Part shown: positions 1 through 64,000 of the stretch, piece by piece
How the letters are laid out: every line of letters starts with the position of its first letter
Position numbering within the stretch: the first letter of the stretch is position 1
From: Geitlerinema sp. PCC 9228
GTDB taxonomy: Bacteria; Cyanobacteriota; Cyanobacteriia; Cyanobacteriales; PCC-9228
Reading direction: 5' to 3'
NCBI RefSeq assembly: GCF_001870905.1
Contig: NZ_LNDC01000177.1
Location: 1 to 64,000 of the forward strand
DNA: 64,000 nucleotides
Notes under the pieces: model-generated
Databases searched by the model: none
Seen by the model: the letters and a program-made list of their open reading frames with translations, nothing else
What the model was told of the DNA's origin: nothing
Position numbers and translations under genes: made by a program

Positions 1-109
1 ATGGGGCTAAAGCCCCACGAGGCGCTTTTCCTCCCCGCGCTAAAGCGACGGGGATTCCAAGCTACCGAAAGTTTTACTTGAAAAGTCCGTTTTTTCCGGG
101 GTTGTGGTT

Positions 110-290
110 GGATGGGGCGGCGCTGTTGGCTGGTGACAGGCAACGGGTGCTGTCTGTGGTAAACTCACAGATACAGTCGGCGGAGCATGAAAGATTTGTA
201 CGGCAATTGTCAGACCAACGTTAAATCGCTCGTTTCCTAGATCTGGATCGGCTACATATAGCGAATTAAGGCCAGCATACAAAATCATGA
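110..290 (+). repeat. Left copy of a ~180-bp degenerate direct repeat (gene-tail remnant)
   Basis: Together with 940-1107 this forms a direct repeat flanking the Uma2 gene. Shared blocks include GGCGGCGCT..TTGGCTGGTGACAGGC, GGGTGCTGTCTGTGGTAA, ATCGCTCGTTTCCTA and TTAAGGCC.GCAT. In one + frame it reads as a protein tail (ALLAGDRQRVLSVV...HERFVRQL) ending at the TAA near 232, so it looks like the 3' end of a lost gene. The first 100 bases of the window hold two small GC hairpins (GGGGC-TAAA-GCCCC and a CCCCG..CGGGG stem) and no gene. The identity of the parent gene is unknown. Confidence 0.5.
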
Positions 291-300
291 GAATGTGCCT

Positions 301-876
301 ATGGGGACGCAAACCGCACAAAAACAGCTTTATTCGGTCGAAGAATACCTCGATCTGGAAAATAGTACCAACGAACGCCACGAATATATTCATGGATCGG
401 TTATTCCCATGGCTGGGGGTTCCCCAAGACACAACAAAATCAAAGTCAATTTCATCATTGCCCTTGGGGTTGCCCTCAAAGATACGTCTTATCAAGTTTT
501 TGATAGCGACCAGCGGCTATGGATTCCAGCAAATCGTACCTTTACCTATCCAGATGTGGTTGTCGTTCGAGAACCGATTCTGACGGCTGACAACGACGCC
601 ACTGCCATTACCAACCCAACACTCATTATCGAAGTTCTTTTCGAGGCGACTCGCAATTACGATCGCAGCCAGAAATTTGTTACCTACCGGGGAATTCCCA
701 GCTTTCAAGAATATCTCCTCGTCGAACAAAATAGCGTTCAAATCGAACAATACGCGAAACAAGACGATCGCCACTGGCTGCTAGCGATTCACGACGATCT
801 CAATGCTACACTTCCTTTGGCTTCTATTCCGGTTGAAATCGCGATCGCCGATTTGTATCATCGAGTTCGGTTTTGA
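301..876 (+). CDS. Uma2 family endonuclease-like protein (DUF820)
   Basis: This 191-residue protein has the usual length and motif order of the Uma2 (DUF820) family, which has a PD-(D/E)XK nuclease fold and is greatly expanded in cyanobacteria. Visible features, counted from the GTG at 295, are YIHG near residues 31-34, a YPDVVV strand with the presumed metal-binding Asp at 87, LIIEVL with Glu 113, and a RSQKFVTYR helix with Lys 127. The usual IEVLSPST is here IEVLFEATR, a substitution just after the catalytic strand. ATG 301 is preferred over GTG 295 because a GAGA lies at suitable distance. The gene sits alone between two direct repeats. The biological role of Uma2 proteins is unsettled; many are thought to be transposon- or defence-associated. 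Confidence 0.85.
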   Translation: MGTQTAQKQLYSVEEYLDLENSTNERHEYIHGSVIPMAGGSPRHNKIKVNFIIALGVALKDTSYQVFDSDQRLWIPANRTFTYPDVVVVREPILTADNDATAITNPTLIIEVLFEATRNYDRSQKFVTYRGIPSFQEYLLVEQNSVQIEQYAKQDDRHWLLAIHDDLNATLPLASIPVEIAIADLYHRVRF

Positions 877-939
877 TTTTTCTCTGGGTTCGCGGTCAAA
901 AGGTGGAACAATTGACGATTTAGCGCTTGGATGGGAGTT

Positions 940-1107
940 GTGGTGGGATAGGGCGGCGCTTTTGGCTGGTGACAGGCGACGGGTGCTGTCTGTGGTAAGA
1001 TCGGGGATGCGTTCGGAGGGATAAAGAATTGGAAGAAGCGATCGCTCGTTTCCTAAGTTTGGGTATGCTGGAAATAGGGAGTTAAGGCCGGCATTGGGGT
1101 CATTTTA
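940..1107 (+). repeat. Right copy of the degenerate direct repeat flanking Uma2
   Basis: This copy matches 110-290 in the same order: GGCGGCGCTTTTGGCTGGTG, then GGGTGCTGTCTGTGGTAA, then GATCGCTCGTTTCCTAA, then GTTAAGGCCGGCAT. The protein-like frame (ALLAGDRRRVLSVVRS) stops early at 1022, so this copy is more eroded in that part. Each copy ends immediately before the start codon of a different gene (Uma2 at 301, the TPR gene at 1107). Confidence 0.5.
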
Positions 1108-1514
1108 TGGCTAAGTTACATCCAGAGGAACAGAAAAAGGTTAACCGACAAAAGCGACTGCAAAAGCTTAGGATGGTGGTTATGGCCTTTGCTTTTACCT
1201 TTACCTTTGGCAGTCCTTTTGTGAGAATGTTTTGGCAGTCTTTTGAAGAACCCACACAAGCCGAAGTTGCCCAACAAGAAGCAAAGGAAAAACAGCAAGA
1301 CATTCAGGAAAAAATCAAAGGATATCAACTTGTTTTGGAAAGAGAGCCAGAAAACCGCAACGCTTTGGAAGGCTTGGCAGAAGCCTATATAAAAATGGGA
1401 AAATTTGAAGCTGCAGTGAAACCTTTGCAAAAACTCGTGGAACTTTATCCACAACAAGAAAAATACCAGCAAAAGCTCTCTCTTGTTAAAGGTAAGGAAA
1501 AACAAGCTCAGTAG
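1107..1514 (+). CDS. Small membrane-anchored TPR protein
   Basis: The 135-residue product begins with a basic segment (KKVNRQKRLQKL), followed by one hydrophobic helix at about residues 22-45 that would anchor it in a membrane. Then come a charged coiled-coil-like stretch and roughly two tetratricopeptide repeats (LEREPENRNALEGLAEAYIKMGKFEAAVKPL, residues ~75-110). TPR units mediate protein contacts; no catalytic motif is visible. Similar short TPR proteins are common in cyanobacteria and are usually unassigned. The ATG at 1107 directly follows the right-hand direct repeat. The start is preceded by no strong Shine-Dalgarno, only GGGGTC about ten bases upstream. Confidence 0.75.
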   Translation: MAKLHPEEQKKVNRQKRLQKLRMVVMAFAFTFTFGSPFVRMFWQSFEEPTQAEVAQQEAKEKQQDIQEKIKGYQLVLEREPENRNALEGLAEAYIKMGKFEAAVKPLQKLVELYPQQEKYQQKLSLVKGKEKQAQ

Positions 1515-1581
1515 AGATGGATTATATCAAACTCTTCGACTACAATTTATCTACCACCGTAGTTAGCTAGGGAAAAAGCCA

Positions 1582-4395
1582 ATGTTTACAACTCAATTAT
1601 TATTCAGAAATTTAGAAACTGTTCTAGATAGTGATATTTTTCTCGCATCATATCCTCGTTCTGGTAATACCTGGTTCAGGCGGCTACTAGCCGATGTCAT
1701 TCTACAGGTTAATGGCTTTCATACTGAAACGGATTTACCCATTCCGTTTCAGCGAATTATTCCTGATATATACGAAGATGATATCAATCAAATAGACAAT
1801 CGTATAGATATTCCTTTTCGGATAATAAAAACTCATGAGTTCTACAGCAGAATATATAAAAAAATAATATATCTATTTCGCGATCCTCTAGATACTTTGT
1901 ACTCGTACTATCGCTTTCATTTAAGGTACCCTTCTATCAGGGAAAAAGTACCAGAAAATCCAGATATTTTTTGCACAAAAAAAATTGATGAATGGTGCAA
2001 ACATCTTGAAAGCTATATCCAAGCAAAATCGGAACTTACAGATTCTGTTTTGTTTGTAACTTATGAAGATATGCACCAAAAACCTATTAAAACTTTAAAC
2101 AAGATTTTTTCTTTTTTAGAAATTGATGTCCCTTCTGATATGCTCGAAAAAGCCGCTCAAAATCAAGCTTTTATTCAGGTCCGTTCTAAAGAAGAACTTG
2201 GCAATTATTCTGAATATCTATGTCGTAAAGGTGAAATTGGTGATTCTAAAAAGAATCTTTCTATTGACACGATTGAGTTTTTAGAAAAAAGAACAAACTC
2301 CATATATAGTAGAGCATTACTGGCTAATGAGGAAAATAGCACAGAATGTTCAAAAAAAATCCAAGAAGAAATCGAGCAATATCTTAATCAAAAAAGAAGT
2401 CACAAACCAAAAATATCTATCATATTGACCCCAAAAATTTCTACAAAAATAATAGAAAACTGTGCCAAAAATACTAACGTAGAACCATATATTGTTACAT
2501 ATAACGGTAGTCAAGAAAGATTTCAAAAACATATTGATTCTATGCCTCGATTAAATTATATAAAATTTAACGAAATTGCAAAAGAAAATACTAAATATAC
2601 TTGGGATGTTTTAATTACAACTAGGAAGGACGCTTATGAAGTTGGACTCGATAGACTGCGACATATCTTATGCTATAAATCTGTGATTTTCGCTGACTCT
2701 ATTAGCTATACCCAACAAAAAATCATCCAAAAACAACTTTATTTGTGGGGATTTGAGAAGGAATCCGAAAAACCACTTGCTTACCATTTAAAAACTAAAA
2801 CAATTCTAGTCATAAATAATTTATATCCGCCTCAAGAACTTGGGGGATACGGTCGTTATATTTGCGATTTCGCAAATATTTTACGTAACCGTGGTCATAT
2901 AGTTAAGGTTTTAACTTCTGATGCTCCTTATTTAGGAGATATTTCTACTACCGAACCGCATGTCGATCGCAGTTTACTTTTATTTGGTAATTATGAAAAA
3001 ATGCCCCCGAAAGCGGTTCAAAGTCAAGAAGAAAAAAATGATATTATAAAAAATAATGAAAAAATTATAAAACAATATATAAAAACTTATAATCCTGATG
3101 TTTGTTTAGTAGGGAATATAGACTTTCTCAGTGAGGCTATTTTTCAACCTTTTCTTGAAAACCAAATTCCTACTATTCATCATGTTGCCTTTAATCAAAC
3201 CGGTTATTCTTTAGAAAAAACTCCCCAAAATGATTTTTACCATCTATCAGCTTGTAGCGAGTTTACCAAGAATAAAATTTTAGAGCTAGGATATCTTCTA
3301 GACGATATCAGTGTGATTTATCCAGGTGCTTTTGTTAATAAATTTAGGCTACCCGTTTCTCAAAATCTTGATAAACTTCGAGTGGTCTTTGCAGGTCTAG
3401 TTCTGCCCTATAAAGGGCCTCAAGTATTAATTAAAGCTTTAAAGATTTTACATGATGCTGGTATAGATTTTCACTGTTCAATTGCAGGAGCCACACCAGA
3501 AGAAAGCGTTCTGCAAGAATTACTCAATTTTACTCAAGCTGCAGGTATGTCCCAAAAAGTAGATTTTTTAGGTTACTTATCACGTAATGAGTTAATAAGC
3601 CTATACGCTACACATAATGTATTTGTTTTTCCTTCAGTTTGGGAAGAACCTTTTGGAATTTCACAAGTAGAAGGGATGGCGGCTGGATTATTATTAATTA
3701 ATAGTGGAACTGGAGGTGCTAGTGAAGTTATTGAACATGGAGTTAGTGGTATAAAATTTCCTGCAGGAAATGCTCAAGCTCTCGCAAATGCCTTAATAAG
3801 CTTGTTAAACGATCGAGATAAATGGAAGCATTTAATGATTAACGGTCAGGAACGAGCTATGAAATTATTGAATATAGAAAACTCTATAGATTTATTAGAG
3901 GAAAAGTTTGAAGAAAAATTTCAAGAACTTGTAGTGCAAGAAAATTATAAAGAAACATCTTTATTCAAAAGAAGACAGATTAGTTTGCAAGAAAATTTAA
4001 AATTACAATCTTTTAACCTAATTATTTTTCCAGATTGGTTCCAAAATGATGAGGAAAAAATTGGAGTTGAAATACAAACAATTATAAGCTCTATAGTGAA
4101 TTCCCGTAAAAAAGACCATTCAACGCTTTTAATCGATTCAACTGGAATCCGAGAAGAAAACGCAAATTTAATTATAGCAGGAATTACGATGAATTTGCTA
4201 ATGGAAGAAGACTTAAATGTTGAAAACGGACCAGAAATTTCTCTTATAGGAAAATTAAATAGAATGCAATGGGAAGCATTAATCCCTCTATTAACGGCAA
4301 GAGTAGTTATAGAGAATGAAAATCAAGAAGCTGTTAGAGAAACTTCAGCTGATTTACTTCCTGTATATTCGATAGATTCTTTAAATAAATATTAA
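1582..4395 (+). CDS. Sulfotransferase-GT4 glycosyltransferase fusion protein
   Basis: This 937-residue protein joins two enzymes. Residues ~18-235 form a PAPS-dependent sulfotransferase: the 5'-phosphosulfate loop YPRSGNTW lies at 24-31 and the 3'-phosphate motif RDPLDTLYSYY at 100-110. After a linker of ~170 residues, residues ~405-790 form a GT-B family 4 glycosyltransferase: NNLYPPQELGGYGRY at the N-terminal acceptor side, FAGLVLPYKGPQVLIKAL, and the donor-binding EX7E region WEEPFGISQVEGMAAG near 688-697. The last ~150 residues are unassigned. It probably builds and sulfates a surface glycan, since it lies next to other glycosyltransferases and a methyltransferase-like gene. The gene is AT-rich and nearly free of HIP1 sites, which suggests transfer. 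The domain calls are firm; the substrate is unknown. Confidence 0.85.
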   Translation: MFTTQLLFRNLETVLDSDIFLASYPRSGNTWFRRLLADVILQVNGFHTETDLPIPFQRIIPDIYEDDINQIDNRIDIPFRIIKTHEFYSRIYKKIIYLFRDPLDTLYSYYRFHLRYPSIREKVPENPDIFCTKKIDEWCKHLESYIQAKSELTDSVLFVTYEDMHQKPIKTLNKIFSFLEIDVPSDMLEKAAQNQAFIQVRSKEELGNYSEYLCRKGEIGDSKKNLSIDTIEFLEKRTNSIYSRALLANEENSTECSKKIQEEIEQYLNQKRSHKPKISIILTPKISTKIIENCAKNTNVEPYIVTYNGSQERFQKHIDSMPRLNYIKFNEIAKENTKYTWDVLITTRKDAYEVGLDRLRHILCYKSVIFADSISYTQQKIIQKQLYLWGFEKESEKPLAYHLKTKTILVINNLYPPQELGGYGRYICDFANILRNRGHIVKVLTSDAPYLGDISTTEPHVDRSLLLFGNYEKMPPKAVQSQEEKNDIIKNNEKIIKQYIKTYNPDVCLVGNIDFLSEAIFQPFLENQIPTIHHVAFNQTGYSLEKTPQNDFYHLSACSEFTKNKILELGYLLDDISVIYPGAFVNKFRLPVSQNLDKLRVVFAGLVLPYKGPQVLIKALKILHDAGIDFHCSIAGATPEESVLQELLNFTQAAGMSQKVDFLGYLSRNELISLYATHNVFVFPSVWEEPFGISQVEGMAAGLLLINSGTGGASEVIEHGVSGIKFPAGNAQALANALISLLNDRDKWKHLMINGQERAMKLLNIENSIDLLEEKFEEKFQELVVQENYKETSLFKRRQISLQENLKLQSFNLIIFPDWFQNDEEKIGVEIQTIISSIVNSRKKDHSTLLIDSTGIREENANLIIAGITMNLLMEEDLNVENGPEISLIGKLNRMQWEALIPLLTARVVIENENQEAVRETSADLLPVYSIDSLNKY

Positions 4396-4546
4396 TGCCA
4401 TTTTTATGGATCTCTTGAAGAATATAGAGGTTTCCCCTTCTTTTTAAGCGATTTTGGAGAATTAAAGACTATTACTATTTATAGAAATTTATAGAAATTT
4501 TATAAGCTCTTTGATTATCTATAAATATACTTGCAATTACAATCAA

Positions 4547-5461
4547 CTAGGAAGAAGATTGCTTCAATTCAATCAAATATTTGCTTGAATTGACTGTTTT
4601 TCCTGGATAAGGTTGCGGTATAAAATCACCTAATTCCGGTATTTTACTACATTTTTTAATTAAACTTTTTGCTTGGTAACATTTATCAATAAGTTCTTGA
4701 TTTATAGTTAGAGATATACGTACCCCCGTATCAGAATTCTTTTTGAGAGTCCAGCACAATTCTTCCCCTGGACTTAGTAAATGACAATTTATTATCATAG
4801 GAACTGTGGGAATTGCAGGATAGAATCTTTGACAAATTCCTTCTAAACCAGTTGAATCATCAAATAACAAATATGCTAAACCTTTTTCATACGCTTGCAA
4901 AATACGTTCTGCACTATTGATATGATCGTCGAAAAACACTAAAGTTTTATAAAAAGAAGTAGTATCAATATCAATTTGATAAAAATCTTTATCATCAACT
5001 AAAAGCATATCTAAACTGTTTTTAGTTGAAACTTTTAAATTGCTTAAGTTAGGATCGATTGCAATTATTTTCTTTAAATCTGGGTTTAGGGAGTTGATAA
5101 AGGCATGTAGAGAACTACCTATAAACACACCAGATTCAATATACATTTCAGGAGAAAATATATTTGCAAGACACCAAAAATTCAAGTGGTCTTTTTCGCT
5201 AATACCACCAGGCTGAAATAAACCTAATGATAAAGCATGGGAATAAATTTTATTATACTCTATATAAAGTTTTTCATTATCTAAATCCTGTCCAATATTT
5301 ACCCCTTCCCCAAAAAAATCTGAGTAAAAATCACAAGCATATCTTATAGCAGCTTGAATGAATTTCGATCGTAATTTGGGACTCATGAAAGTTGGTTCAT
5401 TTTTCTCCACACTAGAGTAAGTTAGTACACTATTTATATGCATTAAGTATTGTTTTTCCAT
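4547..5461 (-). CDS. Putative class I SAM-dependent methyltransferase-like protein
   Basis: This 304-residue protein has a Rossmann-like core. YIESGVFIGSSLHAF (residues 107-121) resembles SAM motif I of the Methyltransf_24-type families, followed by KKIIAIDPN (130-138), where Asp 136 would contact the ribose, and LVFFDDH (174-180). It lies convergent with the sulfotransferase-glycosyltransferase fusion and shares its AT-rich composition, so it may belong to the same acquired glycan cluster. Small-molecule or sugar methylation is inferred from the fold only. The start at 5461 was chosen because the hydrophilic N-terminus continues without a better internal start; it is not certain. An alternative is a non-catalytic Rossmann protein. 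Confidence 0.55.
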   Translation of the reverse strand: MEKQYLMHINSVLTYSSVEKNEPTFMSPKLRSKFIQAAIRYACDFYSDFFGEGVNIGQDLDNEKLYIEYNKIYSHALSLGLFQPGGISEKDHLNFWCLANIFSPEMYIESGVFIGSSLHAFINSLNPDLKKIIAIDPNLSNLKVSTKNSLDMLLVDDKDFYQIDIDTTSFYKTLVFFDDHINSAERILQAYEKGLAYLLFDDSTGLEGICQRFYPAIPTVPMIINCHLLSPGEELCWTLKKNSDTGVRISLTINQELIDKCYQAKSLIKKCSKIPELGDFIPQPYPGKTVNSSKYLIELKQSSS

Positions 5462-5783
5462 ATTGCAAACAAACGAAATTATCTATTCGATGAACTATAG
5501 CATTAATTTCTTCTCTTGTCAAGGAATAGCTTTCAAATCAAAAAGGATAAGGATCAAGTATAGAGCTTATACTTGGGCAAAAAATTGAATCTCATCTTTT
5601 CCTGTTTTGAAGCATTTTGACAGATTTAGAATTTTTAATGTTGAGAATTTTCGCCATGGTCAACTCCCTTCCCGAGACTCCTCTAATAGCTTAATAAACG
5701 ATAGTCCATTAAATTTTGTAGTTAAAATAACTAGCAGAAACCAAATGAATAGCCAAAAATTGATTTGATTTTTAATGGGGGTT
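5462..5783. other. AT-rich intergenic stretch, no gene seen
   Basis: About 320 bases between the methyltransferase-like gene start and the glycosyltransferase pseudogene. I see no convincing reading frame, RNA gene or terminator. It probably contains the promoter of the minus-strand gene at 4547-5461. Confidence 0.4.
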
Positions 5784-6254
5784 GCTATTCACTCAATCCA
5801 CCGATATACTTCTGCCACATTTGCTGGTAATACTATTTCTGAAAAACAACGATTGTATGGAATTTGCAAATTGCCCTGGTAGGGGCGCTTCGCGAAGCGC
5901 CCCTACAAAAATGCCTCTATTATCTCTTGCAAATTATTAAGGAAATGTATAAGCTACTTCCATATCGCGGGTAAATTGCTTAGCATTCCACAAAGTGCCG
6001 ATTTTTTCGACTGTTTGAGCTTCCAAGAATTTTCCTTGCGCAACTGCGGTTCTTTACCCCAGACGAACTCCCCATTTCACATATTCTTCATCCGTCCAAG
6101 CAATACCTTCTTCAATGCCCGCATTCACCATCATGGCATAGTTATTGCGAGCGGCAAATTGTTCTCCCACTCTGGTGACCATGGGAACTTCCATCCAAAG
6201 CATCTCCATTGTAGTTGTAGCGCCATTGTAGGGATAGGTATCCAAAACTATATC
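5784..6254 (-). pseudogene. Decayed 3' fragment of a SPINDLY/OGT-like glycosyltransferase
   Basis: This stretch is a partial copy of the last ~115 codons of the intact gene at 7150-9933, in the same orientation. Identical blocks encode YPYNGATTTME.LWMEVPMVTR and the C-terminal IDESSE region. Compared with the intact gene it has lost a G near 5994 (AAAGTGCC for AAAGGTGCC) and gained an A near 6056 (TTTACCCC for TTTCCCC), both frameshifting, and it is split by a 119-bp insertion at 5831-5949. Homology stops at ~6254, so the 5' part of the gene is missing. It is the remnant of a third member of the local glycosyltransferase family. Confidence 0.85.
5831..5949. mobile_element. MITE-like insertion with TAA target duplication
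   Basis: Comparison with the uninterrupted paralogue (GCTGGTAAGCTGC near 7190) defines the insert: GCTGGTAA, then 119 bases, then TAAGCTAC. A TAA is present on both sides (5828-5830 and 5950-5952). The ends are imperfect inverted repeats (TACTATTTC against TACATTTCC). The middle carries a perfect 28-bp palindrome at 5879-5906 (halves GTAGGGGCGCTTCG and its complement). No coding capacity, so it would need a transposase elsewhere. Confidence 0.7.
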
Positions 6255-6394
6255 TACTTTTAAAATATGATAAGATATTACACATAGACAGGTTTTATCA
6301 TTGCTATTTATTTAGGGAAACGGTAGCTAGGGAATAATCTCATTTTACCTGCTAGACTCCTGAAATAGAAAATGTTATGAACTGAAATAGATAA

Positions 6395-6793
6395 ATGCCC
6401 AACCGCTCGCTAGATTGGCTTCGACAAGCAAACCGCGATCTTGAGCAAGCTCGCTCCTCTGGCTCGGAGGGAAGACATGAATGGGCTTGTTTTGCAGCAC
6501 ATCAAGCCGCCGAAAAAGCAGTTCAGGCACTACATTTACATTATCTTCAAGAGGCTTGGGGACATTTGGTAGCACGTTTGCTAAACGAGTTACCTCAAAC
6601 CGTAGAAATTCCTAAGATTCTGGTCGAACAGGCTAAAGTACTCGATAATTTTTATATTCCCACGCGGTACCCTGATAGCCATCCAGAAGGTTCTCCATTT
6701 GACCACTATGGCTCTTTGCAAAGTGAGGAGGCAATTCATTATGCCAGTGCGATTATTGAATTCGTCAGTCGCGCGATGGCCCAGTCGGAATGA
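6395..6793 (+). CDS. HEPN domain protein (HEPN/MNT toxin-antitoxin partner)
   Basis: This 132-residue all-helical protein matches the HEPN family (PF05168 type): W..QA..DL..A at the N-terminus, then the conserved core CFAAHQAAEKAVQALHLHYL (residues ~34-53) and the closing helix AIHYASAIIEFV. HEPN proteins paired with MNT nucleotidyltransferases form toxin-antitoxin modules in which HEPN is the toxin, usually an RNase, and MNT neutralises it by adding AMP. Here the MNT gene starts inside the 3' end of this gene (53-bp overlap), so the two are translated together. The pair lies between a decayed and an intact glycosyltransferase copy, which suggests insertion into or near a duplicated gene. The HEPN catalytic RX4-6H motif is not obvious, so RNase activity is not assured. 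Confidence 0.85.
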   Translation: MPNRSLDWLRQANRDLEQARSSGSEGRHEWACFAAHQAAEKAVQALHLHYLQEAWGHLVARLLNELPQTVEIPKILVEQAKVLDNFYIPTRYPDSHPEGSPFDHYGSLQSEEAIHYASAIIEFVSRAMAQSE

Positions 6794-7118
6794 AGTAGAT
6801 AGGGCTCTTCGTCAGTGGTTATCCAATCTTTCAAATACTGACCAGGATCGTATCTTGGGTATGGGTTATTTTGGCTCTTATGCGCGGGGAGATGCTGGGT
6901 TTGGCAGCGATTTAGATTTAGTTTTTATTGTTACCGAGAGCGATTTGCCATTTGAACGCAGAGCAAGTGTCTGGGATTTTTTCTCGATTCCTGTACCAGT
7001 AGAGGCTAGCGTGTATACTCTTGCCGAGTGGCAGGATTTACTAAAAAAGCAACCTCGCTTTTATCAAACGCTAGTTCGAGAAACTGTGTGGTTAAAAGAG
7101 TTACCGGCAACTATCTGA
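6741..7118 (+). CDS. MNT-type nucleotidyltransferase (antitoxin of HEPN pair)
   Basis: This 125-residue protein contains the minimal nucleotidyltransferase signature GSYARGDAGFGSDLDL at residues 45-60: the GS motif followed by Asp 57 and Asp 59 for metal binding. MNT proteins of this type adenylylate a tyrosine of their HEPN partner. An upstream ATG at 6699 is in frame, but ATG 6741 is chosen because GAGGAGG lies nine bases before it. The start overlaps the HEPN gene by 53 bases. The gene ends 32 bases from the stop codon of the convergent glycosyltransferase gene. Confidence 0.85.
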   Translation: MPVRLLNSSVARWPSRNEVDRALRQWLSNLSNTDQDRILGMGYFGSYARGDAGFGSDLDLVFIVTESDLPFERRASVWDFFSIPVPVEASVYTLAEWQDLLKKQPRFYQTLVRETVWLKELPATI

Positions 7119-7149
7119 ACGATCGCGAATCGATTTTCAGTGTAGTTGG

Positions 7150-9933
7150 CTATTCACTCGATTCATCAATATACTTTTGCCACATTTGCTGGTAAGCTGC
7201 TTCCATATCACGGGTAAATTGTTTGGCATTCCACAAAGGTGCCGATTTTTTCGACTGTTTCAGCTTCCAGGAAATTTCTTTGCGCAACTGCGGTTCTTTC
7301 CCCAGACGAATTCCCCATTCCACATATTCTTCATCTGTCCAGGCAATCCCTTCTTCAATGCCTGCATTCACCATCATGGCATAGCTATTGCGAGCGGCAA
7401 ATTGTTCTCCCACTCTGGTGACCATGGGAACTTCCATCCAAAGCGTCTCCATTGTAGTTGTAGCGCCATTGTAGGGATAGGTATCCAAAACCACATCCGC
7501 GATCGCGATATTGGCACGATGAACGGCTTCTAAATTAACTCTAGGTAAAAATCGTAAGCGATTGCTGTCTACACCTTCCTCAGCTGCAATTTCAGTAAAG
7601 AAAGCTTGTATAGATTCTTGGTCCCCTAACATTGTTTTCGTAATAAAATAACTATTGGGAACCTCTCGTAAAATCCGCATTTGTAGACGTATATTATCTG
7701 AGTTACGTTTTGAACCAGTTTGAGAACTAAAAAAGATAACTGCATCTTTAGAAATTTCCAAATCTTCTCGGCGAAGACTAGGTGAACCAACATCAAACCC
7801 ACCTACAGCAATGTAAGTTTGGGGAAGTCGCCATATCGTTTCGTTGTAATATTCATGAGCATTTTCTGGAAGAACATATGGATCGGCAATAAAATAATCA
7901 ATAGTTGGAATTCCCGAAGCATCAAATCCCAACCAAGTTGCTTGAATTGGTGCTGGTTTCATGAGCATAACTCTTGAAACTTTCTGGTCTGTCAAACTAT
8001 CTAAATCTATTAAAATATCGATATCATCTTCTTGAATAGCGTTGGCGATATTAGTTAGTTTGCTTTCGTTAGTTAAATCACGAAAATAGCTATTTTGCTC
8101 AAAAAATAACGCTAATGGATCTTGGGTATGATTTAAAGAATATACATAAAAATCGAATTTTTCTCTATTATATTCTTGGAAAAACCATCCAGACAAATAA
8201 CCTACTGAGTGCCTACGTAAACTACTAGAAATATAACCTATTTTAATTCTAGATTGACTTTTTGATATTTTTGTTGTTGTTTTAGATAAACCTATGTTTT
8301 TAATTTTATGCTTTTCTATATATTTTTGCAATTGCTTGTGCCAAAAACAGCCAACTTTCCCTCGCCATTTATGCATTTTGCTGGGATTGTCATACAAATA
8401 GGGGAAATAGCAAGCAGCAGTTATAACTTGAAAATAACTATTTATGTCATCTATGTCTTGTTTATTAGCCTCAAAATTACAGTTGTCAAGGAAATAATTG
8501 AGTAGTCCTAAATATTCTTCTTCATGTGTTTTTATAAGTTGATAATATTTGAACTCGCCGCTATTTAACATGCCTCTTATGAGCTGATAATAACTAATTA
8601 TTTTTTCTATGTCATTACTAGCAGTTTCAAGCATCCTTTGGGTAGCATATATAGCTTCTCGGTATCTTTCTTCTAAATAACAAGCTCCGCTCAATTTTGT
8701 CCATAAAGAGAAACGATTTGGTTGAAAAGATAGAGCCAAATTACAAATTTTAATAGTACCAATAAAAGGGAGATTTTTATTGTTTAAAATTTTAAGTTTT
8801 TGAGATAAAAATATATTTCTATATTTTTCATTATTAGACAAAGTTTGTCGGTATGCTTCTATTAAAGGATCGATAATATTTTCTTTAGGATTACTTTTCA
8901 AAAAATCAACTAAAATTTGAATAGCATCCTCAAATCGATCCTCTGGTAACTGTTCTGATTTCAAAATTTTAGCAAAATCATAAATTATATATTCATGTTC
9001 GTTTAGTAAATGTAACCCCATCGATAAACGAATTAGGGATATTGTATTGTTTAGATTCGTAGGATTGAGTTCCCGGATATGTTGTCGAAGAGCCCAAGCT
9101 ACCGAATCTTTTTGTATAGATTCAAACTGATAAGCTGCTTTATCAAGTCGATCCACTAAACCTTTAGTTAATACATCTTCATTCTCTATATCTAACTCTA
9201 GAAAAGGATAAAACCAAGCAGCTTGTGCTTCTTCTTCTTGCTCTTGCAAAAGCAAACACAAACCATAATACCAATAGTTTTCTGGAAGATCCGATTGCTT
9301 GGCAATTGCTTTTTCATATTCTTGCATAGCATACTCATATTCTTCCTTTAAGAAATAACGGTATGCTGTTTGACTGTAAAAATCAGATTCGCAAACTTCT
9401 TGTAATTTTTGCATCCAAGTAAAAGCAAGATCTTGCCAATCGTAATTCTTATTTTGAACAAAATAAGTTAATGCTTGAGACTGAGGATATATTTCATCAA
9501 AAGATTGCTTTTCTTTTTTATTTTGGAAAAAAATAGCATCAAAGCTTTCTAGTACGCCGGGTTTTTGCAATTCATCACTTGTCAATATATTGCTATTTAT
9601 AGTGCTGTCAATAAATAGTACCAAACGAGTAGACACTTCTAAATGTTTGGCAATTTCTTCTCCCCTTTCAATACCATTAAATACAATTACTATATCTACA
9701 GATGATAGCAAATCTCTGCTAATACCTTTCCAGGGAAGGCATATTACACCTCTGTCTATAGCTGGCTCTTTGGTAGCATTTAAAAACACAATTTGGTGAC
9801 TTTGTTGTGCTAAAGCTACACTTAAATAGCACAATGAAGCTTGAGCTAAATCGAGAGATTCTCGATATGGGGTACTAACAGTATAAGAACAATCGCTGGG
9901 GTCATAAATAGCAATCTTCATTTTAAGCTTCAC
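7150..9933 (-). CDS. TPR-containing SPINDLY/OGT-like glycosyltransferase (GT41), copy 1
   Basis: This is a 927-residue protein. The N-terminal ~170 residues look like an extra, possibly GT-B-related domain (DPSDCSYTVSTPYRESLDLAQA...). TPR-like helices occupy ~180-540, with YRYFLKEEYEYAMQEYEKAIAKQSDLPENYWYYGLCL as the clearest unit. The last ~360 residues are a family 41 catalytic region: KIGYISSSLRRHSVGYL, WLGFDASG, KRNSDNI and the C-terminal block YPYNGATTTMETLWMEVPMV (~818-837). Relatives transfer sugars such as GlcNAc or fucose to Ser/Thr of proteins. It overlaps the upstream paralogue 9923-12124 by 11 bases and is transcribed with it. Two pilin-like genes lie upstream, so pilin glycosylation is a reasonable inference but unproven. 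Confidence 0.85.
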   Translation of the reverse strand: MKLKMKIAIYDPSDCSYTVSTPYRESLDLAQASLCYLSVALAQQSHQIVFLNATKEPAIDRGVICLPWKGISRDLLSSVDIVIVFNGIERGEEIAKHLEVSTRLVLFIDSTINSNILTSDELQKPGVLESFDAIFFQNKKEKQSFDEIYPQSQALTYFVQNKNYDWQDLAFTWMQKLQEVCESDFYSQTAYRYFLKEEYEYAMQEYEKAIAKQSDLPENYWYYGLCLLLQEQEEEAQAAWFYPFLELDIENEDVLTKGLVDRLDKAAYQFESIQKDSVAWALRQHIRELNPTNLNNTISLIRLSMGLHLLNEHEYIIYDFAKILKSEQLPEDRFEDAIQILVDFLKSNPKENIIDPLIEAYRQTLSNNEKYRNIFLSQKLKILNNKNLPFIGTIKICNLALSFQPNRFSLWTKLSGACYLEERYREAIYATQRMLETASNDIEKIISYYQLIRGMLNSGEFKYYQLIKTHEEEYLGLLNYFLDNCNFEANKQDIDDINSYFQVITAACYFPYLYDNPSKMHKWRGKVGCFWHKQLQKYIEKHKIKNIGLSKTTTKISKSQSRIKIGYISSSLRRHSVGYLSGWFFQEYNREKFDFYVYSLNHTQDPLALFFEQNSYFRDLTNESKLTNIANAIQEDDIDILIDLDSLTDQKVSRVMLMKPAPIQATWLGFDASGIPTIDYFIADPYVLPENAHEYYNETIWRLPQTYIAVGGFDVGSPSLRREDLEISKDAVIFFSSQTGSKRNSDNIRLQMRILREVPNSYFITKTMLGDQESIQAFFTEIAAEEGVDSNRLRFLPRVNLEAVHRANIAIADVVLDTYPYNGATTTMETLWMEVPMVTRVGEQFAARNSYAMMVNAGIEEGIAWTDEEYVEWGIRLGKEPQLRKEISWKLKQSKKSAPLWNAKQFTRDMEAAYQQMWQKYIDESSE

Positions 9934-12124
9934 CTAAGAATTTCTGCCACATTTGTTCGTATGCCTTTTCTAAATCTCTAGTAAACTGTTCGCTATTCCA
10001 TAAAGGTGCTGTTTTTTTTCCAACTCGCAACTGCCAAGAAATATTTTGCCTCAATTGAGGATCTTTGCCAAGACGGATTCCCCACTCAATGTATTCTTCT
10101 TGACTCCAAGCAATTCCTGCGGTGACTCCCGCATTTAGTAACATTGTGTAGCTGTTACGTGCTGCAAACTGTGTGCCTACCTGGGTTACTATAGGAATCT
10201 CCATCCATAAAGTTTCTAGAGTGGTAGTTGCTCCATTATAAGGGTAGGTGTCCAGAACTACATCCGCAATTCTGAGATTACCTCGATGGGTAGCCTCGAG
10301 AGGAACTTTAGACAGAAAACGCAAGCGATCGCTGCTAACTCCTTCAGATTCAGCTATTTGTTCAAAAAATGCTTGAAGCGACTCCATATCGCCACGCATA
10401 CTTTTCACAAATAAAAAGCTGTTAGGTACTTCCTTTAAAATTTGAATTTGAGCTTTTACATTATTGGGATTGCGTTTGGCTCCTGATTGAGCGCTCAAAT
10501 ATACAATAGAATCTTGAGGAACTCCCATGCGATCGCGACGTAAAGTTGGTACAGCTACTTCAAAACCATCGACGGCAACATAAGTTTGAGGTAGTCGCCA
10601 TATAGTTTCTGCATAATACTCCGAAGCTGACTCTGGCAATACATAAGGATCTGCTAAAAAGTAATCTATGGATGGAAAACCAGAAGCATCAAATCCCAAC
10701 CAACTTACTTGAATCGGCGATGGCTTCAATGCCATTACAGCACTATTAATATTAGAAGTCAGGCTGTCTAAGTCTACTAAAATATCAATTTCATCTTCTA
10801 CAATTTTCTCAATAATTTCGTTGATATTAAGGTTAACTTGATGAAAATTTGGTTGACATATTTTAGCTAATGTTTTTTGTAATGGAGACTCTATATGTTT
10901 TGTGGAATATGCATGGACTTCAAAACGCTCGCGATCGTGGTACCAAAGGGGCCATCTAGCAATCCAGCTTACAGAATGGTTGTAAAAGCAGTTCGATAAA
11001 TAACCAATATTTATTTTTTTAGAAGCATATGGTTTTTTACTGATATACTCTTGATATCTATTAACTTGTTCTTGATATTCTGTTTGCAGTTTATCCTGGC
11101 AGAGCTTAGCATACTGATTTCTCAACGGACGATATTTTTGAGGAGAATCTTCAAAATATGCTGAAAATATACCTGCACTTATGATTGGTAATAATTCGTT
11201 AGCATCTAATTCTTCCCGCTTCGTAATAATTTCTTCCAGGAGCTTTTGATGCTGCTGGTAAACAGCATAGGCCTGTCGCCAGTGCCCACCGGCGTATACC
11301 CAACCTCTAATTTGAGAATACAGTGCTGCTAATTTTTCACCCCATCGTTCGGCCTGAGCAAAAGATTTTTCTGCAACTGGTATACTTTCTAAATGTTTTC
11401 CAGAATTTTGCAAAAAGCCAGCCATATCTTTAAATACCTTGGGATGATTTGGTGACAATTGCATGCAAATTTCTCCTAAAGAAATTGCTTTTTGAGCTTG
11501 ACCTTTTTCGCTGAGTTCGTGGGCTGTTTTTAGTAATATATTAGTTATCCGATCTTTTGATTCCACATGTAAACTACAAATTTTTGCAAAATCAATTACT
11601 GATTCTTTGTCCGGAGCAATCTTTAATAGTTGGTCTAAAATATCTAGTAGTATTTCCCCATTTTTTTCATATTTAATACATTGCAACCTTTCATTGATTT
11701 TTTCTATAAGTCCATTGTATTCTGAAAAGTTTTGCAGACGAATCGCTAATATGAGGAGCTTGAGAAGATTGTCAACATTTTGAGGTAAAATTTCTTGTAT
11801 ATATTGGCGAATCAACCGAGCTAACTGTAATTGCTGCTGTGACTCTTGATTCTGAGATTCCTTTTCTAAAATTTGTGATAGATCTTTAATTAATTTTTCT
11901 TGTTCCTCTTCATCATGAGATGACAAAATTGGTATCATCCAGGCTGCTTGTGCCGAATCTTCTTTTCCCAATATCAATAAAGCAAGTCCTAAGTACCAAT
12001 AATTTTCAATAATTGTAGGTTTTAATTCTATAGATTCTTCATACAAGTCCACTGCCTTATCATATTTCCTTTCCTGAAAATATTCATTTGCTTTTTTTTG
12101 TTTTTGTAACCAAATTTCTTCCAT
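9923..12124 (-). CDS. TPR-containing SPINDLY/OGT-like glycosyltransferase (GT41), copy 2
   Basis: This 733-residue paralogue of the downstream gene lacks its extra N-terminal domain. A clear TPR pair opens the protein (ANEYFQERKYDKAVDLYEESIELKPTIIENYWYLGLALL), followed by further helical repeats. The catalytic region starts near residue 372 (KINIGYLSNCFYNHSVSWIARW) and carries WLGFDASGFPSIDYFLADPY, SGAKRNPNNV and YPYNGATTTLETLWMEIPIV near 623. It ends 11 bases inside copy 1, a typical sign of translational coupling. The pair plus the decayed third copy at 5784-6254 point to recent local gene duplication. The acceptor protein is unknown; the pilin-like genes upstream on the same strand are candidates. 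Confidence 0.85.
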   Translation of the reverse strand: MEEIWLQKQKKANEYFQERKYDKAVDLYEESIELKPTIIENYWYLGLALLILGKEDSAQAAWMIPILSSHDEEEQEKLIKDLSQILEKESQNQESQQQLQLARLIRQYIQEILPQNVDNLLKLLILAIRLQNFSEYNGLIEKINERLQCIKYEKNGEILLDILDQLLKIAPDKESVIDFAKICSLHVESKDRITNILLKTAHELSEKGQAQKAISLGEICMQLSPNHPKVFKDMAGFLQNSGKHLESIPVAEKSFAQAERWGEKLAALYSQIRGWVYAGGHWRQAYAVYQQHQKLLEEIITKREELDANELLPIISAGIFSAYFEDSPQKYRPLRNQYAKLCQDKLQTEYQEQVNRYQEYISKKPYASKKINIGYLSNCFYNHSVSWIARWPLWYHDRERFEVHAYSTKHIESPLQKTLAKICQPNFHQVNLNINEIIEKIVEDEIDILVDLDSLTSNINSAVMALKPSPIQVSWLGFDASGFPSIDYFLADPYVLPESASEYYAETIWRLPQTYVAVDGFEVAVPTLRRDRMGVPQDSIVYLSAQSGAKRNPNNVKAQIQILKEVPNSFLFVKSMRGDMESLQAFFEQIAESEGVSSDRLRFLSKVPLEATHRGNLRIADVVLDTYPYNGATTTLETLWMEIPIVTQVGTQFAARNSYTMLLNAGVTAGIAWSQEEYIEWGIRLGKDPQLRQNISWQLRVGKKTAPLWNSEQFTRDLEKAYEQMWQKFLGEA

Positions 12125-12240
12125 AGCTTATATACTATAAAAACTGCTTCAACAATAAAGAATGGATCGGATAGATATTTTCTACCCGATCGCCAACAAT
12201 TTTTGTCTAAGAAAATTCGAGTAAAGACAAGGAAAATCTA

Positions 12241-12735
12241 CTATGGACAGCTAATGGTGCCTTGGTTAATAGTTGGGTCTGGTGCCGTTGAGTCTCCATT
12301 TTCGCAGATTTCTGTAGTAATTGCTTGGGTATCTGTGTTTAAGGCAACTGCACCAGCGAAACCAGGAATTTGGCCGTCACCCTCTAAATTCTCTGCATCT
12401 GCAACAGCTCCAGTGTCGTTAGTGTTACCAGCATCTATTGAAAACTCAAATACGCTTCCTTGACTAGGCACAGCTACGTCTAAAGCTGTCAGGGTAGTAG
12501 CAAAAGAACCATTTTCCAGACGAAAAGCTTGTTGAGCCCGGTTAATGGAACCTAGCTGAGTTCTTGCTTCACTTTCCCGGGCACGGTTCGCTTGGTTTAA
12601 GAAGTTGGGCAAAGCAATGGCAGCCAAGATACCGATAATAATGATAACAACGAGTAGTTCGATTAGAGTAAAACCTTCGTTTTCTCTCTTATGCTGGATG
12701 TGTTGGAGAAATTTAGCTTTGAATTGGGTTTTCAT
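12241..12735 (-). CDS. Type IV pilin-like protein (prepilin), copy 1
   Basis: The 164-residue prepilin has a leader MKTQFKAKFLQHIQHKRENEG and the PilD cleavage/methylation site G-FTLIELLVV, then the long N-terminal helix IIIIGILAAIALPNFL. ARESEARTQLGSINRAQQAF is typical of cyanobacterial PilA/GspG-like pilins. Two Cys near the C-terminus (EICENGD..., TISCP) could form the D-loop disulfide. ATG 12735 is chosen because AAAGGAGAGG precedes it; the longer frame to 12837 has no ribosome site. It would be a pilus or pseudopilus subunit exported through the type IV pilus system, whose assembly genes are not in the window. A related pilin gene lies upstream at 13072. Confidence 0.9.
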   Translation of the reverse strand: MKTQFKAKFLQHIQHKRENEGFTLIELLVVIIIIGILAAIALPNFLNQANRARESEARTQLGSINRAQQAFRLENGSFATTLTALDVAVPSQGSVFEFSIDAGNTNDTGAVADAENLEGDGQIPGFAGAVALNTDTQAITTEICENGDSTAPDPTINQGTISCP

Positions 12736-13071
12736 GATGTCCTCTCCTTTCGGTGTGGGATGCTTACAAATTGAGGTATTGGTTTCATTTACCCTTTCTA
12801 TGGATAGCTTACCCGGTCCTTGGTATATTTCTATCACCTTTCACCAAAAATTTTTCTCTGAGTTCTTTAATGAACTTTCTAATCTTGTTATCTTTTCTCC
12901 CATCCCATAGCAAAGCCCATCCAGCAAGTAATATATCAGTTCGCTGGTAGATTAAGAGAAGAACATTTTGCTTTACATAATGGATATTGAGTGGGCTAAA
13001 CTAGCTTTTAGAGCCAATCAACAATATATCATTTTCCCAAAACTACCGTTAGGCATGATTTTGCTGTATCA
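12736..13071. other. Intergenic region between the two pilin-like genes
   Basis: About 335 bases without a supported gene. It should contain the promoter and 5' leader of the downstream pilin. The ribosome site AAAGGAGAGG is at its left end. A short inverted repeat AGTTC-TTTAAT-GAACT lies near 12860. No strong promoter hexamers are claimed. Confidence 0.4.
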
Positions 13072-13611
13072 TTAATTTAAATTTATTGGAGAGCCGTTGT
13101 TACAGTTGCCGGTTCCATTATCTTGAATATTGGCTTCCGGAACGATTCCAGTCCCATCAGACTCGCAAATTACAGTTCTTAATACTTGCCCATTTGGAGC
13201 TCCACTAGGATTCACTAATCTGGTCGCACCTTCATATCCTCTAAATTTGCTATCCAGAGGTTGTGCTGTAGCTGTTCCTTGCTCATCATCTCCGGTTATA
13301 CCATATTGATAGTTTTCAGTTTGGGTGGGAATCATAACTTCCTCTAGGTCGTTTATATTATTGGCAAACCTTGTGTTGGCTATCCGGTGGGACTGTTGAG
13401 CCCTTAAAATTGAACCTATATAGTTCTGAGCTTCACTTTGACTAGCTCTATCTACTTGCCTGAGGAAGGTAGGTAATGCGATCGCCGCCAAAATTCCAAT
13501 GATAACGATGGTCACGAGAAGTTCTATGAGTGAAAATCCTCGATTATTGTAACTTTCTCGTTGCGCGTTAAGCGTCTGCTGTAAAATCTTGGCTTTAAAT
13601 GCAGTCTTCAT
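13072..13611 (-). CDS. Type IV pilin-like protein (prepilin), copy 2
   Basis: This 179-residue prepilin is clearly related to the downstream pilin: MKTAFKAKILQQTL leader, cleavage site G-FSLIELLVT, helix IVIIGILAAIALPTFL, then ASQSEAQNYIGSILRAQQSH. A cysteine pair near the C-terminus (TVICESD, GNCNNG) fits a pilin D-loop. The C-terminal half differs strongly from copy 1, as expected for surface-exposed pilin domains. Start choice is uncertain: ATG 13611 keeps the conserved MKT.FKAK start, while ATG 13620 or 13638 would add 3 or 9 residues. It lies upstream of copy 1 on the same strand, with a 336-base gap, so the two are not necessarily one transcript. Confidence 0.85.
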   Translation of the reverse strand: MKTAFKAKILQQTLNAQRESYNNRGFSLIELLVTIVIIGILAAIALPTFLRQVDRASQSEAQNYIGSILRAQQSHRIANTRFANNINDLEEVMIPTQTENYQYGITGDDEQGTATAQPLDSKFRGYEGATRLVNPSGAPNGQVLRTVICESDGTGIVPEANIQDNGTGNCNNGSPINLN

Positions 13612-13763
13612 AGGAATCATAAAATAAATCATAGACATCTCTTATAACTTACCCAGATCGCGTACTCCTCCTTAACTTCTATCTCAAATTTTTTGCAATT
13701 GCCAAGGCAAATCTCCGTAAATTTAACGATTGTTAAGTATACATTTGTTAACAATTCTGAAAT

Positions 13764-14267
13764 TTAGTTGGTTTGCTGGGGCGAAGGCAGGGTCAAAAGG
13801 TCTTCGGAGTTGATATCTGGAGAGGATTGGTTGAAGTTGCCAGGGGATTGTTGCCCTTCTTGATTGTTGGGATTGGTCGCCAAGGCTACACGCTTGCCGC
13901 CGACTCGACGCAGCAAATCCAGCACTTCGACCACCTGCTCGTAACGTGCCATTTTAGAAGCGTTGAGAACGATCAGACCATTGGGATTGTTTTGGTGGTA
14001 CAGTAGAAGTTCCCGTTGTAACTTCCTGCGGCTAACTGGCTCTTGGTCGATGTAGGTTTGCCCAATCTCATCGACGCTGACCAAAAACATTTCCTGCATC
14101 TGGGGAGTACCAGTTTTGGCATCGGGAATATCTACATTTATAGCTTGCTGGCGGGTTAGCTGCAAGGCGGCGAGGAGAAAAAAGGTCAAAATCGAGAAAA
14201 TGACATCCAGCAGGGGGATGAGTTCGATGCGAACTTCGTCTTTGGCAGCTTCGGCTTCGATTTTCAT
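13764..14267 (-). CDS. ExbD/TolR-type biopolymer transport protein
   Basis: The 167-residue protein has the ExbD layout: a short cytoplasmic start (MKIEAEAAKDEVRIELIP), one membrane helix at ~16-37 carrying the conserved proton-path aspartate (Asp 21 in IPLLDVIF), and a periplasmic domain (~45-135) ending in a disordered Gln/Ser/Asn-rich tail. ExbD works with ExbB as a proton-driven motor energising outer-membrane transporters or envelope processes. No exbB gene is visible in the window, so its partner must be encoded elsewhere. The start ATG 14267 is unambiguous from the N-terminal similarity. Confidence 0.85.
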   Translation of the reverse strand: MKIEAEAAKDEVRIELIPLLDVIFSILTFFLLAALQLTRQQAINVDIPDAKTGTPQMQEMFLVSVDEIGQTYIDQEPVSRRKLQRELLLYHQNNPNGLIVLNASKMARYEQVVEVLDLLRRVGGKRVALATNPNNQEGQQSPGNFNQSSPDINSEDLLTLPSPQQTN

Positions 14268-14430
14268 GGATGGTATCGCAAGGAGAGCGGTGTTGGTTTG
14301 CTCGTGCTATCTAGAAAGCATATATGGATGGTAAGGCAGGATAAAAGATAAATTTTATCGATCGCAAAAATTTCTATAATTGGTAAACGTGGTTATATCG
14401 TTGTTTTTTGTTGGTAGGCAATATCAAACT

Positions 14431-14865
14431 ATGCGTACCTGGCTTTTCTTTCTATTTGCTAGTTTTACCGTTATGGCTAGCTGGTTGGTAGCTCCTGCTG
14501 CCTGGGCAATTACTGATATTGAGCTTTCGGATATTTCCTACAAGGAATGCCCGGAGGATGTGGGAGAAAACACGTTCATGAGCGGTTCTAGCAGGCGTGC
14601 TAATTGTTTCATGATTACTGGTTCGGCGGAAAATCCCTCTGGGAACCCGGTTTACGATGCCGATGTGTACGGCAGAATTTTCGATGCCAATGGCAATCCG
14701 GTTTTGCCGAATCGTACCCGCATTGGTTCGATTGATGAAGTTCCCCCGGGAACCAGCGAGTTTGAGGTGCGAATTTCGGTTCCTGCCAACCAACCGACAC
14801 CTTTGCAGTTGGAAAATTTTAAGGCTTCTGGCTTTAGCCGCAGCGTGAAATTTCGCCTTCCCTAG
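14431..14865 (+). CDS. Secreted hypothetical protein
   Basis: This 144-residue product begins with a clean signal peptide (MRTWLFFLFASFTVMASWLVAPAAWA, likely cut after AWA). The mature part starts ITDIELSDISYKECP and contains two cysteines near its start and a beta-rich region (YDADVYGRIFDANGNPV, GTSEFEVRISV) reminiscent of FxLYD/immunoglobulin-like folds seen in periplasmic proteins. I do not recognise a named family. An upstream ATG at 14380 is in frame, but the signal peptide starts properly at 14431. The gene is convergent with yggT and shares a bidirectional terminator hairpin. Confidence 0.7.
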   Translation: MRTWLFFLFASFTVMASWLVAPAAWAITDIELSDISYKECPEDVGENTFMSGSSRRANCFMITGSAENPSGNPVYDADVYGRIFDANGNPVLPNRTRIGSIDEVPPGTSEFEVRISVPANQPTPLQLENFKASGFSRSVKFRLP

Positions 14866-14877
14866 GGTTTAAAAGCT

Positions 14878-14922
14878 GTTCGTGGTTCGTAGGTTTTGTT
14901 ACCTATGTATCGAACCACGAAC
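14878..14922. terminator. Bidirectional terminator-like hairpin
   Basis: A 12-bp perfect stem GTTCGTGGTTCG / CGAACCACGAAC encloses a further TAGGT/ACCTA stem, lying between the convergent genes ending at 14865 and 14938. Short A and T runs flank it (AAAAGC before, TTTTC after). Position and strength fit a shared terminator. Confidence 0.7.
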
Positions 14923-14937
14923 AAACTGGTTTTCTGT

Positions 14938-15216
14938 TTAAAACCCAAAGGCAGCGGGAGACGGTAGGAAGGATTGCACGACTTGCAGCAAGATGATTGC
15001 CAGGATGGGGGAAAAGTCAATCCCACCAAGGGAAGGGATGATGCTGCGGAACAGGTTGAGGTAGGGGTCGGTTAGCTGGCTGAGGATGGAAAAGGGAGGG
15101 TTCATCCAGTTAACGTTGGGGAACCAACTCAACAGGATGCGTATAATAATCAGTACCAGATAAATGGACAGAAACTGGCTAATGGTGGTTAACAAAAGGG
15201 CGACGATACTATTCAT
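14938..15216 (-). CDS. YggT/Ycf19 family membrane protein
   Basis: The 92-residue protein has two hydrophobic segments separated by the family signature: SIYLVLIIIRILLSWFPNVNW and LTDPYLNLFRSIIPSLGGIDFSPILAIILLQV. The LTDPYLNLFR...P..GGIDFSP pattern is diagnostic of YggT, called Ycf19 in chloroplasts. Family members sit in the plasma or thylakoid membrane and have been linked to cell division and cofactor assembly, but the exact activity is not settled. Length is normal for the family. It stands alone between a convergent secreted protein and the YtxH-like gene. Confidence 0.92.
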   Translation of the reverse strand: MNSIVALLLTTISQFLSIYLVLIIIRILLSWFPNVNWMNPPFSILSQLTDPYLNLFRSIIPSLGGIDFSPILAIILLQVVQSFLPSPAAFGF

Positions 15217-15302
15217 AGGATTTCCGATTTGGCTATACGTCGAACGAAATTACTTCTAATTTTAGTTTATATGCATTCCCAGCGCTTCAGCAGGGCTCGG
15301 AG

Positions 15303-15638
15303 TTAGCTATCTTCGGCGGTGGTGTACTCGCTTTCGGTGTCGGCGGCGCTGCGGTCTACGCTGTGCAGTTGTTGGCGCACTTCGTCGATGGCTTCGTTGA
15401 GTTGGGCGATTTTGTTTTCTAGGTTGCGGCGGTTGGCTTCTATATTTTCGTCGGTGTTGGCGGCTTGGCGTTGGTTTGTGGAACCTTTTTCTGGAGACCC
15501 CTGAGAACTTAACAGTAGCTCGTCTTCTTCTTCTTGGCTTCTACGGGAACCAATCAGTAAACCGGCTACTGTGCCAATAGCTCCGCCTAGCAGCACCCCG
15601 GTTAAAAATCCGCCTGTAAATCCTTCGCGATTGCTCAT
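15303..15638 (-). CDS. YtxH-like small membrane protein with coiled coil
   Basis: This 111-residue protein starts with a glycine-rich hydrophobic segment (GGFLTGVLLGGAIGTVAGLLIGSRRS, residues 9-34), as in YtxH/gas-vesicle-like stress proteins. An acidic, disordered linker follows, then a coiled-coil stretch (NRRNLENKIAQLNEAIDEVRQQL, ~70-92). Proteins of this layout are common in cyanobacteria; no enzymatic motif is present. It would be membrane-attached, with the coiled coil in the cytoplasm. It lies 87 bases upstream of yggT on the same strand. Confidence 0.65.
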   Translation of the reverse strand: MSNREGFTGGFLTGVLLGGAIGTVAGLLIGSRRSQEEEDELLLSSQGSPEKGSTNQRQAANTDENIEANRRNLENKIAQLNEAIDEVRQQLHSVDRSAADTESEYTTAEDS

Positions 15639-15701
15639 AATTTCCCTATTGTCGTTGTCGTCAGTTGGTGTTGCTATGTTATTTAGTATGCCGACCCCAG
15701 C

Positions 15702-16388
15702 TTATCCCGCTTCGCTGTCAGATGGCGAATCAACGGCTGTGGTGCCAAAACTGCGATCGCCGGCGTCGCCCAAACCAGGTACAATAAATCCGCGATCGTT
15801 CAACCCTTCATCAATACACGCGGTGTATACGCGCAGCGAAGAATAGGATTGGTCGAGTTTTTGCAAGGCTTGCGGTGCTGCCACGATGGAAACAATCCGC
15901 ACCAAACTTGGGTCAATCCCTCGCTGTGTTAGCTCTTTCATGGTTAGCTCTATTGTACCGCCCGTTGCCAACATGGGTTCGGCGACAATAATTTGAGTGC
16001 GAGGTGGAAACTGTTCTGGAAAGCGATTGAGATAGCAGTTGGGTTGCAGGGTTTGTTCGTCTCGTTCTATTCCTAAATGGTAAATGGATGCTAGGGGCAA
16101 AACGGTTTGGGCACCTTCTAGCAATGCCAACCCTGCCCGTAAAATAGGTACGATCGCGATCGGTACTTCTGGATCGATGGTGGTTGCCGCACAAGAAGTT
16201 AGCGGTGTCTGTACGGTGGTTTCCAAAGTGGGTAGCCACTCGCGCACAGCTTCGTAGGTTAGCCAATGCCCCAGTTCTTTCATGGCTGTGCGAAACAGCG
16301 ACGGCGGTGTGGTGACATCGCGTGCTACTGCCAGCCAGTGTTTGACCAGGGGATGGGGGGGAACGTAAACCAATAATCGGTCAGCCAT
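15702..16388 (-). CDS. upp: Uracil phosphoribosyltransferase
   Basis: This 228-residue enzyme would convert uracil and PRPP to UMP (pyrimidine salvage). The PRPP-binding loop is AEPMLATGGT (residues 136-145), where most family members have DPMLATGG; the Asp-to-Glu change is conservative. The uracil-binding C-terminus has the expected IDEGLNDRGFIVPGLGDAGDRSFGT. PILRAGL (81-87) is also conserved. ATG 16388 is used because the family begins close to LLVYVPPHPLVKHWL; the frame stays open to 16472 but that extension is not family-like. The gene is transcribed away from the candidate small RNA to its right. Confidence 0.92.
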   Translation of the reverse strand: MADRLLVYVPPHPLVKHWLAVARDVTTPPSLFRTAMKELGHWLTYEAVREWLPTLETTVQTPLTSCAATTIDPEVPIAIVPILRAGLALLEGAQTVLPLASIYHLGIERDEQTLQPNCYLNRFPEQFPPRTQIIVAEPMLATGGTIELTMKELTQRGIDPSLVRIVSIVAAPQALQKLDQSYSSLRVYTACIDEGLNDRGFIVPGLGDAGDRSFGTTAVDSPSDSEAG

Positions 16389-16524
16389 TGTTTGTGCTTT
16401 TTCCTTCAAACCTGAAACATAATACTCGGTTGCCAGCCATTTTCGCGATACTACCAGACAACGGTGCCCCAAAAGGCGATCGCTTGTTGCCCAGAAATTT
16501 TATTGAAAATTTTTCCTGAGAATA

Positions 16525-16553
16525 TTGACAAAATATTTCAACAAACCTAGAGT
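16525..16553 (+). promoter_or_regulatory. Sigma-70-type promoter
   Basis: A perfect -35 box TTGACA (16525-16530), a 17-base spacer and TAGAGT (16548-16553) as -10. Transcription would start near 16560 and run into the terminator at 16642-16680. It is divergent from upp. Confidence 0.65.
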
Positions 16554-16559
16554 AGAAAG

Positions 16560-16680
16560 CAGTGTTCTCCTCTCCTTAGATTGCAGCGTCGAACAGGCAT
16601 ATTCCCGTAGCTGAGGGCGTCGGCTCTAGGGAGTTTGGTTTGAGACCGTCTTGTTGGTAGCCAGGCGGTCTCTTTTTTTT
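16560..16680 (+). ncRNA. Candidate small RNA ending in a Rho-independent terminator
   Basis: The ~120-base interval starts just after a good promoter and ends with the stem GAGACCG..CGGTCTC (16642-16648 with 16666-16672) followed by eight T (16673-16680). No reading frame of note lies inside. Pyrimidine-rich TGTTCTCCTCTCCTTAG near its start could be an exposed single-stranded region. It lies between the divergent genes upp and crtH. I could not match it to 6S, SRP, tmRNA or Yfr1, so the family is unknown. Confidence 0.5.
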
Positions 16681-16766
16681 GGATTTTGGCGGTTTTTGGA
16701 TTTTAGCGATCGCATAGCATTTTCCGCCCCAGGAAGCTACACTCTAGAATGCCTGTCATTATTTAG

Positions 16767-16926
16767 GCGTGGGAGCCTGGGAGCGTGGGAGCGTGGGAGC
16801 GTGGGTGCGTGGGTGCGTGGGAGCCTGGGAGCGTGGGAGATACAATTGGTTGTTTTATCCGATGCCCCGAAGCTCCGACGCCCCGATGCCCCGAAGCCCC
16901 GATGCCCCGACGCTCCGACGCTCCCT
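16767..16926 (+). repeat. Octamer-array repeat element upstream of crtH
   Basis: Two octanucleotide arrays flank a unique core. Left array 16767-16839 consists of variants of GGAGCGTG; core 16840-16860 is TACAATTGGTTGTTTTATCC; right array 16861-16926 consists of CCCCGACG/CCCCGATG variants. The left and right arrays are roughly complementary (GGAGCG.G against CG.CGCTCC), so a transcript could fold into a long imperfect hairpin. An inverted copy of the whole element lies after crtH. Confidence 0.85.
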
Positions 16927-16966
16927 CTACCAAAAACCTGGCGTTTTCCAACTTCAAAAAGACTCT

Positions 16967-18475
16967 ATGAGCGCAACAGCACGTACGGATTTTGATGCAA
17001 TTATCATTGGATCGGGCATTGGTGGTTTGGTAACCGCTACCCAGCTAGCAGCCAAAGGTGCCCGTACTCTGGTTTTAGAACGCTACCTGATTCCTGGTGG
17101 TAGTGCTGGCTATTTCGAACGCTGCGGCTATCGCTTCGATGTAGGCGCATCGATGATTTTTGGTTTCGGTCAGCAAGGCACCACCAATCTCTTGACCCGG
17201 GCTTTGGATGCAGTAGGCGTGCATTTGGAAACCATTCCCGACCCGGTGCAAATTCACTACCATTTACCCGATGGATTGAATGTGCAAGTTCATCGAGACT
17301 ATGAGAAATTTTTGCAAGAATTAACCGCTCATTTTCCCCACGAACGGGAAGGTATCAGAAAATTTTATGACGAATGCTGGCAAGTTTTTAATTGTTTAAA
17401 TTCTTTTGAACTACTTTCGCTAGAAGAAATTCGCTATTTGACGCGGGTCTTTTTCCAAAATCCCATTGCTTGCTTGCAGTTGGTGCGGTATTTGCCCAGC
17501 AATGTGGGAGATTTGGCACGCAAACATATTCGCGACCCGAAATTATTAAAATTTATTGATATGGAATGTTACTGCTGGTCCGTAGTACCCGCAGAACGTA
17601 CGCCTACCATTAATGCTGGTATGGTATTTAGCGATCGCCATTACGGTGGCATCAACTATCCCAAAGGTGGCGTGGGTCAAATTGCCCAAAAACTGGTAGA
17701 AGGTCTGGAAAAAGCTGGCGGTAGCATCCAATATAAAGCCCGAGTAACCAAAATTCTCAAAGAAGGAAAACGTGCTGTCGGGGTTCAACTAGCTGACGGT
17801 ACCATTTATCGTGCCCGACGAATTATTTCCAACGCTACCCGCTGGGATACCTTCGAGGGGCTGCTGCCGACAGAGGAAATGCCCCCCAAAGAACGTCGCT
17901 GGCAGCAAAATTACCAACCTTCCCCCAGCTTTCTCAACCTACATTTAGGCGTGGATGCGCGCGTTTTATCTGAGGAAACGGCTTGCCACCACATTGTTTT
18001 AGAAGATTGGGAACGCATGGAAGACCCGGAGGGCACCATTTTTGTGTCTATTCCCACTTTACTCGACCCGGATTTATCCCCCAATGGCTACCACATCGTG
18101 CATACCTTTACCCCCAGTTGGATAGATAGTTGGCAGGGATTAAATTCAAAAGAATACGAACAGAAAAAAGAAGAAGCCGCCGGTCGAGTTATCGAACGTT
18201 TGGAAAAAATCTTCCCCGGATTGGATGCCGGTTTGGATTATATGGAAGTGGGAACGCCGCGCTCTCACCGTCGCTTTTTAGGCAGAATGGATGGTACCTA
18301 CGGTCCAATTCCCCGCAAAAAATTACCAGGCTTGCTGACAATGCCTTTCAATCGCACTCCTGTTCCCGGATTGTATTGCGTTGGCGACAGTACGTTTCCC
18401 GGTCAAGGGTTGAATGCCGTGGCTTTTTCGGGATTTGCCTGTGCCCATCGGGTGGCAGTGGATTTGGGAATTTGA
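16967..18475 (+). CDS. crtH: Carotene (prolycopene) cis-trans isomerase
   Basis: This 502-residue FAD enzyme isomerises poly-cis lycopene to all-trans lycopene. The N-terminal dinucleotide fold is clear (FDAIIIGSGIGGLVTATQLA with GXGXXG at 15-20), followed by the CRTISO-type GGSAGYFERCGYRFDVGASMIFGF region. The C-terminus has the FAD-contacting GLYCVGDSTFPGQGLNAVAFSG. Length fits CrtH rather than phytoene desaturases. The frame is open to 16769 through the repeat array, but ATG 16967 matches the family start (MSATARTDFDAIIIG). The gene is bracketed by inverted copies of an octamer-repeat element and faces bicA convergently. Confidence 0.92.
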   Translation: MSATARTDFDAIIIGSGIGGLVTATQLAAKGARTLVLERYLIPGGSAGYFERCGYRFDVGASMIFGFGQQGTTNLLTRALDAVGVHLETIPDPVQIHYHLPDGLNVQVHRDYEKFLQELTAHFPHEREGIRKFYDECWQVFNCLNSFELLSLEEIRYLTRVFFQNPIACLQLVRYLPSNVGDLARKHIRDPKLLKFIDMECYCWSVVPAERTPTINAGMVFSDRHYGGINYPKGGVGQIAQKLVEGLEKAGGSIQYKARVTKILKEGKRAVGVQLADGTIYRARRIISNATRWDTFEGLLPTEEMPPKERRWQQNYQPSPSFLNLHLGVDARVLSEETACHHIVLEDWERMEDPEGTIFVSIPTLLDPDLSPNGYHIVHTFTPSWIDSWQGLNSKEYEQKKEEAAGRVIERLEKIFPGLDAGLDYMEVGTPRSHRRFLGRMDGTYGPIPRKKLPGLLTMPFNRTPVPGLYCVGDSTFPGQGLNAVAFSGFACAHRVAVDLGI

Positions 18476-18483
18476 TGGAGGAT

Positions 18484-18677
18484 GGGGCATCGGAGCGTCG
18501 GGGCGTCGGGGCGTCGGGGCGTCGGAGCGTCGGGGCGTCGGGGCATCGGAGCGTCGGGGCATCGGGGCATCGGAGCGTCGGGGCATCGGAGCGTCGGGGC
18601 GTCGGAGCGTCGGAGAAAACAACCAATTATATCCCCCAAGCTCCCAAGCTCCCAAGCTCCCAAGCTCCCAAGCTCCC
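18484..18677 (-). repeat. Octamer-array repeat element downstream of crtH, inverted copy
   Basis: Array 18484-18613 consists of GGGGCGTC/GGGGCATC/GGAGCGTC units, core 18614-18635 reads AAAACAACCAATTATATC, and array 18636-18677 is AAGCTCCC units. In reverse complement the core (GATATAATTGGTTGTTTT) matches the upstream element (GATACAATTGGTTGTTTT) at 17 of 18 positions, and the array types swap sides as expected for an inverted copy. It fills the gap between the convergent stop codons of crtH and bicA. Confidence 0.85.
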
Positions 18678-18684
18678 TATCGCT

Positions 18685-20409
18685 TCACTCGCTACCTACG
18701 GAACGATTGTTGCCTTCTACTGCGGTTATCACTGCCGCGTCTTGTGGAAATACTTCTTGGGATTTGCCAATGAGTTTCATGGCTTCCCGTAGGGCTTGGC
18801 GTCGGTCCATGAGTAGGTGGTCTGGTGGTAGCATGTTAAGGATACCAAAATCTTCCAAACGGCGTTTGATGTTGCCGGCAGCGCCGACGATGAATACTTC
18901 GCGGTCGTTTTCTACAGCTTCTTGAATGGCATTTTCAATGGCGAGTGAGGAAGTTACACCTAGCAAGGGAACGTCGCTGAGGTCAAAAATCAAGACCTTA
19001 TAGCGATCGATGGCATTGTGCTGCCGGGAAATAGCTTTGGATACACCAAAAATCATGGGACCGCTGAGATGGAAGAGTAGTACATCTCCTCGAGCGCAGT
19101 TTAATAGTTGTTTTTCTTCTTTATCTAAATTAATTTCATCATCGGCATCGGTAATTGCCCGCACATCTTTAGATTGTAACTTGGTTAACCGATCGATGGT
19201 GAGTACGTTGGCAACGAAGACGCCCACCCCAACGGCGGTAATCAAATCCACAAATACTGTTAGCAGAATCACTCCGTAGACAATCAAAGCGCCTTTCCAG
19301 GAAACTTGGTGTGCCCGTTTGAGGAAGCTCCAGTCAATGATGTCAATCCCCACTTTGAGGGCAATGCCGGCAAGAACAGCCATGGGAATGTCTTCTACCA
19401 ATCCCCTGGCACCAAAGACCACCACAATCAAAACGCCGGCGCGGGTCAATCCCGATAAAGCGGTACGAGCGCCAGTTTGAATGTTAACCACGGTTCCCAT
19501 GGTGGCACCGGCACCGGGCAAACCGCCGAACAAACCAGAAGCTACGTTGCCCAATCCTTGACCGATAAGTTCCTTATTGGAGTCGTGCTGGCTGCGCGTG
19601 AGGCTATCGGCAACGGTGGAAGTGAGCAAAGCATCGATGGCTCCCAACATGCCCAACACAGCCGCATCGACCACCATCATGCGGATCTGACTTAGGTCAA
19701 ACATGGGCATTTGCAATTGAGGTAGACCGGCGGGAATTTCCCCAATCCGGCGAATGCCTTCTGGGTCGGAAAACGCTACGACTGAGATGATGGTACCGAG
19801 GATTAAAGCGGTTAGCTGCGGCGGAATGATGCGACTTAGCCGGGAAGGCATGAAGAAGAGGATGGCAATGGTGAAAAGGGCCAAACCGGTCTCGCCGAGG
19901 TTCACATTACTAAAAAATTCTGGCATCTGCTGCAGGGTACCAATGACCCCGCCGCTGCTGTCGTGACCCAGAAATGGAGGTAGTTGCAGTACGATGAGAA
20001 TAAAGCCAATCCCCGACATGAAACCAGATACGACTGTGTAGGGCATGAGGGTGATGTATTGCCCCAACCGCAAGGCACCTAGGGCAATTTGGAACAATCC
20101 CCCCAGCATAACTACGGTAAACGCCATAGCCATGCCGTCGGCACCGGGGTTATTGGCGGTGAGGTTGGCAATGACCGCGGTCATCACCACGGTCATGGGT
20201 CCGGTGGGTTCGGAAATCAAGGTTGGCGTACCGCCGAATAAGGCAGCAAAAAATCCAACCAAGATAGCGCCATACAAACCAGCGGTGGCACCAGCACCGG
20301 AGGCAACCCCAAAGGCAAGGGCCATGGGAAGTGCGATAATAGCAGCGGTAACGCCGCCGAAGATATCGCCTCGTAGGTTTCTAAAGTGGATTTTATTGGT
20401 AATTCGCAT
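18685..20409 (-). CDS. bicA: SulP-family bicarbonate transporter BicA
   Basis: The 574-residue protein is a sodium-dependent bicarbonate importer of the CO2-concentrating mechanism in the plasma membrane. The start MRITNKIHFRNLRGDIFGGV and the following ALPMALAFGVASGAGA and GGTPTLISEPTGPMTVVMTAV segments are characteristic of BicA within the SulP family. Membrane helices run to about residue 415, then a cytoplasmic STAS domain follows (VLLFHLSGPMIFGVSKAI...LIFDLSDVPLLGVTSSLAIE). The frame extends to 20457, but ATG 20409 gives the family start. Some 70 bases upstream is a 10-bp perfect inverted repeat, a candidate regulator site. Confidence 0.92.
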   Translation of the reverse strand: MRITNKIHFRNLRGDIFGGVTAAIIALPMALAFGVASGAGATAGLYGAILVGFFAALFGGTPTLISEPTGPMTVVMTAVIANLTANNPGADGMAMAFTVVMLGGLFQIALGALRLGQYITLMPYTVVSGFMSGIGFILIVLQLPPFLGHDSSGGVIGTLQQMPEFFSNVNLGETGLALFTIAILFFMPSRLSRIIPPQLTALILGTIISVVAFSDPEGIRRIGEIPAGLPQLQMPMFDLSQIRMMVVDAAVLGMLGAIDALLTSTVADSLTRSQHDSNKELIGQGLGNVASGLFGGLPGAGATMGTVVNIQTGARTALSGLTRAGVLIVVVFGARGLVEDIPMAVLAGIALKVGIDIIDWSFLKRAHQVSWKGALIVYGVILLTVFVDLITAVGVGVFVANVLTIDRLTKLQSKDVRAITDADDEINLDKEEKQLLNCARGDVLLFHLSGPMIFGVSKAISRQHNAIDRYKVLIFDLSDVPLLGVTSSLAIENAIQEAVENDREVFIVGAAGNIKRRLEDFGILNMLPPDHLLMDRRQALREAMKLIGKSQEVFPQDAAVITAVEGNNRSVGSE

Positions 20410-20477
20410 AAGAATCGTTTGAGTACACAACAAATAACCGTTGGCTACAACCAACATTCCAAAATTTGTTGATGGAT

Positions 20478-20509
20478 ATCTATCAAAACATCAAGCATAT
20501 TTGATAGAT
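20478..20509. promoter_or_regulatory. Inverted repeat upstream of bicA, candidate operator
   Basis: ATCTATCAAA (20478-20487) and TTTGATAGAT (20500-20509) form a perfect 10-bp dyad with a 12-base spacer, 69 bases upstream of the bicA start. A second small dyad (CCCGA/TCGGG) follows at 20513-20532. Low-carbon-induced transporter genes are usually controlled by LysR-type regulators that bind such dyads; that link is inference. Confidence 0.5.
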
Positions 20510-20701
20510 ACACCCGATAGCAATATTTCGGGTTTAGGATTTGTGGTTATTTTTATAACTATACCTTATAAAGAAAATACAGCAACACCTGGAAAATAGG
20601 AGAGAAATTGCCAGCTAAGAAGCACAGATGGATGTTCGGCGTTTGCCAATAATTTCTTCTTTGTTTTTTTCTACTATTTCCATTGTCTAAAACAATCTAT
20701 G

Positions 20702-21808
20702 CTACTCTCCTGAGTTCCCATTTTCGGAGGGAACCACCAATTCTGGGGGAATGGGAGTGGAAATGGGGGAAGGCATGGGAGATTTTGGCGTTTTTTGGGA
20801 ATTTTTGGGGTCGGAAAGGGTTTCGCGTTCGAGGTTTTCTGGATCGGCGGCGCGGACTTCTTCCACTTGTTCTACTACAAAAATCAGTTGAAATTTTTGA
20901 TTCATTTCCCTTTGCACGAACTGTTCTACCAACAAAACTTGTTTTGAGGTGATGGGTTCTCTGGCAATGACATTTAAATGGGCGGCAGGAGGTGTTTGCG
21001 TCCAGTCGATTTCCGTTTTGACCAGATCGACTTGCTGGCCGACGGTGACGGTACGACTGAGTAAAATGGTTTTTAGGGTTGAAGTTAAATGAGCTTGGCG
21101 GATAAGCTGCCAAAGGCTCAGTCCTAGGGGAACAATAATGGCGGCGGTTAAAATGAGAGTAAGGCTTAAGGCCCGGTGTACGCGCCGATTTTCTACATAG
21201 TAACCTCCCAAAACAAAGACGATGATGCAGGCAAGGGTGATTCCCAACAGGTTGGTGATATAGAGGAGAAAGGCACCACCGGTGTTCGACCAGTTGCCTT
21301 GGGAGAGGTTTAACCCTACAACGCACAGGGGAGGCATGAGGGCGACGGAAATGGCGGTTCCGGCGAGGGCATCGTTGATTTCCGGGCGAATTTTGGCGAA
21401 ACCACTGACTACGCCAGCTGCGATCGCGACGCCTAAATCGAATAAGTTGGGACGAATGCGGGATACAATTTCGGAACCAAACTCGGATTCGGGAATGCCA
21501 ACGATTCTACCGACGATCCAAGCAATGCCAATCCCTGCGATCGCGCCTACAATAATAGAAATAATACTTTTTTGAAATAGAGAAATATCCCCTTCCAAAG
21601 CTGCTAGGGACAACCCCCGCAAGGGGAGCATGAGCGGGGCAATAATCATAGCACCAATAATAACAGCAGGACTGTTCACCAACAATCCCAAAGAAGCAAT
21701 CACCGCAGAAGCAAAGGTTAATACCAGGTAGTTGGCATTGGTTTCGGCTTCTTGCATGAGGCTTTGGCGTAGTTGGGTTAGTTCTTCCTGGGAGACTTTG
21801 GAAATCAT
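20702..21808 (-). CDS. DUF389 family membrane protein
   Basis: This 368-residue protein matches the DUF389 (TIGR00341/TIGR00271-type) family: NANYLVLTFASAVIASLGLLVNSPAVIIGAMIIAPLMLPLRGLSLA, then helices containing GIGIAWIVG, GVASGFAKI-like GVVSGFAKIRPEINDALAGTAISVALMPPLCVVGLNLSQGNW. The last ~170 residues are soluble, possibly cytoplasmic, ending in a Pro-rich tail. The function of the family is not established. It starts 31 bases after the substrate-binding protein gene of the betaine-type ABC transporter on the same strand, which suggests co-transcription with an osmotic-stress cluster. Confidence 0.85.
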   Translation of the reverse strand: MISKVSQEELTQLRQSLMQEAETNANYLVLTFASAVIASLGLLVNSPAVIIGAMIIAPLMLPLRGLSLAALEGDISLFQKSIISIIVGAIAGIGIAWIVGRIVGIPESEFGSEIVSRIRPNLFDLGVAIAAGVVSGFAKIRPEINDALAGTAISVALMPPLCVVGLNLSQGNWSNTGGAFLLYITNLLGITLACIIVFVLGGYYVENRRVHRALSLTLILTAAIIVPLGLSLWQLIRQAHLTSTLKTILLSRTVTVGQQVDLVKTEIDWTQTPPAAHLNVIAREPITSKQVLLVEQFVQREMNQKFQLIFVVEQVEEVRAADPENLERETLSDPKNSQKTPKSPMPSPISTPIPPELVVPSENGNSGE

Positions 21809-21839
21809 GAGTAATTCTCGCGATTTACCGAAAAAGTGG

Positions 21840-22769
21840 CTACGGCTTGACCAATCCTGAAGACTGCAAAAACTCTGCAGCTACTGCTTTCGCCGTCCGG
21901 TTTTCTACATCAACAGCATAATTCATTTGTTGCATTTTTTCAGCAGAAATTTTGCCAGCCAATAAGTTTATCGCCTGTCGCAGTTGTGGGTATTTTTCCA
22001 ATGTATCTTGCCGTACTAAGGGAACAGCTTCGTAGGGAGGAAAATAATTTTTATTATCTTCTAAAATTGTTAGATCGAATTTTTGAATCAAGCCATCTGT
22101 AGAATTGCCAGCTACTAAATCGACCCGCTTTTCGACTAAAGCTTGATAAATTAATCCCAACTCCATCAATTTAGGGTCGTTTTGAAATTCCAAATCGTAG
22201 GTTTCGACCAATCCGGAATAACCATCTTCCCGTTCCACAAATTCATAGCCAAAACCTGGGGTCCACTGGGATGTATATTCGGCCGCATCGGAAATGGTTT
22301 CCAGATTGTATTGTTGGGCATCTTCTTGACGAATGACAATGGCAAAGGTATTGTTAAAACCTAAAGGAGACATAACTTCGATGCCAAACTGATTTTGATA
22401 GGTATCTTTGACAGTTTGGTAAACTTTTTGGGCGTTGGCATTGGTATCTTTTTCTAAAATTGCCTGTAGGGAAGTGCCGGTGTATTCGACATAAGTATCA
22501 ATTTCGCCGGATTTGATGCCTTCGTGGCAAATAAACGTGCCGCCGAGATTGAGTTTGCGTTGGACGTTGAGGTTGGTAAAATTTTCAATTTGCTGGGAGA
22601 GAATTTCCCCTAAAATAATTTGTTCGGTAAAGTTTTTTGAAGCAACCACGACAGTTTTGCTAGCGCGATCGCTAAAAGTTTGACATCCCGCGATCGCAAA
22701 AGCAAGCAACAATCCAGCCATTCCCCAAGCAAAAATCCGTTGGTATAGGTTTTTCCAGTTCAATTTCAA
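21840..22769 (-). CDS. Betaine/choline-type ABC transporter, substrate-binding lipoprotein (OpuC/OsmF family)
   Basis: This 309-residue protein has a lipoprotein signal with lipobox AIAGC (Cys 29). The mature part follows the OpuAC/ProX fold: VVVASKNFTEQIILGEILSQQIE, LGGTFICHEGIKSGEIDTYVEYTGTSLQAIL, and a second lobe with GNSTDGLIQKFDL. Such proteins bind quaternary ammonium osmolytes in the periplasm and deliver them to the permease. Its start overlaps the permease stop (ATGA-type overlap of 4 bases, 22766-22769), so the two are coupled. The exact ligand cannot be read from the sequence; glycine betaine, choline or related compounds are likely. Confidence 0.88.
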   Translation of the reverse strand: MKLNWKNLYQRIFAWGMAGLLLAFAIAGCQTFSDRASKTVVVASKNFTEQIILGEILSQQIENFTNLNVQRKLNLGGTFICHEGIKSGEIDTYVEYTGTSLQAILEKDTNANAQKVYQTVKDTYQNQFGIEVMSPLGFNNTFAIVIRQEDAQQYNLETISDAAEYTSQWTPGFGYEFVEREDGYSGLVETYDLEFQNDPKLMELGLIYQALVEKRVDLVAGNSTDGLIQKFDLTILEDNKNYFPPYEAVPLVRQDTLEKYPQLRQAINLLAGKISAEKMQQMNYAVDVENRTAKAVAAEFLQSSGLVKP

Positions 22770-23416
22770 TTCCCCCTTTTGGATACAAATTGACGTTCTA
22801 TCCTACCAAGAATAAAATCCACCAGCAATGCCATGAAAGCAGCCGGAATGGCACCAGCTAAAATTTGGGGTGGGTTGGCGCGGGAAAGTCCTTGAAAAAT
22901 TAAAGATCCCAAACCACCAGCACCAATGGCGGCGGAAATTGTCGCCGTTCCAATGGCAATAACTGTTGCTACACGTACCCCTGCCAAAATGACACCCATC
23001 GCCAGGGGAATTTCTACTTGCCATAACAATTGCCAATCGGTCATTCCCATGCCTTTGCCAGCTTCGCGAATGGAAGGATCGACGCTGGTAATGCCGGCGT
23101 AGGTATTGCGGATAATTGGTAGCAAAGAATAAAGCATTAGAGCTAAAATAGCGGGTCTGGCACCAATACCGCCAACCAAGGGAACGGAAATTAAAAATCC
23201 AAATAGCGCCAAACTGGGAACGGTTTGAAAAATATTAGCAAGTCCCAAGATAATGCGGGATAGTTTGGGTTGGCGGGTAATGACAATTCCCAAGGGAATG
23301 CCAATACCAATGGCGATAACAGTGGAAATGCCAACCAGTACCAAATGTTCTCCTGTATGTTGGAGCATTTGGTCGCTATATCGCCATAGAAATAATTCTG
23401 GTTCGGTTTCATTCAT
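22766..23416 (-). CDS. Betaine/choline-type ABC transporter, permease
   Basis: The 216-residue integral membrane protein has five to six hydrophobic segments and the binding-protein-dependent permease signature (GIPLGIVITRQPKLSRIILGLANIFQTVPSLALFGFLI, then the EAA-like loop SIREAGKGMGMTDWQLLWQVEIPLAMGVILAGVRVA). The FQTVPSLAL segment is typical of the OpuBB/YehW type. ATG 23416 is preferred over 23455 because the membrane domain starts close behind. It lies between the ATPase gene upstream and the binding-protein gene downstream. Confidence 0.88.
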   Translation of the reverse strand: MNETEPELFLWRYSDQMLQHTGEHLVLVGISTVIAIGIGIPLGIVITRQPKLSRIILGLANIFQTVPSLALFGFLISVPLVGGIGARPAILALMLYSLLPIIRNTYAGITSVDPSIREAGKGMGMTDWQLLWQVEIPLAMGVILAGVRVATVIAIGTATISAAIGAGGLGSLIFQGLSRANPPQILAGAIPAAFMALLVDFILGRIERQFVSKRGN

Positions 23417-23510
23417 GGCTACGATTTTGGTGGTTTTTGGTGGGAAATTGCTCAATAACTACATGCAAGGCTTGATTTTTGGTTGCAAGTTTGATATTAT
23501 CTTTTATAGA

Positions 23511-24305
23511 TTACGATCGCTTGTATTGCTGCAGCGTTTTTTCGACAGCATACAAACAGCGAGTAAAAGCACGTGCTTGGTCATCTTGCGATCGCAAAAA
23601 TTCTTCTGGCGTACACAGCGTGACCAGTTCTCCTGCTTTCATCAAACCGATGCGCGTGGCTAGGGTAAATGCTTCTTGAATGTCGTGGGTAACGAAAACC
23701 ACGGTTTTGCCTAACTGTTGCTGCAAGCGAGCAAACTCTTGTTGCAATTCTACCCGGGTAATCGGATCGAGAGCGCCAAATGGTTCGTCCATGAGTAACA
23801 ACGGTGGATCGGCAGCCAACGCTCTTGCCACGCCGACACGCTGTCTTTGACCGCCAGAAAGTTGGTGGGGATAGCGATCGCAAAACCGACTGGCTTCCAT
23901 TCCTACCAATTCTAGCAGTTGTTCTACCCGAGAACGCACGCGATCGCGGGACCAACCTTGCAATTTTGGCACCAATCCCACATTTTGAGCGACCGTAAAG
24001 TGAGGAAACAATCCCACATCTTGAATCGCATACCCGATATGCCGTCGCAGTTGGATGGGATGCCAATGGGTGGTTGGTTTGCCTTCTACCAAAATTTCTC
24101 CCTGGGTGGGAACCAGCAAATGGTTGATGGTTTTCAGGGTGGTGGTTTTGCCGCTGCCGCTACGTCCTAACAATACCAAAGTTTCGCCGCGCTGGATATA
24201 GAAAGTAAGGTTGCGAATCAGAAAGCGACGGCGGATTTGGTAGCTAACTTGGTGAAATTCTACAATGTTGGTTTGGGAGTTCCTGTCGGTGGGAATGGCA
24301 CTCAT
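23511..24305 (-). CDS. Betaine/choline-type ABC transporter, ATP-binding subunit
   Basis: This 264-residue ABC ATPase has Walker A GRSGSGKTT (47-55), Q-loop YAIQDVGLFPHFTV, signature LSGGQRQR (149-156), Walker B LLLMDEP (169-175) and the H-loop VFVTHDIQEAF. The order and the QDVGLFPH segment match OpuCA/OpuBA-type osmolyte importers. There is no C-terminal CBS domain pair, so it is shorter than some OpuCA proteins that sense ionic strength through CBS. It heads the transporter triplet (ATPase, permease, binding protein) and follows the MscS-like gene by 50 bases. Confidence 0.9.
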   Translation of the reverse strand: MSAIPTDRNSQTNIVEFHQVSYQIRRRFLIRNLTFYIQRGETLVLLGRSGSGKTTTLKTINHLLVPTQGEILVEGKPTTHWHPIQLRRHIGYAIQDVGLFPHFTVAQNVGLVPKLQGWSRDRVRSRVEQLLELVGMEASRFCDRYPHQLSGGQRQRVGVARALAADPPLLLMDEPFGALDPITRVELQQEFARLQQQLGKTVVFVTHDIQEAFTLATRIGLMKAGELVTLCTPEEFLRSQDDQARAFTRCLYAVEKTLQQYKRS

Positions 24306-24355
24306 TTGGCAAGAGAACTAGGTTGCATGAGAACTTGTGCTGTTTGTGCTGCAAG

Positions 24356-26338
24356 CTACGTGGAAGCATCGGTTTTAGCCTGTTGGTATCCTATCCGAAT
24401 TTCTGTAGGATAGGCGATCGCAATATTAGCGTTTGCCAAGCCATTTTGAATCATTTCAAACAACTCCCGCCGTACATCCCAAAACTTTTGGGTGTCGGTC
24501 CACGCACACAAGCCCACGCAGATGGTAGAGTTGGTATATTCCCAAGGCAATATGTAGGGAGGTGGGTTGTCGAAAATGAAGGGATGCGATCGCACGGTTT
24601 CGCGGAAAATTCGTTCTACCTCAGCTAGGTTTTCATAGTAATCCACTTGAATCCTAATGTAGATACGACGCGATCGCGTACCGGTGTTATTCTGAATCAC
24701 ATTTTGCCAAACTCGTTCGTTGGGAATAGTAAACGCTTCCCCATTAAACCCGCGAATTCTAGTGGTGGCTAGCGTCACGGCTTCCACTTCTCCCCAAATA
24801 TCCAGCAATTGTACTTCATCGCCGATGCGAAACGGTTGGTAGAGAATTAGCAGGAAGCCGCTGGCAAAATTGCTGATATTGGTTTGTAAGGCAAAGGCTA
24901 AAATAAAACTTGCACCTCCCAGCAACGCCAAAATTGGTCCCAAATTAACCTGCAAAACAGCCAACGCTAGCAACAACCCTACCAAGATACCGCTGCGTTT
25001 GACAGAAACCACCAAAAACTGGCGTAGTAGCAGCGGCGTGTTGCCAACTCGTTGCAAGATTTGTTGGAGAAGCCAACCGAGGATTTGAAAGAAAGGGGTG
25101 ACAATCGCGAGAATTCCTGTAAAAATAACGATATTGTTCCGCCAACGCCGACCTCCCTGTTCCGATTGCCACCAACCCATCAACCGTACCCCCAAACCGC
25201 TGGTATCTCGAACGTCGATTTCCGTACCGCGAATGGCTTGGATGTATTTTTGATAGGGCGCGATCAGACCGCCTTTTTTGTCGATTTCGTCTAAAATGGT
25301 TTGCAAGCGATCGATGTGTAAGGTGCGTTCTCCTTGTAGTTCGGTGACATCTTTGACCAGTTGGTTTTTGATTTCTGTTTCGGTGGCGATCGCGTTGGTT
25401 AATTTAGAACGAATCTTTTCTAAGTTGGGGTCCGATTGTAAAGATTGCGCGATCGCTTCTAACTCCGATATGGATTGTTGCTCGAACGTAGCACCAGCAA
25501 TCCCCGGAAATCCTACGGCATCCGCGATCGCAGCTTGTAGGTTTTCCCTGGTTATGGCCAAATTTTGACTGACTTCAATATAATCGGGAGCATCGGGTTC
25601 CATGGTTTGTTCCTTATCTCTCGCTGTTTCAAAATCCGCGATCGCCGTTTGTAGAGTTTCTATTTTTTTCGCTATCTTCTTATATTTCGACTGGTTCGGT
25701 TCTTTTTTATCTCGTTCTTGTTCAAGCTTATCGAGAATTTCCTTAGCCTGTTGTAGCGTTTTCTTATCTTGCGTTTCAATTTCCGCTTGTTCTACCGTAG
25801 CGCGCAAGCTGTAATCCGATTGAATGTTAACTGCTGCTTTTTTCGCTCTTTGCAACGCCTGCTGTGCTTGTCGAATACTTTGTTTTCTTTGTTCTTTTGC
25901 TTGTTCGATTTGGGAATATTCTTCCGACTTGCTTGGCTGCGCAGCCGCAGAAGCAGCTTCCTGAGCATTTTGGACCGCATTCGCTGCCTCTTCCATGGCT
26001 TGAATTTTGCGATTGCGATGTTTAATAGCAATTTCCGTTTCGCTGATGGCTTGTACCTTTTGCTTCAACAAGAAAAACCAAGCTGCCGCCTCATTTTGCA
26101 GTTCTTCTAACGTTAGCGGCTTCACCAGCAACTTGAGTTCGTCTACAGGAATGCTACTGTTGTCTGTGGTCGTCGCTGCCGCCGGTTTCGGATGGTCAAC
26201 CACAGTTTGGAAGAAAGTTGGTTCTGTGTTACTCTCGCTAGAGGCAGACATTGGTTGCGAATGCACTGGCGACATGCCACCCAGCCAAACCACCAAAATA
26301 GCAGCAAACAACAACGACAAAATACGAACTTTTGGCAT
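24356..26338 (-). CDS. MscS-family mechanosensitive channel with long periplasmic coiled coil
   Basis: This is a 660-residue protein. A signal peptide (LSLLFAAILVVWLGGMSPVHS) is followed by a ~340-residue helical region rich in Gln, Glu and Lys that should form coiled coils in the periplasm, then three to four membrane helices. The MscS pore and beta domain follows (LGPILALLGGASFILAFALQTNISNFASGFLLILYQPFRIGDEVQLLDIWGEVEAVTLATTRIRGF...FTIPNERVW). MscS channels release solutes on hypo-osmotic shock. It lies upstream of a betaine-type importer on the same strand, so uptake and release of osmolytes may be co-regulated. Confidence 0.9.
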   Translation of the reverse strand: MPKVRILSLLFAAILVVWLGGMSPVHSQPMSASSESNTEPTFFQTVVDHPKPAAATTTDNSSIPVDELKLLVKPLTLEELQNEAAAWFFLLKQKVQAISETEIAIKHRNRKIQAMEEAANAVQNAQEAASAAAQPSKSEEYSQIEQAKEQRKQSIRQAQQALQRAKKAAVNIQSDYSLRATVEQAEIETQDKKTLQQAKEILDKLEQERDKKEPNQSKYKKIAKKIETLQTAIADFETARDKEQTMEPDAPDYIEVSQNLAITRENLQAAIADAVGFPGIAGATFEQQSISELEAIAQSLQSDPNLEKIRSKLTNAIATETEIKNQLVKDVTELQGERTLHIDRLQTILDEIDKKGGLIAPYQKYIQAIRGTEIDVRDTSGLGVRLMGWWQSEQGGRRWRNNIVIFTGILAIVTPFFQILGWLLQQILQRVGNTPLLLRQFLVVSVKRSGILVGLLLALAVLQVNLGPILALLGGASFILAFALQTNISNFASGFLLILYQPFRIGDEVQLLDIWGEVEAVTLATTRIRGFNGEAFTIPNERVWQNVIQNNTGTRSRRIYIRIQVDYYENLAEVERIFRETVRSHPFIFDNPPPYILPWEYTNSTICVGLCAWTDTQKFWDVRRELFEMIQNGLANANIAIAYPTEIRIGYQQAKTDAST

Positions 26339-26391
26339 ACAGAAATCTTTAGATCCGTACGATAAAACAATTCATTCCCCACCATCCTAAC

Positions 26392-26448
26392 CTCCCCCTC
26401 CTCCCCCTCCTCCCCCTCCTCCCACTCCTCCCACTCCTCCCCCTCCTC
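26392..26448. repeat. Polypyrimidine 9-mer tandem repeat
   Basis: About six tandem copies of CTCCTCCCC (with CTCCTCCCA variants) lie in the divergent gap between the MscS-like gene and the DUF790 gene, ending nine bases before the ATG at 26457. The strand is almost pure C/T, a composition able to form triplex or slipped DNA and prone to copy-number change. Confidence 0.8.
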
Positions 26449-26456
26449 AATCACCT

Positions 26457-27674
26457 ATGCTTCCCACCGACCTACTCATCCACCGCCTGCAAGGAGAAAC
26501 CATTGTTCCCAAACGGCTGCCAATCGATGACAAATATCTCAACATGGCAGCTTCGTTAATCGACCTGTTTGTCGAAGCCAGGGGATGTTCTCAAGGAGAA
26601 TTGGACCGGCAACTGCGGGAATTTGAAGGAGATAGTCCCGATTATCGCATTATCCGGGGATTGGCGCATATTTTACGCAGCAGTTTTTCTACCTTTGAAG
26701 TGGTTAGTCCTTTGGAACCTGTAGAACTGCGGCGGCAGGTATTTACCATGGCTGCCAATCGGGTTCCCTGTCGCCAATCAACGGAAAAAACCTTAGACGA
26801 ACTAGCCACGCAGCTTTCACAACAGTTGGAACGGGAGGTTCTTCCCAGCGAAATCAAAGATGGATTGTATGCCGATTTAAACGAAAATAAGATATTGACG
26901 GAGTTGGAAACCCCCACGCCGGAAGCTTTGCTGCATCGCTACAATCTTTCCCAAGTTCAGGGAATTTTCTACAAAGCCAGCCACATTGTTATTACCGCAC
27001 ATCGCAACGTACCGGGGGAATATAAGTTACTTTTTCGCTATTTGAAATTGTTTCAGTTGATGGCTTACATCGAAGGGGATGCCGATTATGGGTTTACCAT
27101 TACCATTGACGGACCCGCTAGCTTGTTTAAAACCAGTACCCGCTACGGGTTGGCACTGGCAAAGATGATTCCGGCGTTGCTACACGTGACTCGTTGGAGT
27201 TTGCAGGCAACGCTACAGCATAAAGATGTTTATACGGGAAAGTACAAAACCGGTTATTTTTCTCTAAATTCGGATTGCGGGTTGGTCAGCCACTATCCGC
27301 CAGGTAAAACCTACGATAGCGCCATCGAACAGGGATTTTGCGATCGCTGGGAGAAAACCAAAACCGAATGGCAGTTGGAACGGGAGGTGGATTTGGTTCC
27401 CATTCCCGGTAGCGTCATGATTCCCGATTTTCGGCTGGTTCATCCCGACGGCAGAACCTTTTTGTTGGAAATTATTGGCTATTGGCGACCGGAATACTTG
27501 CAGAAAAAGTTCGCACAGGTACGCAAAAGCGATCGCGAGGATATTATTTTAGCAATTTCCGAACGGTTAAATTTAGAAAAAGCGGGGATTGACGTGCGCC
27601 ATGTCCCCGCTCGTGTTGTATGGTTTAAAGATAAGCTACTGCCAAAGTTGGTGTTAGAAGTGTTGCCAGATTAG
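26457..27674 (+). CDS. DUF790 family (Bax1-like) nuclease candidate
   Basis: This 405-residue protein matches DUF790: MLPTDLLIHRLQGETIVPKRLPIDDKYLNMAASLIDLF at the start, HNVPGEYKLLFRYLKLFQLM-like GEYKLLFRYLKLFQLMAYIEG in the middle, and a C-terminal nuclease-like core (VPIPGSVMIPDFRLVHPDGRTFLLEIIGYWRPEYLQKKF, residues ~318-355) where Asp (PDF), Glu (LLEIIG) and Lys could form a PD-(D/E)XK-type site. Archaeal members (Bax1) partner the helicase XPB; here no helicase gene is adjacent. Its stop codon overlaps the stop of the convergent RTX-like gene by four bases. Confidence 0.8.
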   Translation: MLPTDLLIHRLQGETIVPKRLPIDDKYLNMAASLIDLFVEARGCSQGELDRQLREFEGDSPDYRIIRGLAHILRSSFSTFEVVSPLEPVELRRQVFTMAANRVPCRQSTEKTLDELATQLSQQLEREVLPSEIKDGLYADLNENKILTELETPTPEALLHRYNLSQVQGIFYKASHIVITAHRNVPGEYKLLFRYLKLFQLMAYIEGDADYGFTITIDGPASLFKTSTRYGLALAKMIPALLHVTRWSLQATLQHKDVYTGKYKTGYFSLNSDCGLVSHYPPGKTYDSAIEQGFCDRWEKTKTEWQLEREVDLVPIPGSVMIPDFRLVHPDGRTFLLEIIGYWRPEYLQKKFAQVRKSDREDIILAISERLNLEKAGIDVRHVPARVVWFKDKLLPKLVLEVLPD

Positions 27675-29353
27675 AGAGCAAAATCTTCTTCGGGAACTTG
27701 CAGCGTCGCGGATTCTACCTGGGTGGTGTTGCTGGTGTCGAGAACGTAGCCAATGGTGGTACCGCTTTGCAGTTGGATGGCTACGTCTTGGCTGCCATCG
27801 CCGTTGAAATCGGTTACCTCAAACACCAGTTGGGTTTGAACGGTCAGACCAATGCGATCGCTACCGGCTTCAAAATCGGCGATAATATCGGTACTGCTAC
27901 CGGATTCCAGTTCGGAACGCAGGATATAGGTATCGCTGCCATTGCCACCAATGAGGGTATCTTCCCCTAAATCGCCAAGCAGAATATCGTTGCCATCGCC
28001 ACCGTCGATTTCGTCGTTGCCTTGACCGCCACGCAAAATATCAACACCGTTACCACCAGTGATGGTATCGTCGCCGCGATTGCCATTGATGGTGTTGCTG
28101 CCGGTGGTACCTTCTAAGTTGTCATTGCCGTCGCTACCGATAATGACATCGTTACCATCGCTGCCACTGACATCATCATTGCCGTCACCAGCCACAATGG
28201 CATCGTTGTCGGAACTGCCAGCCACCGTATCGCCGCTATCGGAACCAACGACTTGAGTTTCGCCAAGGGTTTCCAGGTCGATTTGCTGGCTGCTGGTTTC
28301 TAGCTGGAAGAACTCGTTGCGTTCAAAACTCAGAGAAGCCGACGTGGTGGTACTCCAGAACAGATTGAGTTGGCTGGAAGTTTCGAGAACCACCGATCCA
28401 GCGATCGCACCTTCACCGCTTTCATCGCCGCCAATGAAGACACCGCCAGCATTGCGAATTTCGATGATGGTTTCTTGCGATAGGGAAGTAAACGGAGAAT
28501 CTGTATCCCCGTCGTCGTCACCATCATCATCGTCACCATCGGAAACCTGGGTCAACCTAGCAAACAGCGACGCAATATCGAAACTTTCTTCTGGCGAATC
28601 AAAGCCACTTTCCGTGGTTTCGCCGCCGTCTTGGGAAAACCCAAGCAGTTCCATGGTGAAGACATCGCCATCTACTTCAAAAGTTTGCGGCGACAAGCCG
28701 CTGCTGGAGAATCGCAAACGGTCGGCATCTTCCACAGGATCGCCAGTTTCGTTGGGAGTATTGAGAATATTGAAGAAGAAATTGAAGGCTTCCGGGTCTT
28801 CTTGAGTTCCTTCAATATCCAAAATCACATCCAAACCAAAATCCCCGTCGAAGCCAGTGCCACCTTCAATCGTACCGTTGCGATAGAAGATTTGACCGAC
28901 CTTAAACGGTTCTCCTGGTTCGGCAGCAAATAAGTTGGTACCGTCAAACTGCAAGACACTGTTAAAGCTATCGGAAACCGCTTCTCCCCATTCAAAGCGA
29001 TTGTCGGTACCGCCGTTGCGGTCGGAAATGTCAATAACGGCTTGCGATTGCGGGTTTTCTGGTTGGGAGAACTCGCCAGCAGATGTACCGATAACGTAGG
29101 TTGTCGAGGTACTGCCGTTGCTGTCGTCGTCAGATCCGTTACCGTTTTCCCCGGTCATGTCGTCAGACCCGCTGCCGTTGCTGGGAGTATCCCCATCATC
29201 GTCATCATCGTCATCGTCGTCATCATCATCGTCGTCATCGTCGTCATCATCGTCATCATCGTCAAGGATGGTGACTTCCCCCTCGTCAGAGACAACGGTA
29301 GAGCCATTTTTCTCTTCTTCTGACAAAACTTGCTGGCTCATCTGCGTTTTCAT
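27671..29353 (-). CDS. RTX-like calcium-binding repeat protein with poly-Asp tract
   Basis: The 560-residue protein starts MKTQMSQQVLSEEEKNGST, then has an uninterrupted tract of 23 Asp near residues 31-53, a Gly/Ser/Asp linker and an unassigned middle domain (~90-390). RTX-type nonapeptides follow at about 410-500 (DGNDVIIGSDGNDNLEG, GGQGNDEIDGGDGNDILLGD). RTX repeats bind calcium and usually mark type I-secreted proteins, but no secretion genes are near. The poly-Asp tract is coded by mixed GAT/GAC codons. ATG 29353 is preferred over 29383 by position relative to the family-like start; this is a mild choice. Confidence 0.8.
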   Translation of the reverse strand: MKTQMSQQVLSEEEKNGSTVVSDEGEVTILDDDDDDDDDDDDDDDDDDDDDDDGDTPSNGSGSDDMTGENGNGSDDDSNGSTSTTYVIGTSAGEFSQPENPQSQAVIDISDRNGGTDNRFEWGEAVSDSFNSVLQFDGTNLFAAEPGEPFKVGQIFYRNGTIEGGTGFDGDFGLDVILDIEGTQEDPEAFNFFFNILNTPNETGDPVEDADRLRFSSSGLSPQTFEVDGDVFTMELLGFSQDGGETTESGFDSPEESFDIASLFARLTQVSDGDDDDGDDDGDTDSPFTSLSQETIIEIRNAGGVFIGGDESGEGAIAGSVVLETSSQLNLFWSTTTSASLSFERNEFFQLETSSQQIDLETLGETQVVGSDSGDTVAGSSDNDAIVAGDGNDDVSGSDGNDVIIGSDGNDNLEGTTGSNTINGNRGDDTITGGNGVDILRGGQGNDEIDGGDGNDILLGDLGEDTLIGGNGSDTYILRSELESGSSTDIIADFEAGSDRIGLTVQTQLVFEVTDFNGDGSQDVAIQLQSGTTIGYVLDTSNTTQVESATLQVPEEDFAL

Positions 29354-29503
29354 AGGTGTTCTCCTGGAAATAAATTGCTTCAATCCCCGATGGATCCAAT
29401 TGCAGCGTTTTATATTTTATTGGCTGCATTTATGGTCATTGAAGGTACTAGACAACTCAATTTGTCTCTATGTTCCTCGGATATCGAAAAAATTGGGAGA
29501 ATT

Positions 29504-30949
29504 TCATTTTTCATAGTGGGATAGTTCTGCCATAGCTTCTGCTTTCATTTGTTTTCGTATAGACAGAGGCGCGATCGCTTCTCCGTTGGGTCGCCAATCC
29601 CGCAACCGCATGAGAACGTTAATATCATTGGTACGAATCCAAGCACAATAGTAAACATCTTGAGAAGACCGCTGGCGCAAAATATTTTGAACGGTTTCTT
29701 GTTCTTGGGAATTGCGAATATTTTTTGCTATAAGTTCTGGCAAATCCTGATAGTCAACTTTGACAAATGTGGGATGGCGAACGGTGTCATCCACATACCA
29801 GCGTGCAAAGTCTGCCGGAAAACGCATGATGAGAAACGCTTTGGGATGGTAAAAGTTAAATCCCCAGGCATTTTGAAGTTCTTGGCGTACGTATTCTGGT
29901 TGCGGCAGTTCCCCGCGACGGCGCATTCTTTTCAGGGGTTGGGGAATTTGCGGGTCTCCCCAGGGAAGAACGGTGAGGCTCTTGCTGCTGATGCGATCGA
30001 GACGATAGTTATGCCAGTGTAAGCTTCCTTGGGGGTCTAAGCCATAGGCACTGAGATATTTGGCACGGCGGAGATAGTGCAAGCAAACGGGATAGGTGAT
30101 AATGTTGGCTTGTTTGTTGGTTTTGGCAATCCAGTAGCTAAATTGAATGACGCCACCTTCGGCAGTACGCCAAAGCTGTTCCAATTGTTCTTGGTAGGTA
30201 TCGACGCGGTCTTGTGCTTCGTCGGATAAAATATAATCCATGTGAACGAAGATGCGTTTGGTGTGACGTTGGGGATGGAGGGGTTGGTTGGCGTTTTGGG
30301 AAAGCTGCTGCCAAAAGGTATCGATGAGAACTTCTAAGTTGGGTTGAACGAAGGCAATATCTTCTAAGACGGGAATGAGTTCCCGCAAGCGATCGCTAGA
30401 AAGGGAAAGTTCGGTCGGGGGTTCTGTGGCAACGGTATTGGTGGTGGGTAAGGTTGGCAGTTGTGCGTGGGGGAGAAGGCGAAAGTGACCGCGTTTGGCT
30501 TGTTCCAGCCATCCCAAGCTAACCAGTTGTTTTAAGTCTTGGCGAATGGAACGGTGAACGGTGGCGAAAGGACGTTCTTGCAGGTAGGTGTCTAATTCTT
30601 GGTTGGTAAAGCCGGTGAGATGGATAATTTGCTGTTTCCATTCGTCGGAGATGGTGCCTAGTAGGTTTTGGCTGGTTTGCTGGCAAATACAACGGCTTTT
30701 ACGACAGTGGCGAATGAGTTTTTCGGTGGGGAGTTGGTCGCTTTTGCTGTGGGTGGCGGCGTACAAGCGATCGCGCAGTTGGGGATAGGAAAAGGGGTCT
30801 GGCAGTTCCCCTTGCCAGTTGTTTTCGCCATACAGTTTTTTCAGCAGTACCCACAATCGTAGCGATCGCAGGAAGCGGTTGGCAAGCTGACCGGCTGATA
30901 GCCACTGCAAAACATCTGGTGTTGGCGGGTAGGGAAATGCGCTTTCCAT
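29504..30949 (-). CDS. TIGR03985-family CRISPR-associated putative transcription regulator
   Basis: This 481-residue protein resembles the cyanobacterial CRISPR-associated family TIGR03985. The N-terminal half is helical with a winged-helix-like part (TVHRSIRQDLKQLVSLGWLEQAKRGHFRLL, ~128-157). The middle and C-terminal half hold a WYL-like sensory region (FSYWIAKTNKQANIITYPVCLHYLRRAKYLSAYGLD) and a beta-rich tail (AFLIMRFPADFARWYV...). Related cyanobacterial proteins repress CRISPR promoters. The start ATG is separated by one base from the palindrome at 30951-30968, with no good Shine-Dalgarno, so autorepression is plausible. A truncated 98%-identical 5' copy lies at 33126 and a decayed relative at 36879-37087. 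Confidence 0.75.
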   Translation of the reverse strand: MESAFPYPPTPDVLQWLSAGQLANRFLRSLRLWVLLKKLYGENNWQGELPDPFSYPQLRDRLYAATHSKSDQLPTEKLIRHCRKSRCICQQTSQNLLGTISDEWKQQIIHLTGFTNQELDTYLQERPFATVHRSIRQDLKQLVSLGWLEQAKRGHFRLLPHAQLPTLPTTNTVATEPPTELSLSSDRLRELIPVLEDIAFVQPNLEVLIDTFWQQLSQNANQPLHPQRHTKRIFVHMDYILSDEAQDRVDTYQEQLEQLWRTAEGGVIQFSYWIAKTNKQANIITYPVCLHYLRRAKYLSAYGLDPQGSLHWHNYRLDRISSKSLTVLPWGDPQIPQPLKRMRRRGELPQPEYVRQELQNAWGFNFYHPKAFLIMRFPADFARWYVDDTVRHPTFVKVDYQDLPELIAKNIRNSQEQETVQNILRQRSSQDVYYCAWIRTNDINVLMRLRDWRPNGEAIAPLSIRKQMKAEAMAELSHYEK

Positions 30950-31003
30950 ATTGAAGTACCCAATTCAAAGCTTTTCCATGGTAGCATATGGAATTTGTAG
31001 TTG
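30861..31003. repeat. 143-bp duplicated segment, parental copy
   Basis: Contains the first ~29 codons and upstream region of the TIGR03985-type gene. It is repeated at 33126-33268 with about three mismatches (TGATAGCC/TGACAGCC, AAAGCTTTT/AAAACTTTT, TTGTAGTTG/TTGTGGTTG). Confidence 0.9.
30951..30968. promoter_or_regulatory. Candidate operator TTGAA-N8-TTCAA, copy A
   Basis: The palindrome TTGAAGTACCCAATTCAA lies one base upstream of the start codon of the TIGR03985-type gene, where a bound repressor would block translation initiation or promoter clearance. The same element with the same TACCCA core occurs at 33218-33235 and 37088-37105. Its role as the binding site of the adjacent regulator is inference. 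Confidence 0.55.
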
Positions 31004-31208
31004 CGGCAGGGCGATCGTCTTGTTTTGGTTAGCGATTGTAAAAAAACAGAAAAATTTTCTTGATATGATAGGTTGACACTGCAATCAAAGTAATTTATTG
31101 TACAAAAGTATAGTTATGGGAAATCTCTATGAGAGATTAGTTTCAACAATGTTTATTAAGTAAAGGCATTTTTGAATATCTGTTAAAATGGTTATTTTTT
31201 AACATGTT

Positions 31209-31637
31209 ATGTCTAATAAATCACCAATAAATAATAGAAAAAAGTTCTTTCATAAGCTTTTAGCAGTTACGTTTAGAAAATTTGTTAACTTTCTTGGTTA
31301 CGCAGGATTGATATTCATATTTTATGGAACTATATCTACTGTTACAGGAGAACAGTGGAGTTGGTTTGAAAAATATGTAGATTTTTTATCTTCTTTGCTA
31401 ACTATATTAGGAACTTTAATAACAGCTTCCTCGATATATCTATATACTCCTACCGTACATGAACCTGAAATATTTAGTAAATGGATTTCAGCACCAGTTG
31501 CGATAATACTTTCAATAACTGCTATAATAGTGTTGTTTATCAAAGGACAATTACCTAGCTCTATTGTAAATGGTTTTGCCTTATTGGGACTGGCAGGAGG
31601 TTTATTCAGAATTCAAAAACCTCCAGAGAGTTATTAG
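31209..31637 (+). CDS. Small membrane protein, unknown, AT-rich
   Basis: This 142-residue protein has four predicted membrane helices (FLGYAGLIFIFYGTI, FLSSLLTILGTLITASSIYLY, APVAIILSITAIIVLF, FALLGLAGGLF). It has no charged catalytic motif. The base composition is much lower in G+C than the flanks and lacks HIP1 sites. It is followed after 10 bases by another four-helix membrane protein, so the two probably form an operon. They lie between the TIGR03985-type gene and an IS element within a CRISPR island. Small membrane proteins in such places are often predicted effectors, but no family is recognised. Confidence 0.6.
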   Translation: MSNKSPINNRKKFFHKLLAVTFRKFVNFLGYAGLIFIFYGTISTVTGEQWSWFEKYVDFLSSLLTILGTLITASSIYLYTPTVHEPEIFSKWISAPVAIILSITAIIVLFIKGQLPSSIVNGFALLGLAGGLFRIQKPPESY

Positions 31638-31647
31638 TTTGCATCTT

Positions 31648-32253
31648 ATGAATAATTTTCAAGACAATATTTTTTTAATAATTTTTGTGATGCAGGAATA
31701 TAATGCATTACGTTCAGAAATGAAGCAGTCCATCGCTAATCGAAACTTGGTAGCTCTTTTTGGTTTTTTAAGTTTAACCATTATGTCCTATATCGGAGTA
31801 TATTCTATAATTAATGGGTTTCAAGATATATCTTTCATGGTTTTTTCAGTTTTCTTACCTGCAATTGGAATAATTATATTAAGTATTTGGCTTGGAGAAG
31901 CAGAAAGAGTTACTCGACTAGGGATATATTTATACAAATTAGAAGCAAGAATTAATTTACTTTTACATAAGAGCAAAACTAATAAATTGATTCTCAATTG
32001 GGAAAACTGGTTGAGGGGTGATTCAAATACCAGTCAACAACAATCAAACAATCAATTTTTGTATCCATACTATGCCATAGTTTTATTATTTTTAGCAATT
32101 CCTAGCTTATTAAGTTTCTTATCTATAACATACATAGATTTAGAAGTGGAATATAAAATTACCGTTAGTATATTAAATTTTTTTATGTATGTTATATATA
32201 CAAGATGGTTTGTTAACAGAGCTAAAAATCTCGAATTAAGATATAAAAAATAA
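31648..32253 (+). CDS. Membrane protein of SLATT-like layout, unknown
   Basis: The 201-residue protein has a short helical N-terminus (MQEYNALRSEMKQSIANRN), two membrane helices (~30-80), a central amphipathic/cytoplasmic helix (GEAERVTRLGIYLYKLEARINLLL) and two more membrane helices (~145-190). The EYNALRSEM..SIANRN start followed by paired helices recalls small membrane proteins found as candidate pore-forming effectors (SLATT-like) in defence islands; this is a resemblance, not an assignment. ATG 31648 is chosen; ATG 31690 is an alternative. Partner gene 31209-31637 precedes it. The DNA is AT-rich, unlike the adjacent chromosome. Confidence 0.55.
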   Translation: MNNFQDNIFLIIFVMQEYNALRSEMKQSIANRNLVALFGFLSLTIMSYIGVYSIINGFQDISFMVFSVFLPAIGIIILSIWLGEAERVTRLGIYLYKLEARINLLLHKSKTNKLILNWENWLRGDSNTSQQQSNNQFLYPYYAIVLLFLAIPSLLSFLSITYIDLEVEYKITVSILNFFMYVIYTRWFVNRAKNLELRYKK

Positions 32254-32288
32254 AGGTTTTCATTTCTTTTTAAAGATAGAAATTATTA

Positions 32289-33119
32289 GGTTGTGTTGAC
32301 ATTCTGAAAACGGACTCGATAAATTACAACGGAAGCGACTTTGAACAAGGATATGCCTTCAGTTGAACTTCAACAGCAACAATGGCAACGAGTCGTCAAG
32401 CAACTGCGAGCCCTGCCCGGCGTCTATGTGGGTCGAGAGAGTGATTATCGTCGTTTTGTAGAGGCGGTTTTGTGGATTGACAAAACGGGAGCGCAGTGGC
32501 GCGAACTGCCTGCTTATTATGGGAATTGGAACAGCATTTTCAAGCGCTTCAACCGTTGGAGTAAGAAAGGCATTTGGCAGCAGTTAAGCTATGCTGTGGC
32601 CGATCTGTTTGACTTGGAAAATCTTGCCATTGATAGCACTGTCATCCGCGCCCATCCTTGTGCTGCGGGTGCAAAAGGGGGACCTCACAACAAGGATTAG
32701 GTCGTAGTCGAGGTGGCTTTAGTAGTAAGCTCCACGCCAGCACGGAAGGGTTGGGCAATCCCTTGAAATTACGAGTCACTGGAGGCGAGCGACACGATAT
32801 TACTCAAGCGGTTGCCCTACTGGAAGGCTACACAGCTGAGGCCGTTTTAGCCGATCAAGCTTACGATTCCCAGACTTTAGTGGCGTGGTTAGAACAACAG
32901 GGCATGGAAGCTGTGATTCCGTCCCGTAAAAACCGTCGAATACCTCGCGAATATGACCACCATCGCTATGGTGAACGCCATTTGGTAGAGTGTTTTTTCA
33001 ATACACTTAAGCGCTTCCGACGGATTTTTACTCGCTATGACAAACTACTGCGGAATTATTTAAGTTTTGCTTATATTGGAATCATGCATATTTGGATCAG
33101 GTAAAATGTCAACACGTCC
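32289..33119 (+). mobile_element. IS5-family insertion sequence (IS427-group-like), ~831 bp
   Basis: Terminal inverted repeats GGTTGTGTTGACATT (left, from 32289) and AATGTCAACACGTCC (right, to 33119) match at 13 of 15 positions. A TA is present at both junctions, as expected for a TA target duplication. The element holds a transposase in two overlapping frames. Its right end lies only about six bases from the truncated 143-bp copy of the TIGR03985 gene start. Confidence 0.85.
32353..33104 (+). CDS. IS5-family transposase, two frames joined by a -1 shift
   Basis: Frame 1 (from ATG 32353 to the TAG at 32698) encodes the N-terminal helix-turn-helix part and the first catalytic Asp (LAIDSTVIRAH). 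The -1 frame continues with GLGRSRGGFSSKLHA and carries the second Asp (VLADQAYDS) and the Glu (HLVECFFNTLKRFRRIFTRYDK) of the DDE triad. The run AAAAGGGGGA near 32673 lets both frames meet by -1 slippage, as is usual for the IS427 group, so the enzyme (~250 residues) is probably functional. A simple inactivating frameshift cannot be excluded. Confidence 0.82.
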
Positions 33120-33125
33120 TAAACT

Positions 33126-33268
33126 TCAGCGATCGCAGGAAGCGGTTGGCAAGCTGACCGGCTGACAGCCACTGCAAAACATCTGGTGTTGGCGGGTAGG
33201 GAAATGCGCTTTCCATATTGAAGTACCCAATTCAAAACTTTTCCATGGTAGCATATGGAATTTGTGGT
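33126..33268. repeat. 143-bp duplicated segment, second copy (truncated gene start)
   Basis: About 98% identical to 30861-31003. It contains the first ~29 codons of a TIGR03985-type gene on the minus strand plus the upstream palindrome, but the rest of that gene is missing; the IS element sits directly where the coding sequence would continue. Confidence 0.9.
33218..33235. promoter_or_regulatory. Candidate operator TTGAA-N8-TTCAA, copy B
   Basis: TTGAAGTACCCAATTCAA, identical to copy A at 30951-30968. On the plus strand it lies about 190 bases upstream of the DUF4177-like gene at 33429. Confidence 0.5.
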
Positions 33269-33428
33269 TGCGGGAACTCCTTTGTCCAAACCATCTTGGT
33301 TGGTTTTTGGCTACGTATCTAGCTTATTTCAGTGCCATGTTTTAGAAATCAATCTCAAGCCATGTTGCGATCGTATATTTCGCTTTGTTAATCAATGTCG
33401 CTTGGAAAGGAAAAGCAGGATACTATGT

Positions 33429-33833
33429 ATGGAAGATGAACTCACGATAAAAAAAATGGAAAGCGATCGCGCCAACCAAACCAAAACCCGCAAAGCCTAT
33501 CAGTTTTTACAAATTAGGGTACAACTTCTAGGACGTGGCATAACCAATGAAATCATGAATCTGTATGTTAACGGCAAACGCATTAAACCCAAAAATAGTC
33601 AAACGCTACACGACTTTCTGAACCAGTTGGGAGCGCAAGGTTTTCGCATCGTAACTGCCGAACTGGAGACTGAGGGAACGTATACACATTTCTATACGAT
33701 GCAGCGAGAGGTGTTTACCAAGGAAGTGCCAGAGGAAGATATCTATGAAATCCTCGACAAAACCAAGGAAGGAGCGGACTTTGGCGATTCTATGAGACAC
33801 CTTTTGGAATTGAGTCTGTTCGACAATTTCTAA
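33429..33833 (+). CDS. DUF4177-like small protein beside CRISPR array 1
   Basis: The 134-residue protein contains LHDFLNQLGAQGFRIVTAELETEGTYTHFYTMQREV (~70-105), which resembles DUF4177-type proteins (L...G.EGW.LV....). Residues 1-45 are charged and basic. ATG 33429 is chosen because AGGA lies ten bases upstream; the frame continues to 33255 through the duplicated segment but that part is not protein-like. It is 15 bases upstream of the promoter that should drive CRISPR array 1. Function unknown; its place between a duplicated operator and the array suggests a CRISPR-linked role, which is inference. Confidence 0.6.
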   Translation: MEDELTIKKMESDRANQTKTRKAYQFLQIRVQLLGRGITNEIMNLYVNGKRIKPKNSQTLHDFLNQLGAQGFRIVTAELETEGTYTHFYTMQREVFTKEVPEEDIYEILDKTKEGADFGDSMRHLLELSLFDNF

Positions 33834-33847
33834 ATTCAGGGAAAAAC

Positions 33848-33876
33848 TAGACAAGTTCCAGAAGCTACTATACAAT
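33848..33876 (+). promoter_or_regulatory. Promoter of CRISPR array 1 (predicted)
   Basis: TAGACA (33848-33853), a 17-base spacer and TACAAT (33871-33876). Transcription would start near 33883 and enter array 1 after a ~205-base leader. Confidence 0.5.
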
Positions 33877-34088
33877 GAAAACAGTTTCCGACGAACCTAA
33901 GCGGAGGCAAAAACCCCGGGGGGTTCGTCAAAAACGCTAGAACCTAGACAATTCAATCGTTTCAGAAGTTTCAGTTAGAGCTTTATTGAGAGAAGGTGCC
34001 CTTTATTGCTTCTCAAGAAGCGTTTTTATTGAGCCTCGTCGGAACGGGGTCTGAAATCCTTTCCTCATCTGCTTTGTGAGTGCCAGCT
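33877..34088 (+). promoter_or_regulatory. Leader of CRISPR array 1
   Basis: Upstream flank of the array on the side with intact repeats. It contains a strong dyad GACGAACC (33890-33897) / GGTTCGTC (33922-33929) around a GC-rich loop, and a terminator-like stem GCTTCT..AGAAGC followed by GTTTTT near 34006-34030, so the leader RNA may be structured or attenuated. Confidence 0.6.
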
Positions 34089-35728
34089 CTTTCATTTCCT
34101 TTAATCCCCGCAAGGGGACTGAAACCCGAATGCATCTCCTTCTCCAAATACATTGTATTTGGAGCTTTCATTTCCTTTAATCCCCGCAAGGGGACTGAAA
34201 CTTAACGTTCACGATTTGCTCGTGTGGCGTTCCTTCTTTCATTTCCTTTAATCCCCGCAAGGGGACTGAAACCCGCCAAAAATTTCGCGTAAGCCTCCTT
34301 GTTGGCGGCTTTCATTTCCTTTAATCCCCGCAAGGGGACTGAAACATTTGATTTCACTTCAAAATCTTCAAGCCAACCCGCGTTGCGCGGGCGCGACTTT
34401 CATTTCCTTTAATCCCCGCAAGGGGACTGAAACGCGAAGCGCGAGGGGATACGGCTTATCTGGATAGAATCTTTCATTTCCTTTAATCCCCGCAAGGGGA
34501 CTGAAACGAACCGAACCACCTGTTCTCGATCCGCGGCTTCCTGCTTTCATTTCCTTTAATCCCCGCAAGGGGACTGAAACACGGATGCGACTGGAGAGCA
34601 TCGCGTTTTTGAGAAAGCTTTCATTTCTCCCCGCAAGGGGACTGAAACACGACGACGGCAGCGATGAAACGCCACCCCCACCCCCTTTCATTTCCTTTAA
34701 TCCCCGCAAGGGGACTGAAACAAAACCTTCTTAACGGAGGACTGTCGAGGGTCTTGACTTTCATTTCCTTTAATCCCCGCAAGGGGACTGAAACAATTAA
34801 TGCATCGTCGTTTCCATACCACATGGCAAAACTTTCATTTCCTTTAATCCCCGCAAGGGGACTGAAACACAGAGGGGCGACCTTTTTTCTATATCATAAT
34901 AGACTTTCATTTCCTTTAATCCCCGCAAGGGGACTGAAACCCTTTCATGGTTTACCTCATTATTTACTCTATTATCTTTCATTTCCTTTAATCCCCGCAA
35001 GGGGACTGAAACAAGCTCGCCAACAATACCAACAGCAACAGCTTTCATTTCCTTTAATCCCCGCAAGGGGACTGAAACGCAACACTGTCCACCAAGTCGC
35101 GCCAGGGAAGGACTTTCATTTCCTTTAATCCCCGCAAGGGGACTGAAACTCTTCTGTAACGTTTTTCCCACTCAAAGTTCCCCGCTTTCATTTCCTTTAA
35201 TCCCCGCAAGGGGACTGAAACATGACAAAACGGTTTCCCCATGCTTTTCCTGACGGTCTTTCATTTCCTTTAATCCCCGCAAGGGGACTGAAACTCGAGT
35301 TTCTGGAAACGAGAAATAGAGCGGGAAAAGCTTTCATTTCCTTTAATCCCCGCAAGGGGACTGAAACCTACCTGACCGCAGGTACCTGGATGTCATGTGG
35401 GAGTACTTTCATTTCCTTTAATCCCCGCAAGGGGACTGAAACTTGTTGGTTCCACCGGTCACTACCTGAACTTTTGCTTTCATTTCCTTTAATCCCCGCA
35501 AGGGGACTGAAACTATTTTCGCTGCTATTGAATAGAACTCAATAGGCTTTCATTTCCTTTAATCCCCGCAAGGGGACTGAAACCACGACTGCCAAAATGG
35601 CAGCCCGCCACCTGGAGAGGCTTTCATTTCCTTTAATCCCCGCAAGGGGACTGAAACTAAAACTACTTGGAATAATTCCTGCATTTTTCTTCTTTCATTT
35701 CCTTTAATCCCCGCAAGGAAACTGAAAT
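34089..35728 (+). CRISPR. CRISPR array 1: 23 repeats, 22 spacers
   Basis: The 37-bp repeat begins CTTTCATTTCCTTTAATC and ends CCCCGCAAGGGGACTGAAAC; CCCC-GCAA-GGGG forms the hairpin and ACTGAAAC would be the 8-base crRNA handle, so transcription is on the plus strand. Repeat 8 (34618-34648) is 31 bp, lacking CTTTAA; the last (35692-35728) is degenerate (AAGGAAACTGAAAT), marking the leader-distal end. Spacers are 29-51 bp, mostly 33-39. Spacer 4 (34346-34396) is 51 bp and spacer 13 (35013-35041) only 29 bp. Several spacers contain perfect internal stems (spacers 1, 4, 18, 20, 21). Confidence 0.98.
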
Positions 35729-35829
35729 AAGAAATTTTTGCCACAGTGTGAGTAATACAATACAATTGCGAATATTGCCTCACTAAAAAAGGCGATCGCG
35801 AAGCAATTTTGATTTCCAAATGACCAACC

Positions 35830-35866
35830 GAACCACCAAGTGAAAACGCTGGTGGTTCAATTTTTA
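35830..35866 (+). terminator. Rho-independent terminator after array 1
   Basis: Stem GAACCACCA (35830-35838) / TGGTGGTTC (35850-35858) with an 11-base loop, followed by AATTTTTA. It lies 100 bases past the last repeat in the direction of array transcription. Confidence 0.75.
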
Positions 35867-36109
35867 TCGCCGGCAAATCGTTAACCTATAAAATCGCTAG
35901 AAGCAAAGCGAGTTCTGTACCCGATAACAAGCGTCGCAAAACATAAAACTCACAAATTGCTCAAAGTTCCTCCAAATCGATTGGTAAAAAACTTTGGATC
36001 GACCTTGTAACCGCAGGTTTCGCTATCTTAACCAAATGTGGATTCTTGGTTAAAGGCAGGGTACTATTAGAAAAACGTAAATTGACGCACTAGAAGCTAC
36101 AGGAGGCAG

Positions 36110-36274
36110 ATACAAAAACAGAAAACAACCACCAAACAAGCACAAGTACCATCGAAAGCCGCGATACCAATCGCCTTTGATGAAACTCAGCATGAAAAAT
36201 GCGATCGCGAAACAGACCAGGCAGAAGTTGCACGACTCCACCAGTCACAAGTGGCTGAAATGCACTGGAAGTAA
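36110..36274 (+). other. Possible 54-codon gene lacking a standard start codon
   Basis: A strong AGGAGG (36101-36106) is followed by an open frame ending TAA at 36272-36274, with protein-like content (AIPIAFDETQHEKCDRETDQAEVARLH, then QSQVAEMHWK). No ATG, GTG or TTG occurs at the proper distance; the codon nearest the ribosome site is ATA (36110). It may be a small gene whose start was mutated. Confidence 0.3.
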
Positions 36275-36318
36275 AATCCATAGCAGTAACTGCCATTTAA
36301 CTTTGAGGGGAAACAACC

Positions 36319-36783
36319 ATGAAATTCATAAAAGCAACCATAAAATTGATTAAAAAAATATTGGCGGGATTTTTTCTATTGTTGGGAGTGCCGCTCTTAA
36401 TCCTTTGTATTGTATTTATCATTAATCCAGACCTTGCTGGTTCTCCTCCTTCCTCAACCGAAGCTCGCACAATTTGGGTAACAGTATTGTTAACTATCCC
36501 TATTCCCAGTACAGCTATTGGAAGTTATCTGGTATGGAGTATCGTACAACAAAATAAACGAGAAGCGCAGCGAGAGCAAGAAAAAGAAGACCAACGCCTA
36601 CGCAAGATTTTCTTCAACCTCGTTCAGCAGCAAGGTGGAGAGATTACTGTATTTCAGTTTTCTGTAGCAGCTCAAATTTCTGGGAAGTTAGCCAGAAAGT
36701 ACCTTGACAAGTTTGCTGGGGAATATAATGCCACCTTTAGAGTTGACAATCGAGGCAACGTTATTTATACGTTTATCCTTTGA
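36319..36783 (+). CDS. Two-helix membrane protein with cytoplasmic winged-helix-like domain
   Basis: This 154-residue protein has two membrane helices (~13-36 and ~52-74), then a charged linker (KREAQREQEKEDQRLRK) and a C-terminal domain of ~60 residues (IFFNLVQQQGGEITVFQFSVAAQISGKLARKYLDKFAGEYNATFRVDNRGNVIYTF). This last part follows the pattern of a winged helix (helix-turn-helix followed by a beta wing). It could be a membrane-bound regulator or adaptor. GAGGGG lies 10 bases before ATG 36319. It is located between CRISPR array 1 and the csm operon, upstream of a decayed regulator. I do not recognise a named family. Confidence 0.65.
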   Translation: MKFIKATIKLIKKILAGFFLLLGVPLLILCIVFIINPDLAGSPPSSTEARTIWVTVLLTIPIPSTAIGSYLVWSIVQQNKREAQREQEKEDQRLRKIFFNLVQQQGGEITVFQFSVAAQISGKLARKYLDKFAGEYNATFRVDNRGNVIYTFIL

Positions 36784-36878
36784 AAGGAAGGATTGACAAA
36801 AAGCAACTTTCCGCAATATCGCGAAACGCAAAAAACAGTTGCAGCTTCACCTTCAGCGTGTTCCTGCCAGGGGGAACA

Positions 36879-37087
36879 TCAAGAGGAATGCGTCTCGTGT
36901 TTGCCGTGGGTAGATGCATACAAGTTGGTGTAAATTTCGATACAAAGGACTTTCTAGCTATTTCGCTGGCTAACTGTAGAATTTTTTTTGAACAGTACCC
37001 GCGATCGCAGGGATATCTAGTGGCAATCGAAATGGTGTAAAATCGCTGAAGTTCCCCATTGGTGAGCATTAGAGAGGCAAAATATAT
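36879..37087 (-). pseudogene. Decayed N-terminal fragment of a TIGR03985-type regulator gene
   Basis: The minus strand, read in shifted frames, matches the N-terminus of the intact protein at 29504-30949: LTNGELQRFYTISI for LSAGQLANRFLRSL, SLRSRVLFKKNSTVSQRNS for SLRLWVLLKKLYGENNWQG, and NLYASTHGKHETH for RLYAATHSKSDQL. Several stops and frameshifts interrupt it, and a 110-codon minus frame across it is accidental. At DNA level AACAGTACCCGCGATCGCAGG matches AGCAGTACCCAC..GCGATCGCAGG of the intact gene. The conserved palindrome sits immediately upstream of the fragment. It shows that a regulator gene once stood divergent to cas10. Confidence 0.7.
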
Positions 37088-37119
37088 TTGAATTACCCAG
37101 TTCAAAATTTTATTATAAT
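37088..37119 (+). promoter_or_regulatory. Candidate operator copy C and csm promoter region
   Basis: TTGAATTACCCAGTTCAA (37088-37105) keeps both arms and the TACCCA core of copies A and B. TATAAT at 37114-37119 would be the -10 box for the cas10 operon, 165 bases before the ATG; the -35 is poor (TTGAAT at 20-base spacing), as expected for a regulated promoter. Confidence 0.55.
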
Positions 37120-37283
37120 GGTATATAGCATTTGTTGATGAAGCCAGCCGTCAAGGCAAGGAGGTTCGTTACCTATCTATCGTTAAGAATTGCGAATGGA
37201 GCGTCCTGAGAATCAGCAAAATCGGTATGGTAAAACCAAGGAGTTGCCAGCCAAGTTGGTCAAAAACATGAGGAACGGCGATT

Positions 37284-39671
37284 ATGTCAAATACGAAATC
37301 AGCCTATAAAGCTGCTTTGGGGGTTTTTCAGCAAGCTGTAAGGACACTTGCCACCTGGTCGGGTACGAATTTGCCTGATGGCTGTGAGGATGTAGCGTCT
37401 TTGGAAGCAATGGAAATAGCCAAAGAACTCCTATCTTGGCAGTCAGAGGCAGACAATATTGGCGCATTACGTCTGCTGTTCGATGGTATAGGTTCCTCCA
37501 ACTCAGAATCGGAATCTATAAAACCTAAGCGTCATTACTGGCAACCGCAAGCAATTGAAACGGTTGGGGAAGAATTCTATCCCCGAATTCCCTATCCTCT
37601 TTCTTATCCTACTGGTAGCGATCCAACGGATATGGATTTTGAAAAACTGAAACAAAAAATTCAGGAACAGATAAGGAATTTAAACAAATATGACTGGCAA
37701 AACTTGGCGTTGCTGACCTTATTTGTCGAAAAATTTGGCTCCTATATTCATTTGGGAGAAGAGGATGTCGCTTTTACCGATATTACCAAATCGACAGCCG
37801 CGATCGCAGCCACCCTTGCTGAAAATCCCGAAGCAGAAAACATTGCTTTGGTAGCTGGCGATTTATCAGGAATTCAGAACTTTATTTATACCATATCATC
37901 CGATGGTGCTTTAAAATCCTTACGCGCACGAAGTTTCTATCTAGAGTTGGTAACAGAGGAAGTGGTACAGCAACTTTTACAAAATCTTGAGTTGCCTCGT
38001 ACCAATGTTGTCTATGCTGGTGGCGGCAATTTATACGTACTCGCGCCAGCTGGTGAAGATACCCAAAGGAAAGTTGCGCAAGTTCGCGAACAAATCAATC
38101 ATTGGTTGTTCGATTGTTTTCAAGGCAAAGTGTTTTTGGCTTTAGACCATCTTGAATTCCATAGAAATAACATTCAAAGCAAAGAATTCTCTGAGTATTG
38201 GTCTGCAGCCACCAAAAAATTAGCCAAACAAAAAGCGCGTAAATTTGAAAACCAACTCCAGACTTTACTTGGCAAGCAAACTACTTACGAACCTTGTCGG
38301 GTTTGCCATCGCGATGACGAACCCAAGTTACATCCCCTCCGTCAAGAACCGGATTCCCCTCTAGCTTGTAAAACTTGTCGTGAAATGTTTGAACTAGGTG
38401 GGGATTTATTAAAGGTCAAGGCAATTGTGCGATCGCACCGAAAAGATATTCGAGGGAGTTGCCATTCTATTCATTTCCAACTACCAGCAACGCCTTCTCT
38501 AAATCAAGAAGATATTTGGTACCATCTTTTTGATAGCGATAAACCGGTGGTTGTTGAATCCGATACTGTTCTGTTGGTAGATAATTGGAACATTGACAAT
38601 TATCAATTTAAACTGTTCAAAAATCCAGTTCCTTTGCTCCTGGGGAACTATGGGAAAGAAAGCGAACAAGAACAAAGCAATTTTATACGTTCTGAAGAAA
38701 TGGTGGAATACGCGGAAGGGATTCCTAGAGTTGGCTATCTGCGTATGGATGTCGATAATTTAGGAACAATTTTTGCGCAAGGATTGGGAGAAGCGCAAAC
38801 TTTACCGCGTTTGACTGGATTATCGCGCCAGATGAGCTATTTCTTTAAGGTCTATCTAAACAGTTTGGCAGCCAATCGTCAGGAGAATATGCCGCCAAAT
38901 GCCAGAAAATTAACGCCTAGTGCCAAGAGAGAAAACCTCCTATTTATTTATGCTGGTGGTGATGATTTGTTTATCAGCGGCAGTTGGAATGAAGTGGTAG
39001 AGTTTGCTTTTGATATCTACCAGAGTTTCCGATCGCATACGGGATACAATCCCAACATCAGTATTTCTGGAGGTATTAGTTTGGCAGAAACAAAATTTCC
39101 CCTCTATCAAGCAGCAGAGGAATCTGGTGACGCAGAAGAGAAAGCAAAAGGAAATGGTCGAGATAGCTTGGGAATGTTCGGTCAAGTGTTCAAATGGGAT
39201 GAGTGGTTGGGAAATCGCGATCGCGTTTTGGATGCTTTCCTACAAAATCTCGAAAACTATTTTTCTCGGGAAGAGTTTCCCCAGGAGGAGGTGCCTATTG
39301 GAATTTTCCCAACCGTTGATATTCTACGGAACCAGTTAGAAATTGGCTATGCTAGAAGTTTCCTCAGAAATTTGCTAGCCACAGCTCAACTGCAAGAAAA
39401 AGCGATTGAGGATTTGGAGGAAAAACAGAAAATATATCCAGAACAGGATAAAGACCTACGCTACTACCTGCATTTGCCAAAGGTTGCTTACACGTTGGCT
39501 AGGTTGCCACAAACCATGCGTGACAATCCAGAGTTTGAAAAGGTCAGAAAGGCGTTGCTCAGTCCTTATAATGCTCCCTATTTTCGCGCGATCGCAACTT
39601 GGTTGGAATTGCTCAATCGTTCCAGCGATACGACAACAGGTAAAGAAAAAGAGGAGGAATTGCGATCGTAA
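37284..39671 (+). CDS. cas10: Cas10/Csm1, type III-A, cyclase-type, HD motif not visible
   Basis: The 795-residue large subunit has two palm domains. Palm 1 shows VAGDLSGIQNFIYTISSDGALKSLRARSFYLELV (~190-225). A zinc-binding pair CRVC...CKTC follows at ~341-372. Palm 2 carries the intact cyclase motif YAGGDDLF (GGDD 558-561), which makes cyclic oligoadenylates from ATP on target RNA binding. The N-terminal region, which should hold an HD nuclease, has no HD pair: the segment that reads DH.KTTAAIA in relatives is here TDITKSTAAIAATL. The system therefore probably lacks Cas10 DNase activity and relies on second messengers. The ATG at 37284 is preceded by GAGGAACGGCG. It heads the csm operon. 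Confidence 0.92.
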   Translation: MSNTKSAYKAALGVFQQAVRTLATWSGTNLPDGCEDVASLEAMEIAKELLSWQSEADNIGALRLLFDGIGSSNSESESIKPKRHYWQPQAIETVGEEFYPRIPYPLSYPTGSDPTDMDFEKLKQKIQEQIRNLNKYDWQNLALLTLFVEKFGSYIHLGEEDVAFTDITKSTAAIAATLAENPEAENIALVAGDLSGIQNFIYTISSDGALKSLRARSFYLELVTEEVVQQLLQNLELPRTNVVYAGGGNLYVLAPAGEDTQRKVAQVREQINHWLFDCFQGKVFLALDHLEFHRNNIQSKEFSEYWSAATKKLAKQKARKFENQLQTLLGKQTTYEPCRVCHRDDEPKLHPLRQEPDSPLACKTCREMFELGGDLLKVKAIVRSHRKDIRGSCHSIHFQLPATPSLNQEDIWYHLFDSDKPVVVESDTVLLVDNWNIDNYQFKLFKNPVPLLLGNYGKESEQEQSNFIRSEEMVEYAEGIPRVGYLRMDVDNLGTIFAQGLGEAQTLPRLTGLSRQMSYFFKVYLNSLAANRQENMPPNARKLTPSAKRENLLFIYAGGDDLFISGSWNEVVEFAFDIYQSFRSHTGYNPNISISGGISLAETKFPLYQAAEESGDAEEKAKGNGRDSLGMFGQVFKWDEWLGNRDRVLDAFLQNLENYFSREEFPQEEVPIGIFPTVDILRNQLEIGYARSFLRNLLATAQLQEKAIEDLEEKQKIYPEQDKDLRYYLHLPKVAYTLARLPQTMRDNPEFEKVRKALLSPYNAPYFRAIATWLELLNRSSDTTTGKEKEEELRS

Positions 39672-39718
39672 GTTTTTAATCTTTTATTTTTTGGAGAAGA
39701 GGCTTTCTTTGAGTCAAA

Positions 39719-39740
39719 ATATGCTATAATGCAAGCATAT
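39719..39740. promoter_or_regulatory. Internal promoter with overlapping inverted repeat before csm2
   Basis: In the 135-base gap between cas10 and csm2, ATATGCT (39719-39725) and AGCATAT (39734-39740) form a perfect dyad that overlaps an extended -10 box TGCTATAAT (39722-39730). It could start transcription of csm2-csm5-cas6 separately from cas10 and be a regulator site. Confidence 0.5.
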
Positions 39741-39806
39741 CTACAGCGTTTAAACCTGATTCTAGCATCGATAAAATGTTTGTACTGTAACTTCACGTAA
39801 CAAGCT

Positions 39807-40283
39807 ATGCCAGAAGAAAATCAACAAAAAACGGAACAAGATTTATGTAAAAGAATCCAGAGTCTTCAAGGCTTAAAAGATTATCCCATTCGGAAGCTAG
39901 TTGAAGATGCAGAAGGATTCGGTCCTTATCTAAAAAGGAAACGTTTGGAGACGAACCAAATTCGCAAGTTTCTTGACGCCATAAACCGCGTCAAAACCAC
40001 ACTATCCCAAATAGATATTGATACAAACAAAACCCAACAGGAAGCAAACACAGACGAACCGAAAAAACTGCCAGAACAGACCAAATTTGACTATGTTGAG
40101 GCAGATATTGTCCTCCTCAAACCCAAATTGGCTTATGCTGCTGCCAGGCAAAGTTCGGCACAGCCTCTAAGTGACGTTATGTCAGTAGCCATTGACAAAG
40201 TTCATAGCGTTCAAGATTTTGAACGTCTCGTACAATTCATCGAAGCCATTATTGCCTATCACAAAGCAGCTGGAGGAAAATAA
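39807..40283 (+). CDS. csm2: Csm2, small subunit of type III-A complex
   Basis: The 158-residue, mostly helical protein sits between cas10 and csm3, as csm2 does in type III-A loci. The C-terminal ~75 residues carry the conserved part (LKPKLAYAAARQSSAQPLSDVMSVAIDKVHSVQDFERLVQFIEAIIAYHKAAGG), typical of Csm2. The N-terminal half is an extension with coiled-coil character and a Lys/Gln-rich linker. Csm2 subunits line the crRNA-target duplex along the Csm3 backbone. It ends two bases before csm3, so the two are translationally linked. Confidence 0.88.
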   Translation: MPEENQQKTEQDLCKRIQSLQGLKDYPIRKLVEDAEGFGPYLKRKRLETNQIRKFLDAINRVKTTLSQIDIDTNKTQQEANTDEPKKLPEQTKFDYVEADIVLLKPKLAYAAARQSSAQPLSDVMSVAIDKVHSVQDFERLVQFIEAIIAYHKAAGGK

Positions 40284-40285
40284 AA

Positions 40286-41239
40286 ATGCCTGCATCTTTC
40301 CAACAAAAACCCTTAAAAGGAAAACTGCGTCTGGTTAGTACGATTCGTGTCGAAACTGGATTGCATATTGGTGGCGGCGGAGAAACATTGGAGATTGGTG
40401 GAATCGATAAGCCAGTTCTTCGCGATCCTCTCACTAAAGAACCCTACCTTGCTGGATCTTCTATCAAAGGCAAGTTGCGTTCAATTTTAGAACGTTTGCT
40501 CAACAAACCTCTCAATCGTCCGGGAGGTTCGGGTACTTATCGTTATGAAAGCGATGATTTAGAGGATGGATATTCCAAGGTTCAAGGACAAAAAATCTGG
40601 TTTCAAGGAGCAAAACACTGTCCGTTAAGTCGTGTTTTTGGTTCGACTGGAAATAATTGCTGGATTGAAACTTCTATAGCCGAGGACCAACAATTATCAT
40701 ACCAGAATACTGAGACGGATGAAAATGGCAAACAATATAGTTTCATCAGAGGCAGAAATGCTCCTGCTCGTTTGCTCGTTCGCGACGCTCATCTAACGCC
40801 AAAATCTGCGGAAGACCTGAAAAAAATTGATACGGGATTGTTCATGACGGAGTGGAAATTTGAAAATGGTTTGGACCGCGTAACGGCGGCTGCCAATCCC
40901 CGTCAGTTGGAACGAGTTCCTAAAGGAACCGAGTTTAATTTTGAACTGGTTTACACCGTAGAAGACCCCAATCAAGTTGAAGAAGATTTGCGCAATATTG
41001 CGATCGCTTTGGCTATTTTAGAAGACGATGCGTTGGGAGGACACGGTTCTCGCGGCTACGGGAAAATTAGTTTCCATAACTTTAAACTGTACTATCGCAG
41101 CATCGAAAAATATAGGGATATTGTAGGAAACGGTGGCAGTTCGTTCGATCCCATTTACCAGAAAGAGAATACACCAGAATTCCTAGAAGATTTTGGTAAT
41201 GTCAACCAACAAATTCGCGGTTCTCTCGATGAACAATAG
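40286..41239 (+). CDS. csm3: Csm3, backbone RAMP and target-RNA nuclease
   Basis: This 317-residue RAMP protein shows GLHIGGGGETLEIGGIDKPVLRDPLTKEPYLAGSSIKGKLRSILERL (25-70). Asp 41 in GGIDKPV corresponds to the catalytic Asp that cuts target RNA every six bases. A glycine-rich loop at the end (DDALGGHGSRGYGKISF, ~250-266) closes the RAMP fold. The protein is longer than many Csm3 because of an insert after residue 80 (GGSGTYRYESDDLEDGYSKVQ) and a 50-residue tail. Spacing of two bases to csm2 and 27 to csm4 shows a single operon. Confidence 0.92.
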   Translation: MPASFQQKPLKGKLRLVSTIRVETGLHIGGGGETLEIGGIDKPVLRDPLTKEPYLAGSSIKGKLRSILERLLNKPLNRPGGSGTYRYESDDLEDGYSKVQGQKIWFQGAKHCPLSRVFGSTGNNCWIETSIAEDQQLSYQNTETDENGKQYSFIRGRNAPARLLVRDAHLTPKSAEDLKKIDTGLFMTEWKFENGLDRVTAAANPRQLERVPKGTEFNFELVYTVEDPNQVEEDLRNIAIALAILEDDALGGHGSRGYGKISFHNFKLYYRSIEKYRDIVGNGGSSFDPIYQKENTPEFLEDFGNVNQQIRGSLDEQ

Positions 41240-41266
41240 CAGCAAACAAGCAAATATGAATTTACT

Positions 41267-42394
41267 ATGAGCGTTTGGAGATTGGTCAAACTCAATTTTG
41301 GACGTACTCCCGTCCATTTTGGGGAAGTAGGCATTGGTATTGAGAAAACAGGCGAACGAGTAAAGTCGGATACTTTATTTAGTGCTTGGATAACGGCTTA
41401 TGCTCGTTTGTTTGGCAAGGATGAAGTAGAACATTTATTAACAAGATTTTTAAGTTCGCCACCAGTGCGAATGAGTTCTACATTTGTCTACCGACGATAT
41501 CAAGACACAAACAAAAACTACCAAGATATCTACTACCTTCCCCGTCCTTTGCAATTTCCTCCGAACTATCCTGACGAGGATTTGAGCTTTTTTAAAAGCT
41601 ACAAAAAGTTAAAATATCTTCCTTTGCCTGTATGGCAACGTTGGTATCAAGGGAAAGGTTTTACAGAAAGCGATCGCGAACAATTAGAAACAGAAACCAA
41701 AGGGAAATCCAATGGTTGCTTGTGGCAACAAGGTACTTTTGATTATGGCAAAGCATACCAGTCCCATAAAGTACCACGAATTTCCGTCGATCGCACAACC
41801 CAAGCCACCAATTTGTACCATACTGGTCTCGTACAGTTCCAATGGGAATCCACTGACAATGGAATTCAAAATTTAGCTGGATTGTATTTTCTTTTGGAAT
41901 TTCCCGAAGAAGATAGCCAACTAGAAAGCAATTTGAAAGCTGCACTGCATTTATTGGGAGAAGACGGTCTTGGCGGCGAACGTTCCACAGGTGCCGGACG
42001 TTTTGAGGTAGAATCTTTTGAAGAGTTACCCGAACAATGGCAAAAATTGTTGGAATTTCCTTCAACTAGTTCCTATCGCTGTTTGCTGAGCTTGCTTTGG
42101 GAAAACGAGGCTTCAAAACTAACTGCATTAATGAATGGCGGCGAGAATATTGGTTACGAAATTCTCGAACGCGGTGGCTGGGTTTTTTCACCATTTTCCG
42201 GTCGTCAATCTCGTCGCCAGATGGTGAGGATGTTTGCAGAGGGATCGGTATTTGCCGGTGTTCCTGAAGGTACGTTGGCTGATGTTACGCCACCGAGTTT
42301 CCAAGCTCATTCTATTTATCGCAATGGCATTGGTCTCAGTCTTCCCATTCAAGTGAAAACAGCAAGCAAAGACAATACCAAGGAGGCTTCGTAA
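41267..42394 (+). CDS. csm4: Csm4, RAMP binding the crRNA 5' handle
   Basis: This 375-residue protein has a Csm4-type start (VWRLVKLNFGRTPVHFGEVGIGIEKTGERVKSDTLFSAWITAYARLFG) and the mid-protein glycine-rich RAMP loop LLGEDGLGGERSTGAGRFEVE (~231-251). Csm4 anchors the 8-base crRNA handle and contacts Cas10. The C-terminal third (SSYRCLLSLLWENEASKLTALMNGGENIGYEILERGGWVFSPFSGRQSRRQMVRMFAEGS) is the second ferredoxin-like part. The stop overlaps the csm5 start (ATG at 42394 within TAATGG). All usual features are present. Confidence 0.9.
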   Translation: MSVWRLVKLNFGRTPVHFGEVGIGIEKTGERVKSDTLFSAWITAYARLFGKDEVEHLLTRFLSSPPVRMSSTFVYRRYQDTNKNYQDIYYLPRPLQFPPNYPDEDLSFFKSYKKLKYLPLPVWQRWYQGKGFTESDREQLETETKGKSNGCLWQQGTFDYGKAYQSHKVPRISVDRTTQATNLYHTGLVQFQWESTDNGIQNLAGLYFLLEFPEEDSQLESNLKAALHLLGEDGLGGERSTGAGRFEVESFEELPEQWQKLLEFPSTSSYRCLLSLLWENEASKLTALMNGGENIGYEILERGGWVFSPFSGRQSRRQMVRMFAEGSVFAGVPEGTLADVTPPSFQAHSIYRNGIGLSLPIQVKTASKDNTKEAS

Positions 42395-43686
42395 TGGTAG
42401 CGACCTCAGATAAAGCAATTCCCAAACCAAATTTTTACGATACCAAACGTATTCGGCTAACCAGTCCTCTATTGCATATTGGTTCCGAACTTCAAAGTTT
42501 AAATCCTTTTGAATACGTCGCCACCAGCGATCGCGTTTTTTATCCCAACTCAGAAGCGTTGGCAAGAGCTTTGTACAAACGGGGAGCTCTTCCAGATTAT
42601 ATCGCTAGAATTGAAGCAAGAGAATCTATTATTTCGCTGCTGGAAGATGTATTTGGCGATGAGTGGCAACGGGAAAAAGACGATCGCGGCAATCCGCTTT
42701 TTCCCAAGCATCGCATTTGTCGCAAATGGACCAATAATAGCATCACCGATTTGCGTCCAGCTATCAGAAACGGTATGGGACAATTATATATTCCCGGTTC
42801 TTCGATTAAAGGAGCTATTCGTACCGCGATCGCATATTATCTCCTAAAACACGAAGACACATATCGACTTCCCGAAGAAAAGCGTACGAGTCATATTGAA
42901 CAGCAGTTAAGAGAACGGATCGGAGGTGGTTCGCTCAAAAAAACAGCCAAGTTTGCCGATGATGAACTATTCATGGACGATATCTTTGCTAATTTTCAAC
43001 TAAGTTATCAAGGAAAGCAAGCAAAAACCAAAAATAAACCCAGTCCCAATACAGATTTCATGCGAGCTGTTCAAGTCACCGATTCGCAACCTATAGAGTT
43101 TACTGTTATCAAAAGAAGAGATAAGAAAATTCCGTACAATATTCCAGCAATTGCTGAAGTTATTGTTTCCAGCAGATTTCCCAACGGAAAAGCCAAATAT
43201 AGAGCTTCTTTATATGTAGAAATTATCCATAACATTCGTACGGAGTTTTCCATTAGCGTAGATACAGACATGCTCAAGTGGTTTAAACACCGACAAGGCA
43301 TGAAACTACCCTTCCAAAACACGCAGGATTTGCTGAATATTTGTCAGGAATTTGCTCAAGAACAGTGGGAAGCCGAACGAATTTACTGGCAAAACATCTC
43401 TAGTAATCCCAATGCTGGCGATCGCAATTTAGATTTTAGTTTAATTAAAGAGAGAGTTTATCAACAAGAAGCGTGTCCCTATTCTTTACGCCTTGGCTGG
43501 GGAAGTGGTTTGTTGGGAACGACTGTGGGATTGTGTTTGGATGAAGAACTTGTCGAGAAAATTCGCGATGCCTGTGGTATTGCAGCTCCTCAATTTGAAG
43601 CTCCCAAATCTCGGCGTACTGTCGTAAATTCAAAGGGAGAAATTCGCTATGTTCCCGGTTGGACTAACTTAAAAATATTGGAATAA
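42394..43686 (+). CDS. csm5: Csm5, RAMP capping the crRNA 3' end
   Basis: The 430-residue protein shows the Csm5-type N-terminus IRLTSPLLHIGSELQSLNPFEYV (16-38) and the RAMP helix YIPGSSIKGAIRTAIAYYLL (~130-149). The C-terminal glycine-rich loop is LRLGWGSGLLGTTVGLCL (~369-386). Csm5 sits at the 3' end of the crRNA and recruits nucleases that trim it. Its start overlaps the csm4 stop by one base and it ends three bases before cas6, consistent with one polycistronic message. No truncation or frameshift is seen. Confidence 0.9.
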   Translation: MVATSDKAIPKPNFYDTKRIRLTSPLLHIGSELQSLNPFEYVATSDRVFYPNSEALARALYKRGALPDYIARIEARESIISLLEDVFGDEWQREKDDRGNPLFPKHRICRKWTNNSITDLRPAIRNGMGQLYIPGSSIKGAIRTAIAYYLLKHEDTYRLPEEKRTSHIEQQLRERIGGGSLKKTAKFADDELFMDDIFANFQLSYQGKQAKTKNKPSPNTDFMRAVQVTDSQPIEFTVIKRRDKKIPYNIPAIAEVIVSSRFPNGKAKYRASLYVEIIHNIRTEFSISVDTDMLKWFKHRQGMKLPFQNTQDLLNICQEFAQEQWEAERIYWQNISSNPNAGDRNLDFSLIKERVYQQEACPYSLRLGWGSGLLGTTVGLCLDEELVEKIRDACGIAAPQFEAPKSRRTVVNSKGEIRYVPGWTNLKILE

Positions 43687-43688
43687 TT

Positions 43689-44483
43689 ATGTTAATTGAG
43701 TCTAAATGGCAAATTGCTGTATCGGAAGCAACGACCATTCCTCGTTCCTATCGCATTGCTTTGGCGAAAGAACTACACCAACGCCTGGGATGGGAAATGG
43801 GAGGCAACGATATTCCCCCAATCACGTCATCGGGAATTATTGGGGTTTGTTCCACGTCCAAAGAATACGTGACGTTTCATCCAGAAGAATGCTATACCCT
43901 CTATTTGTGTGGGTTAAACGAAGCTGCTGCCAAAGCGATCGCATCTTTAGAATTACCGCCAACATTGGCATTTTTAGGAGGTCAGTTTCACATTCGCGAT
44001 CGCCAAGATACCACGACAACCTACGAACAATTATACACTGCTACTGTCGCTGAAGAACCAGAACCCACCAGACATTTTAACCTGCGTTTTTTATCTCCCA
44101 CCGCTTTCTCCCAAGGCAAAACCCACCTACCGCTACCAGTTCCCACGTTAATGTTTCGCAGTTGGTTGGAACGATGGAATCATTTTGCCTCTATTTACCT
44201 AGGCGGCGACGAACTGATTGCCTATTTACAAGATGCGGTGGTTATCCAAAGACACAATATCCAAACCAGCCGCTTTCAACTTTCAAAGGGATACATTAAC
44301 GGATTTGCCGGAAGCGTTACGTTACGAACTTTCCATCGTGTCGATCCGTTGCTAGCCAACGTAGTTCATTTATTGATTGAATATGGCAGATTTGCTGGTA
44401 CGGGAATTAAGACTCGCTTGGGGATGGGAAAAACAGAGTTGATGTTACCGGAGGCATCTATGGAAGAGAAAACGGTTGCATGA
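43689..44483 (+). CDS. cas6: Cas6 pre-crRNA endoribonuclease
   Basis: The 264-residue RAMP enzyme cuts precursor crRNA within the repeats. The C-terminal half shows the Cas6 arrangement PLPVPTLMFRSWLERWNHFA, GFAGSVTLRTFHRVD and the closing glycine-rich loop GRFAGTGIKTRLGMGKTEL (~236-254). Several histidines (His 28 region, His 57 region) could act as the catalytic base, but no assignment is possible by eye. Both arrays in the window share the CCCC-GCAA-GGGG hairpin and GAAAC end, so one Cas6 could process both. It is the last core gene of the operon. Confidence 0.9.
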   Translation: MLIESKWQIAVSEATTIPRSYRIALAKELHQRLGWEMGGNDIPPITSSGIIGVCSTSKEYVTFHPEECYTLYLCGLNEAAAKAIASLELPPTLAFLGGQFHIRDRQDTTTTYEQLYTATVAEEPEPTRHFNLRFLSPTAFSQGKTHLPLPVPTLMFRSWLERWNHFASIYLGGDELIAYLQDAVVIQRHNIQTSRFQLSKGYINGFAGSVTLRTFHRVDPLLANVVHLLIEYGRFAGTGIKTRLGMGKTELMLPEASMEEKTVA

Positions 44484-44510
44484 ATTTTCTATAAATAAGG
44501 AGCGATCGCT

Positions 44511-45131
44511 ATGTCTATTACAGAATTCAAAAGCATTGGTTCCGTCGTTCGGGAATTTCAAATTTTCTATCGGGAAGCTGATTTTGTTGTAGAAGTACCG
44601 TTGGAAGTTCCCCAGCATTTCCGATACGATTTGCAACTGGTTATGCAAGATGGGATTGTGGATAACTCCGAATTGGCGATTTGCGAAAATTTGATTTATC
44701 CAGTTTTGAAGGAAGTTTGGAAAATCTACCGCCACAATTTTTTATTATGGAGCCATCAATTTCTCAATTATAGCGATCGCTTGTCGGGATTTCCAGAATA
44801 TATCCTAGCCAAACGTTCTCCTTTGGGAAAAGTGGTTTTCGATTGTCCTTACTTAATTTTTGTAGAAGCCAAACAGGATAAATTTGATGAAGGCTGGGGG
44901 CAATGTTTGGCAGAAATGGTGGCTGCACAGCGTTTGAACGAACGGGAAGAAATCGCCGTATTTGGTATCGTATCGAATGGGAAGATTTGGCAGTTTGGCA
45001 AAATACGCGATCGCGATTTTACACGCAATATCACTTTTTACTCAATTCAAGATTTGGACAGTTTGTTTGCTTCGGTAAATTATATTTTCCAACAATGCGA
45101 TCGGCAAGTCAACAACCCAACGACTGTTTAA
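44511..45131 (+). CDS. Stand-alone PD-(D/E)XK-like nuclease candidate in the type III locus
   Basis: This 206-residue protein follows cas6 by 27 bases with a clear AAGGAG ribosome site. Its centre has the order GKVVFDCPYLIFVEAKQDKFDEGWGQCLAEMVAAQ: Asp 111, then Glu 119-Ala-Lys 121 on the next strand, and Gln 131 on the following helix, which fits a PD-(D/E)XK active site. It has no CARF or other cyclic-nucleotide sensor domain. Similar proteins without known function occur in cyanobacterial genomes. Its position between cas6 and a CARF gene, in the same direction, suggests an ancillary nuclease of this type III system. Nuclease activity is inferred from the motif only. Confidence 0.65.
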   Translation: MSITEFKSIGSVVREFQIFYREADFVVEVPLEVPQHFRYDLQLVMQDGIVDNSELAICENLIYPVLKEVWKIYRHNFLLWSHQFLNYSDRLSGFPEYILAKRSPLGKVVFDCPYLIFVEAKQDKFDEGWGQCLAEMVAAQRLNEREEIAVFGIVSNGKIWQFGKIRDRDFTRNITFYSIQDLDSLFASVNYIFQQCDRQVNNPTTV

Positions 45132-45160
45132 CGGAAAAACACACTTGAGAGGTACAAACA

Positions 45161-46294
45161 ATGGTTACAACTTTTATTTGTTCCACCGGAACCAGTGCAG
45201 CCAAAATTTTACAAATGAAACCGCCGCAGTTTCAGCAATGGATAGAACAGCAAAACGATGTGGAAGCGGCTGCCGAAGCCTTATTTCAAGAGTTTCGCGA
45301 CCTGGAACCTAGTGGCGAAAATTTACAAAAGAAACTTTCCGCTGAAATCCATTCTCTGGTTCGCATGAAATTGGATTCCCGAGATCGAGTTTTGTTACTA
45401 TCCTCCAGTACGGATGATGGATACTGTTGTGCTTTGGCTGTTGCCAAATACTTGCAACATCATTGGCAAGTTGATGTCACGACAGAAAAAATTCCTGAAT
45501 TGCAGGTAAAAGATGCTGAGGCATTTCGCCGGGAAGGTGTTGTTCGTTTCGTGAAACGGGTCATTACAGAAATTAATAACTACGGTAACGATAATGCGAT
45601 CTTAAATCCCACCGGTGGTTTTAAAGCATTGGTTCCCTATACCGTTCTTATCGGTATGTTGAAAGGCGTTGTTTGTCGGTATATTTTCGAGCAATCTACC
45701 ACCGTTCTAGACTTGCCTCCCTTGCCGGTTGAATTTAAGCGTTCTCAATTTGAAGCTTATCGAGAACTGTTTGAAAAAATCGAGCGAGATACCGATATTT
45801 CCAAATCGGAATGGGAAGCACAAATTCCTTACAATCAAAGAAAATGGTTCGATGCTTTGATTGAGGAAATTGGCGATCGCGTTACTTTATCAGCTATTGG
45901 TTTTTTATTTTTAGATGAAATTAGAAATGCCTCCACGTTTGTTCCCTATTTATCTAAAGTAGCTTTAGATGAATGTTTTAACAATCTCAACCAGCTAGAT
46001 GAGTGCAATCCTATACAGTTTCTCGAACGAGTGTCTCGTTCTCAGGAGGCTTTTCGTCAAGCAGAACATATCAATTTAGGGAATGGCGTACGCTGGTTGA
46101 AACCTGGTAGAACAACAGACCGCTATTTGGTTTCTATTGAAGGTTGGCAATTGTTAGTATGGCGAGCGATTCGTGAAGACGAAATAGGTAAAGATTATCC
46201 CAATCAAATTAAAGTAAATCCCAATCGAGAACGAAGGAGGTATGCTCCATTTGTGCGTATAGATGAGTATTTGGCAGCTCAGATGCTAAAATAA
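45161..46294 (+). CDS. CARF protein of the APE2256 type (TIGR02619-like)
   Basis: This is a 377-residue protein. Residues 1-185 form a CARF domain, with the first ligand loop STGTSAAK (8-15) and the second NPTGGFKALVPY (149-160), as in TIGR02619/APE2256 proteins that bind cyclic tetra-adenylate. Residues ~190-300 are helical, probably a winged-helix region (EEIGDRVTLSAIGFLFLDEIRN). The last ~75 residues are basic and beta-rich (VRWLKPGRTTDRYLVSIEGWQLLVWRAI...RERRRYAPFVRIDEYL) and could be an effector domain, possibly RelE-like as in other CARF mRNA interferases, though this is a guess. A ring nuclease role is the alternative. It follows the nuclease gene by 29 bases. Confidence 0.8.
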   Translation: MVTTFICSTGTSAAKILQMKPPQFQQWIEQQNDVEAAAEALFQEFRDLEPSGENLQKKLSAEIHSLVRMKLDSRDRVLLLSSSTDDGYCCALAVAKYLQHHWQVDVTTEKIPELQVKDAEAFRREGVVRFVKRVITEINNYGNDNAILNPTGGFKALVPYTVLIGMLKGVVCRYIFEQSTTVLDLPPLPVEFKRSQFEAYRELFEKIERDTDISKSEWEAQIPYNQRKWFDALIEEIGDRVTLSAIGFLFLDEIRNASTFVPYLSKVALDECFNNLNQLDECNPIQFLERVSRSQEAFRQAEHINLGNGVRWLKPGRTTDRYLVSIEGWQLLVWRAIREDEIGKDYPNQIKVNPNRERRRYAPFVRIDEYLAAQMLK

Positions 46295-46319
46295 ATAAGT
46301 ATAAAATTAGTTTAAAAAT

Positions 46320-46628
46320 GTGAAAAAGTTTCTATGTCCGTATTTAGAAAGCGAAGTAGAATTACCCCTTGAAAGAGAACAACATATAATAGAGACTCAT
46401 CCCGAGTTGCTGCCAGCGTATGAAAGCGAACTTGCTTTAACTTTGCAGCAACCAGATAAGGTACGATACAGTCGTTTTACTTCCAGTGCACGCTTATTTT
46501 ATCGTTGGTTCGATAGCGTTCGCAACGGCAAATATATCGTTGTTGTCGTAGTAACAGATTCAAGCTTTCTCCAGCGTCATTGGATTGTTACTGCGTATAT
46601 AGCTCGTAAAATCCCAAAAGGAGACTAA
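46320..46628 (+). CDS. Putative toxin-like protein paired with DUF2283
   Basis: The 102-residue protein starts at GTG 46320 and reads FLCPYLESEVELPLEREQHIIETHPELLPAYESELALTLQQPDKVRYS. The segment HI...HPE....ESEL..TL..PD is seen in small proteins that pair with DUF2283 and are suspected nucleases of the barnase/EndoU/colicin/RelE (PBECR) superfamily. It ends three bases before the DUF2283 gene. Toxin activity is inferred from this pairing, not from a visible catalytic site. The gene lies between two CARF genes on the same strand. Confidence 0.65.
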   Translation: MKKFLCPYLESEVELPLEREQHIIETHPELLPAYESELALTLQQPDKVRYSRFTSSARLFYRWFDSVRNGKYIVVVVVTDSSFLQRHWIVTAYIARKIPKGD

Positions 46629-46631
46629 ATC

Positions 46632-46862
46632 ATGTCAAACGTAACTTTTTTTTACGATCGCGATGCTGATATTTTATATATTAACCAATGTCCACCCTAT
46701 GCCGAACAGGAATCGGAAGAACTGGATGGAGACATCGTTGCTAGGTTCAATCCGGAAACTGGGGAAGTAGAAAACTTGGAACTGCTATTCTTTTCAAAAA
46801 GATTGCAAAACTCCCAAGTGTTAGAACTTCCCATTCAGGGAAAATTTTTACTAAATCAGTAA
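46632..46862 (+). CDS. DUF2283 family protein, putative antitoxin
   Basis: This 76-residue protein is a clear DUF2283 member: VTFFYDRDADILYINQCPPY at the start (usual YD.E.DVLYI), EELDGDIVARFNPETGEVENLELLFFS in the middle. DUF2283 proteins are commonly encoded after a small nuclease-like gene as here, and are regarded as antitoxin candidates. Its ATG is three bases after the stop of the partner gene, with GGAG just upstream of the start. The pair is embedded between the two CARF genes of the CRISPR locus. Confidence 0.82.
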   Translation: MSNVTFFYDRDADILYINQCPPYAEQESEELDGDIVARFNPETGEVENLELLFFSKRLQNSQVLELPIQGKFLLNQ

Positions 46863-46940
46863 AATGAGTGCAATCTAGCAGGAACGCTATTCATTTTAAA
46901 TTTGTTTTAAAATATCTAGAGAAATCGATCGCATACCATC

Positions 46941-48272
46941 ATGTCTAAAATCCTACTTATTACCGTTGGCGGGTCTCCGCAACCCATCATTACCGCAGTT
47001 CAAAGCCTCAACCCCGATCGCGTGGTCTTTGTTTGTTCCGGCGGTTCTAGAGGCAGCGAAACCCAAATTATTGGCGAAGGAAAACCCTGCGAAATTCGTC
47101 AAGGCGCACAAGTGGTCGATCGCTTGCCAAATTTACCGACATATCTGGAATTAGGCGATCGCTTTCAAGCAAATCGCGATTTAATAACCATATCCAACCC
47201 TGACGATCTATCACAAAATTACCGCGCGATCGCAGAAAAAGTACGCGAAATTCGACAGGAACTTCCCCAAGCCAATCTTCTAGCCGACTATACCGGCGGC
47301 ACCAAAACCATGTCGGTGGCATTGGCAATGGTAGCTTTGGATTATGGCGCGAAAGTTCATTTAACCACCAATACCACCCGGGAAAATTTAATTCGCGTAG
47401 AAGCGGGAGAACGGGTCAAAGCCGCTGCTGTATCTTCCGTTACTGTTAATCGGACGGTAGAACAATTTATTCCCCGGGTTCTCCAACAGTATAACTATCC
47501 AGCCGCGATCGCGGAGTTGAAAATTTTGTTACAAAACATGGAACTATCCCAAGAGGATCGACTTCGCATCGAACAACTGTTGGATTGCTGCGAAGGGTTG
47601 GATGCTTGGGATAAATTCGACCACAGAAAAGCGATCGCGTGCTTGCGAAATTATCTCAAAGAACCGGCACTCAAAGACTTAATCTTATTTCTAAAACGGG
47701 TCATGGGAAGCCGTCAAGAATTTGCGGCAGCCATTGGCGATGAATTTGAAACAGCCGATGGCATCAACAGACATGGTTACGAAATTGTGGAAGATATTCT
47801 TCTCAACGCCGAACGCCGCGCTACGTTGGCACGATACGACGATGCCGTAGCTAGATTGTATCGCGCTTTGGAACTTTTGGTGCAAGTTCGTCTTTGGGAA
47901 GGGTATCAAATCCAAACTGGCGATGTGGATGTCACCAAATTGCCAGCATCCCTACAGGAAAAATACGAAGCGGAACGTTCTCCCACCAAGGGAAAAATTC
48001 AACTGGCATTGACCAAAAGTTACGAACTACTTGCCGAGTTACCAGATGACCCCCTCGGCAAAATTTATCTGGAATATAAAGACAAACTTTTGGATATTTT
48101 AACCGCGCGCAACGATTCTATTTTAGCCCATGGTATGCGTCCGGTCACCAAAAATCAGTACCAACAAATTGCTTCGCTGGTAAAAACGTTTGTCACCACC
48201 GGAATTGATGCTGTGGTGGTTGGGAAAAAGAAACACGCGCCGGTACAATTTCCCCTCCAGTTACCTTTTTAA
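46941..48272 (+). CDS. Csm6-like CARF-HEPN ribonuclease (TIGR02710 family)
   Basis: In this 443-residue protein, the N-terminal CARF domain (1-170) has TVGGSPQPI (8-16) and DYTGGTKTMS (116-125). The C-terminal helical half holds a HEPN ribonuclease site R390-x6-H397 (ARNDSILAHG), the RX4-6H pattern of Csm6. In this family cyclic oligoadenylates made by Cas10 bind CARF and activate non-specific RNA cleavage. The central region (~175-290) is helical and TPR-like. The gene is the last of the plus-strand run that begins at cas10 and is followed by a terminator. A separate promoter upstream (gap of 78 bases) is possible. Confidence 0.88.
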   Translation: MSKILLITVGGSPQPIITAVQSLNPDRVVFVCSGGSRGSETQIIGEGKPCEIRQGAQVVDRLPNLPTYLELGDRFQANRDLITISNPDDLSQNYRAIAEKVREIRQELPQANLLADYTGGTKTMSVALAMVALDYGAKVHLTTNTTRENLIRVEAGERVKAAAVSSVTVNRTVEQFIPRVLQQYNYPAAIAELKILLQNMELSQEDRLRIEQLLDCCEGLDAWDKFDHRKAIACLRNYLKEPALKDLILFLKRVMGSRQEFAAAIGDEFETADGINRHGYEIVEDILLNAERRATLARYDDAVARLYRALELLVQVRLWEGYQIQTGDVDVTKLPASLQEKYEAERSPTKGKIQLALTKSYELLAELPDDPLGKIYLEYKDKLLDILTARNDSILAHGMRPVTKNQYQQIASLVKTFVTTGIDAVVVGKKKHAPVQFPLQLPF

Positions 48273-48282
48273 CCCATACTAT

Positions 48283-48313
48283 CTTCTTTATTCGTAAAGA
48301 AGGGAGCTTTTTT
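48283..48313 (+). terminator. Rho-independent terminator after the Csm6-like gene
   Basis: Perfect stem CTTCTTTA (48283-48290) / TAAAGAAG (48295-48302) with a TTCG tetraloop, then GGAGC and six T. It closes the 11-kb plus-strand CRISPR effector block. Confidence 0.85.
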
Positions 48314-48420
48314 CAAGAAAAATCTATCGATAGTTGCCAATAGAAAATGGGTAGATAGCGCGATCGCAAATTTTATATTGCATACCAAATCCGATTCTCT
48401 CAACCACAAACGTCCCCCAA

Positions 48421-48460
48421 ACCGTCCCCCTTTACAAGGGGGACTACAGGGGGTTCTAAC
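48421..48460 (-). repeat. Fragment related to the MITE at 62024-62163
   Basis: CCGTCCCCCTTTACAAGGGG followed by GACTACAGGGGGTTCT. The reverse complement of 62050-62090 reads CCGTCCCCCTTAGCAATGGG then GACTACAGGGGGTTCT. No matching terminal repeats are evident here, so this is an incomplete or divergent copy. The rest of 48314-48613 holds no recognised feature. Confidence 0.6.
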
Positions 48461-48613
48461 CCAATTCTATTATCAGGTCTTACCAAAACAGATTTCGTAG
48501 CAGACCCAAAGTTTCGCCAACCGTTCCCCCTGACAAGCAAGACAATAGGAGAATTTTCCGTTCGATTTTCCCAAAACTATCCACCCCGATTTTCGATTTT
48601 TGTTTCTATTCTT

Positions 48614-48934
48614 TTAAGGCAAATTTTGCTGTTGCTTTCCTTCAAATTGAGATTTGGCAGGATTTGCCGTTGGCGACGTTTGGGAGTCGATGTTTTCTGG
48701 GTCGGTGGTGGCAGAGACAGAATTCCAACCGCTGGGTCGCAGCAGGGAAAACAAGGCAAAATCCCCAACGGTACCGAATACAATACTACTGAAAAAGACC
48801 AATGCCGTACACAGAATAACAGCAAACAGTCCCAAAGGCGCAACAATTAAAATCACCCAGGTAATTGCAGCGTTGGCGAGGGCAACCAAAACGCTGCGGT
48901 AGCGAACCAGTTGTTTGACGACGGAATAAGGCAT
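48614..48934 (-). CDS. csx18: Csx18-like small membrane protein
   Basis: This 106-residue protein has two hydrophobic helices (LVALANAAITWVILIVAPLGLFAVILCTALVFFSSIVFGTVGDFAL, ~15-60) and a disordered Ser/Thr/Pro/Gln-rich tail. The ANAAITWVILIVAPLGLFAVI stretch resembles Csx18, a short membrane protein found beside cas1-cas2 in cyanobacterial type III loci. Its function is not known. It is divergent from cas1 with a 108-base gap that contains a CCCTAT-TCAAC-ATAGGG hairpin. The assignment rests on pattern and position, not a database search. Confidence 0.65.
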   Translation of the reverse strand: MPYSVVKQLVRYRSVLVALANAAITWVILIVAPLGLFAVILCTALVFFSSIVFGTVGDFALFSLLRPSGWNSVSATTDPENIDSQTSPTANPAKSQFEGKQQQNLP

Positions 48935-48985
48935 AGTGGTTTTTCACTCAATCGACAATTTCTATTATAACAGCGCTTTGAAGAC

Positions 48986-49002
48986 CCCTATTCAACATAG
49001 GG
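48986..49002. promoter_or_regulatory. Dyad in the csx18-cas1 divergent region
   Basis: CCCTAT (48986-48991), TCAAC, ATAGGG (48997-49002): a perfect 6-bp dyad 41 bases upstream of cas1. It may be an operator or a 5' leader hairpin. Confidence 0.4.
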
Positions 49003-49042
49003 TTTAAATAGAAGGTGTAGGGTATAGCAATGTCGAACCGAT

Positions 49043-50056
49043 ATGACCACTCTCTATCTCACCGAACCGGGAACCACAGTTGGCTATAGCAACCAGGTGT
49101 TAACGGTAAGCCGCAAGGAAAAGACAACTTCCTGTCGTTTGGCTGAAGTTCACCTAGTTGTGGTTTTGCCAGGGATACAACTCAGCCACAGTGCCATTTC
49201 CGCTTTCTTTGACAATGGGATTGAAACCATCTTTCTGCGGCGAGATGGACGATTTCGCGGACGCTTGCAAGGACAGTTTGCCACCAATCCCACGGTGCGG
49301 CTGGCGCAATATCAAAAAGTGAATACAACATTTGGGAGGGCGTTAGCACAAAAATTGGTTTTTGGCAAGGTTTGCAACCAACGAGTTTTGTTGCAGCAGC
49401 GAAATCGCAAAAGTCGCGGTCGTATTAGCCAACTTACAGAAGCCATTGACATTCTCAGCGCTTACCAGCAGCAGCTAAAAGCCAGCGATACGCCTTTACA
49501 GGAAGACGAAATTATGGGAATCGAGGGGATTTGTGCGCGGACCTACTACCAGGCTTTGCGCCATTGGTTTCCTGAAAAATGGGGATTTACAGGACGCAAC
49601 CGCCGTCCTCCCCGCGATCCCATCAATGCTTTGCTCAGTTGGGGATATGGGGTTTTGCTGGCGCGTGTCTTTGCTGCCTGCGTTCAAGGGGGACTCGATC
49701 CGTACTTGGGATTTTTTCACGCGATCGCGCCTTACCGTCCCAATATGGTTTTGGATTTGATGGAGGAGTTTCGTCCGGTTATTGTCGATCGAGCCACCAT
49801 TCGTTTGCTGGAAGCCGATTTACTGACGTGGGAGGATTTTGAGCCTTCTCCAGATGGTGCTGGCATTTGGTTGGGTCAAACCGCCAAAAAACTATTCTTA
49901 GCCCAGTTAGAACAGCAGTTTCAAACCAAATACCGCTATCCACCCCAAAACCAGCGTCGTTTGGCTTTAAATCAAATTTTGCTAGAACAAGCGCGATGGA
50001 TGGGGCGATGTTTGGCATCTTCTGAGTTGGACTATGAGGCGTTTGTGTTGCGATGA
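49043..50056 (+). CDS. cas1: CRISPR integrase Cas1
   Basis: This 337-residue Cas1 integrates new spacers together with Cas2. Metal-binding residues are visible: Glu 161 in IMGIEGICARTYY, His 226 in LGFFHAIAPYRP and Asp 238/Glu 241 in LDLMEEFRPVIVD. The N-terminal beta domain starts MTTLYLTEPGTTVGYSNQVL. There is no fused reverse transcriptase or Cas6 domain, so RNA spacer capture through an RT-Cas1 is not supported. It overlaps cas2 (ATGA, 4 bases) and the pair leads directly into CRISPR array 2. Confidence 0.95.
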   Translation: MTTLYLTEPGTTVGYSNQVLTVSRKEKTTSCRLAEVHLVVVLPGIQLSHSAISAFFDNGIETIFLRRDGRFRGRLQGQFATNPTVRLAQYQKVNTTFGRALAQKLVFGKVCNQRVLLQQRNRKSRGRISQLTEAIDILSAYQQQLKASDTPLQEDEIMGIEGICARTYYQALRHWFPEKWGFTGRNRRPPRDPINALLSWGYGVLLARVFAACVQGGLDPYLGFFHAIAPYRPNMVLDLMEEFRPVIVDRATIRLLEADLLTWEDFEPSPDGAGIWLGQTAKKLFLAQLEQQFQTKYRYPPQNQRRLALNQILLEQARWMGRCLASSELDYEAFVLR

Positions 50057-50334
50057 CAAATTTATGGTTGGTTTGCTACGACATCCGCGATGACAAGCGA
50101 CGGCAGCGGTTGGCAAAGCTAATGGAACAGCGATGCCAGCGGGTACAGTATTCGGTTTTTGAATGTCCTGTGGACGCGCCGACGCTGGATAAATTGTTGT
50201 CTCGGTGGTTGAAGGTGTTGAAGTTGCCGGAAGATAGTTTGCGCGTTTATCCGTTGGATGCGAAGGCGAAAGCGCAAGCGCGGGTATACGGAAGTCCACC
50301 TCCCTACGAACCACCTGATTATTTAATTTTGTAA
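50053..50334 (+). CDS. cas2: CRISPR integrase subunit Cas2
   Basis: This 93-residue Cas2 has the ferredoxin-like pattern: MTNLWLVCYDIRDDKRRQRLAKLM at the start with the conserved Asp 10, RVQYSVFECPVDAPTLDKLL in the middle and SLRVYPLDAKA near the end. Cas2 dimers bridge two Cas1 dimers during spacer integration. Its ATG lies inside the last codons of cas1. A terminator hairpin follows 46 bases after the stop. Confidence 0.95.
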   Translation: MTNLWLVCYDIRDDKRRQRLAKLMEQRCQRVQYSVFECPVDAPTLDKLLSRWLKVLKLPEDSLRVYPLDAKAKAQARVYGSPPPYEPPDYLIL

Positions 50335-50379
50335 CCAAAGTTGTGGAAATTGAATGCCACTGCAGGCGTTCTCAGCCTT

Positions 50380-50408
50380 GCCCTCCCTGGCGGAGGGCTT
50401 TTGTTTCG
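50380..50408 (+). terminator. Terminator-like hairpin after cas2
   Basis: Stem GCCCTCC (50380-50386) / GGAGGGC (50392-50398) with a 5-base loop, followed by TTTTGTTT. It would separate cas1-cas2 transcription from the array 2 promoter. Confidence 0.75.
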
Positions 50409-50503
50409 GAATGTAAATTTGTACCAACAGTTTGACGCGAAGAGCAGGAAAGTCTCTGTGGGAGGGAGAAGCAGCGAGTCGAATTTTTTTTAGGATTTTT
50501 GCC

Positions 50504-50532
50504 TTGACTTCTGGAGAAAATTGCCCTATATT
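50504..50532 (+). promoter_or_regulatory. Promoter of CRISPR array 2 (predicted)
   Basis: TTGACT (50504-50509), 17-base spacer, TATATT (50527-50532). Start expected near 50540, giving a ~125-base leader before the first repeat. Confidence 0.65.
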
Positions 50533-50561
50533 GAGAGTAAAGCTGGATATTGAAGATTTTA

Positions 50562-50634
50562 TCTGGCGGATTGGAACCTTGTAAATTTTTGTAAAGGACT
50601 ACGTACGTGGTCTGGCGCAATTGGACCTTGAAAA
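50562..50634 (+). repeat. Direct repeat pair in the leader of array 2
   Basis: TCTGGCGGATTGGAACCTTG (50562-50581) and TCTGGCGCAATTGGACCTTG (50611-50630) are near-identical with a 49-base period, and both continue into A/T-rich sequence. The second copy ends 31 bases before the first CRISPR repeat. They may be leader-anchoring or integration-factor sites. Confidence 0.6.
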
Positions 50635-50665
50635 CCAAATATAGAGCGAGTTTCCTAGGGGTAGG

Positions 50666-52437
50666 GTCATTTCCTATCTATTCCCCGCAAGGGGACGGAA
50701 ACAAGATGAGGAGTTATTTTTTGGAACACTTCCTCTTCCTCTGTCATTTCCTATCTATTCCCCGCAAGGGGACGGAAACTACATTTTTCTGGGATCTTCG
50801 GAAAAATCCGTGGAAGTCATTTCCTATCTATTCCCCGCAAGGGGACGGAAACACAAATTTTTTCTTGATTTTCTATTGAAATCTGATGAAGTCATTTCCT
50901 ATCTATTCCCCGCAAGGGGACGGAAACTTTCGTCCTCATCTTCTGCTTTAAACAGGTCATCTGTCATTTCCTATCTATTCCCCGCAAGGGGACGGAAACT
51001 ATTCATCTCAGTCTCCAATAATATAAATAAAAAGAAGGGTCATTTCCTATCTATTCCCCGCAAGGGGACGGAAACTTGGGTTTTGTTAGAATCAGAACGA
51101 CTCAAAGCGTCATTTCCTATCTATTCCCCGCAAGGGGACGGAAACTCGGCTTCTGATACCTCTACCTCCTGCTTTGGATGTTTGTCATTTCCTATCTATT
51201 CCCCGCAAGGGGACGGAAACTTACCTACCATGAATCCGTCTACATTTAAAGCGATGTTTTTTGTCATTTCCTATCTATTCCCCGCAAGGGGACGGAAACG
51301 GCATCACTCCCCTTAAGGAGTAAGTAATACCATTCGTCATTTCCTATCTATTCCCCGCAAGGGGACGGAAACTCTTGCTTGCTGTAAAAGCCCGTTGCAA
51401 GCTTGTCATTTCCTATCTATTCCCCGCAAGGGGACGGAAACCGCTCTTTTCTTATTTGGAAGAACGATCTTAAAATCTCCTTTTTGGAGTCATTTCCTAT
51501 CTATTCCCCGCAAGGGGACGGAAACGCTTCTTCACTGCGAACGGAAAAAGAATAAGTCGTTGTCATTTCCTATCTATTCCCCGCAAGGGGACGGAAACGG
51601 CTCAAACCCAATCGATGTGAAAGATGTTTTCCTTTTTTGGTCATTTCCTATCTATTCCCCGCAAGGGGACGGAAACATTTTCGTAGGCTATGTTGACTAA
51701 ATCCAAGCATTTTGTCATTTCCTATCTATTCCCCGCAAGGGGACGGAAACCACCTTTCGCCTGGCCCACGGCCTGGATCGGCTATCACTGGTCATTTCCT
51801 ATCTATTCCCCGCAAGGGGACGGAAACTTGCAAAGGGGGATGATTCCCCACTTGACTCCCCCGTATGAGGTGAGTCATTTCCTATCTATTCCCCGCAAGG
51901 GGACGGAAACCCGATCACAAGCGGCGCAAACCGCTTCTTGCCCTTTTGCTGTCATTTCCTATCTATTCCCCGCAAGGGGACGGAAACGAAACCCGGTCAC
52001 TCGCGTCTTTCAGGTCGATTGTACTGAAGTCATTTCCTATCTATTCCCCGCAAGGGGACGGAAACGGCGCCACTCTCGTAAGCGGTGATTCCCTGTGTTA
52101 ATGTCATTTCCTATCTATTCCCCGCAAGGGGACGGAAACCGTTGTGTTCGGGGAGTGCATCGACCTCAGTAAATGTCATTTCCTATCTATTCCCCGCAAG
52201 GGGACGGAAACAGAAGGTAACCTTTGAATGGACGAAGGAGCCCCTTCCAGTGTCATTTCCTATCTATTCCCCGCAAGGGGACGGAAACGACAATCACAGT
52301 TTCCGCATATGGAATATGTTTGAAATCAGTCATTTCCTATCTATTCCCCGCAAGGGGACGGAAACATAAAACGTGCCTCCATGGACAACAAACAAAGAAC
52401 GTCATTTCCTATCTATTCCCCGCAAGGGGACGGAAAC
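50666..52437 (+). CRISPR. CRISPR array 2: 24 repeats, 23 spacers
   Basis: The 37-bp repeat begins GTCATTTCCTATCTATTC and ends CCCCGCAAGGGGACGGAAAC. All 24 copies appear identical by eye. Spacers are 32-47 bp, mostly 33-42. It shares the CCCC-GCAA-GGGG hairpin and GAAAC end with array 1, with ACGGAAAC as the probable crRNA handle. Leader, promoter and cas1-cas2 lie on its left side. Uniform repeats and the adjacent adaptation genes suggest this is the array now acquiring spacers. Confidence 0.98.
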
Positions 52438-52693
52438 TCTGAATTTTTGGGTCGTAGACTGGGAAAAACTCTTCGTCAAAAGAAACATCGATCGCGACAT
52501 AGCCACCCTTGGTATCAACCACCTTTCCATCAAACCGTCTAGGAACCTCTACAAAAAACCCCTCGCAAATACAATTCTTGTAGAACTTCCCTGCATGGCA
52601 TTTCCATAACTGGCAAAATTGGATAAGCAGACTAGAACGAGAAATGTCACCAAATACCGATACTTGGGTATACTTTTCCTCGGAACCAGACAT
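52409..52693 (-). CDS. Small hypothetical gene ending inside the last repeat of array 2
   Basis: The 94-residue frame starts at ATG 52693 with GAAGGAG upstream and reads MSGSEEKYTQVSVFGDISRS...WKCHAGKFYKNCICEGFFVEVPRRFDGKVVDTKGGYVAIDVSFDEEFFPVYDPKIQ. The protein-like part stops at ~52438; the last ~10 codons are CRISPR repeat sequence in reverse (SFRPLAGNR). It was probably cut by the array edge or reads through it. Three cysteines and a beta-rich pattern are visible but no known family. It is transcribed against the array. Confidence 0.5.
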   Translation of the reverse strand: MSGSEEKYTQVSVFGDISRSSLLIQFCQLWKCHAGKFYKNCICEGFFVEVPRRFDGKVVDTKGGYVAIDVSFDEEFFPVYDPKIQSFRPLAGNR

Positions 52694-52864
52694 GATTCCA
52701 CAAACACTCCTTCGTTGGAAGTAGGTAGAAATTTATACTCAGGTCACTCCCTTCATAAAAAAAGCAAACCCCCCATTTGACCTCACCGACCAAACGGACC
52801 AATTTCCAAAGCCGGATTTCTCCAGTACCATAAATCCAGAAGCGTGCAACCAGGAGAAAAGACC

Positions 52865-53311
52865 GTGGATAAATGGATGTTAGCTGCATGGCAAGAAGCG
52901 AAAACTGGCTTTGGTGAAGGAGGCATCCCCATTGGTTCGGTCATTGTTCGCAACGGGGAAATTGTTGGTCGCGGTCACAATCGCCGGGTTCAGCAAGGGA
53001 GTGCCATTCTCCATGCGGAAATGGATGCTTTGGAAAAGACTGGCAGACAACCAGCCTCTTTTTATCAAGAAGCAACCTTGTATACCACTCTCTCCCCTTG
53101 CAGTATGTGTGCCGGTGCTATCCTGTTGTATAAAATTCCCCATGTGGTCATTGGCGAAAACGATAATTTTCAAGGAGAAGAAGACCTCCTGAAACGTCGC
53201 GGGGTTCGCGTAGAAGTTCTCAACGACCCGGATTGTATCGAACTGATGAAAGATTTTATCGAGTTACAGCCGAATCTGTGGTTTGAAGATATCGGTCAAC
53301 AACATTGTTGA
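52865..53311 (+). CDS. Cytosine deaminase, FCY1-like nucleoside/base deaminase
   Basis: This 148-residue zinc deaminase has the motifs HAE (50-52) and PCSMC (Cys 79, Cys 82) for zinc binding, with Glu 52 as proton carrier. GEGGIPIGSVIV, GRGHNRRVQQGSAILHAEM, LYTTLSPCSMCAGAI and the end LWFEDIG follow the fungal FCY1-type cytosine deaminase closely (ending WFEDIG). It would convert cytosine to uracil, which upp at 15702 could salvage to UMP. GTG 52865 is chosen because AGGAG lies eight bases upstream; an upstream GTG at 52844 lacks a ribosome site. Guanine or tRNA-adenosine deaminases are less likely alternatives. Confidence 0.85.
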   Translation: MDKWMLAAWQEAKTGFGEGGIPIGSVIVRNGEIVGRGHNRRVQQGSAILHAEMDALEKTGRQPASFYQEATLYTTLSPCSMCAGAILLYKIPHVVIGENDNFQGEEDLLKRRGVRVEVLNDPDCIELMKDFIELQPNLWFEDIGQQHC

Positions 53312-53401
53312 TAAATTGCTGTCGGCGGCATCTCGTTGCTGGAAAATGGGGTTCTAGCTGGCGATATTTTAGAACAAGCGTTGCTTCCACAATATGGAAC
53401 C

Positions 53402-54244
53402 ATGGTCATACGGCATCCGTTGTTTGCCTTTTTCTTGCTAACTTTTGCCATTTCTTGGGGGATTCCGGGATTGCTGCTGCTATTGGCTAGCTGGGGAAAC
53501 TATGACTTTTCCATTGAAGAATATTCTCCCCTTTCCTATCTGGCTGTCTGGTCTCCCGCGATCGCTGCTATGATAATCGTTACCACCACCCAAGGATGGT
53601 TGGGTCTGCGCCAATACCTGCGACGGTTGCTACTTTGGCGAGTTCATTGGGGATGGTATGCAGGCATTCTCCTGGGAATTCCTTGCGCGAACTTCCTAGC
53701 CGCTGCTTTCACGGAAGCCACCGGCAAAAATGCTCTCATGGTACCAACAGTTTCCGCCAGTAGTTTACTGGTTGCTGCTTGGCTGCGACTCACGGAAGGA
53801 CCATTGGAAGAACTTGGCTGGCGGGGATTGGCACTGCCTCTGCTGCAGCGACGCTTCAGCGGCTGGCAAGCTTCTATTATTTTAGGGTTTGTTTGGGGAT
53901 TGTGGCACGTTCCGGCAATTTTTCTCGGCAGGGAATTAGGCGGCGGTACCCAAGGCAATCTGGTTTTGGTTCTGCTACAGTTGTTTTTGGGGTTCATCGC
54001 GACGGCGATTGTCATGACGGTGGTTTACAATGCTACGGGTGGCAGTCTGCTGTTGGCGTTTCTGTTTCACTGGATGACCAATTTTCCCTATCCTTGGGAA
54101 ACCGGAGTCGATATTTCGGCGATGATGGATTTGCTGACGGTTTTGGCTGCGAGTCTGGCGGTGGTTCTGGGAAGAAACTATCTAGGCAAGGCTCATTTAT
54201 ATACGGAAGTGATTCCTGGTATCGACGAACTACCATTGAAATAG
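53402..54244 (+). CDS. CPBP-family intramembrane metalloprotease
   Basis: This 280-residue protein has about eight hydrophobic helices and the Abi/CPBP motifs: EELGWRG (136-142), GLWHVPA (~167-173) and FHWMTNF near 219-225, with the two Glu and His residues forming the intramembrane metal site. Members process prenylated proteins or act in bacteriocin immunity; the bacterial substrate is unknown. The frame opens at 53336 (TTG), but ATG 53402 starts just before the first helix and is preferred; neither has a strong ribosome site. Confidence 0.85.
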   Translation: MVIRHPLFAFFLLTFAISWGIPGLLLLLASWGNYDFSIEEYSPLSYLAVWSPAIAAMIIVTTTQGWLGLRQYLRRLLLWRVHWGWYAGILLGIPCANFLAAAFTEATGKNALMVPTVSASSLLVAAWLRLTEGPLEELGWRGLALPLLQRRFSGWQASIILGFVWGLWHVPAIFLGRELGGGTQGNLVLVLLQLFLGFIATAIVMTVVYNATGGSLLLAFLFHWMTNFPYPWETGVDISAMMDLLTVLAASLAVVLGRNYLGKAHLYTEVIPGIDELPLK

Positions 54245-54343
54245 TTGTTGCAATTTATAAAAACAACGATTATGCTATTAAGCAACCAGATAGTTTCTCG
54301 TGGTGACCGAAAGTTATTTATCATTTATTGGTATTAGGAGATA

Positions 54344-55324
54344 ATGAGTATTCCCTCCAATTCTAACTATCAGAAACTTTTTGTTGTGGGTTGTCCCCGT
54401 TCTGGAACCACTTGGATAACCAAAATGCTCGGCAGCCATCCTCAAATTGTGAAATTACCATCCGAATCTCACTTATATAAACTTGTATACGATCCTTTTA
54501 CGTACTTAAAGAAATTAAAATTGTCCGTACGTCTAAAAAAAGCTTCTTGGATTTTCAAACATTTTGGTTTCAAACCTATACTTTTTGGATTTCATAGCAA
54601 CGATATTTGGAATGGAATGCTTCGTACATATAAATTGTATCAAAATGCAAACCAAGTTGGTATACATATTTGTATAGATTATGAAGATTTTAAAGAAGAG
54701 ATAGCTAAGCTTAAAGAAGCCTCTGAGGATGATTTGATTAAAGCTCAAAATCTAATTGCTCATATTCTCGATATGTACTTTCACCAGAAAGGAGGGAATT
54801 CCGAACAAATCTTATTAGAAAAGACTCCGATGCATATTCGCTATGCAAATAGCATCCTCGCTCATTTTCCAGAAGCCAAAGTATTAGAAGTTGTTAGGGA
54901 CGTACGAGATGTTTGTACTTCTTGGAAAGCACGTTCTAAAACGCAATGTTGGGCACGCAAATCTACAGAAGATGTAGTTCAAAGATGGCAGAAATGTATT
55001 CAGTGGGGCGATCGCATTCAAGCGGAACCGGAATTTTCCCATCGCATTCATAGAGTAAAATATGAAAACTTGCGACAATCTCCTGTGCAGCAGCTCAAAG
55101 AAATCTTCGATTTTTTAGAAGTTGCTTACGACGAGGCACAAGTACATCATATTGTTGATACATGGGATATTTCTAAAGAGAAAAATAAAGGAGAAGGGAA
55201 ACACATTCGTCAGGGAAAAATTGGAGACTGGCAAAATAGTCTTTCTCAGGAAGAAATTGATGTTTGCGAACAATTGGCTGCCCCCATGTTGGCTAAATTA
55301 GGATATCCTGTTTCATCAAGCTAG
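54344..55324 (+). CDS. PAPS-dependent sulfotransferase
   Basis: The 326-residue protein starts with the 5'-phosphosulfate loop GCPRSGTTWITKML (16-29), continues SHPQIVKLPSESHLY, and has the 3'-phosphate motif EVVRDVRDVCTSWKARS near residues 184-200. The last part shows LRQSPVQQLKEIFDFLEV and a typical KIGDWQNSLS before the C-terminus. It would transfer sulfate from PAPS to a sugar, lipid or protein. It is AT-rich compared with its neighbours, like the sulfotransferase fusion at 1582, and may have been acquired. AGGAGAT lies six bases before ATG 54344. Confidence 0.88.
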   Translation: MSIPSNSNYQKLFVVGCPRSGTTWITKMLGSHPQIVKLPSESHLYKLVYDPFTYLKKLKLSVRLKKASWIFKHFGFKPILFGFHSNDIWNGMLRTYKLYQNANQVGIHICIDYEDFKEEIAKLKEASEDDLIKAQNLIAHILDMYFHQKGGNSEQILLEKTPMHIRYANSILAHFPEAKVLEVVRDVRDVCTSWKARSKTQCWARKSTEDVVQRWQKCIQWGDRIQAEPEFSHRIHRVKYENLRQSPVQQLKEIFDFLEVAYDEAQVHHIVDTWDISKEKNKGEGKHIRQGKIGDWQNSLSQEEIDVCEQLAAPMLAKLGYPVSSS

Positions 55325-55362
55325 CTACTTGGATTGCAAAGCCACCTATCCCTCCTTTTCTT

Positions 55363-55989
55363 CTAGTTTTTAAAAACCTGACTGAGTTGTTGCTGCAAAC
55401 GCCTGGCTTGGGGATGGTTTTCCTGGCAAGCCAAAGCGCGATCGCAATCGGTGGCGGCAGCTTGGGGATTTTCTAGCTTCAAATAAGCTTCTCCCCGGAT
55501 AGCGTATGCCAACGCATGGTTTTCATCGAAACTCAAGGCTTGGGTACAGGAAGCGATCGCGCGGTTGAAATCTCCCATATCGAAAAACAAACAACCCAAA
55601 GCCACGTACGCATCAGCATACTCTGGAGCTAGGTTAACACTTTGGCAATAATCGCGATACGCCGCACGCAAATCCCCAATTTCGTGTAGCATTTGACCGC
55701 GATGGAAGTAAAGGATGGCATGATTTGGATCGAGGGAAATGGCTTGGGTGAAACGCGCGATCGCTTGACCGCGTTTTCCTGAAATTGCCTCAAATCTGGC
55801 AATCAATGCCGACTGGTGGCGGTTGCTGTCAGTTTTTCGATCGTTTTTAAGAGCTTGGATAAACCCTTTCAAAGCCATTTGCGATCGCTTTGGGGAACGC
55901 CACCGCTGCTGTTTCTTGCTACCCCGTCGCCAAATTTGCCATGCTACCCAAAACAAAACCATCACCACCAAAACAAGCAATTCTCTCAT
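55363..55989 (-). CDS. Membrane-anchored TPR protein downstream of the Csx3-AAA gene
   Basis: This 208-residue protein has one N-terminal membrane helix (LLVLVVMVLFWVAWQIWRR, 3-21) followed by a basic linker and about four TPR units from residue ~65 (RGQAIARFTQAISLDPNHAILYFHRGQMLHEIGDLRAAYRDY...). No catalytic motif is present. ATG 55989 is chosen since the frame up to 56097 overlaps the Csx3-AAA gene. It starts 32 bases after the Csx3-AAA stop on the same strand, so co-transcription is possible. Confidence 0.75.
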   Translation of the reverse strand: MRELLVLVVMVLFWVAWQIWRRGSKKQQRWRSPKRSQMALKGFIQALKNDRKTDSNRHQSALIARFEAISGKRGQAIARFTQAISLDPNHAILYFHRGQMLHEIGDLRAAYRDYCQSVNLAPEYADAYVALGCLFFDMGDFNRAIASCTQALSFDENHALAYAIRGEAYLKLENPQAAATDCDRALACQENHPQARRLQQQLSQVFKN

Positions 55990-56021
55990 CTCTGTTTTTT
56001 CTAGTTCCCAAAAAGCAGCTT

Positions 56022-56936
56022 TTACCGAACGATGGCTAAATTGCGAATCTTTTCTAACAAGATTTGGGGAACGGCTGTTGCTGCCGAACGAATCCAAGGA
56101 CCGCAGGTAATTTCCAAATAAGATTCTTTGGTGGGATAAATGGTTTCTGTTTCGGAAAGGGTGCTATGGATAACAGCAATGGGAGAGAGATTGCCGCGAT
56201 CGCGACAGAACTCGTGCCAGACATCTACCTGTTCGGGGTCGGAACTAATAATGATATAGTGAGAGCAAGACTCCAAAATTGGCTTTTTCTCCGGCTGTAC
56301 CATGCCTCCCACATCAACAATAACCAGAGATTTTTGCCGTCGTAGCTGTAAAATCGCTTGTGCGTGGTAGGGAAAAAATTCTTCCGTCAGTTCGCCTTTG
56401 TGTTGCCGCTTGAAGGTTTCCCCGTCGGCTTCCTTGGGTAATTCCAAAATATAATTGCCTTCCCCATCCCAATTGGCGCGTTGCAAGTAAATATTGGGAA
56501 TTTCTGGCAGCAAAGCTTGGAACAACGCATGGGAGAACACGCTTTTGCCGCTATCTGGCGGACCTACCACCATCACCGCCGCGCACAAGTTTTTACTGGT
56601 ACTCGGCAACGCGATCGCTTCACCCACATTTACCAGACGGCTGTGGGTAGAAACCACAATGGCAGCTTGCCTCCGAGGTTCGTAAAAAGCCACCCATGCG
56701 GTCGGATGGAGTTCGTGAACCAGATAGCCGTACAGCCAAATAGGCGCACGTCCGGATACTACAATACCTATAGTTGTATCAATTTCTGGCGGCAGTTGCA
56801 AGTTTGTCAGCGCTTCTGGATAAATAACGCGATCGCGTTTTGTGAGTTCGATTTCCAGCAATTGATAGGATAATCCTTGCGTGGTCTGCTGCCGGGAAAC
56901 CGTGAGAGAGATACCGTCATGTTGGGATGTCGCCAT
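56022..56936 (-). CDS. csx3: Csx3-AAA fusion, predicted ring nuclease of type III signalling
   Basis: In this 304-residue protein, residues ~21-105 form a Csx3 domain: ELTKRDRVIYPEALTNLQLPPEI, IGIVVSGRAPIWLYGYLVHELHPTAWVAFYEPRR and AIVVSTHS. Csx3 (Crn3) degrades cyclic tetra-adenylate and so ends type III signalling; His 74/His 77 lie in its conserved HELHP segment. The YDPR of many relatives is YEPR here (85-88). Residues ~115-304 are a P-loop domain with Walker A GPPDSGKS (125-132) and Walker B LVIVDVGG (204-211); similar Csx3-AAA fusions occur in cyanobacteria. ATG 56936 is preferred to 57002. It lies some 7.7 kb from the Csm6-like gene but in the same island. Confidence 0.85.
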   Translation of the reverse strand: MATSQHDGISLTVSRQQTTQGLSYQLLEIELTKRDRVIYPEALTNLQLPPEIDTTIGIVVSGRAPIWLYGYLVHELHPTAWVAFYEPRRQAAIVVSTHSRLVNVGEAIALPSTSKNLCAAVMVVGPPDSGKSVFSHALFQALLPEIPNIYLQRANWDGEGNYILELPKEADGETFKRQHKGELTEEFFPYHAQAILQLRRQKSLVIVDVGGMVQPEKKPILESCSHYIIISSDPEQVDVWHEFCRDRGNLSPIAVIHSTLSETETIYPTKESYLEITCGPWIRSAATAVPQILLEKIRNLAIVR

Positions 56937-57079
56937 AATCGTTTGCTTCCAATGCACAACTATACTCTCTATTATAAAGAAGCTTTGAACTGGGGTCTTC
57001 AACTACCCGGAAATTGCTCCTACCTGCAGCAGCAGGGAAATCTGCCTGCCGACATCCCAGAAAAAGGAACCGCCAATGA

Positions 57080-59365
57080 TTACAAAAATTCCTCAATTTG
57101 ACAGCGAAATACTTCTGCTTCTTTTAAATATTGCTCTGTCTCTTGCAATAAAAACTCCAAGTTTTGTTCGATCGTTTCTAGTTCCTCTTTCGATTTACTT
57201 TTAGAATAAATGGAATTTTCTAGAGAATCTATGTAGGATTGGAGAACACCATTTACTTTATCGGCATACTCTTGAAAACTGTTGGGTAAAGTTTCATCGA
57301 CGTAATAACTCATCCGGTCGAATAGACTGTTTATTGCATTTTCGATATTTTCTCGAAAACTATTGATATTTTTTAACTTCAACGTATAAACTTTATCTAC
57401 CTTGGGGATTTCAAAAAGGTATTGAAAAGGAGATGAAAATAAATTATGTAAAAATCCCCATATGGAAATTCGTGGCTCTAGATTTTCTACCAACGATGGC
57501 GAATCCTCAAAAATCGATCCAAGGTACAATTCTGGCGGCTGCCAATATAGGTTGACCCCTAAATAAAAATGAATAGATGCTTGCGCTTCTTGAATTTTAG
57601 CAGAAATTGCTTGTAGCTGAGGATGGATATACCGATCTAGATTGTACTGCAAATTATTATCAAATTCCTGGACAATCGTTTGCAAAACTTCTTCCTGATA
57701 GCTTTGCAAGCAACGTTCGGCTCTCGCTGCTTCTATTTCTGCTGCTTGTTTGCTGGAGAAGTAGTGTGTATCCAGTTGAACATTTGACGTTAGCAGATAT
57801 TGCTTAATCTCTTGCTTTAAAATATCTCCTTGATATCTATAAACAAGTTCTTCCCGTATACATTCTAGTTGTTGGCGAACGCTCTGAAGCTTTTGACTTT
57901 TTAATTCCTCTAAAATATCGCGACTAGCCTGGGAAAGTTCTTGATTGCTTTGGAGGTCGTAAAGTGTCTTTTTTACTTGTTCTACATTTGATTTTTGCGT
58001 ACTGAGTTTTAAATTACAAAAGTCGCTAATTTCTTGCAAACGATTGCGAACGAGGTTGTTTGCTGAATTCATGGATTTGGGAGCTGCCTTAGCAATTAAA
58101 ACATCAACTACTCCTTTTAAAAAAGGTTGAAACCCAGATTTAGACCATAATTTTTTCGCTTTTTTATAAAGGAAATTAGGTGTGGCTTCTTCTAAGTCTT
58201 CTTCCCAATCAATTCCCAACACTTCCTGCGCTAAAGAACGCACAATAGACTGGTTCATTTCGCTTAAACTGGTTCCCGAATCGTGTTTTTGATATTCCTG
58301 GAGAAAATTAATGGCGCAGAAAGCTTGCCTTGCTGAAATTTCAAAAAAACACTGTATGTTTCCCGACATTGGCACACCAAATTCGCTTTCAACGAGTTCT
58401 TGAATGCGTTCCGAAGTCATGGGATCTCCCTCTTTTCGTTGGTCGATTTTATTAACCAAGATGTATAAATTATTCTTGCCGATATACTCGCTAATTTGGC
58501 GAACTTCTTGTTTTATTTTTTCGGCGGCTTCGGTTTTTAAACTCGTAAAATCCAGGACAACCAAAACAGCCAAACTGCGACGCAATTGCCACGTAACAAT
58601 TTCGTATAAATTAATCTCTGTTTTTTCTTCCATCGCTTCGTTGGGTCCTGGGGTATCTACTAAAACCAATTTACCGAGATAGCGATTTGTATTTTCTTGA
58701 TTGCCGTTGCTTTCTACAGGTACAAAAGGAGCCTCAATACGGGGGATTTTTGATAGTCTACTCAGGGGATTAAAACGAGGTACAATCCAGTTGCACAAGC
58801 GGATTAAGTCGTTAATATCGGTTAAGATTTGACGAATTTTTTGACGTCCTTTGGTTTCTTTGGCAAAAGCGATTTGGTTGGGCTTCTGAATTCGTTGCAG
58901 GAGATTTTGTAAGTGGGGAAAATCGGAAATCCTGTGTTCGGCTTCTTTTTGACCAATGGTTTGAATTTTTCGATTCAGTTGCTTGATGGTTTCTTCAAAA
59001 ATAGAAATGAATTCTGGGTCTAGAATTAGTTGGGGTTCTGCTAAATTACCGTCAAATACAATTTCTGTGGGAATGGTGGTCATGGCAGCGGCGCGATTGG
59101 GAAGCAAATCTTGACCGGCGATCGCGTTGAGAATGGTTGACTTCCCAGCTTTCATCGGCGCTACAATTGAGGTGGTAAGCTCTAAATTCTCTACTTGTTC
59201 GGTAGCCTTGCGAATATCTCGTTGAAAAACCTGATATTCTGCTTGGTTTTGCGGAATTCGAGTACCGGCATTTTCAATCACGCCACCCACCCGATTGAGC
59301 CACTCTGAAAGATTTTGATGTAGCTTTTGAATATCTGTAGCCGCATTACCATTATTGACAGTCAT
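57080..59365 (-). CDS. Dynamin-like large GTPase
   Basis: This 761-residue protein has GTPase motifs APMKAGKST (G1, ~69-77), a switch Thr in AAMTTIPTEI, LVLVDTPGPNE (G3, ~236-246) and ILVNKIDQRK (G4, ~305-314). Long helical regions follow, including membrane-active paddle candidates (IHFYLGVNLYWQPPELYLGSIFEDSPSL) and a coiled-coil C-terminus. Bacterial dynamin-like proteins remodel membranes, and some protect against phage or membrane damage. ATG 59365 is chosen because AAGGAG lies nine bases upstream; the TTG at 59371 would be the alternative. It precedes the Csx3-AAA gene on the same strand with a 143-base gap, at the edge of the defence island. Confidence 0.85.
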   Translation of the reverse strand: MTVNNGNAATDIQKLHQNLSEWLNRVGGVIENAGTRIPQNQAEYQVFQRDIRKATEQVENLELTTSIVAPMKAGKSTILNAIAGQDLLPNRAAAMTTIPTEIVFDGNLAEPQLILDPEFISIFEETIKQLNRKIQTIGQKEAEHRISDFPHLQNLLQRIQKPNQIAFAKETKGRQKIRQILTDINDLIRLCNWIVPRFNPLSRLSKIPRIEAPFVPVESNGNQENTNRYLGKLVLVDTPGPNEAMEEKTEINLYEIVTWQLRRSLAVLVVLDFTSLKTEAAEKIKQEVRQISEYIGKNNLYILVNKIDQRKEGDPMTSERIQELVESEFGVPMSGNIQCFFEISARQAFCAINFLQEYQKHDSGTSLSEMNQSIVRSLAQEVLGIDWEEDLEEATPNFLYKKAKKLWSKSGFQPFLKGVVDVLIAKAAPKSMNSANNLVRNRLQEISDFCNLKLSTQKSNVEQVKKTLYDLQSNQELSQASRDILEELKSQKLQSVRQQLECIREELVYRYQGDILKQEIKQYLLTSNVQLDTHYFSSKQAAEIEAARAERCLQSYQEEVLQTIVQEFDNNLQYNLDRYIHPQLQAISAKIQEAQASIHFYLGVNLYWQPPELYLGSIFEDSPSLVENLEPRISIWGFLHNLFSSPFQYLFEIPKVDKVYTLKLKNINSFRENIENAINSLFDRMSYYVDETLPNSFQEYADKVNGVLQSYIDSLENSIYSKSKSKEELETIEQNLEFLLQETEQYLKEAEVFRCQIEEFL

Positions 59366-59872
59366 TCCCAATCGCTCCTTGCCAACAAAGTTGATTCAAA
59401 AGATAGCCATACCCGGATTTTCCTGCGGTTGTATGACCACGGGCAGCCAAAACCCAGGAAGTCATTGGATAATTTTGTCTATTCTAGCCTATTTGTTCCC
59501 GAATGCAAGTGGTAAAGCTAGCTTAAATTACTAAGAAATGTGAATTTAACCGGATAGCCAACCACTATAACCGCGATCGCTATTTTTTATAGATCGTTTT
59601 AAATCAGAGATAGATCGTTTTAGGCGATCGCTCGTTTGTTTTTCTATTAAAATTGTAATATTTTTTCATCCAACAAAACAACAAAACGATGAAAGAGGTT
59701 GTCCAAGTATAACGACAGAATTTTTTGAGTGGTCTTTCCATCGATACTTATTTGCCCCCGTCTAGGAAGGAAAAGTGCGATCGCGCCGTTGTTGTCTCTT
59801 TTAGAAATGTCAGCGATCGCCTTCATTGGCTACCATAGAACAATGGAGATTGATAGATTGGGAAATCTTGCC
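59366..59872. other. Divergent intergenic region with direct repeats
   Basis: About 500 bases between the dynamin-like gene and the TPR gene. It contains several HIP1 sites and the repeated ATAGATCGTTTTA motif at 59589-59622, described separately. No gene is supported. Confidence 0.5.
59589..59622. promoter_or_regulatory. Phased direct repeat ATAGATCGTTTTA
   Basis: Two exact 13-base copies, 59589-59601 and 59610-59622, with a 21-base period (two helical turns), so both face the same side of DNA. This is a common layout for a transcription factor site. Which flanking gene it serves is not known. Confidence 0.45.
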
Positions 59873-60838
59873 ATGAAAAAACGTATTTCTACACTACCTT
59901 ACCAGAAATTGCAACCTTCCCAGTTAAAACGGCTTCGATGGTGGGGATTCTGCTTGAGTGTAGTGGGTTTGCTAGGAACCTGTTCTGTAGTAAGTGCAGC
60001 AAAAATACCAGCCAATTTACAAACACCCAACATTCCTTCAGAAGATTTTCAATCGGCACAAGACTATTACAATCGCGGCAAGGAATTGTACAAACAGAGA
60101 GACTATCGCCAGGCTGTAGAAGCATTGACCAGAGCCATTGAGTTAGATTTCAAAAATGTGAATGTATATTTATATCGGGGACATGCCTACGATAACCTCA
60201 GAGAATATCAGAAAGCAATTGCTGACTACGATCGCGCCATCGAACTCAAACCTGATTATGCCGCTGCTTACTACAATCGGGGAAATGCCTACTACGATCT
60301 GGAACAATATCAGAAAGCAATTGCCGACTACGATAGCGCCATCGAACTCAATCCCGATTATTCTGTTGCTTACAACAATCAAGGAAGTGCCTATCAGCAA
60401 TTAGGAAAGTACCAGAAAGCCATTTCTAGCTATACTCGTGCTATTGAAATCGATAATGACTGGGGGAGTATCGGTCTGGAAACTGCTTACAACAACCGGG
60501 GACTAGCTTATAGAAATCTAGGACAATACCAAGAAGCCATTTCTAACTACCATCACGCTATCGAACTCAACCCCGATTTTGCTACTTTTTACAACAACTT
60601 AGGAAGTGCCTATCAAAAGCTAGAACAATATCAAAAAGCCATTTCCAACTACAATCGTGCCATTCGTATCGATCCAGATCGCGCATTTTTTTACTACAAC
60701 CGTGCTTTCGTTTATGAAACTCGTGGCAAAATAGACGAAGCACGTACAAATTTCGAACGAGCTGCTGAGTTGTTCCAACAAAAGGGCAACCAACAAGGCT
60801 ATCGCGATGCCATGGAACAATTAGAAAAATTGCGTTGA
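59873..60838 (+). CDS. Exported TPR-repeat protein
   Basis: This 321-residue protein has a basic N-terminus and a hydrophobic segment with SVVGLLGTCSVVSAA (a signal peptide, possibly with a lipobox-like GTC), then about eight tandem TPR units from residue ~65 to 305, each of the form AYYNRGNAYYDLEQYQKAIADYDSAIELNPDY. The repeats are unusually uniform at DNA level, pointing to recent internal duplication. Such proteins act as scaffolds at membranes or in the periplasm. The ATG at 59873 is chosen as the start of the signal peptide; the frame continues upstream to 59729 without a good start. Confidence 0.8.
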   Translation: MKKRISTLPYQKLQPSQLKRLRWWGFCLSVVGLLGTCSVVSAAKIPANLQTPNIPSEDFQSAQDYYNRGKELYKQRDYRQAVEALTRAIELDFKNVNVYLYRGHAYDNLREYQKAIADYDRAIELKPDYAAAYYNRGNAYYDLEQYQKAIADYDSAIELNPDYSVAYNNQGSAYQQLGKYQKAISSYTRAIEIDNDWGSIGLETAYNNRGLAYRNLGQYQEAISNYHHAIELNPDFATFYNNLGSAYQKLEQYQKAISNYNRAIRIDPDRAFFYYNRAFVYETRGKIDEARTNFERAAELFQQKGNQQGYRDAMEQLEKLR

Positions 60839-61000
60839 TAGCTTTTTGACCAGCTACATGTTGTTCTTAAAGAGATAAAAACAGTTCTCTTTCTCTTTAT
60901 CTCAGGAAACAGGAGCATCAACCCAAAACTGGTTATACAAGAAAAGACGCTTGCTATGTTATGGTCCGATTGGAATTAGAACTTTCCATAATTTACAACA

Positions 61001-62020
61001 ATGGCGAACACCTATAGCAGAGTTCGTTGGCTTATGAAATGGTATTTGTGTTTTCCGATTCTCTCTACGGTTTTCCTAGGATTGTCTCCTATAGCTCAGA
61101 GTGCAGAACTCATCAAAGGTCCGACCAACGCTCGGTTTACGGTAGAAAGCTTACCCAATGGAAATTATCGTCTATGTAGCGATCGCCCTCCATCCGATAT
61201 TCAACGGGTTTCCGGCGTATGTTTTCGCTTTCGGAAACAAGGGGAAGACATTGTGGGTGAGTATTACTATCCTTACAAAGGTTCCAGAACCTGCATCACA
61301 GGTGAGGTGAATAACAATACAGTAACTGGGCAAAGTGTAGAAACAATTCCTGGAAATGCCGATATGCCCTCCGATTTGCCCCGCCAAGATACAATGGAAA
61401 ATTGGGGGCAAGATGGGTTTTTGCAAGTAGGTCGCGCTCAACTCGAGACCGAAGGTAGCATCAATGCCATACGCTATCGCAGTACTCTCCTCCACCTCAA
61501 AGATTTTTATCAGTTTAATCTTGGTCAAGGTAAGCCACCTCAAAATTGCACCACCGACACCCAAGAAATGGCGAACCTACCCACAGCCAATGAAATAGAG
61601 TACCAACTATATACAAATCCACGCTTTTACTATCGCGTCAAGTATCCAGCCAATATTTTGACCCCACAACCGCCACCTGCAAATGGAGATGGTAGAGAAT
61701 TTCAGTCAACTGACGGACAAATTATCATGCGGGTATATGGCAGCCACAATGCTTTGTCCGAATCATTAAACGAACGCTACCAGCAAGTTCTACAACAAGA
61801 TTCTTCTGGTTCGAATCGGGAAGTTATGTATCGAAGCATCAACGATAATTTCTTTGTCGTGTCTGGTTATCGAGGAAATATGGTCTTTTATCGCAAGACA
61901 ATTTTCGATAACAATATGTTTAAAACGTTAGAATTGAGTTACCATCGCTCTTTTCAACCAGAATTTGACGCTGTTGTAGGGGAAATTGCTAATTCTTTTA
62001 AAAGTGCCAACCCCAATTAA
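61001..62020 (+). CDS. Secreted hypothetical protein
   Basis: The 339-residue protein carries a signal peptide (WYLCFPILSTVFLGLSPIAQSA, cut before ELIKG). The N-terminal half (FTVESLPNGNYRLCSDRPPSDIQRVSGVCFRFRKQGEDIVGEYYYPYKGSRTCITGEV) looks like a lipocalin-like or beta-sandwich domain with several cysteines. The C-terminal half (YRVKYPANILTPQPPPANGDGREFQSTDGQIIMRVYG...) resembles periplasmic domains found with PsbP/DUF-type proteins in cyanobacteria. No family is assigned with confidence. ATG 61001 is retained; ATG 61034 is an alternative start. The 3' end is followed after three bases by a MITE-like repeat. Confidence 0.7.
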   Translation: MANTYSRVRWLMKWYLCFPILSTVFLGLSPIAQSAELIKGPTNARFTVESLPNGNYRLCSDRPPSDIQRVSGVCFRFRKQGEDIVGEYYYPYKGSRTCITGEVNNNTVTGQSVETIPGNADMPSDLPRQDTMENWGQDGFLQVGRAQLETEGSINAIRYRSTLLHLKDFYQFNLGQGKPPQNCTTDTQEMANLPTANEIEYQLYTNPRFYYRVKYPANILTPQPPPANGDGREFQSTDGQIIMRVYGSHNALSESLNERYQQVLQQDSSGSNREVMYRSINDNFFVVSGYRGNMVFYRKTIFDNNMFKTLELSYHRSFQPEFDAVVGEIANSFKSANPN

Positions 62021-62023
62021 GTA

Positions 62024-62163
62024 ATATGAAATCCGGCTATAGACTTATGGGGAAGAACCCCCTGTAGTCCCCATTGCTAAGGGGGACGGCGACCCTTCGG
62101 CAAGCTCAGGGATTGCAGCCGGGGGTCTGAGAGCGATTCAATCTATTCAAGTGGATTTCATAT
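62024..62163. mobile_element. MITE-like element, 140 bp, perfect 11-bp terminal inverted repeats
   Basis: Ends are ATATGAAATCC (62024-62034) and GGATTTCATAT (62153-62163). Inside is a GC-rich hairpin block with AACCCCCTGTAGTCCCC and AAGGGGGAC, related to the repeat at 48421-48460. No coding sequence. It lies just after the stop of the secreted protein gene and may also serve as a transcription end. Confidence 0.75.
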
Positions 62164-62351
62164 AAAAATTGTCGCCATTTCAACTACAAATACGAAACAG
62201 AGACTTGTTTGTAGCAAACAATTACCATCAATTTAAGGGGGAGAATAGAAATTTCTAATCACCCCCTATCAATTTTCGTGATTCTAAGGGAAAGTGGGTT
62301 AGAGTGAAAGAAAATTATTCTTTGTCTCTCCCCGCAAAATCAAGTTCCATC

Positions 62352-64000
62352 CTAGTAAATATAAAGAGCTTCTGATGTAGAAACAACCAAAGAGGTACCA
62401 TCAGCACTAAAGATAGCATCTCGAATGTGGTCTTTACCGCCTGGTTCTTGAAAATCAGCTAACTCGTAAATGGAACGACGCCAGAAATCAATGAGTTCCT
62501 CACCGACCACGTAGCTACCGCCAAAAACTTTTTGCGCTTCAAAACTAAGGGCATACATGCTTAAAGTGCGATCGAAGGGACCACCAAATGTATGGTGCAA
62601 CTCTCCCGTACGAACATCCCAAAGTCTGATGCCGTGGGTCCGACCGAAATCCACCATGACCAACAACATCTCACTATCAGCACGAAAATCTAGAAAAGAG
62701 CGAACTTTATACGCATCTGTGAGTACCCACTCTTGTTTTCCTGTTTCTACATTCCACAGTTGAACCTTGTTATCGCTGGTAACCGCCGCTAGCAGGGTAC
62801 TATTGGGGGCAAAAACCATTTTTCTGATGGGGTGATGGGATGTTTGCAAACTCCGAACCAGATTGCCAGTTTCTACATCCCACAGTTGAATGGCTTGGGG
62901 ATTGCTATTTTTTTCGGAACTGCTAACACTGGTAGCCAAAAACTCGCCATTTGGACTGTAAGTGAGGTTGATATGAAGTTCTGTGTTGTCGTTTGCATCG
63001 TTATGGGGAAGTTCCAGTGGAGAAAGCGATCGCAAATTTTCTCCCGTTTGCGCATCCCAAATTTGTACTGCCAGCGATGGTTGGTTCTGGGAACGGGTTA
63101 AAGTGGCTATGGTGTTTCCATTGGGAGAGACCGCTGCGGTTAGAATTTCCGTGTTTTCACTAACAGCAATTGTTCGTTGTTCCTCGCCGGTTTCCGTATC
63201 CCACAGTCGCACTTGTTGGCCTTGCTGGAAATAGGTGGCAAGGGTTCGACCGTCGTTGCTTAAAGCCAGGGTAGCATCTTGTACATCTAAGCGGTGGCGT
63301 AACGGTGCATCTTCCCAGGATTTCGCTGGTGCTGAGGGTTCGGGAGGTACTTGGAAAACATAGCGAAGCTGTATCTCCTCTATCTCACCAGGTTTTCTCC
63401 TTGCCTGGCAAACTGAGGCAGCCACCTCGGCACGAGTTGCCGGTTCGTTTGGCAGAAATGGATCGCCAGGGGGAAGAACGACCAGTTGTTTCTGCAAGGC
63501 GGCTGCAATCTTCCCAGTAGCGTAATTGGGAATAGCATCTGTATGGCCATCGGGTAACGCATCCGTGAGAGTACGGAGGAAGCGATCGCTACCGTTGGGA
63601 ATTTCTAGTCCCAAACCACTGGCGATCGCAACCAATACTTGTACCCGTGGAATCTGGAGATTGGGTCGAAAGGAATTTCTCGGATATCCGCTGAGAAAAC
63701 CAGTGCGATTGGCTTCGCGAATGGCATCTGCAGCCCAATAATTAGCAGAAACATCTCGAAACGGCGTTGCTTCCCGCACTGTTGCTGCATCGGGGAAAGC
63801 ACTGCGAACAATAGCCGCAAACTCAGCACGGGTTACCGGTCGTTGGGGTCGAAACGTACCATCAGGATAACCACTGAAAATATTTTGTTGCCCCAATTTC
63901 CAAAAACAGTGTTTCCATGGATGATCTACCGTATCGGACCAAAGCCACGCAGGTAATTGCGTTTGCTTGAGGTTGCTATTGTGAAATTTTGTGTGTCTGT
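62352..64000 (-). CDS. SLH-WD40 repeat protein, 5' end beyond the window
   Basis: From ATG/TTG-like start 63896 the frame gives 514 residues, but it stays open to the window edge with clear SLH sequence upstream (SDTVDHPWKHCFWKLGQQN), so the true start lies outside. Three SLH segments (GYPDGTFRPQRPVTRAEFAAIV, GYPRNSFRPNLQIPRVQVLVAI, FLPNEPATRAEVAASV) bind the cell wall in the periplasm. The C-terminal ~310 residues are beta-propeller repeats of WD40 type (VRLWDTETGE, VQIWDAQTGE, IQLWDVETGN, VQLWNVETGK, IRLWDVRTGE). It is probably a surface or periplasmic scaffold. Confidence 0.85.
   Translation of the reverse strand, partial: RHTKFHNSNLKQTQLPAWLWSDTVDHPWKHCFWKLGQQNIFSGYPDGTFRPQRPVTRAEFAAIVRSAFPDAATVREATPFRDVSANYWAADAIREANRTGFLSGYPRNSFRPNLQIPRVQVLVAIASGLGLEIPNGSDRFLRTLTDALPDGHTDAIPNYATGKIAAALQKQLVVLPPGDPFLPNEPATRAEVAASVCQARRKPGEIEEIQLRYVFQVPPEPSAPAKSWEDAPLRHRLDVQDATLALSNDGRTLATYFQQGQQVRLWDTETGEEQRTIAVSENTEILTAAVSPNGNTIATLTRSQNQPSLAVQIWDAQTGENLRSLSPLELPHNDANDNTELHINLTYSPNGEFLATSVSSSEKNSNPQAIQLWDVETGNLVRSLQTSHHPIRKMVFAPNSTLLAAVTSDNKVQLWNVETGKQEWVLTDAYKVRSFLDFRADSEMLLVMVDFGRTHGIRLWDVRTGELHHTFGGPFDRTLSMYALSFEAQKVFGGSYVVGEELIDFWRRSIYELADFQEPGGKDHIRDAIFSADGTSLVVSTSEALYIY

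Follow-up and report, generated by a model that had tools for sequence, protein, structure and literature searches.

A stand-alone PD-(D/E)XK-like protein recurrently linked to cyanobacterial type III CRISPR operons

A 206-codon gene in a type III-A operon

The window (the whole stretch of 64,000 nucleotides analyzed here) lies on contig C177 of a 4.8 Mb cyanobacterial genome. As shown in Table 1, it holds an operon that, going by its sequence, is a type III-A system. Its genes are ordered cas10/csm1, csm2, csm3, csm4, csm5, cas6, the gene studied here, a CARF7 RelE-like gene, a 102-aa gene, a Csx1-type CARF-HEPN gene, cas1, and cas2, and CRISPR arrays flank the operon on both sides. The 206 codons of the studied gene begin with ATG behind an AAGGAG-like ribosome site, and the gap to the preceding cas6 stop is 27 nt. 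A preliminary description of this DNA had placed the gene between cas6 and a CARF gene 29 bases downstream, and profile searches confirmed both neighbors; the spacing also holds. Comparison with related sequences indicates that it is a real gene: a chance ORF is ruled out because homologues at 60-74% identity keep open frames. The protein had also been described as lacking a CARF domain of its own, and none was found in Pfam, NCBIfam, or PADLOC scans.

The 102-aa ORF between the two CARF genes (46320-46628) had no match in Pfam, NCBIfam, or PADLOC. A single partial match to the array-2 repeat occurs upstream of cas10 (37158-37180), far from the array.

Table 1. Features of the type III-A operon and codons of the predicted active site, in window coordinates
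Feature	Position	Strand	Basis
CRISPR array 1	34096..35733	.	
cas10/csm1, 795 aa, GGDD cyclase motif, no HD motif	37284..39671	+	TIGR02578 3e-168
csm2 (cas11)	39807..40283	+	PF03750 3.6e-30
csm3 (cas7)	40286..41239	+	TIGR02582 2.8e-63
csm4 (cas5)	41267..42394	+	TIGR01903 2e-92
csm5 (cas7)	42394..43686	+	TIGR01899 6e-23
cas6	43689..44483	+	PF10040 8e-18
Stand-alone PD-(D/E)XK-like protein, 206 aa, PADLOC PD_DExK	44511..45131	+	PDLC01472 E=1e-45, residues 53-198
Glu96 codon, counterpart of the PD-motif Asp (Pro95-Glu96)	44796..44798	+	Alignment: Asp in outgroup, Glu in 57/57 type III-linked copies
Glu119-Ala-Lys121, (D/E)XK motif, end of strand beta3	44865..44873	+	E119, K121 invariant in linked copies
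Gln131 codon, helix after (D/E)XK strand	44901..44903	+	Invariant in linked copies
CARF7 RelE-like effector	45161..46294	+	PDLC01939 1.3e-172
Csx1/Csm6-type CARF-HEPN effector	46941..48272	+	TIGR02710 5e-69
cas1	49043..50056	+	PF01867 1.6e-80
cas2	50053..50334	+	PF09827 1.1e-21
CRISPR array 2	50673..52450	.	

Family, predicted fold, and putative active site

Genes of this type are already catalogued in PADLOC, whose CRISPR-associated model PDLC01472 ('PD_DExK') matched the protein with 153 bits. The model covers only the core, assigns no function, and also matched 11/11 members of a diverse family alignment; as these included solo copies outside CRISPR loci, it is not specific to CRISPR-linked ones. 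Profile searches of Pfam, NCBIfam, and PHROG for a named family returned nothing significant, and PDB profile searches found no chain at E ≤ 1 (profile A1) and three unrelated chains at E ≤ 10 (A3). Homologues at 1e-6 or better were present in 86 of 386 cyanobacterial genomes, many of which had several copies. No relative was confirmed in IMG/VR viral contigs or phage records. Two close relatives came from plasmid records, and one of these lies in a CRISPR region alongside crn3, cas3, cas6, cas4, and cas1. We found no description of the gene's function in the open-access literature, subscription papers being outside the reach of the search.

An AlphaFold2 model built from 56 aligned sequences (mean pLDDT 85, pTM 0.86) contained a helix (56-73), three strands (77-81, 96-101, and 111-119), a second helix (125-143), and a further strand (150-155). 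Judged by the order of its elements, the predicted core is alpha-beta-beta-beta-alpha-beta, as in PD-(D/E)XK nucleases. The residues follow the layout of this class, in which the acid of the PD motif precedes a (D/E)XK motif closing the next strand: Pro95-Glu96 stands 23 residues ahead of Glu119, Glu119-Ala-Lys121 ends the strand 111-119, and Gln131 lies in the helix that follows. In the family alignment, Glu96, Glu119, Lys121, and Gln131 were invariant in all 57 type III-linked copies. Outgroup relatives carry Gly-x-Pro-Asp at positions 93-96, which is the PD motif, and the CRISPR-rich subfamily has Pro-Glu there.

The preliminary description had proposed Asp111, Glu119-Ala-Lys121, and Gln131 as residues spaced like those of PD-(D/E)XK nucleases. 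The latter two were borne out, but Asp111 is probably not the first catalytic acid. Some relatives have Glu, Gly, Gln, Ala, or Ser at position 111, which lies at the opposite end of strand beta3 from Glu119, eight residues away. From the alignment, the acid corresponding to the PD motif is probably Glu96.

A search of solved structures with Foldseek gave no match below 0.001. The type IIG enzyme BpuSI appeared as a weak match at rank 22 (E 0.12, prob 0.84, TM 0.42), and the best matches among viral models were DUF5898 proteins of pandoraviruses, which were uninformative. Of the structure prediction and Foldseek search suggested at the outset, the former gave a nuclease-type core and the latter no significant match to a solved nuclease. 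The putative assignment as a nuclease draws on the fold topology, the conserved motifs, and the PADLOC model rather than on a strong structural match.

Recurrent linkage to type III loci

We defined close relatives as those scoring above 290 bits, the merged set comprising 151 different proteins. The preliminary description had named homologues lying mostly far from CRISPR loci as evidence against its reading. This is true of the wider family, which is mostly solo and shows only a few type III remnants below 290 bits, but 57 of the 100 cyanobacterial relatives above that score lie inside type III loci. Two or more type III core genes lie within 5 kb of the gene in 40 of the 80 nearest named relatives. 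Solo genes with no conserved neighbors make up approximately one third of the closest relatives, and no common partner gene was seen for solo copies.

The main context is a III-D operon of the order cas10-cas7-csx10-cas11-CARF or csx1-cas7-[gene]-cas7-csx19-cas7, and in 32 of 41 loci no more than 30 nt separate the gene from the cas7 upstream of it. Positions in III-A operons vary, including cas6-[gene]-CARF in the window, csm4-[gene]-csm5 (L056), cas6-csx1-[gene] (L052), and cas10-[gene]-csm2 (L186). In three III-Dv-like loci (L114, L133, and L191) the gene lies downstream of fused cas7 genes. Upstream of the relative nearest by identity to the window copy (74%, L113) are a cas6 remnant and a csx1 gene of the CARF-HEPN kind. 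Linkage therefore recurs across the III-D, III-A, and III-Dv contexts, and together with fold topology and residue conservation it backs the original proposal of a stand-alone PD-(D/E)XK protein linked to type III systems. Nonetheless, the gene is dispensable, because in a phylum sample scored by coordinates the operon included it at only 12 of the 26 III-D loci with full-length csx10 and at 3 of the 22 III-A loci with csm4.

The gene is present more than once, often as tandem copies, in five type III loci (L135, L133, L157, L170, and L058). Distant relatives (26-29% identity) occur between cas11 and cas7 of two further III-D operons (L221 7566-8180 and L222 7406-8050), in the spot where other III-D operons have their CARF gene.

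NucC is a cA3-activated, CARF-less restriction-like nuclease of the PD-(D/E)XK fold that is used by type III systems. The studied protein is like NucC in being stand-alone, in its fold class, and in its type III setting, but no PDB chain, that of NucC included, was matched by profile, and its PADLOC matches contained no NucC model. Can1 (PMC6981274) and Can2/Card1 (PMC7969007) combine CARF with a PD-(D/E)XK-like domain and share the fold class and type III setting, whereas the studied protein has no fused CARF and did not match the CARF_PDDEXK models of PADLOC. The earlier statement that known type III nucleases of this fold have their own CARF domain is a true contrast for Can1 and Can2/Card1, but it overlooks NucC. 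One operon with a stand-alone copy also holds a Can2/Card1-like CARF-PDDEXK effector gene (L047 7574-8740).

Uma2 (PF05685), an abundant cyanobacterial family of putative restriction endonucleases, is a different sequence family without a match to the studied protein. Uma2 genes fill the III-D slot of the studied gene in two loci (L218 5948-6580 and L219 8307-8924) and occur elsewhere in type III operons; III-D and III-A examples include L049 11321-11887, L198 5410-6000, and L056 6521-7084. It appears as if several nuclease families could fill one role in type III operons. Solo-Cas4/CAS-Cas4 (PMC5704561) is likewise a PD-(D/E)XK gene found both inside CRISPR loci and solo, but Cas4 belongs to the adaptation module while the studied gene sits among effector genes.

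Selection, Cas10, and possible roles

Across 33 linked III-D operons the gene had a median pairwise dN/dS of 0.106, as compared with 0.17-0.22 for the cas7, cas11, csx10, and cas10 genes alongside it; solo copies gave 0.22. The pairs are non-independent and the values descriptive. Linked copies clustered on a tree, yet it required 25 changes between linked and solo states versus 46 in shuffles. This was a quick tree on which the long branch of the window copy makes its exact position unsure, and it is consistent with the gene moving in and out of type III loci. Such switching, along with the multiple copies per genome and many solo copies in unrelated places, is what would be expected of a mobile family of single genes inserting at many sites, CRISPR operons included, and having no role there. 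The preliminary description had offered this passenger status as an option. We consider a mere passenger unlikely and give it little weight because the linked copies are under strong constraint (dN/dS 0.11), more so than neighboring cas genes or solo copies. The fixed slot and short spacing across many species also disfavor it, as does the occupation of several type III positions when such an operon would make up only ~0.2% of a genome.

Instead, we favor with reasonable though incomplete confidence a nuclease of the PD-(D/E)XK fold that stands alone, is probably metal-dependent, and was drawn repeatedly, as a single gene, from a large cyanobacterial family into III-D, III-A, and III-Dv operons. 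Very probably it is a genuine accessory protein under selection, of a kind that a defense-gene database already lists. The observations behind this reading are a real gene, the predicted core topology, the conserved set of Glu96, Glu119, Lys121, and Gln131, the fixed III-D slot, several independent contexts, and purifying selection. Against it stand the replacement of the PD-motif Asp by Glu in the window protein, the absence of any Pfam family, PDB relative by profile, or significant Foldseek nuclease, and the dispensability of the gene with its many solo close relatives. Under the recruited-nuclease reading, the protein would be made together with the effector complex, would cleave nucleic acid, and may work as an accessory nuclease beside a Cas10 that lacks HD and is competent as a cyclase. 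Its substrate would more likely be DNA, because these systems already have RNases in their Cas7 subunits and CARF effectors. The trigger seems slightly more likely to be recruitment by the effector complex than activation by the neighboring CARF protein.

The Cas10 of the window operon had been described as lacking HD, and this was upheld: it matched TIGR02578 from profile position 93 onward only and had no HD motif near its N-terminus. Published figures put HD in 65% of III-A and 3% of III-D loci (Hoikkala et al. 2024, PMC11229360). None of the examined Cas10s from linked III-A or III-D loci had an HDxxK-like motif, although one has an isolated 'HDPF' at residue 39, and the intact ones retain GGDD. 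HD was equally missing from III-A and III-D Cas10s without the studied gene nearby (0/24), some from genomes without a family match, while a positive control recovered an LLHD motif at the expected place in 3 of 6 long Cas10s. The examined III-A and III-D Cas10s thus showed no variation, and we dropped HD covariation as support for substitution. All cyanobacterial III-A Cas10s examined (L193-L197, L223-L229, L231, and L232) were without the HD motif, in contrast to the 65% for III-A overall (PMC11229360).

These results bear on a sharper form of the recruited-nuclease reading, wherein the protein would join the effector complex as a DNase subunit and destroy the invader's DNA after target RNA binding. 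The rarity of HD in III-D loci, its absence from the linked Cas10s, and the interleaving of the gene with those of complex subunits (cas7-[gene]-cas7 and csm4-[gene]-csm5) favor such a substitute. However, the suggestion that the protein replaces the missing HD gains no compensation signal, as HD is absent with or without the gene, and we regard this form as possible but tentative. We find it rather doubtful that the protein is switched on in trans by the CARF protein encoded beside it, or by cyclic oligoadenylate itself following NucC-like logic. Of 38 complete linked III-D operons, 31 had a detected CARF or csx1 gene, the window has a CARF gene directly adjacent, and the Cas10 cyclase motif is retained. 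Yet trans activation predicts adjacency, and conserved adjacency lends the original suggestion no support, since in III-D a cas7 stands between the gene and the CARF gene (its flanks are two cas7 genes) and the CARF slot is empty in 5 of 38 complete operons. Moreover, the linked operon L047 has its own CARF-PDDEXK effector, and the protein had no sequence link to any PADLOC model besides PD_DExK or to any PDB chain. We consider it highly improbable that the protein is a crRNA-processing factor, such as a 3'-trimming nuclease, expressed with cas6. The gene directly follows cas6 in the window and is near cas6 in L113 and L130, but most linked loci have it away from cas6, and many III-D and III-A loci that lack it are intact in all other respects.

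Being without HD, the majority of III-D systems and the III-A systems observed here in cyanobacteria are thought to act mainly via cyclic nucleotide signaling. As a quite tentative proposal, a separate, exchangeable protein encoded among the cas7 genes might supply the missing DNA-cutting arm of these HD-less, cyclase-competent cyanobacterial complexes, with the studied family, its distant relatives, or Uma2-type proteins as candidates. If a separate nuclease does work with the complex, the signaling-centered view of HD-less type III systems would need revision. Such a role is directly testable given a 206-aa protein found in many culturable cyanobacteria. With this analysis, what had been an unnamed profile in a database becomes a defined component, strongly conserved and with a predicted active site.

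The genome of the window also encodes a second Cas10 of 628 aa without an HD motif (contig C19, locus L212). It adjoins csx10-like and fused cas7-like genes, with the studied gene not nearby, and this locus is probably III-Dv.
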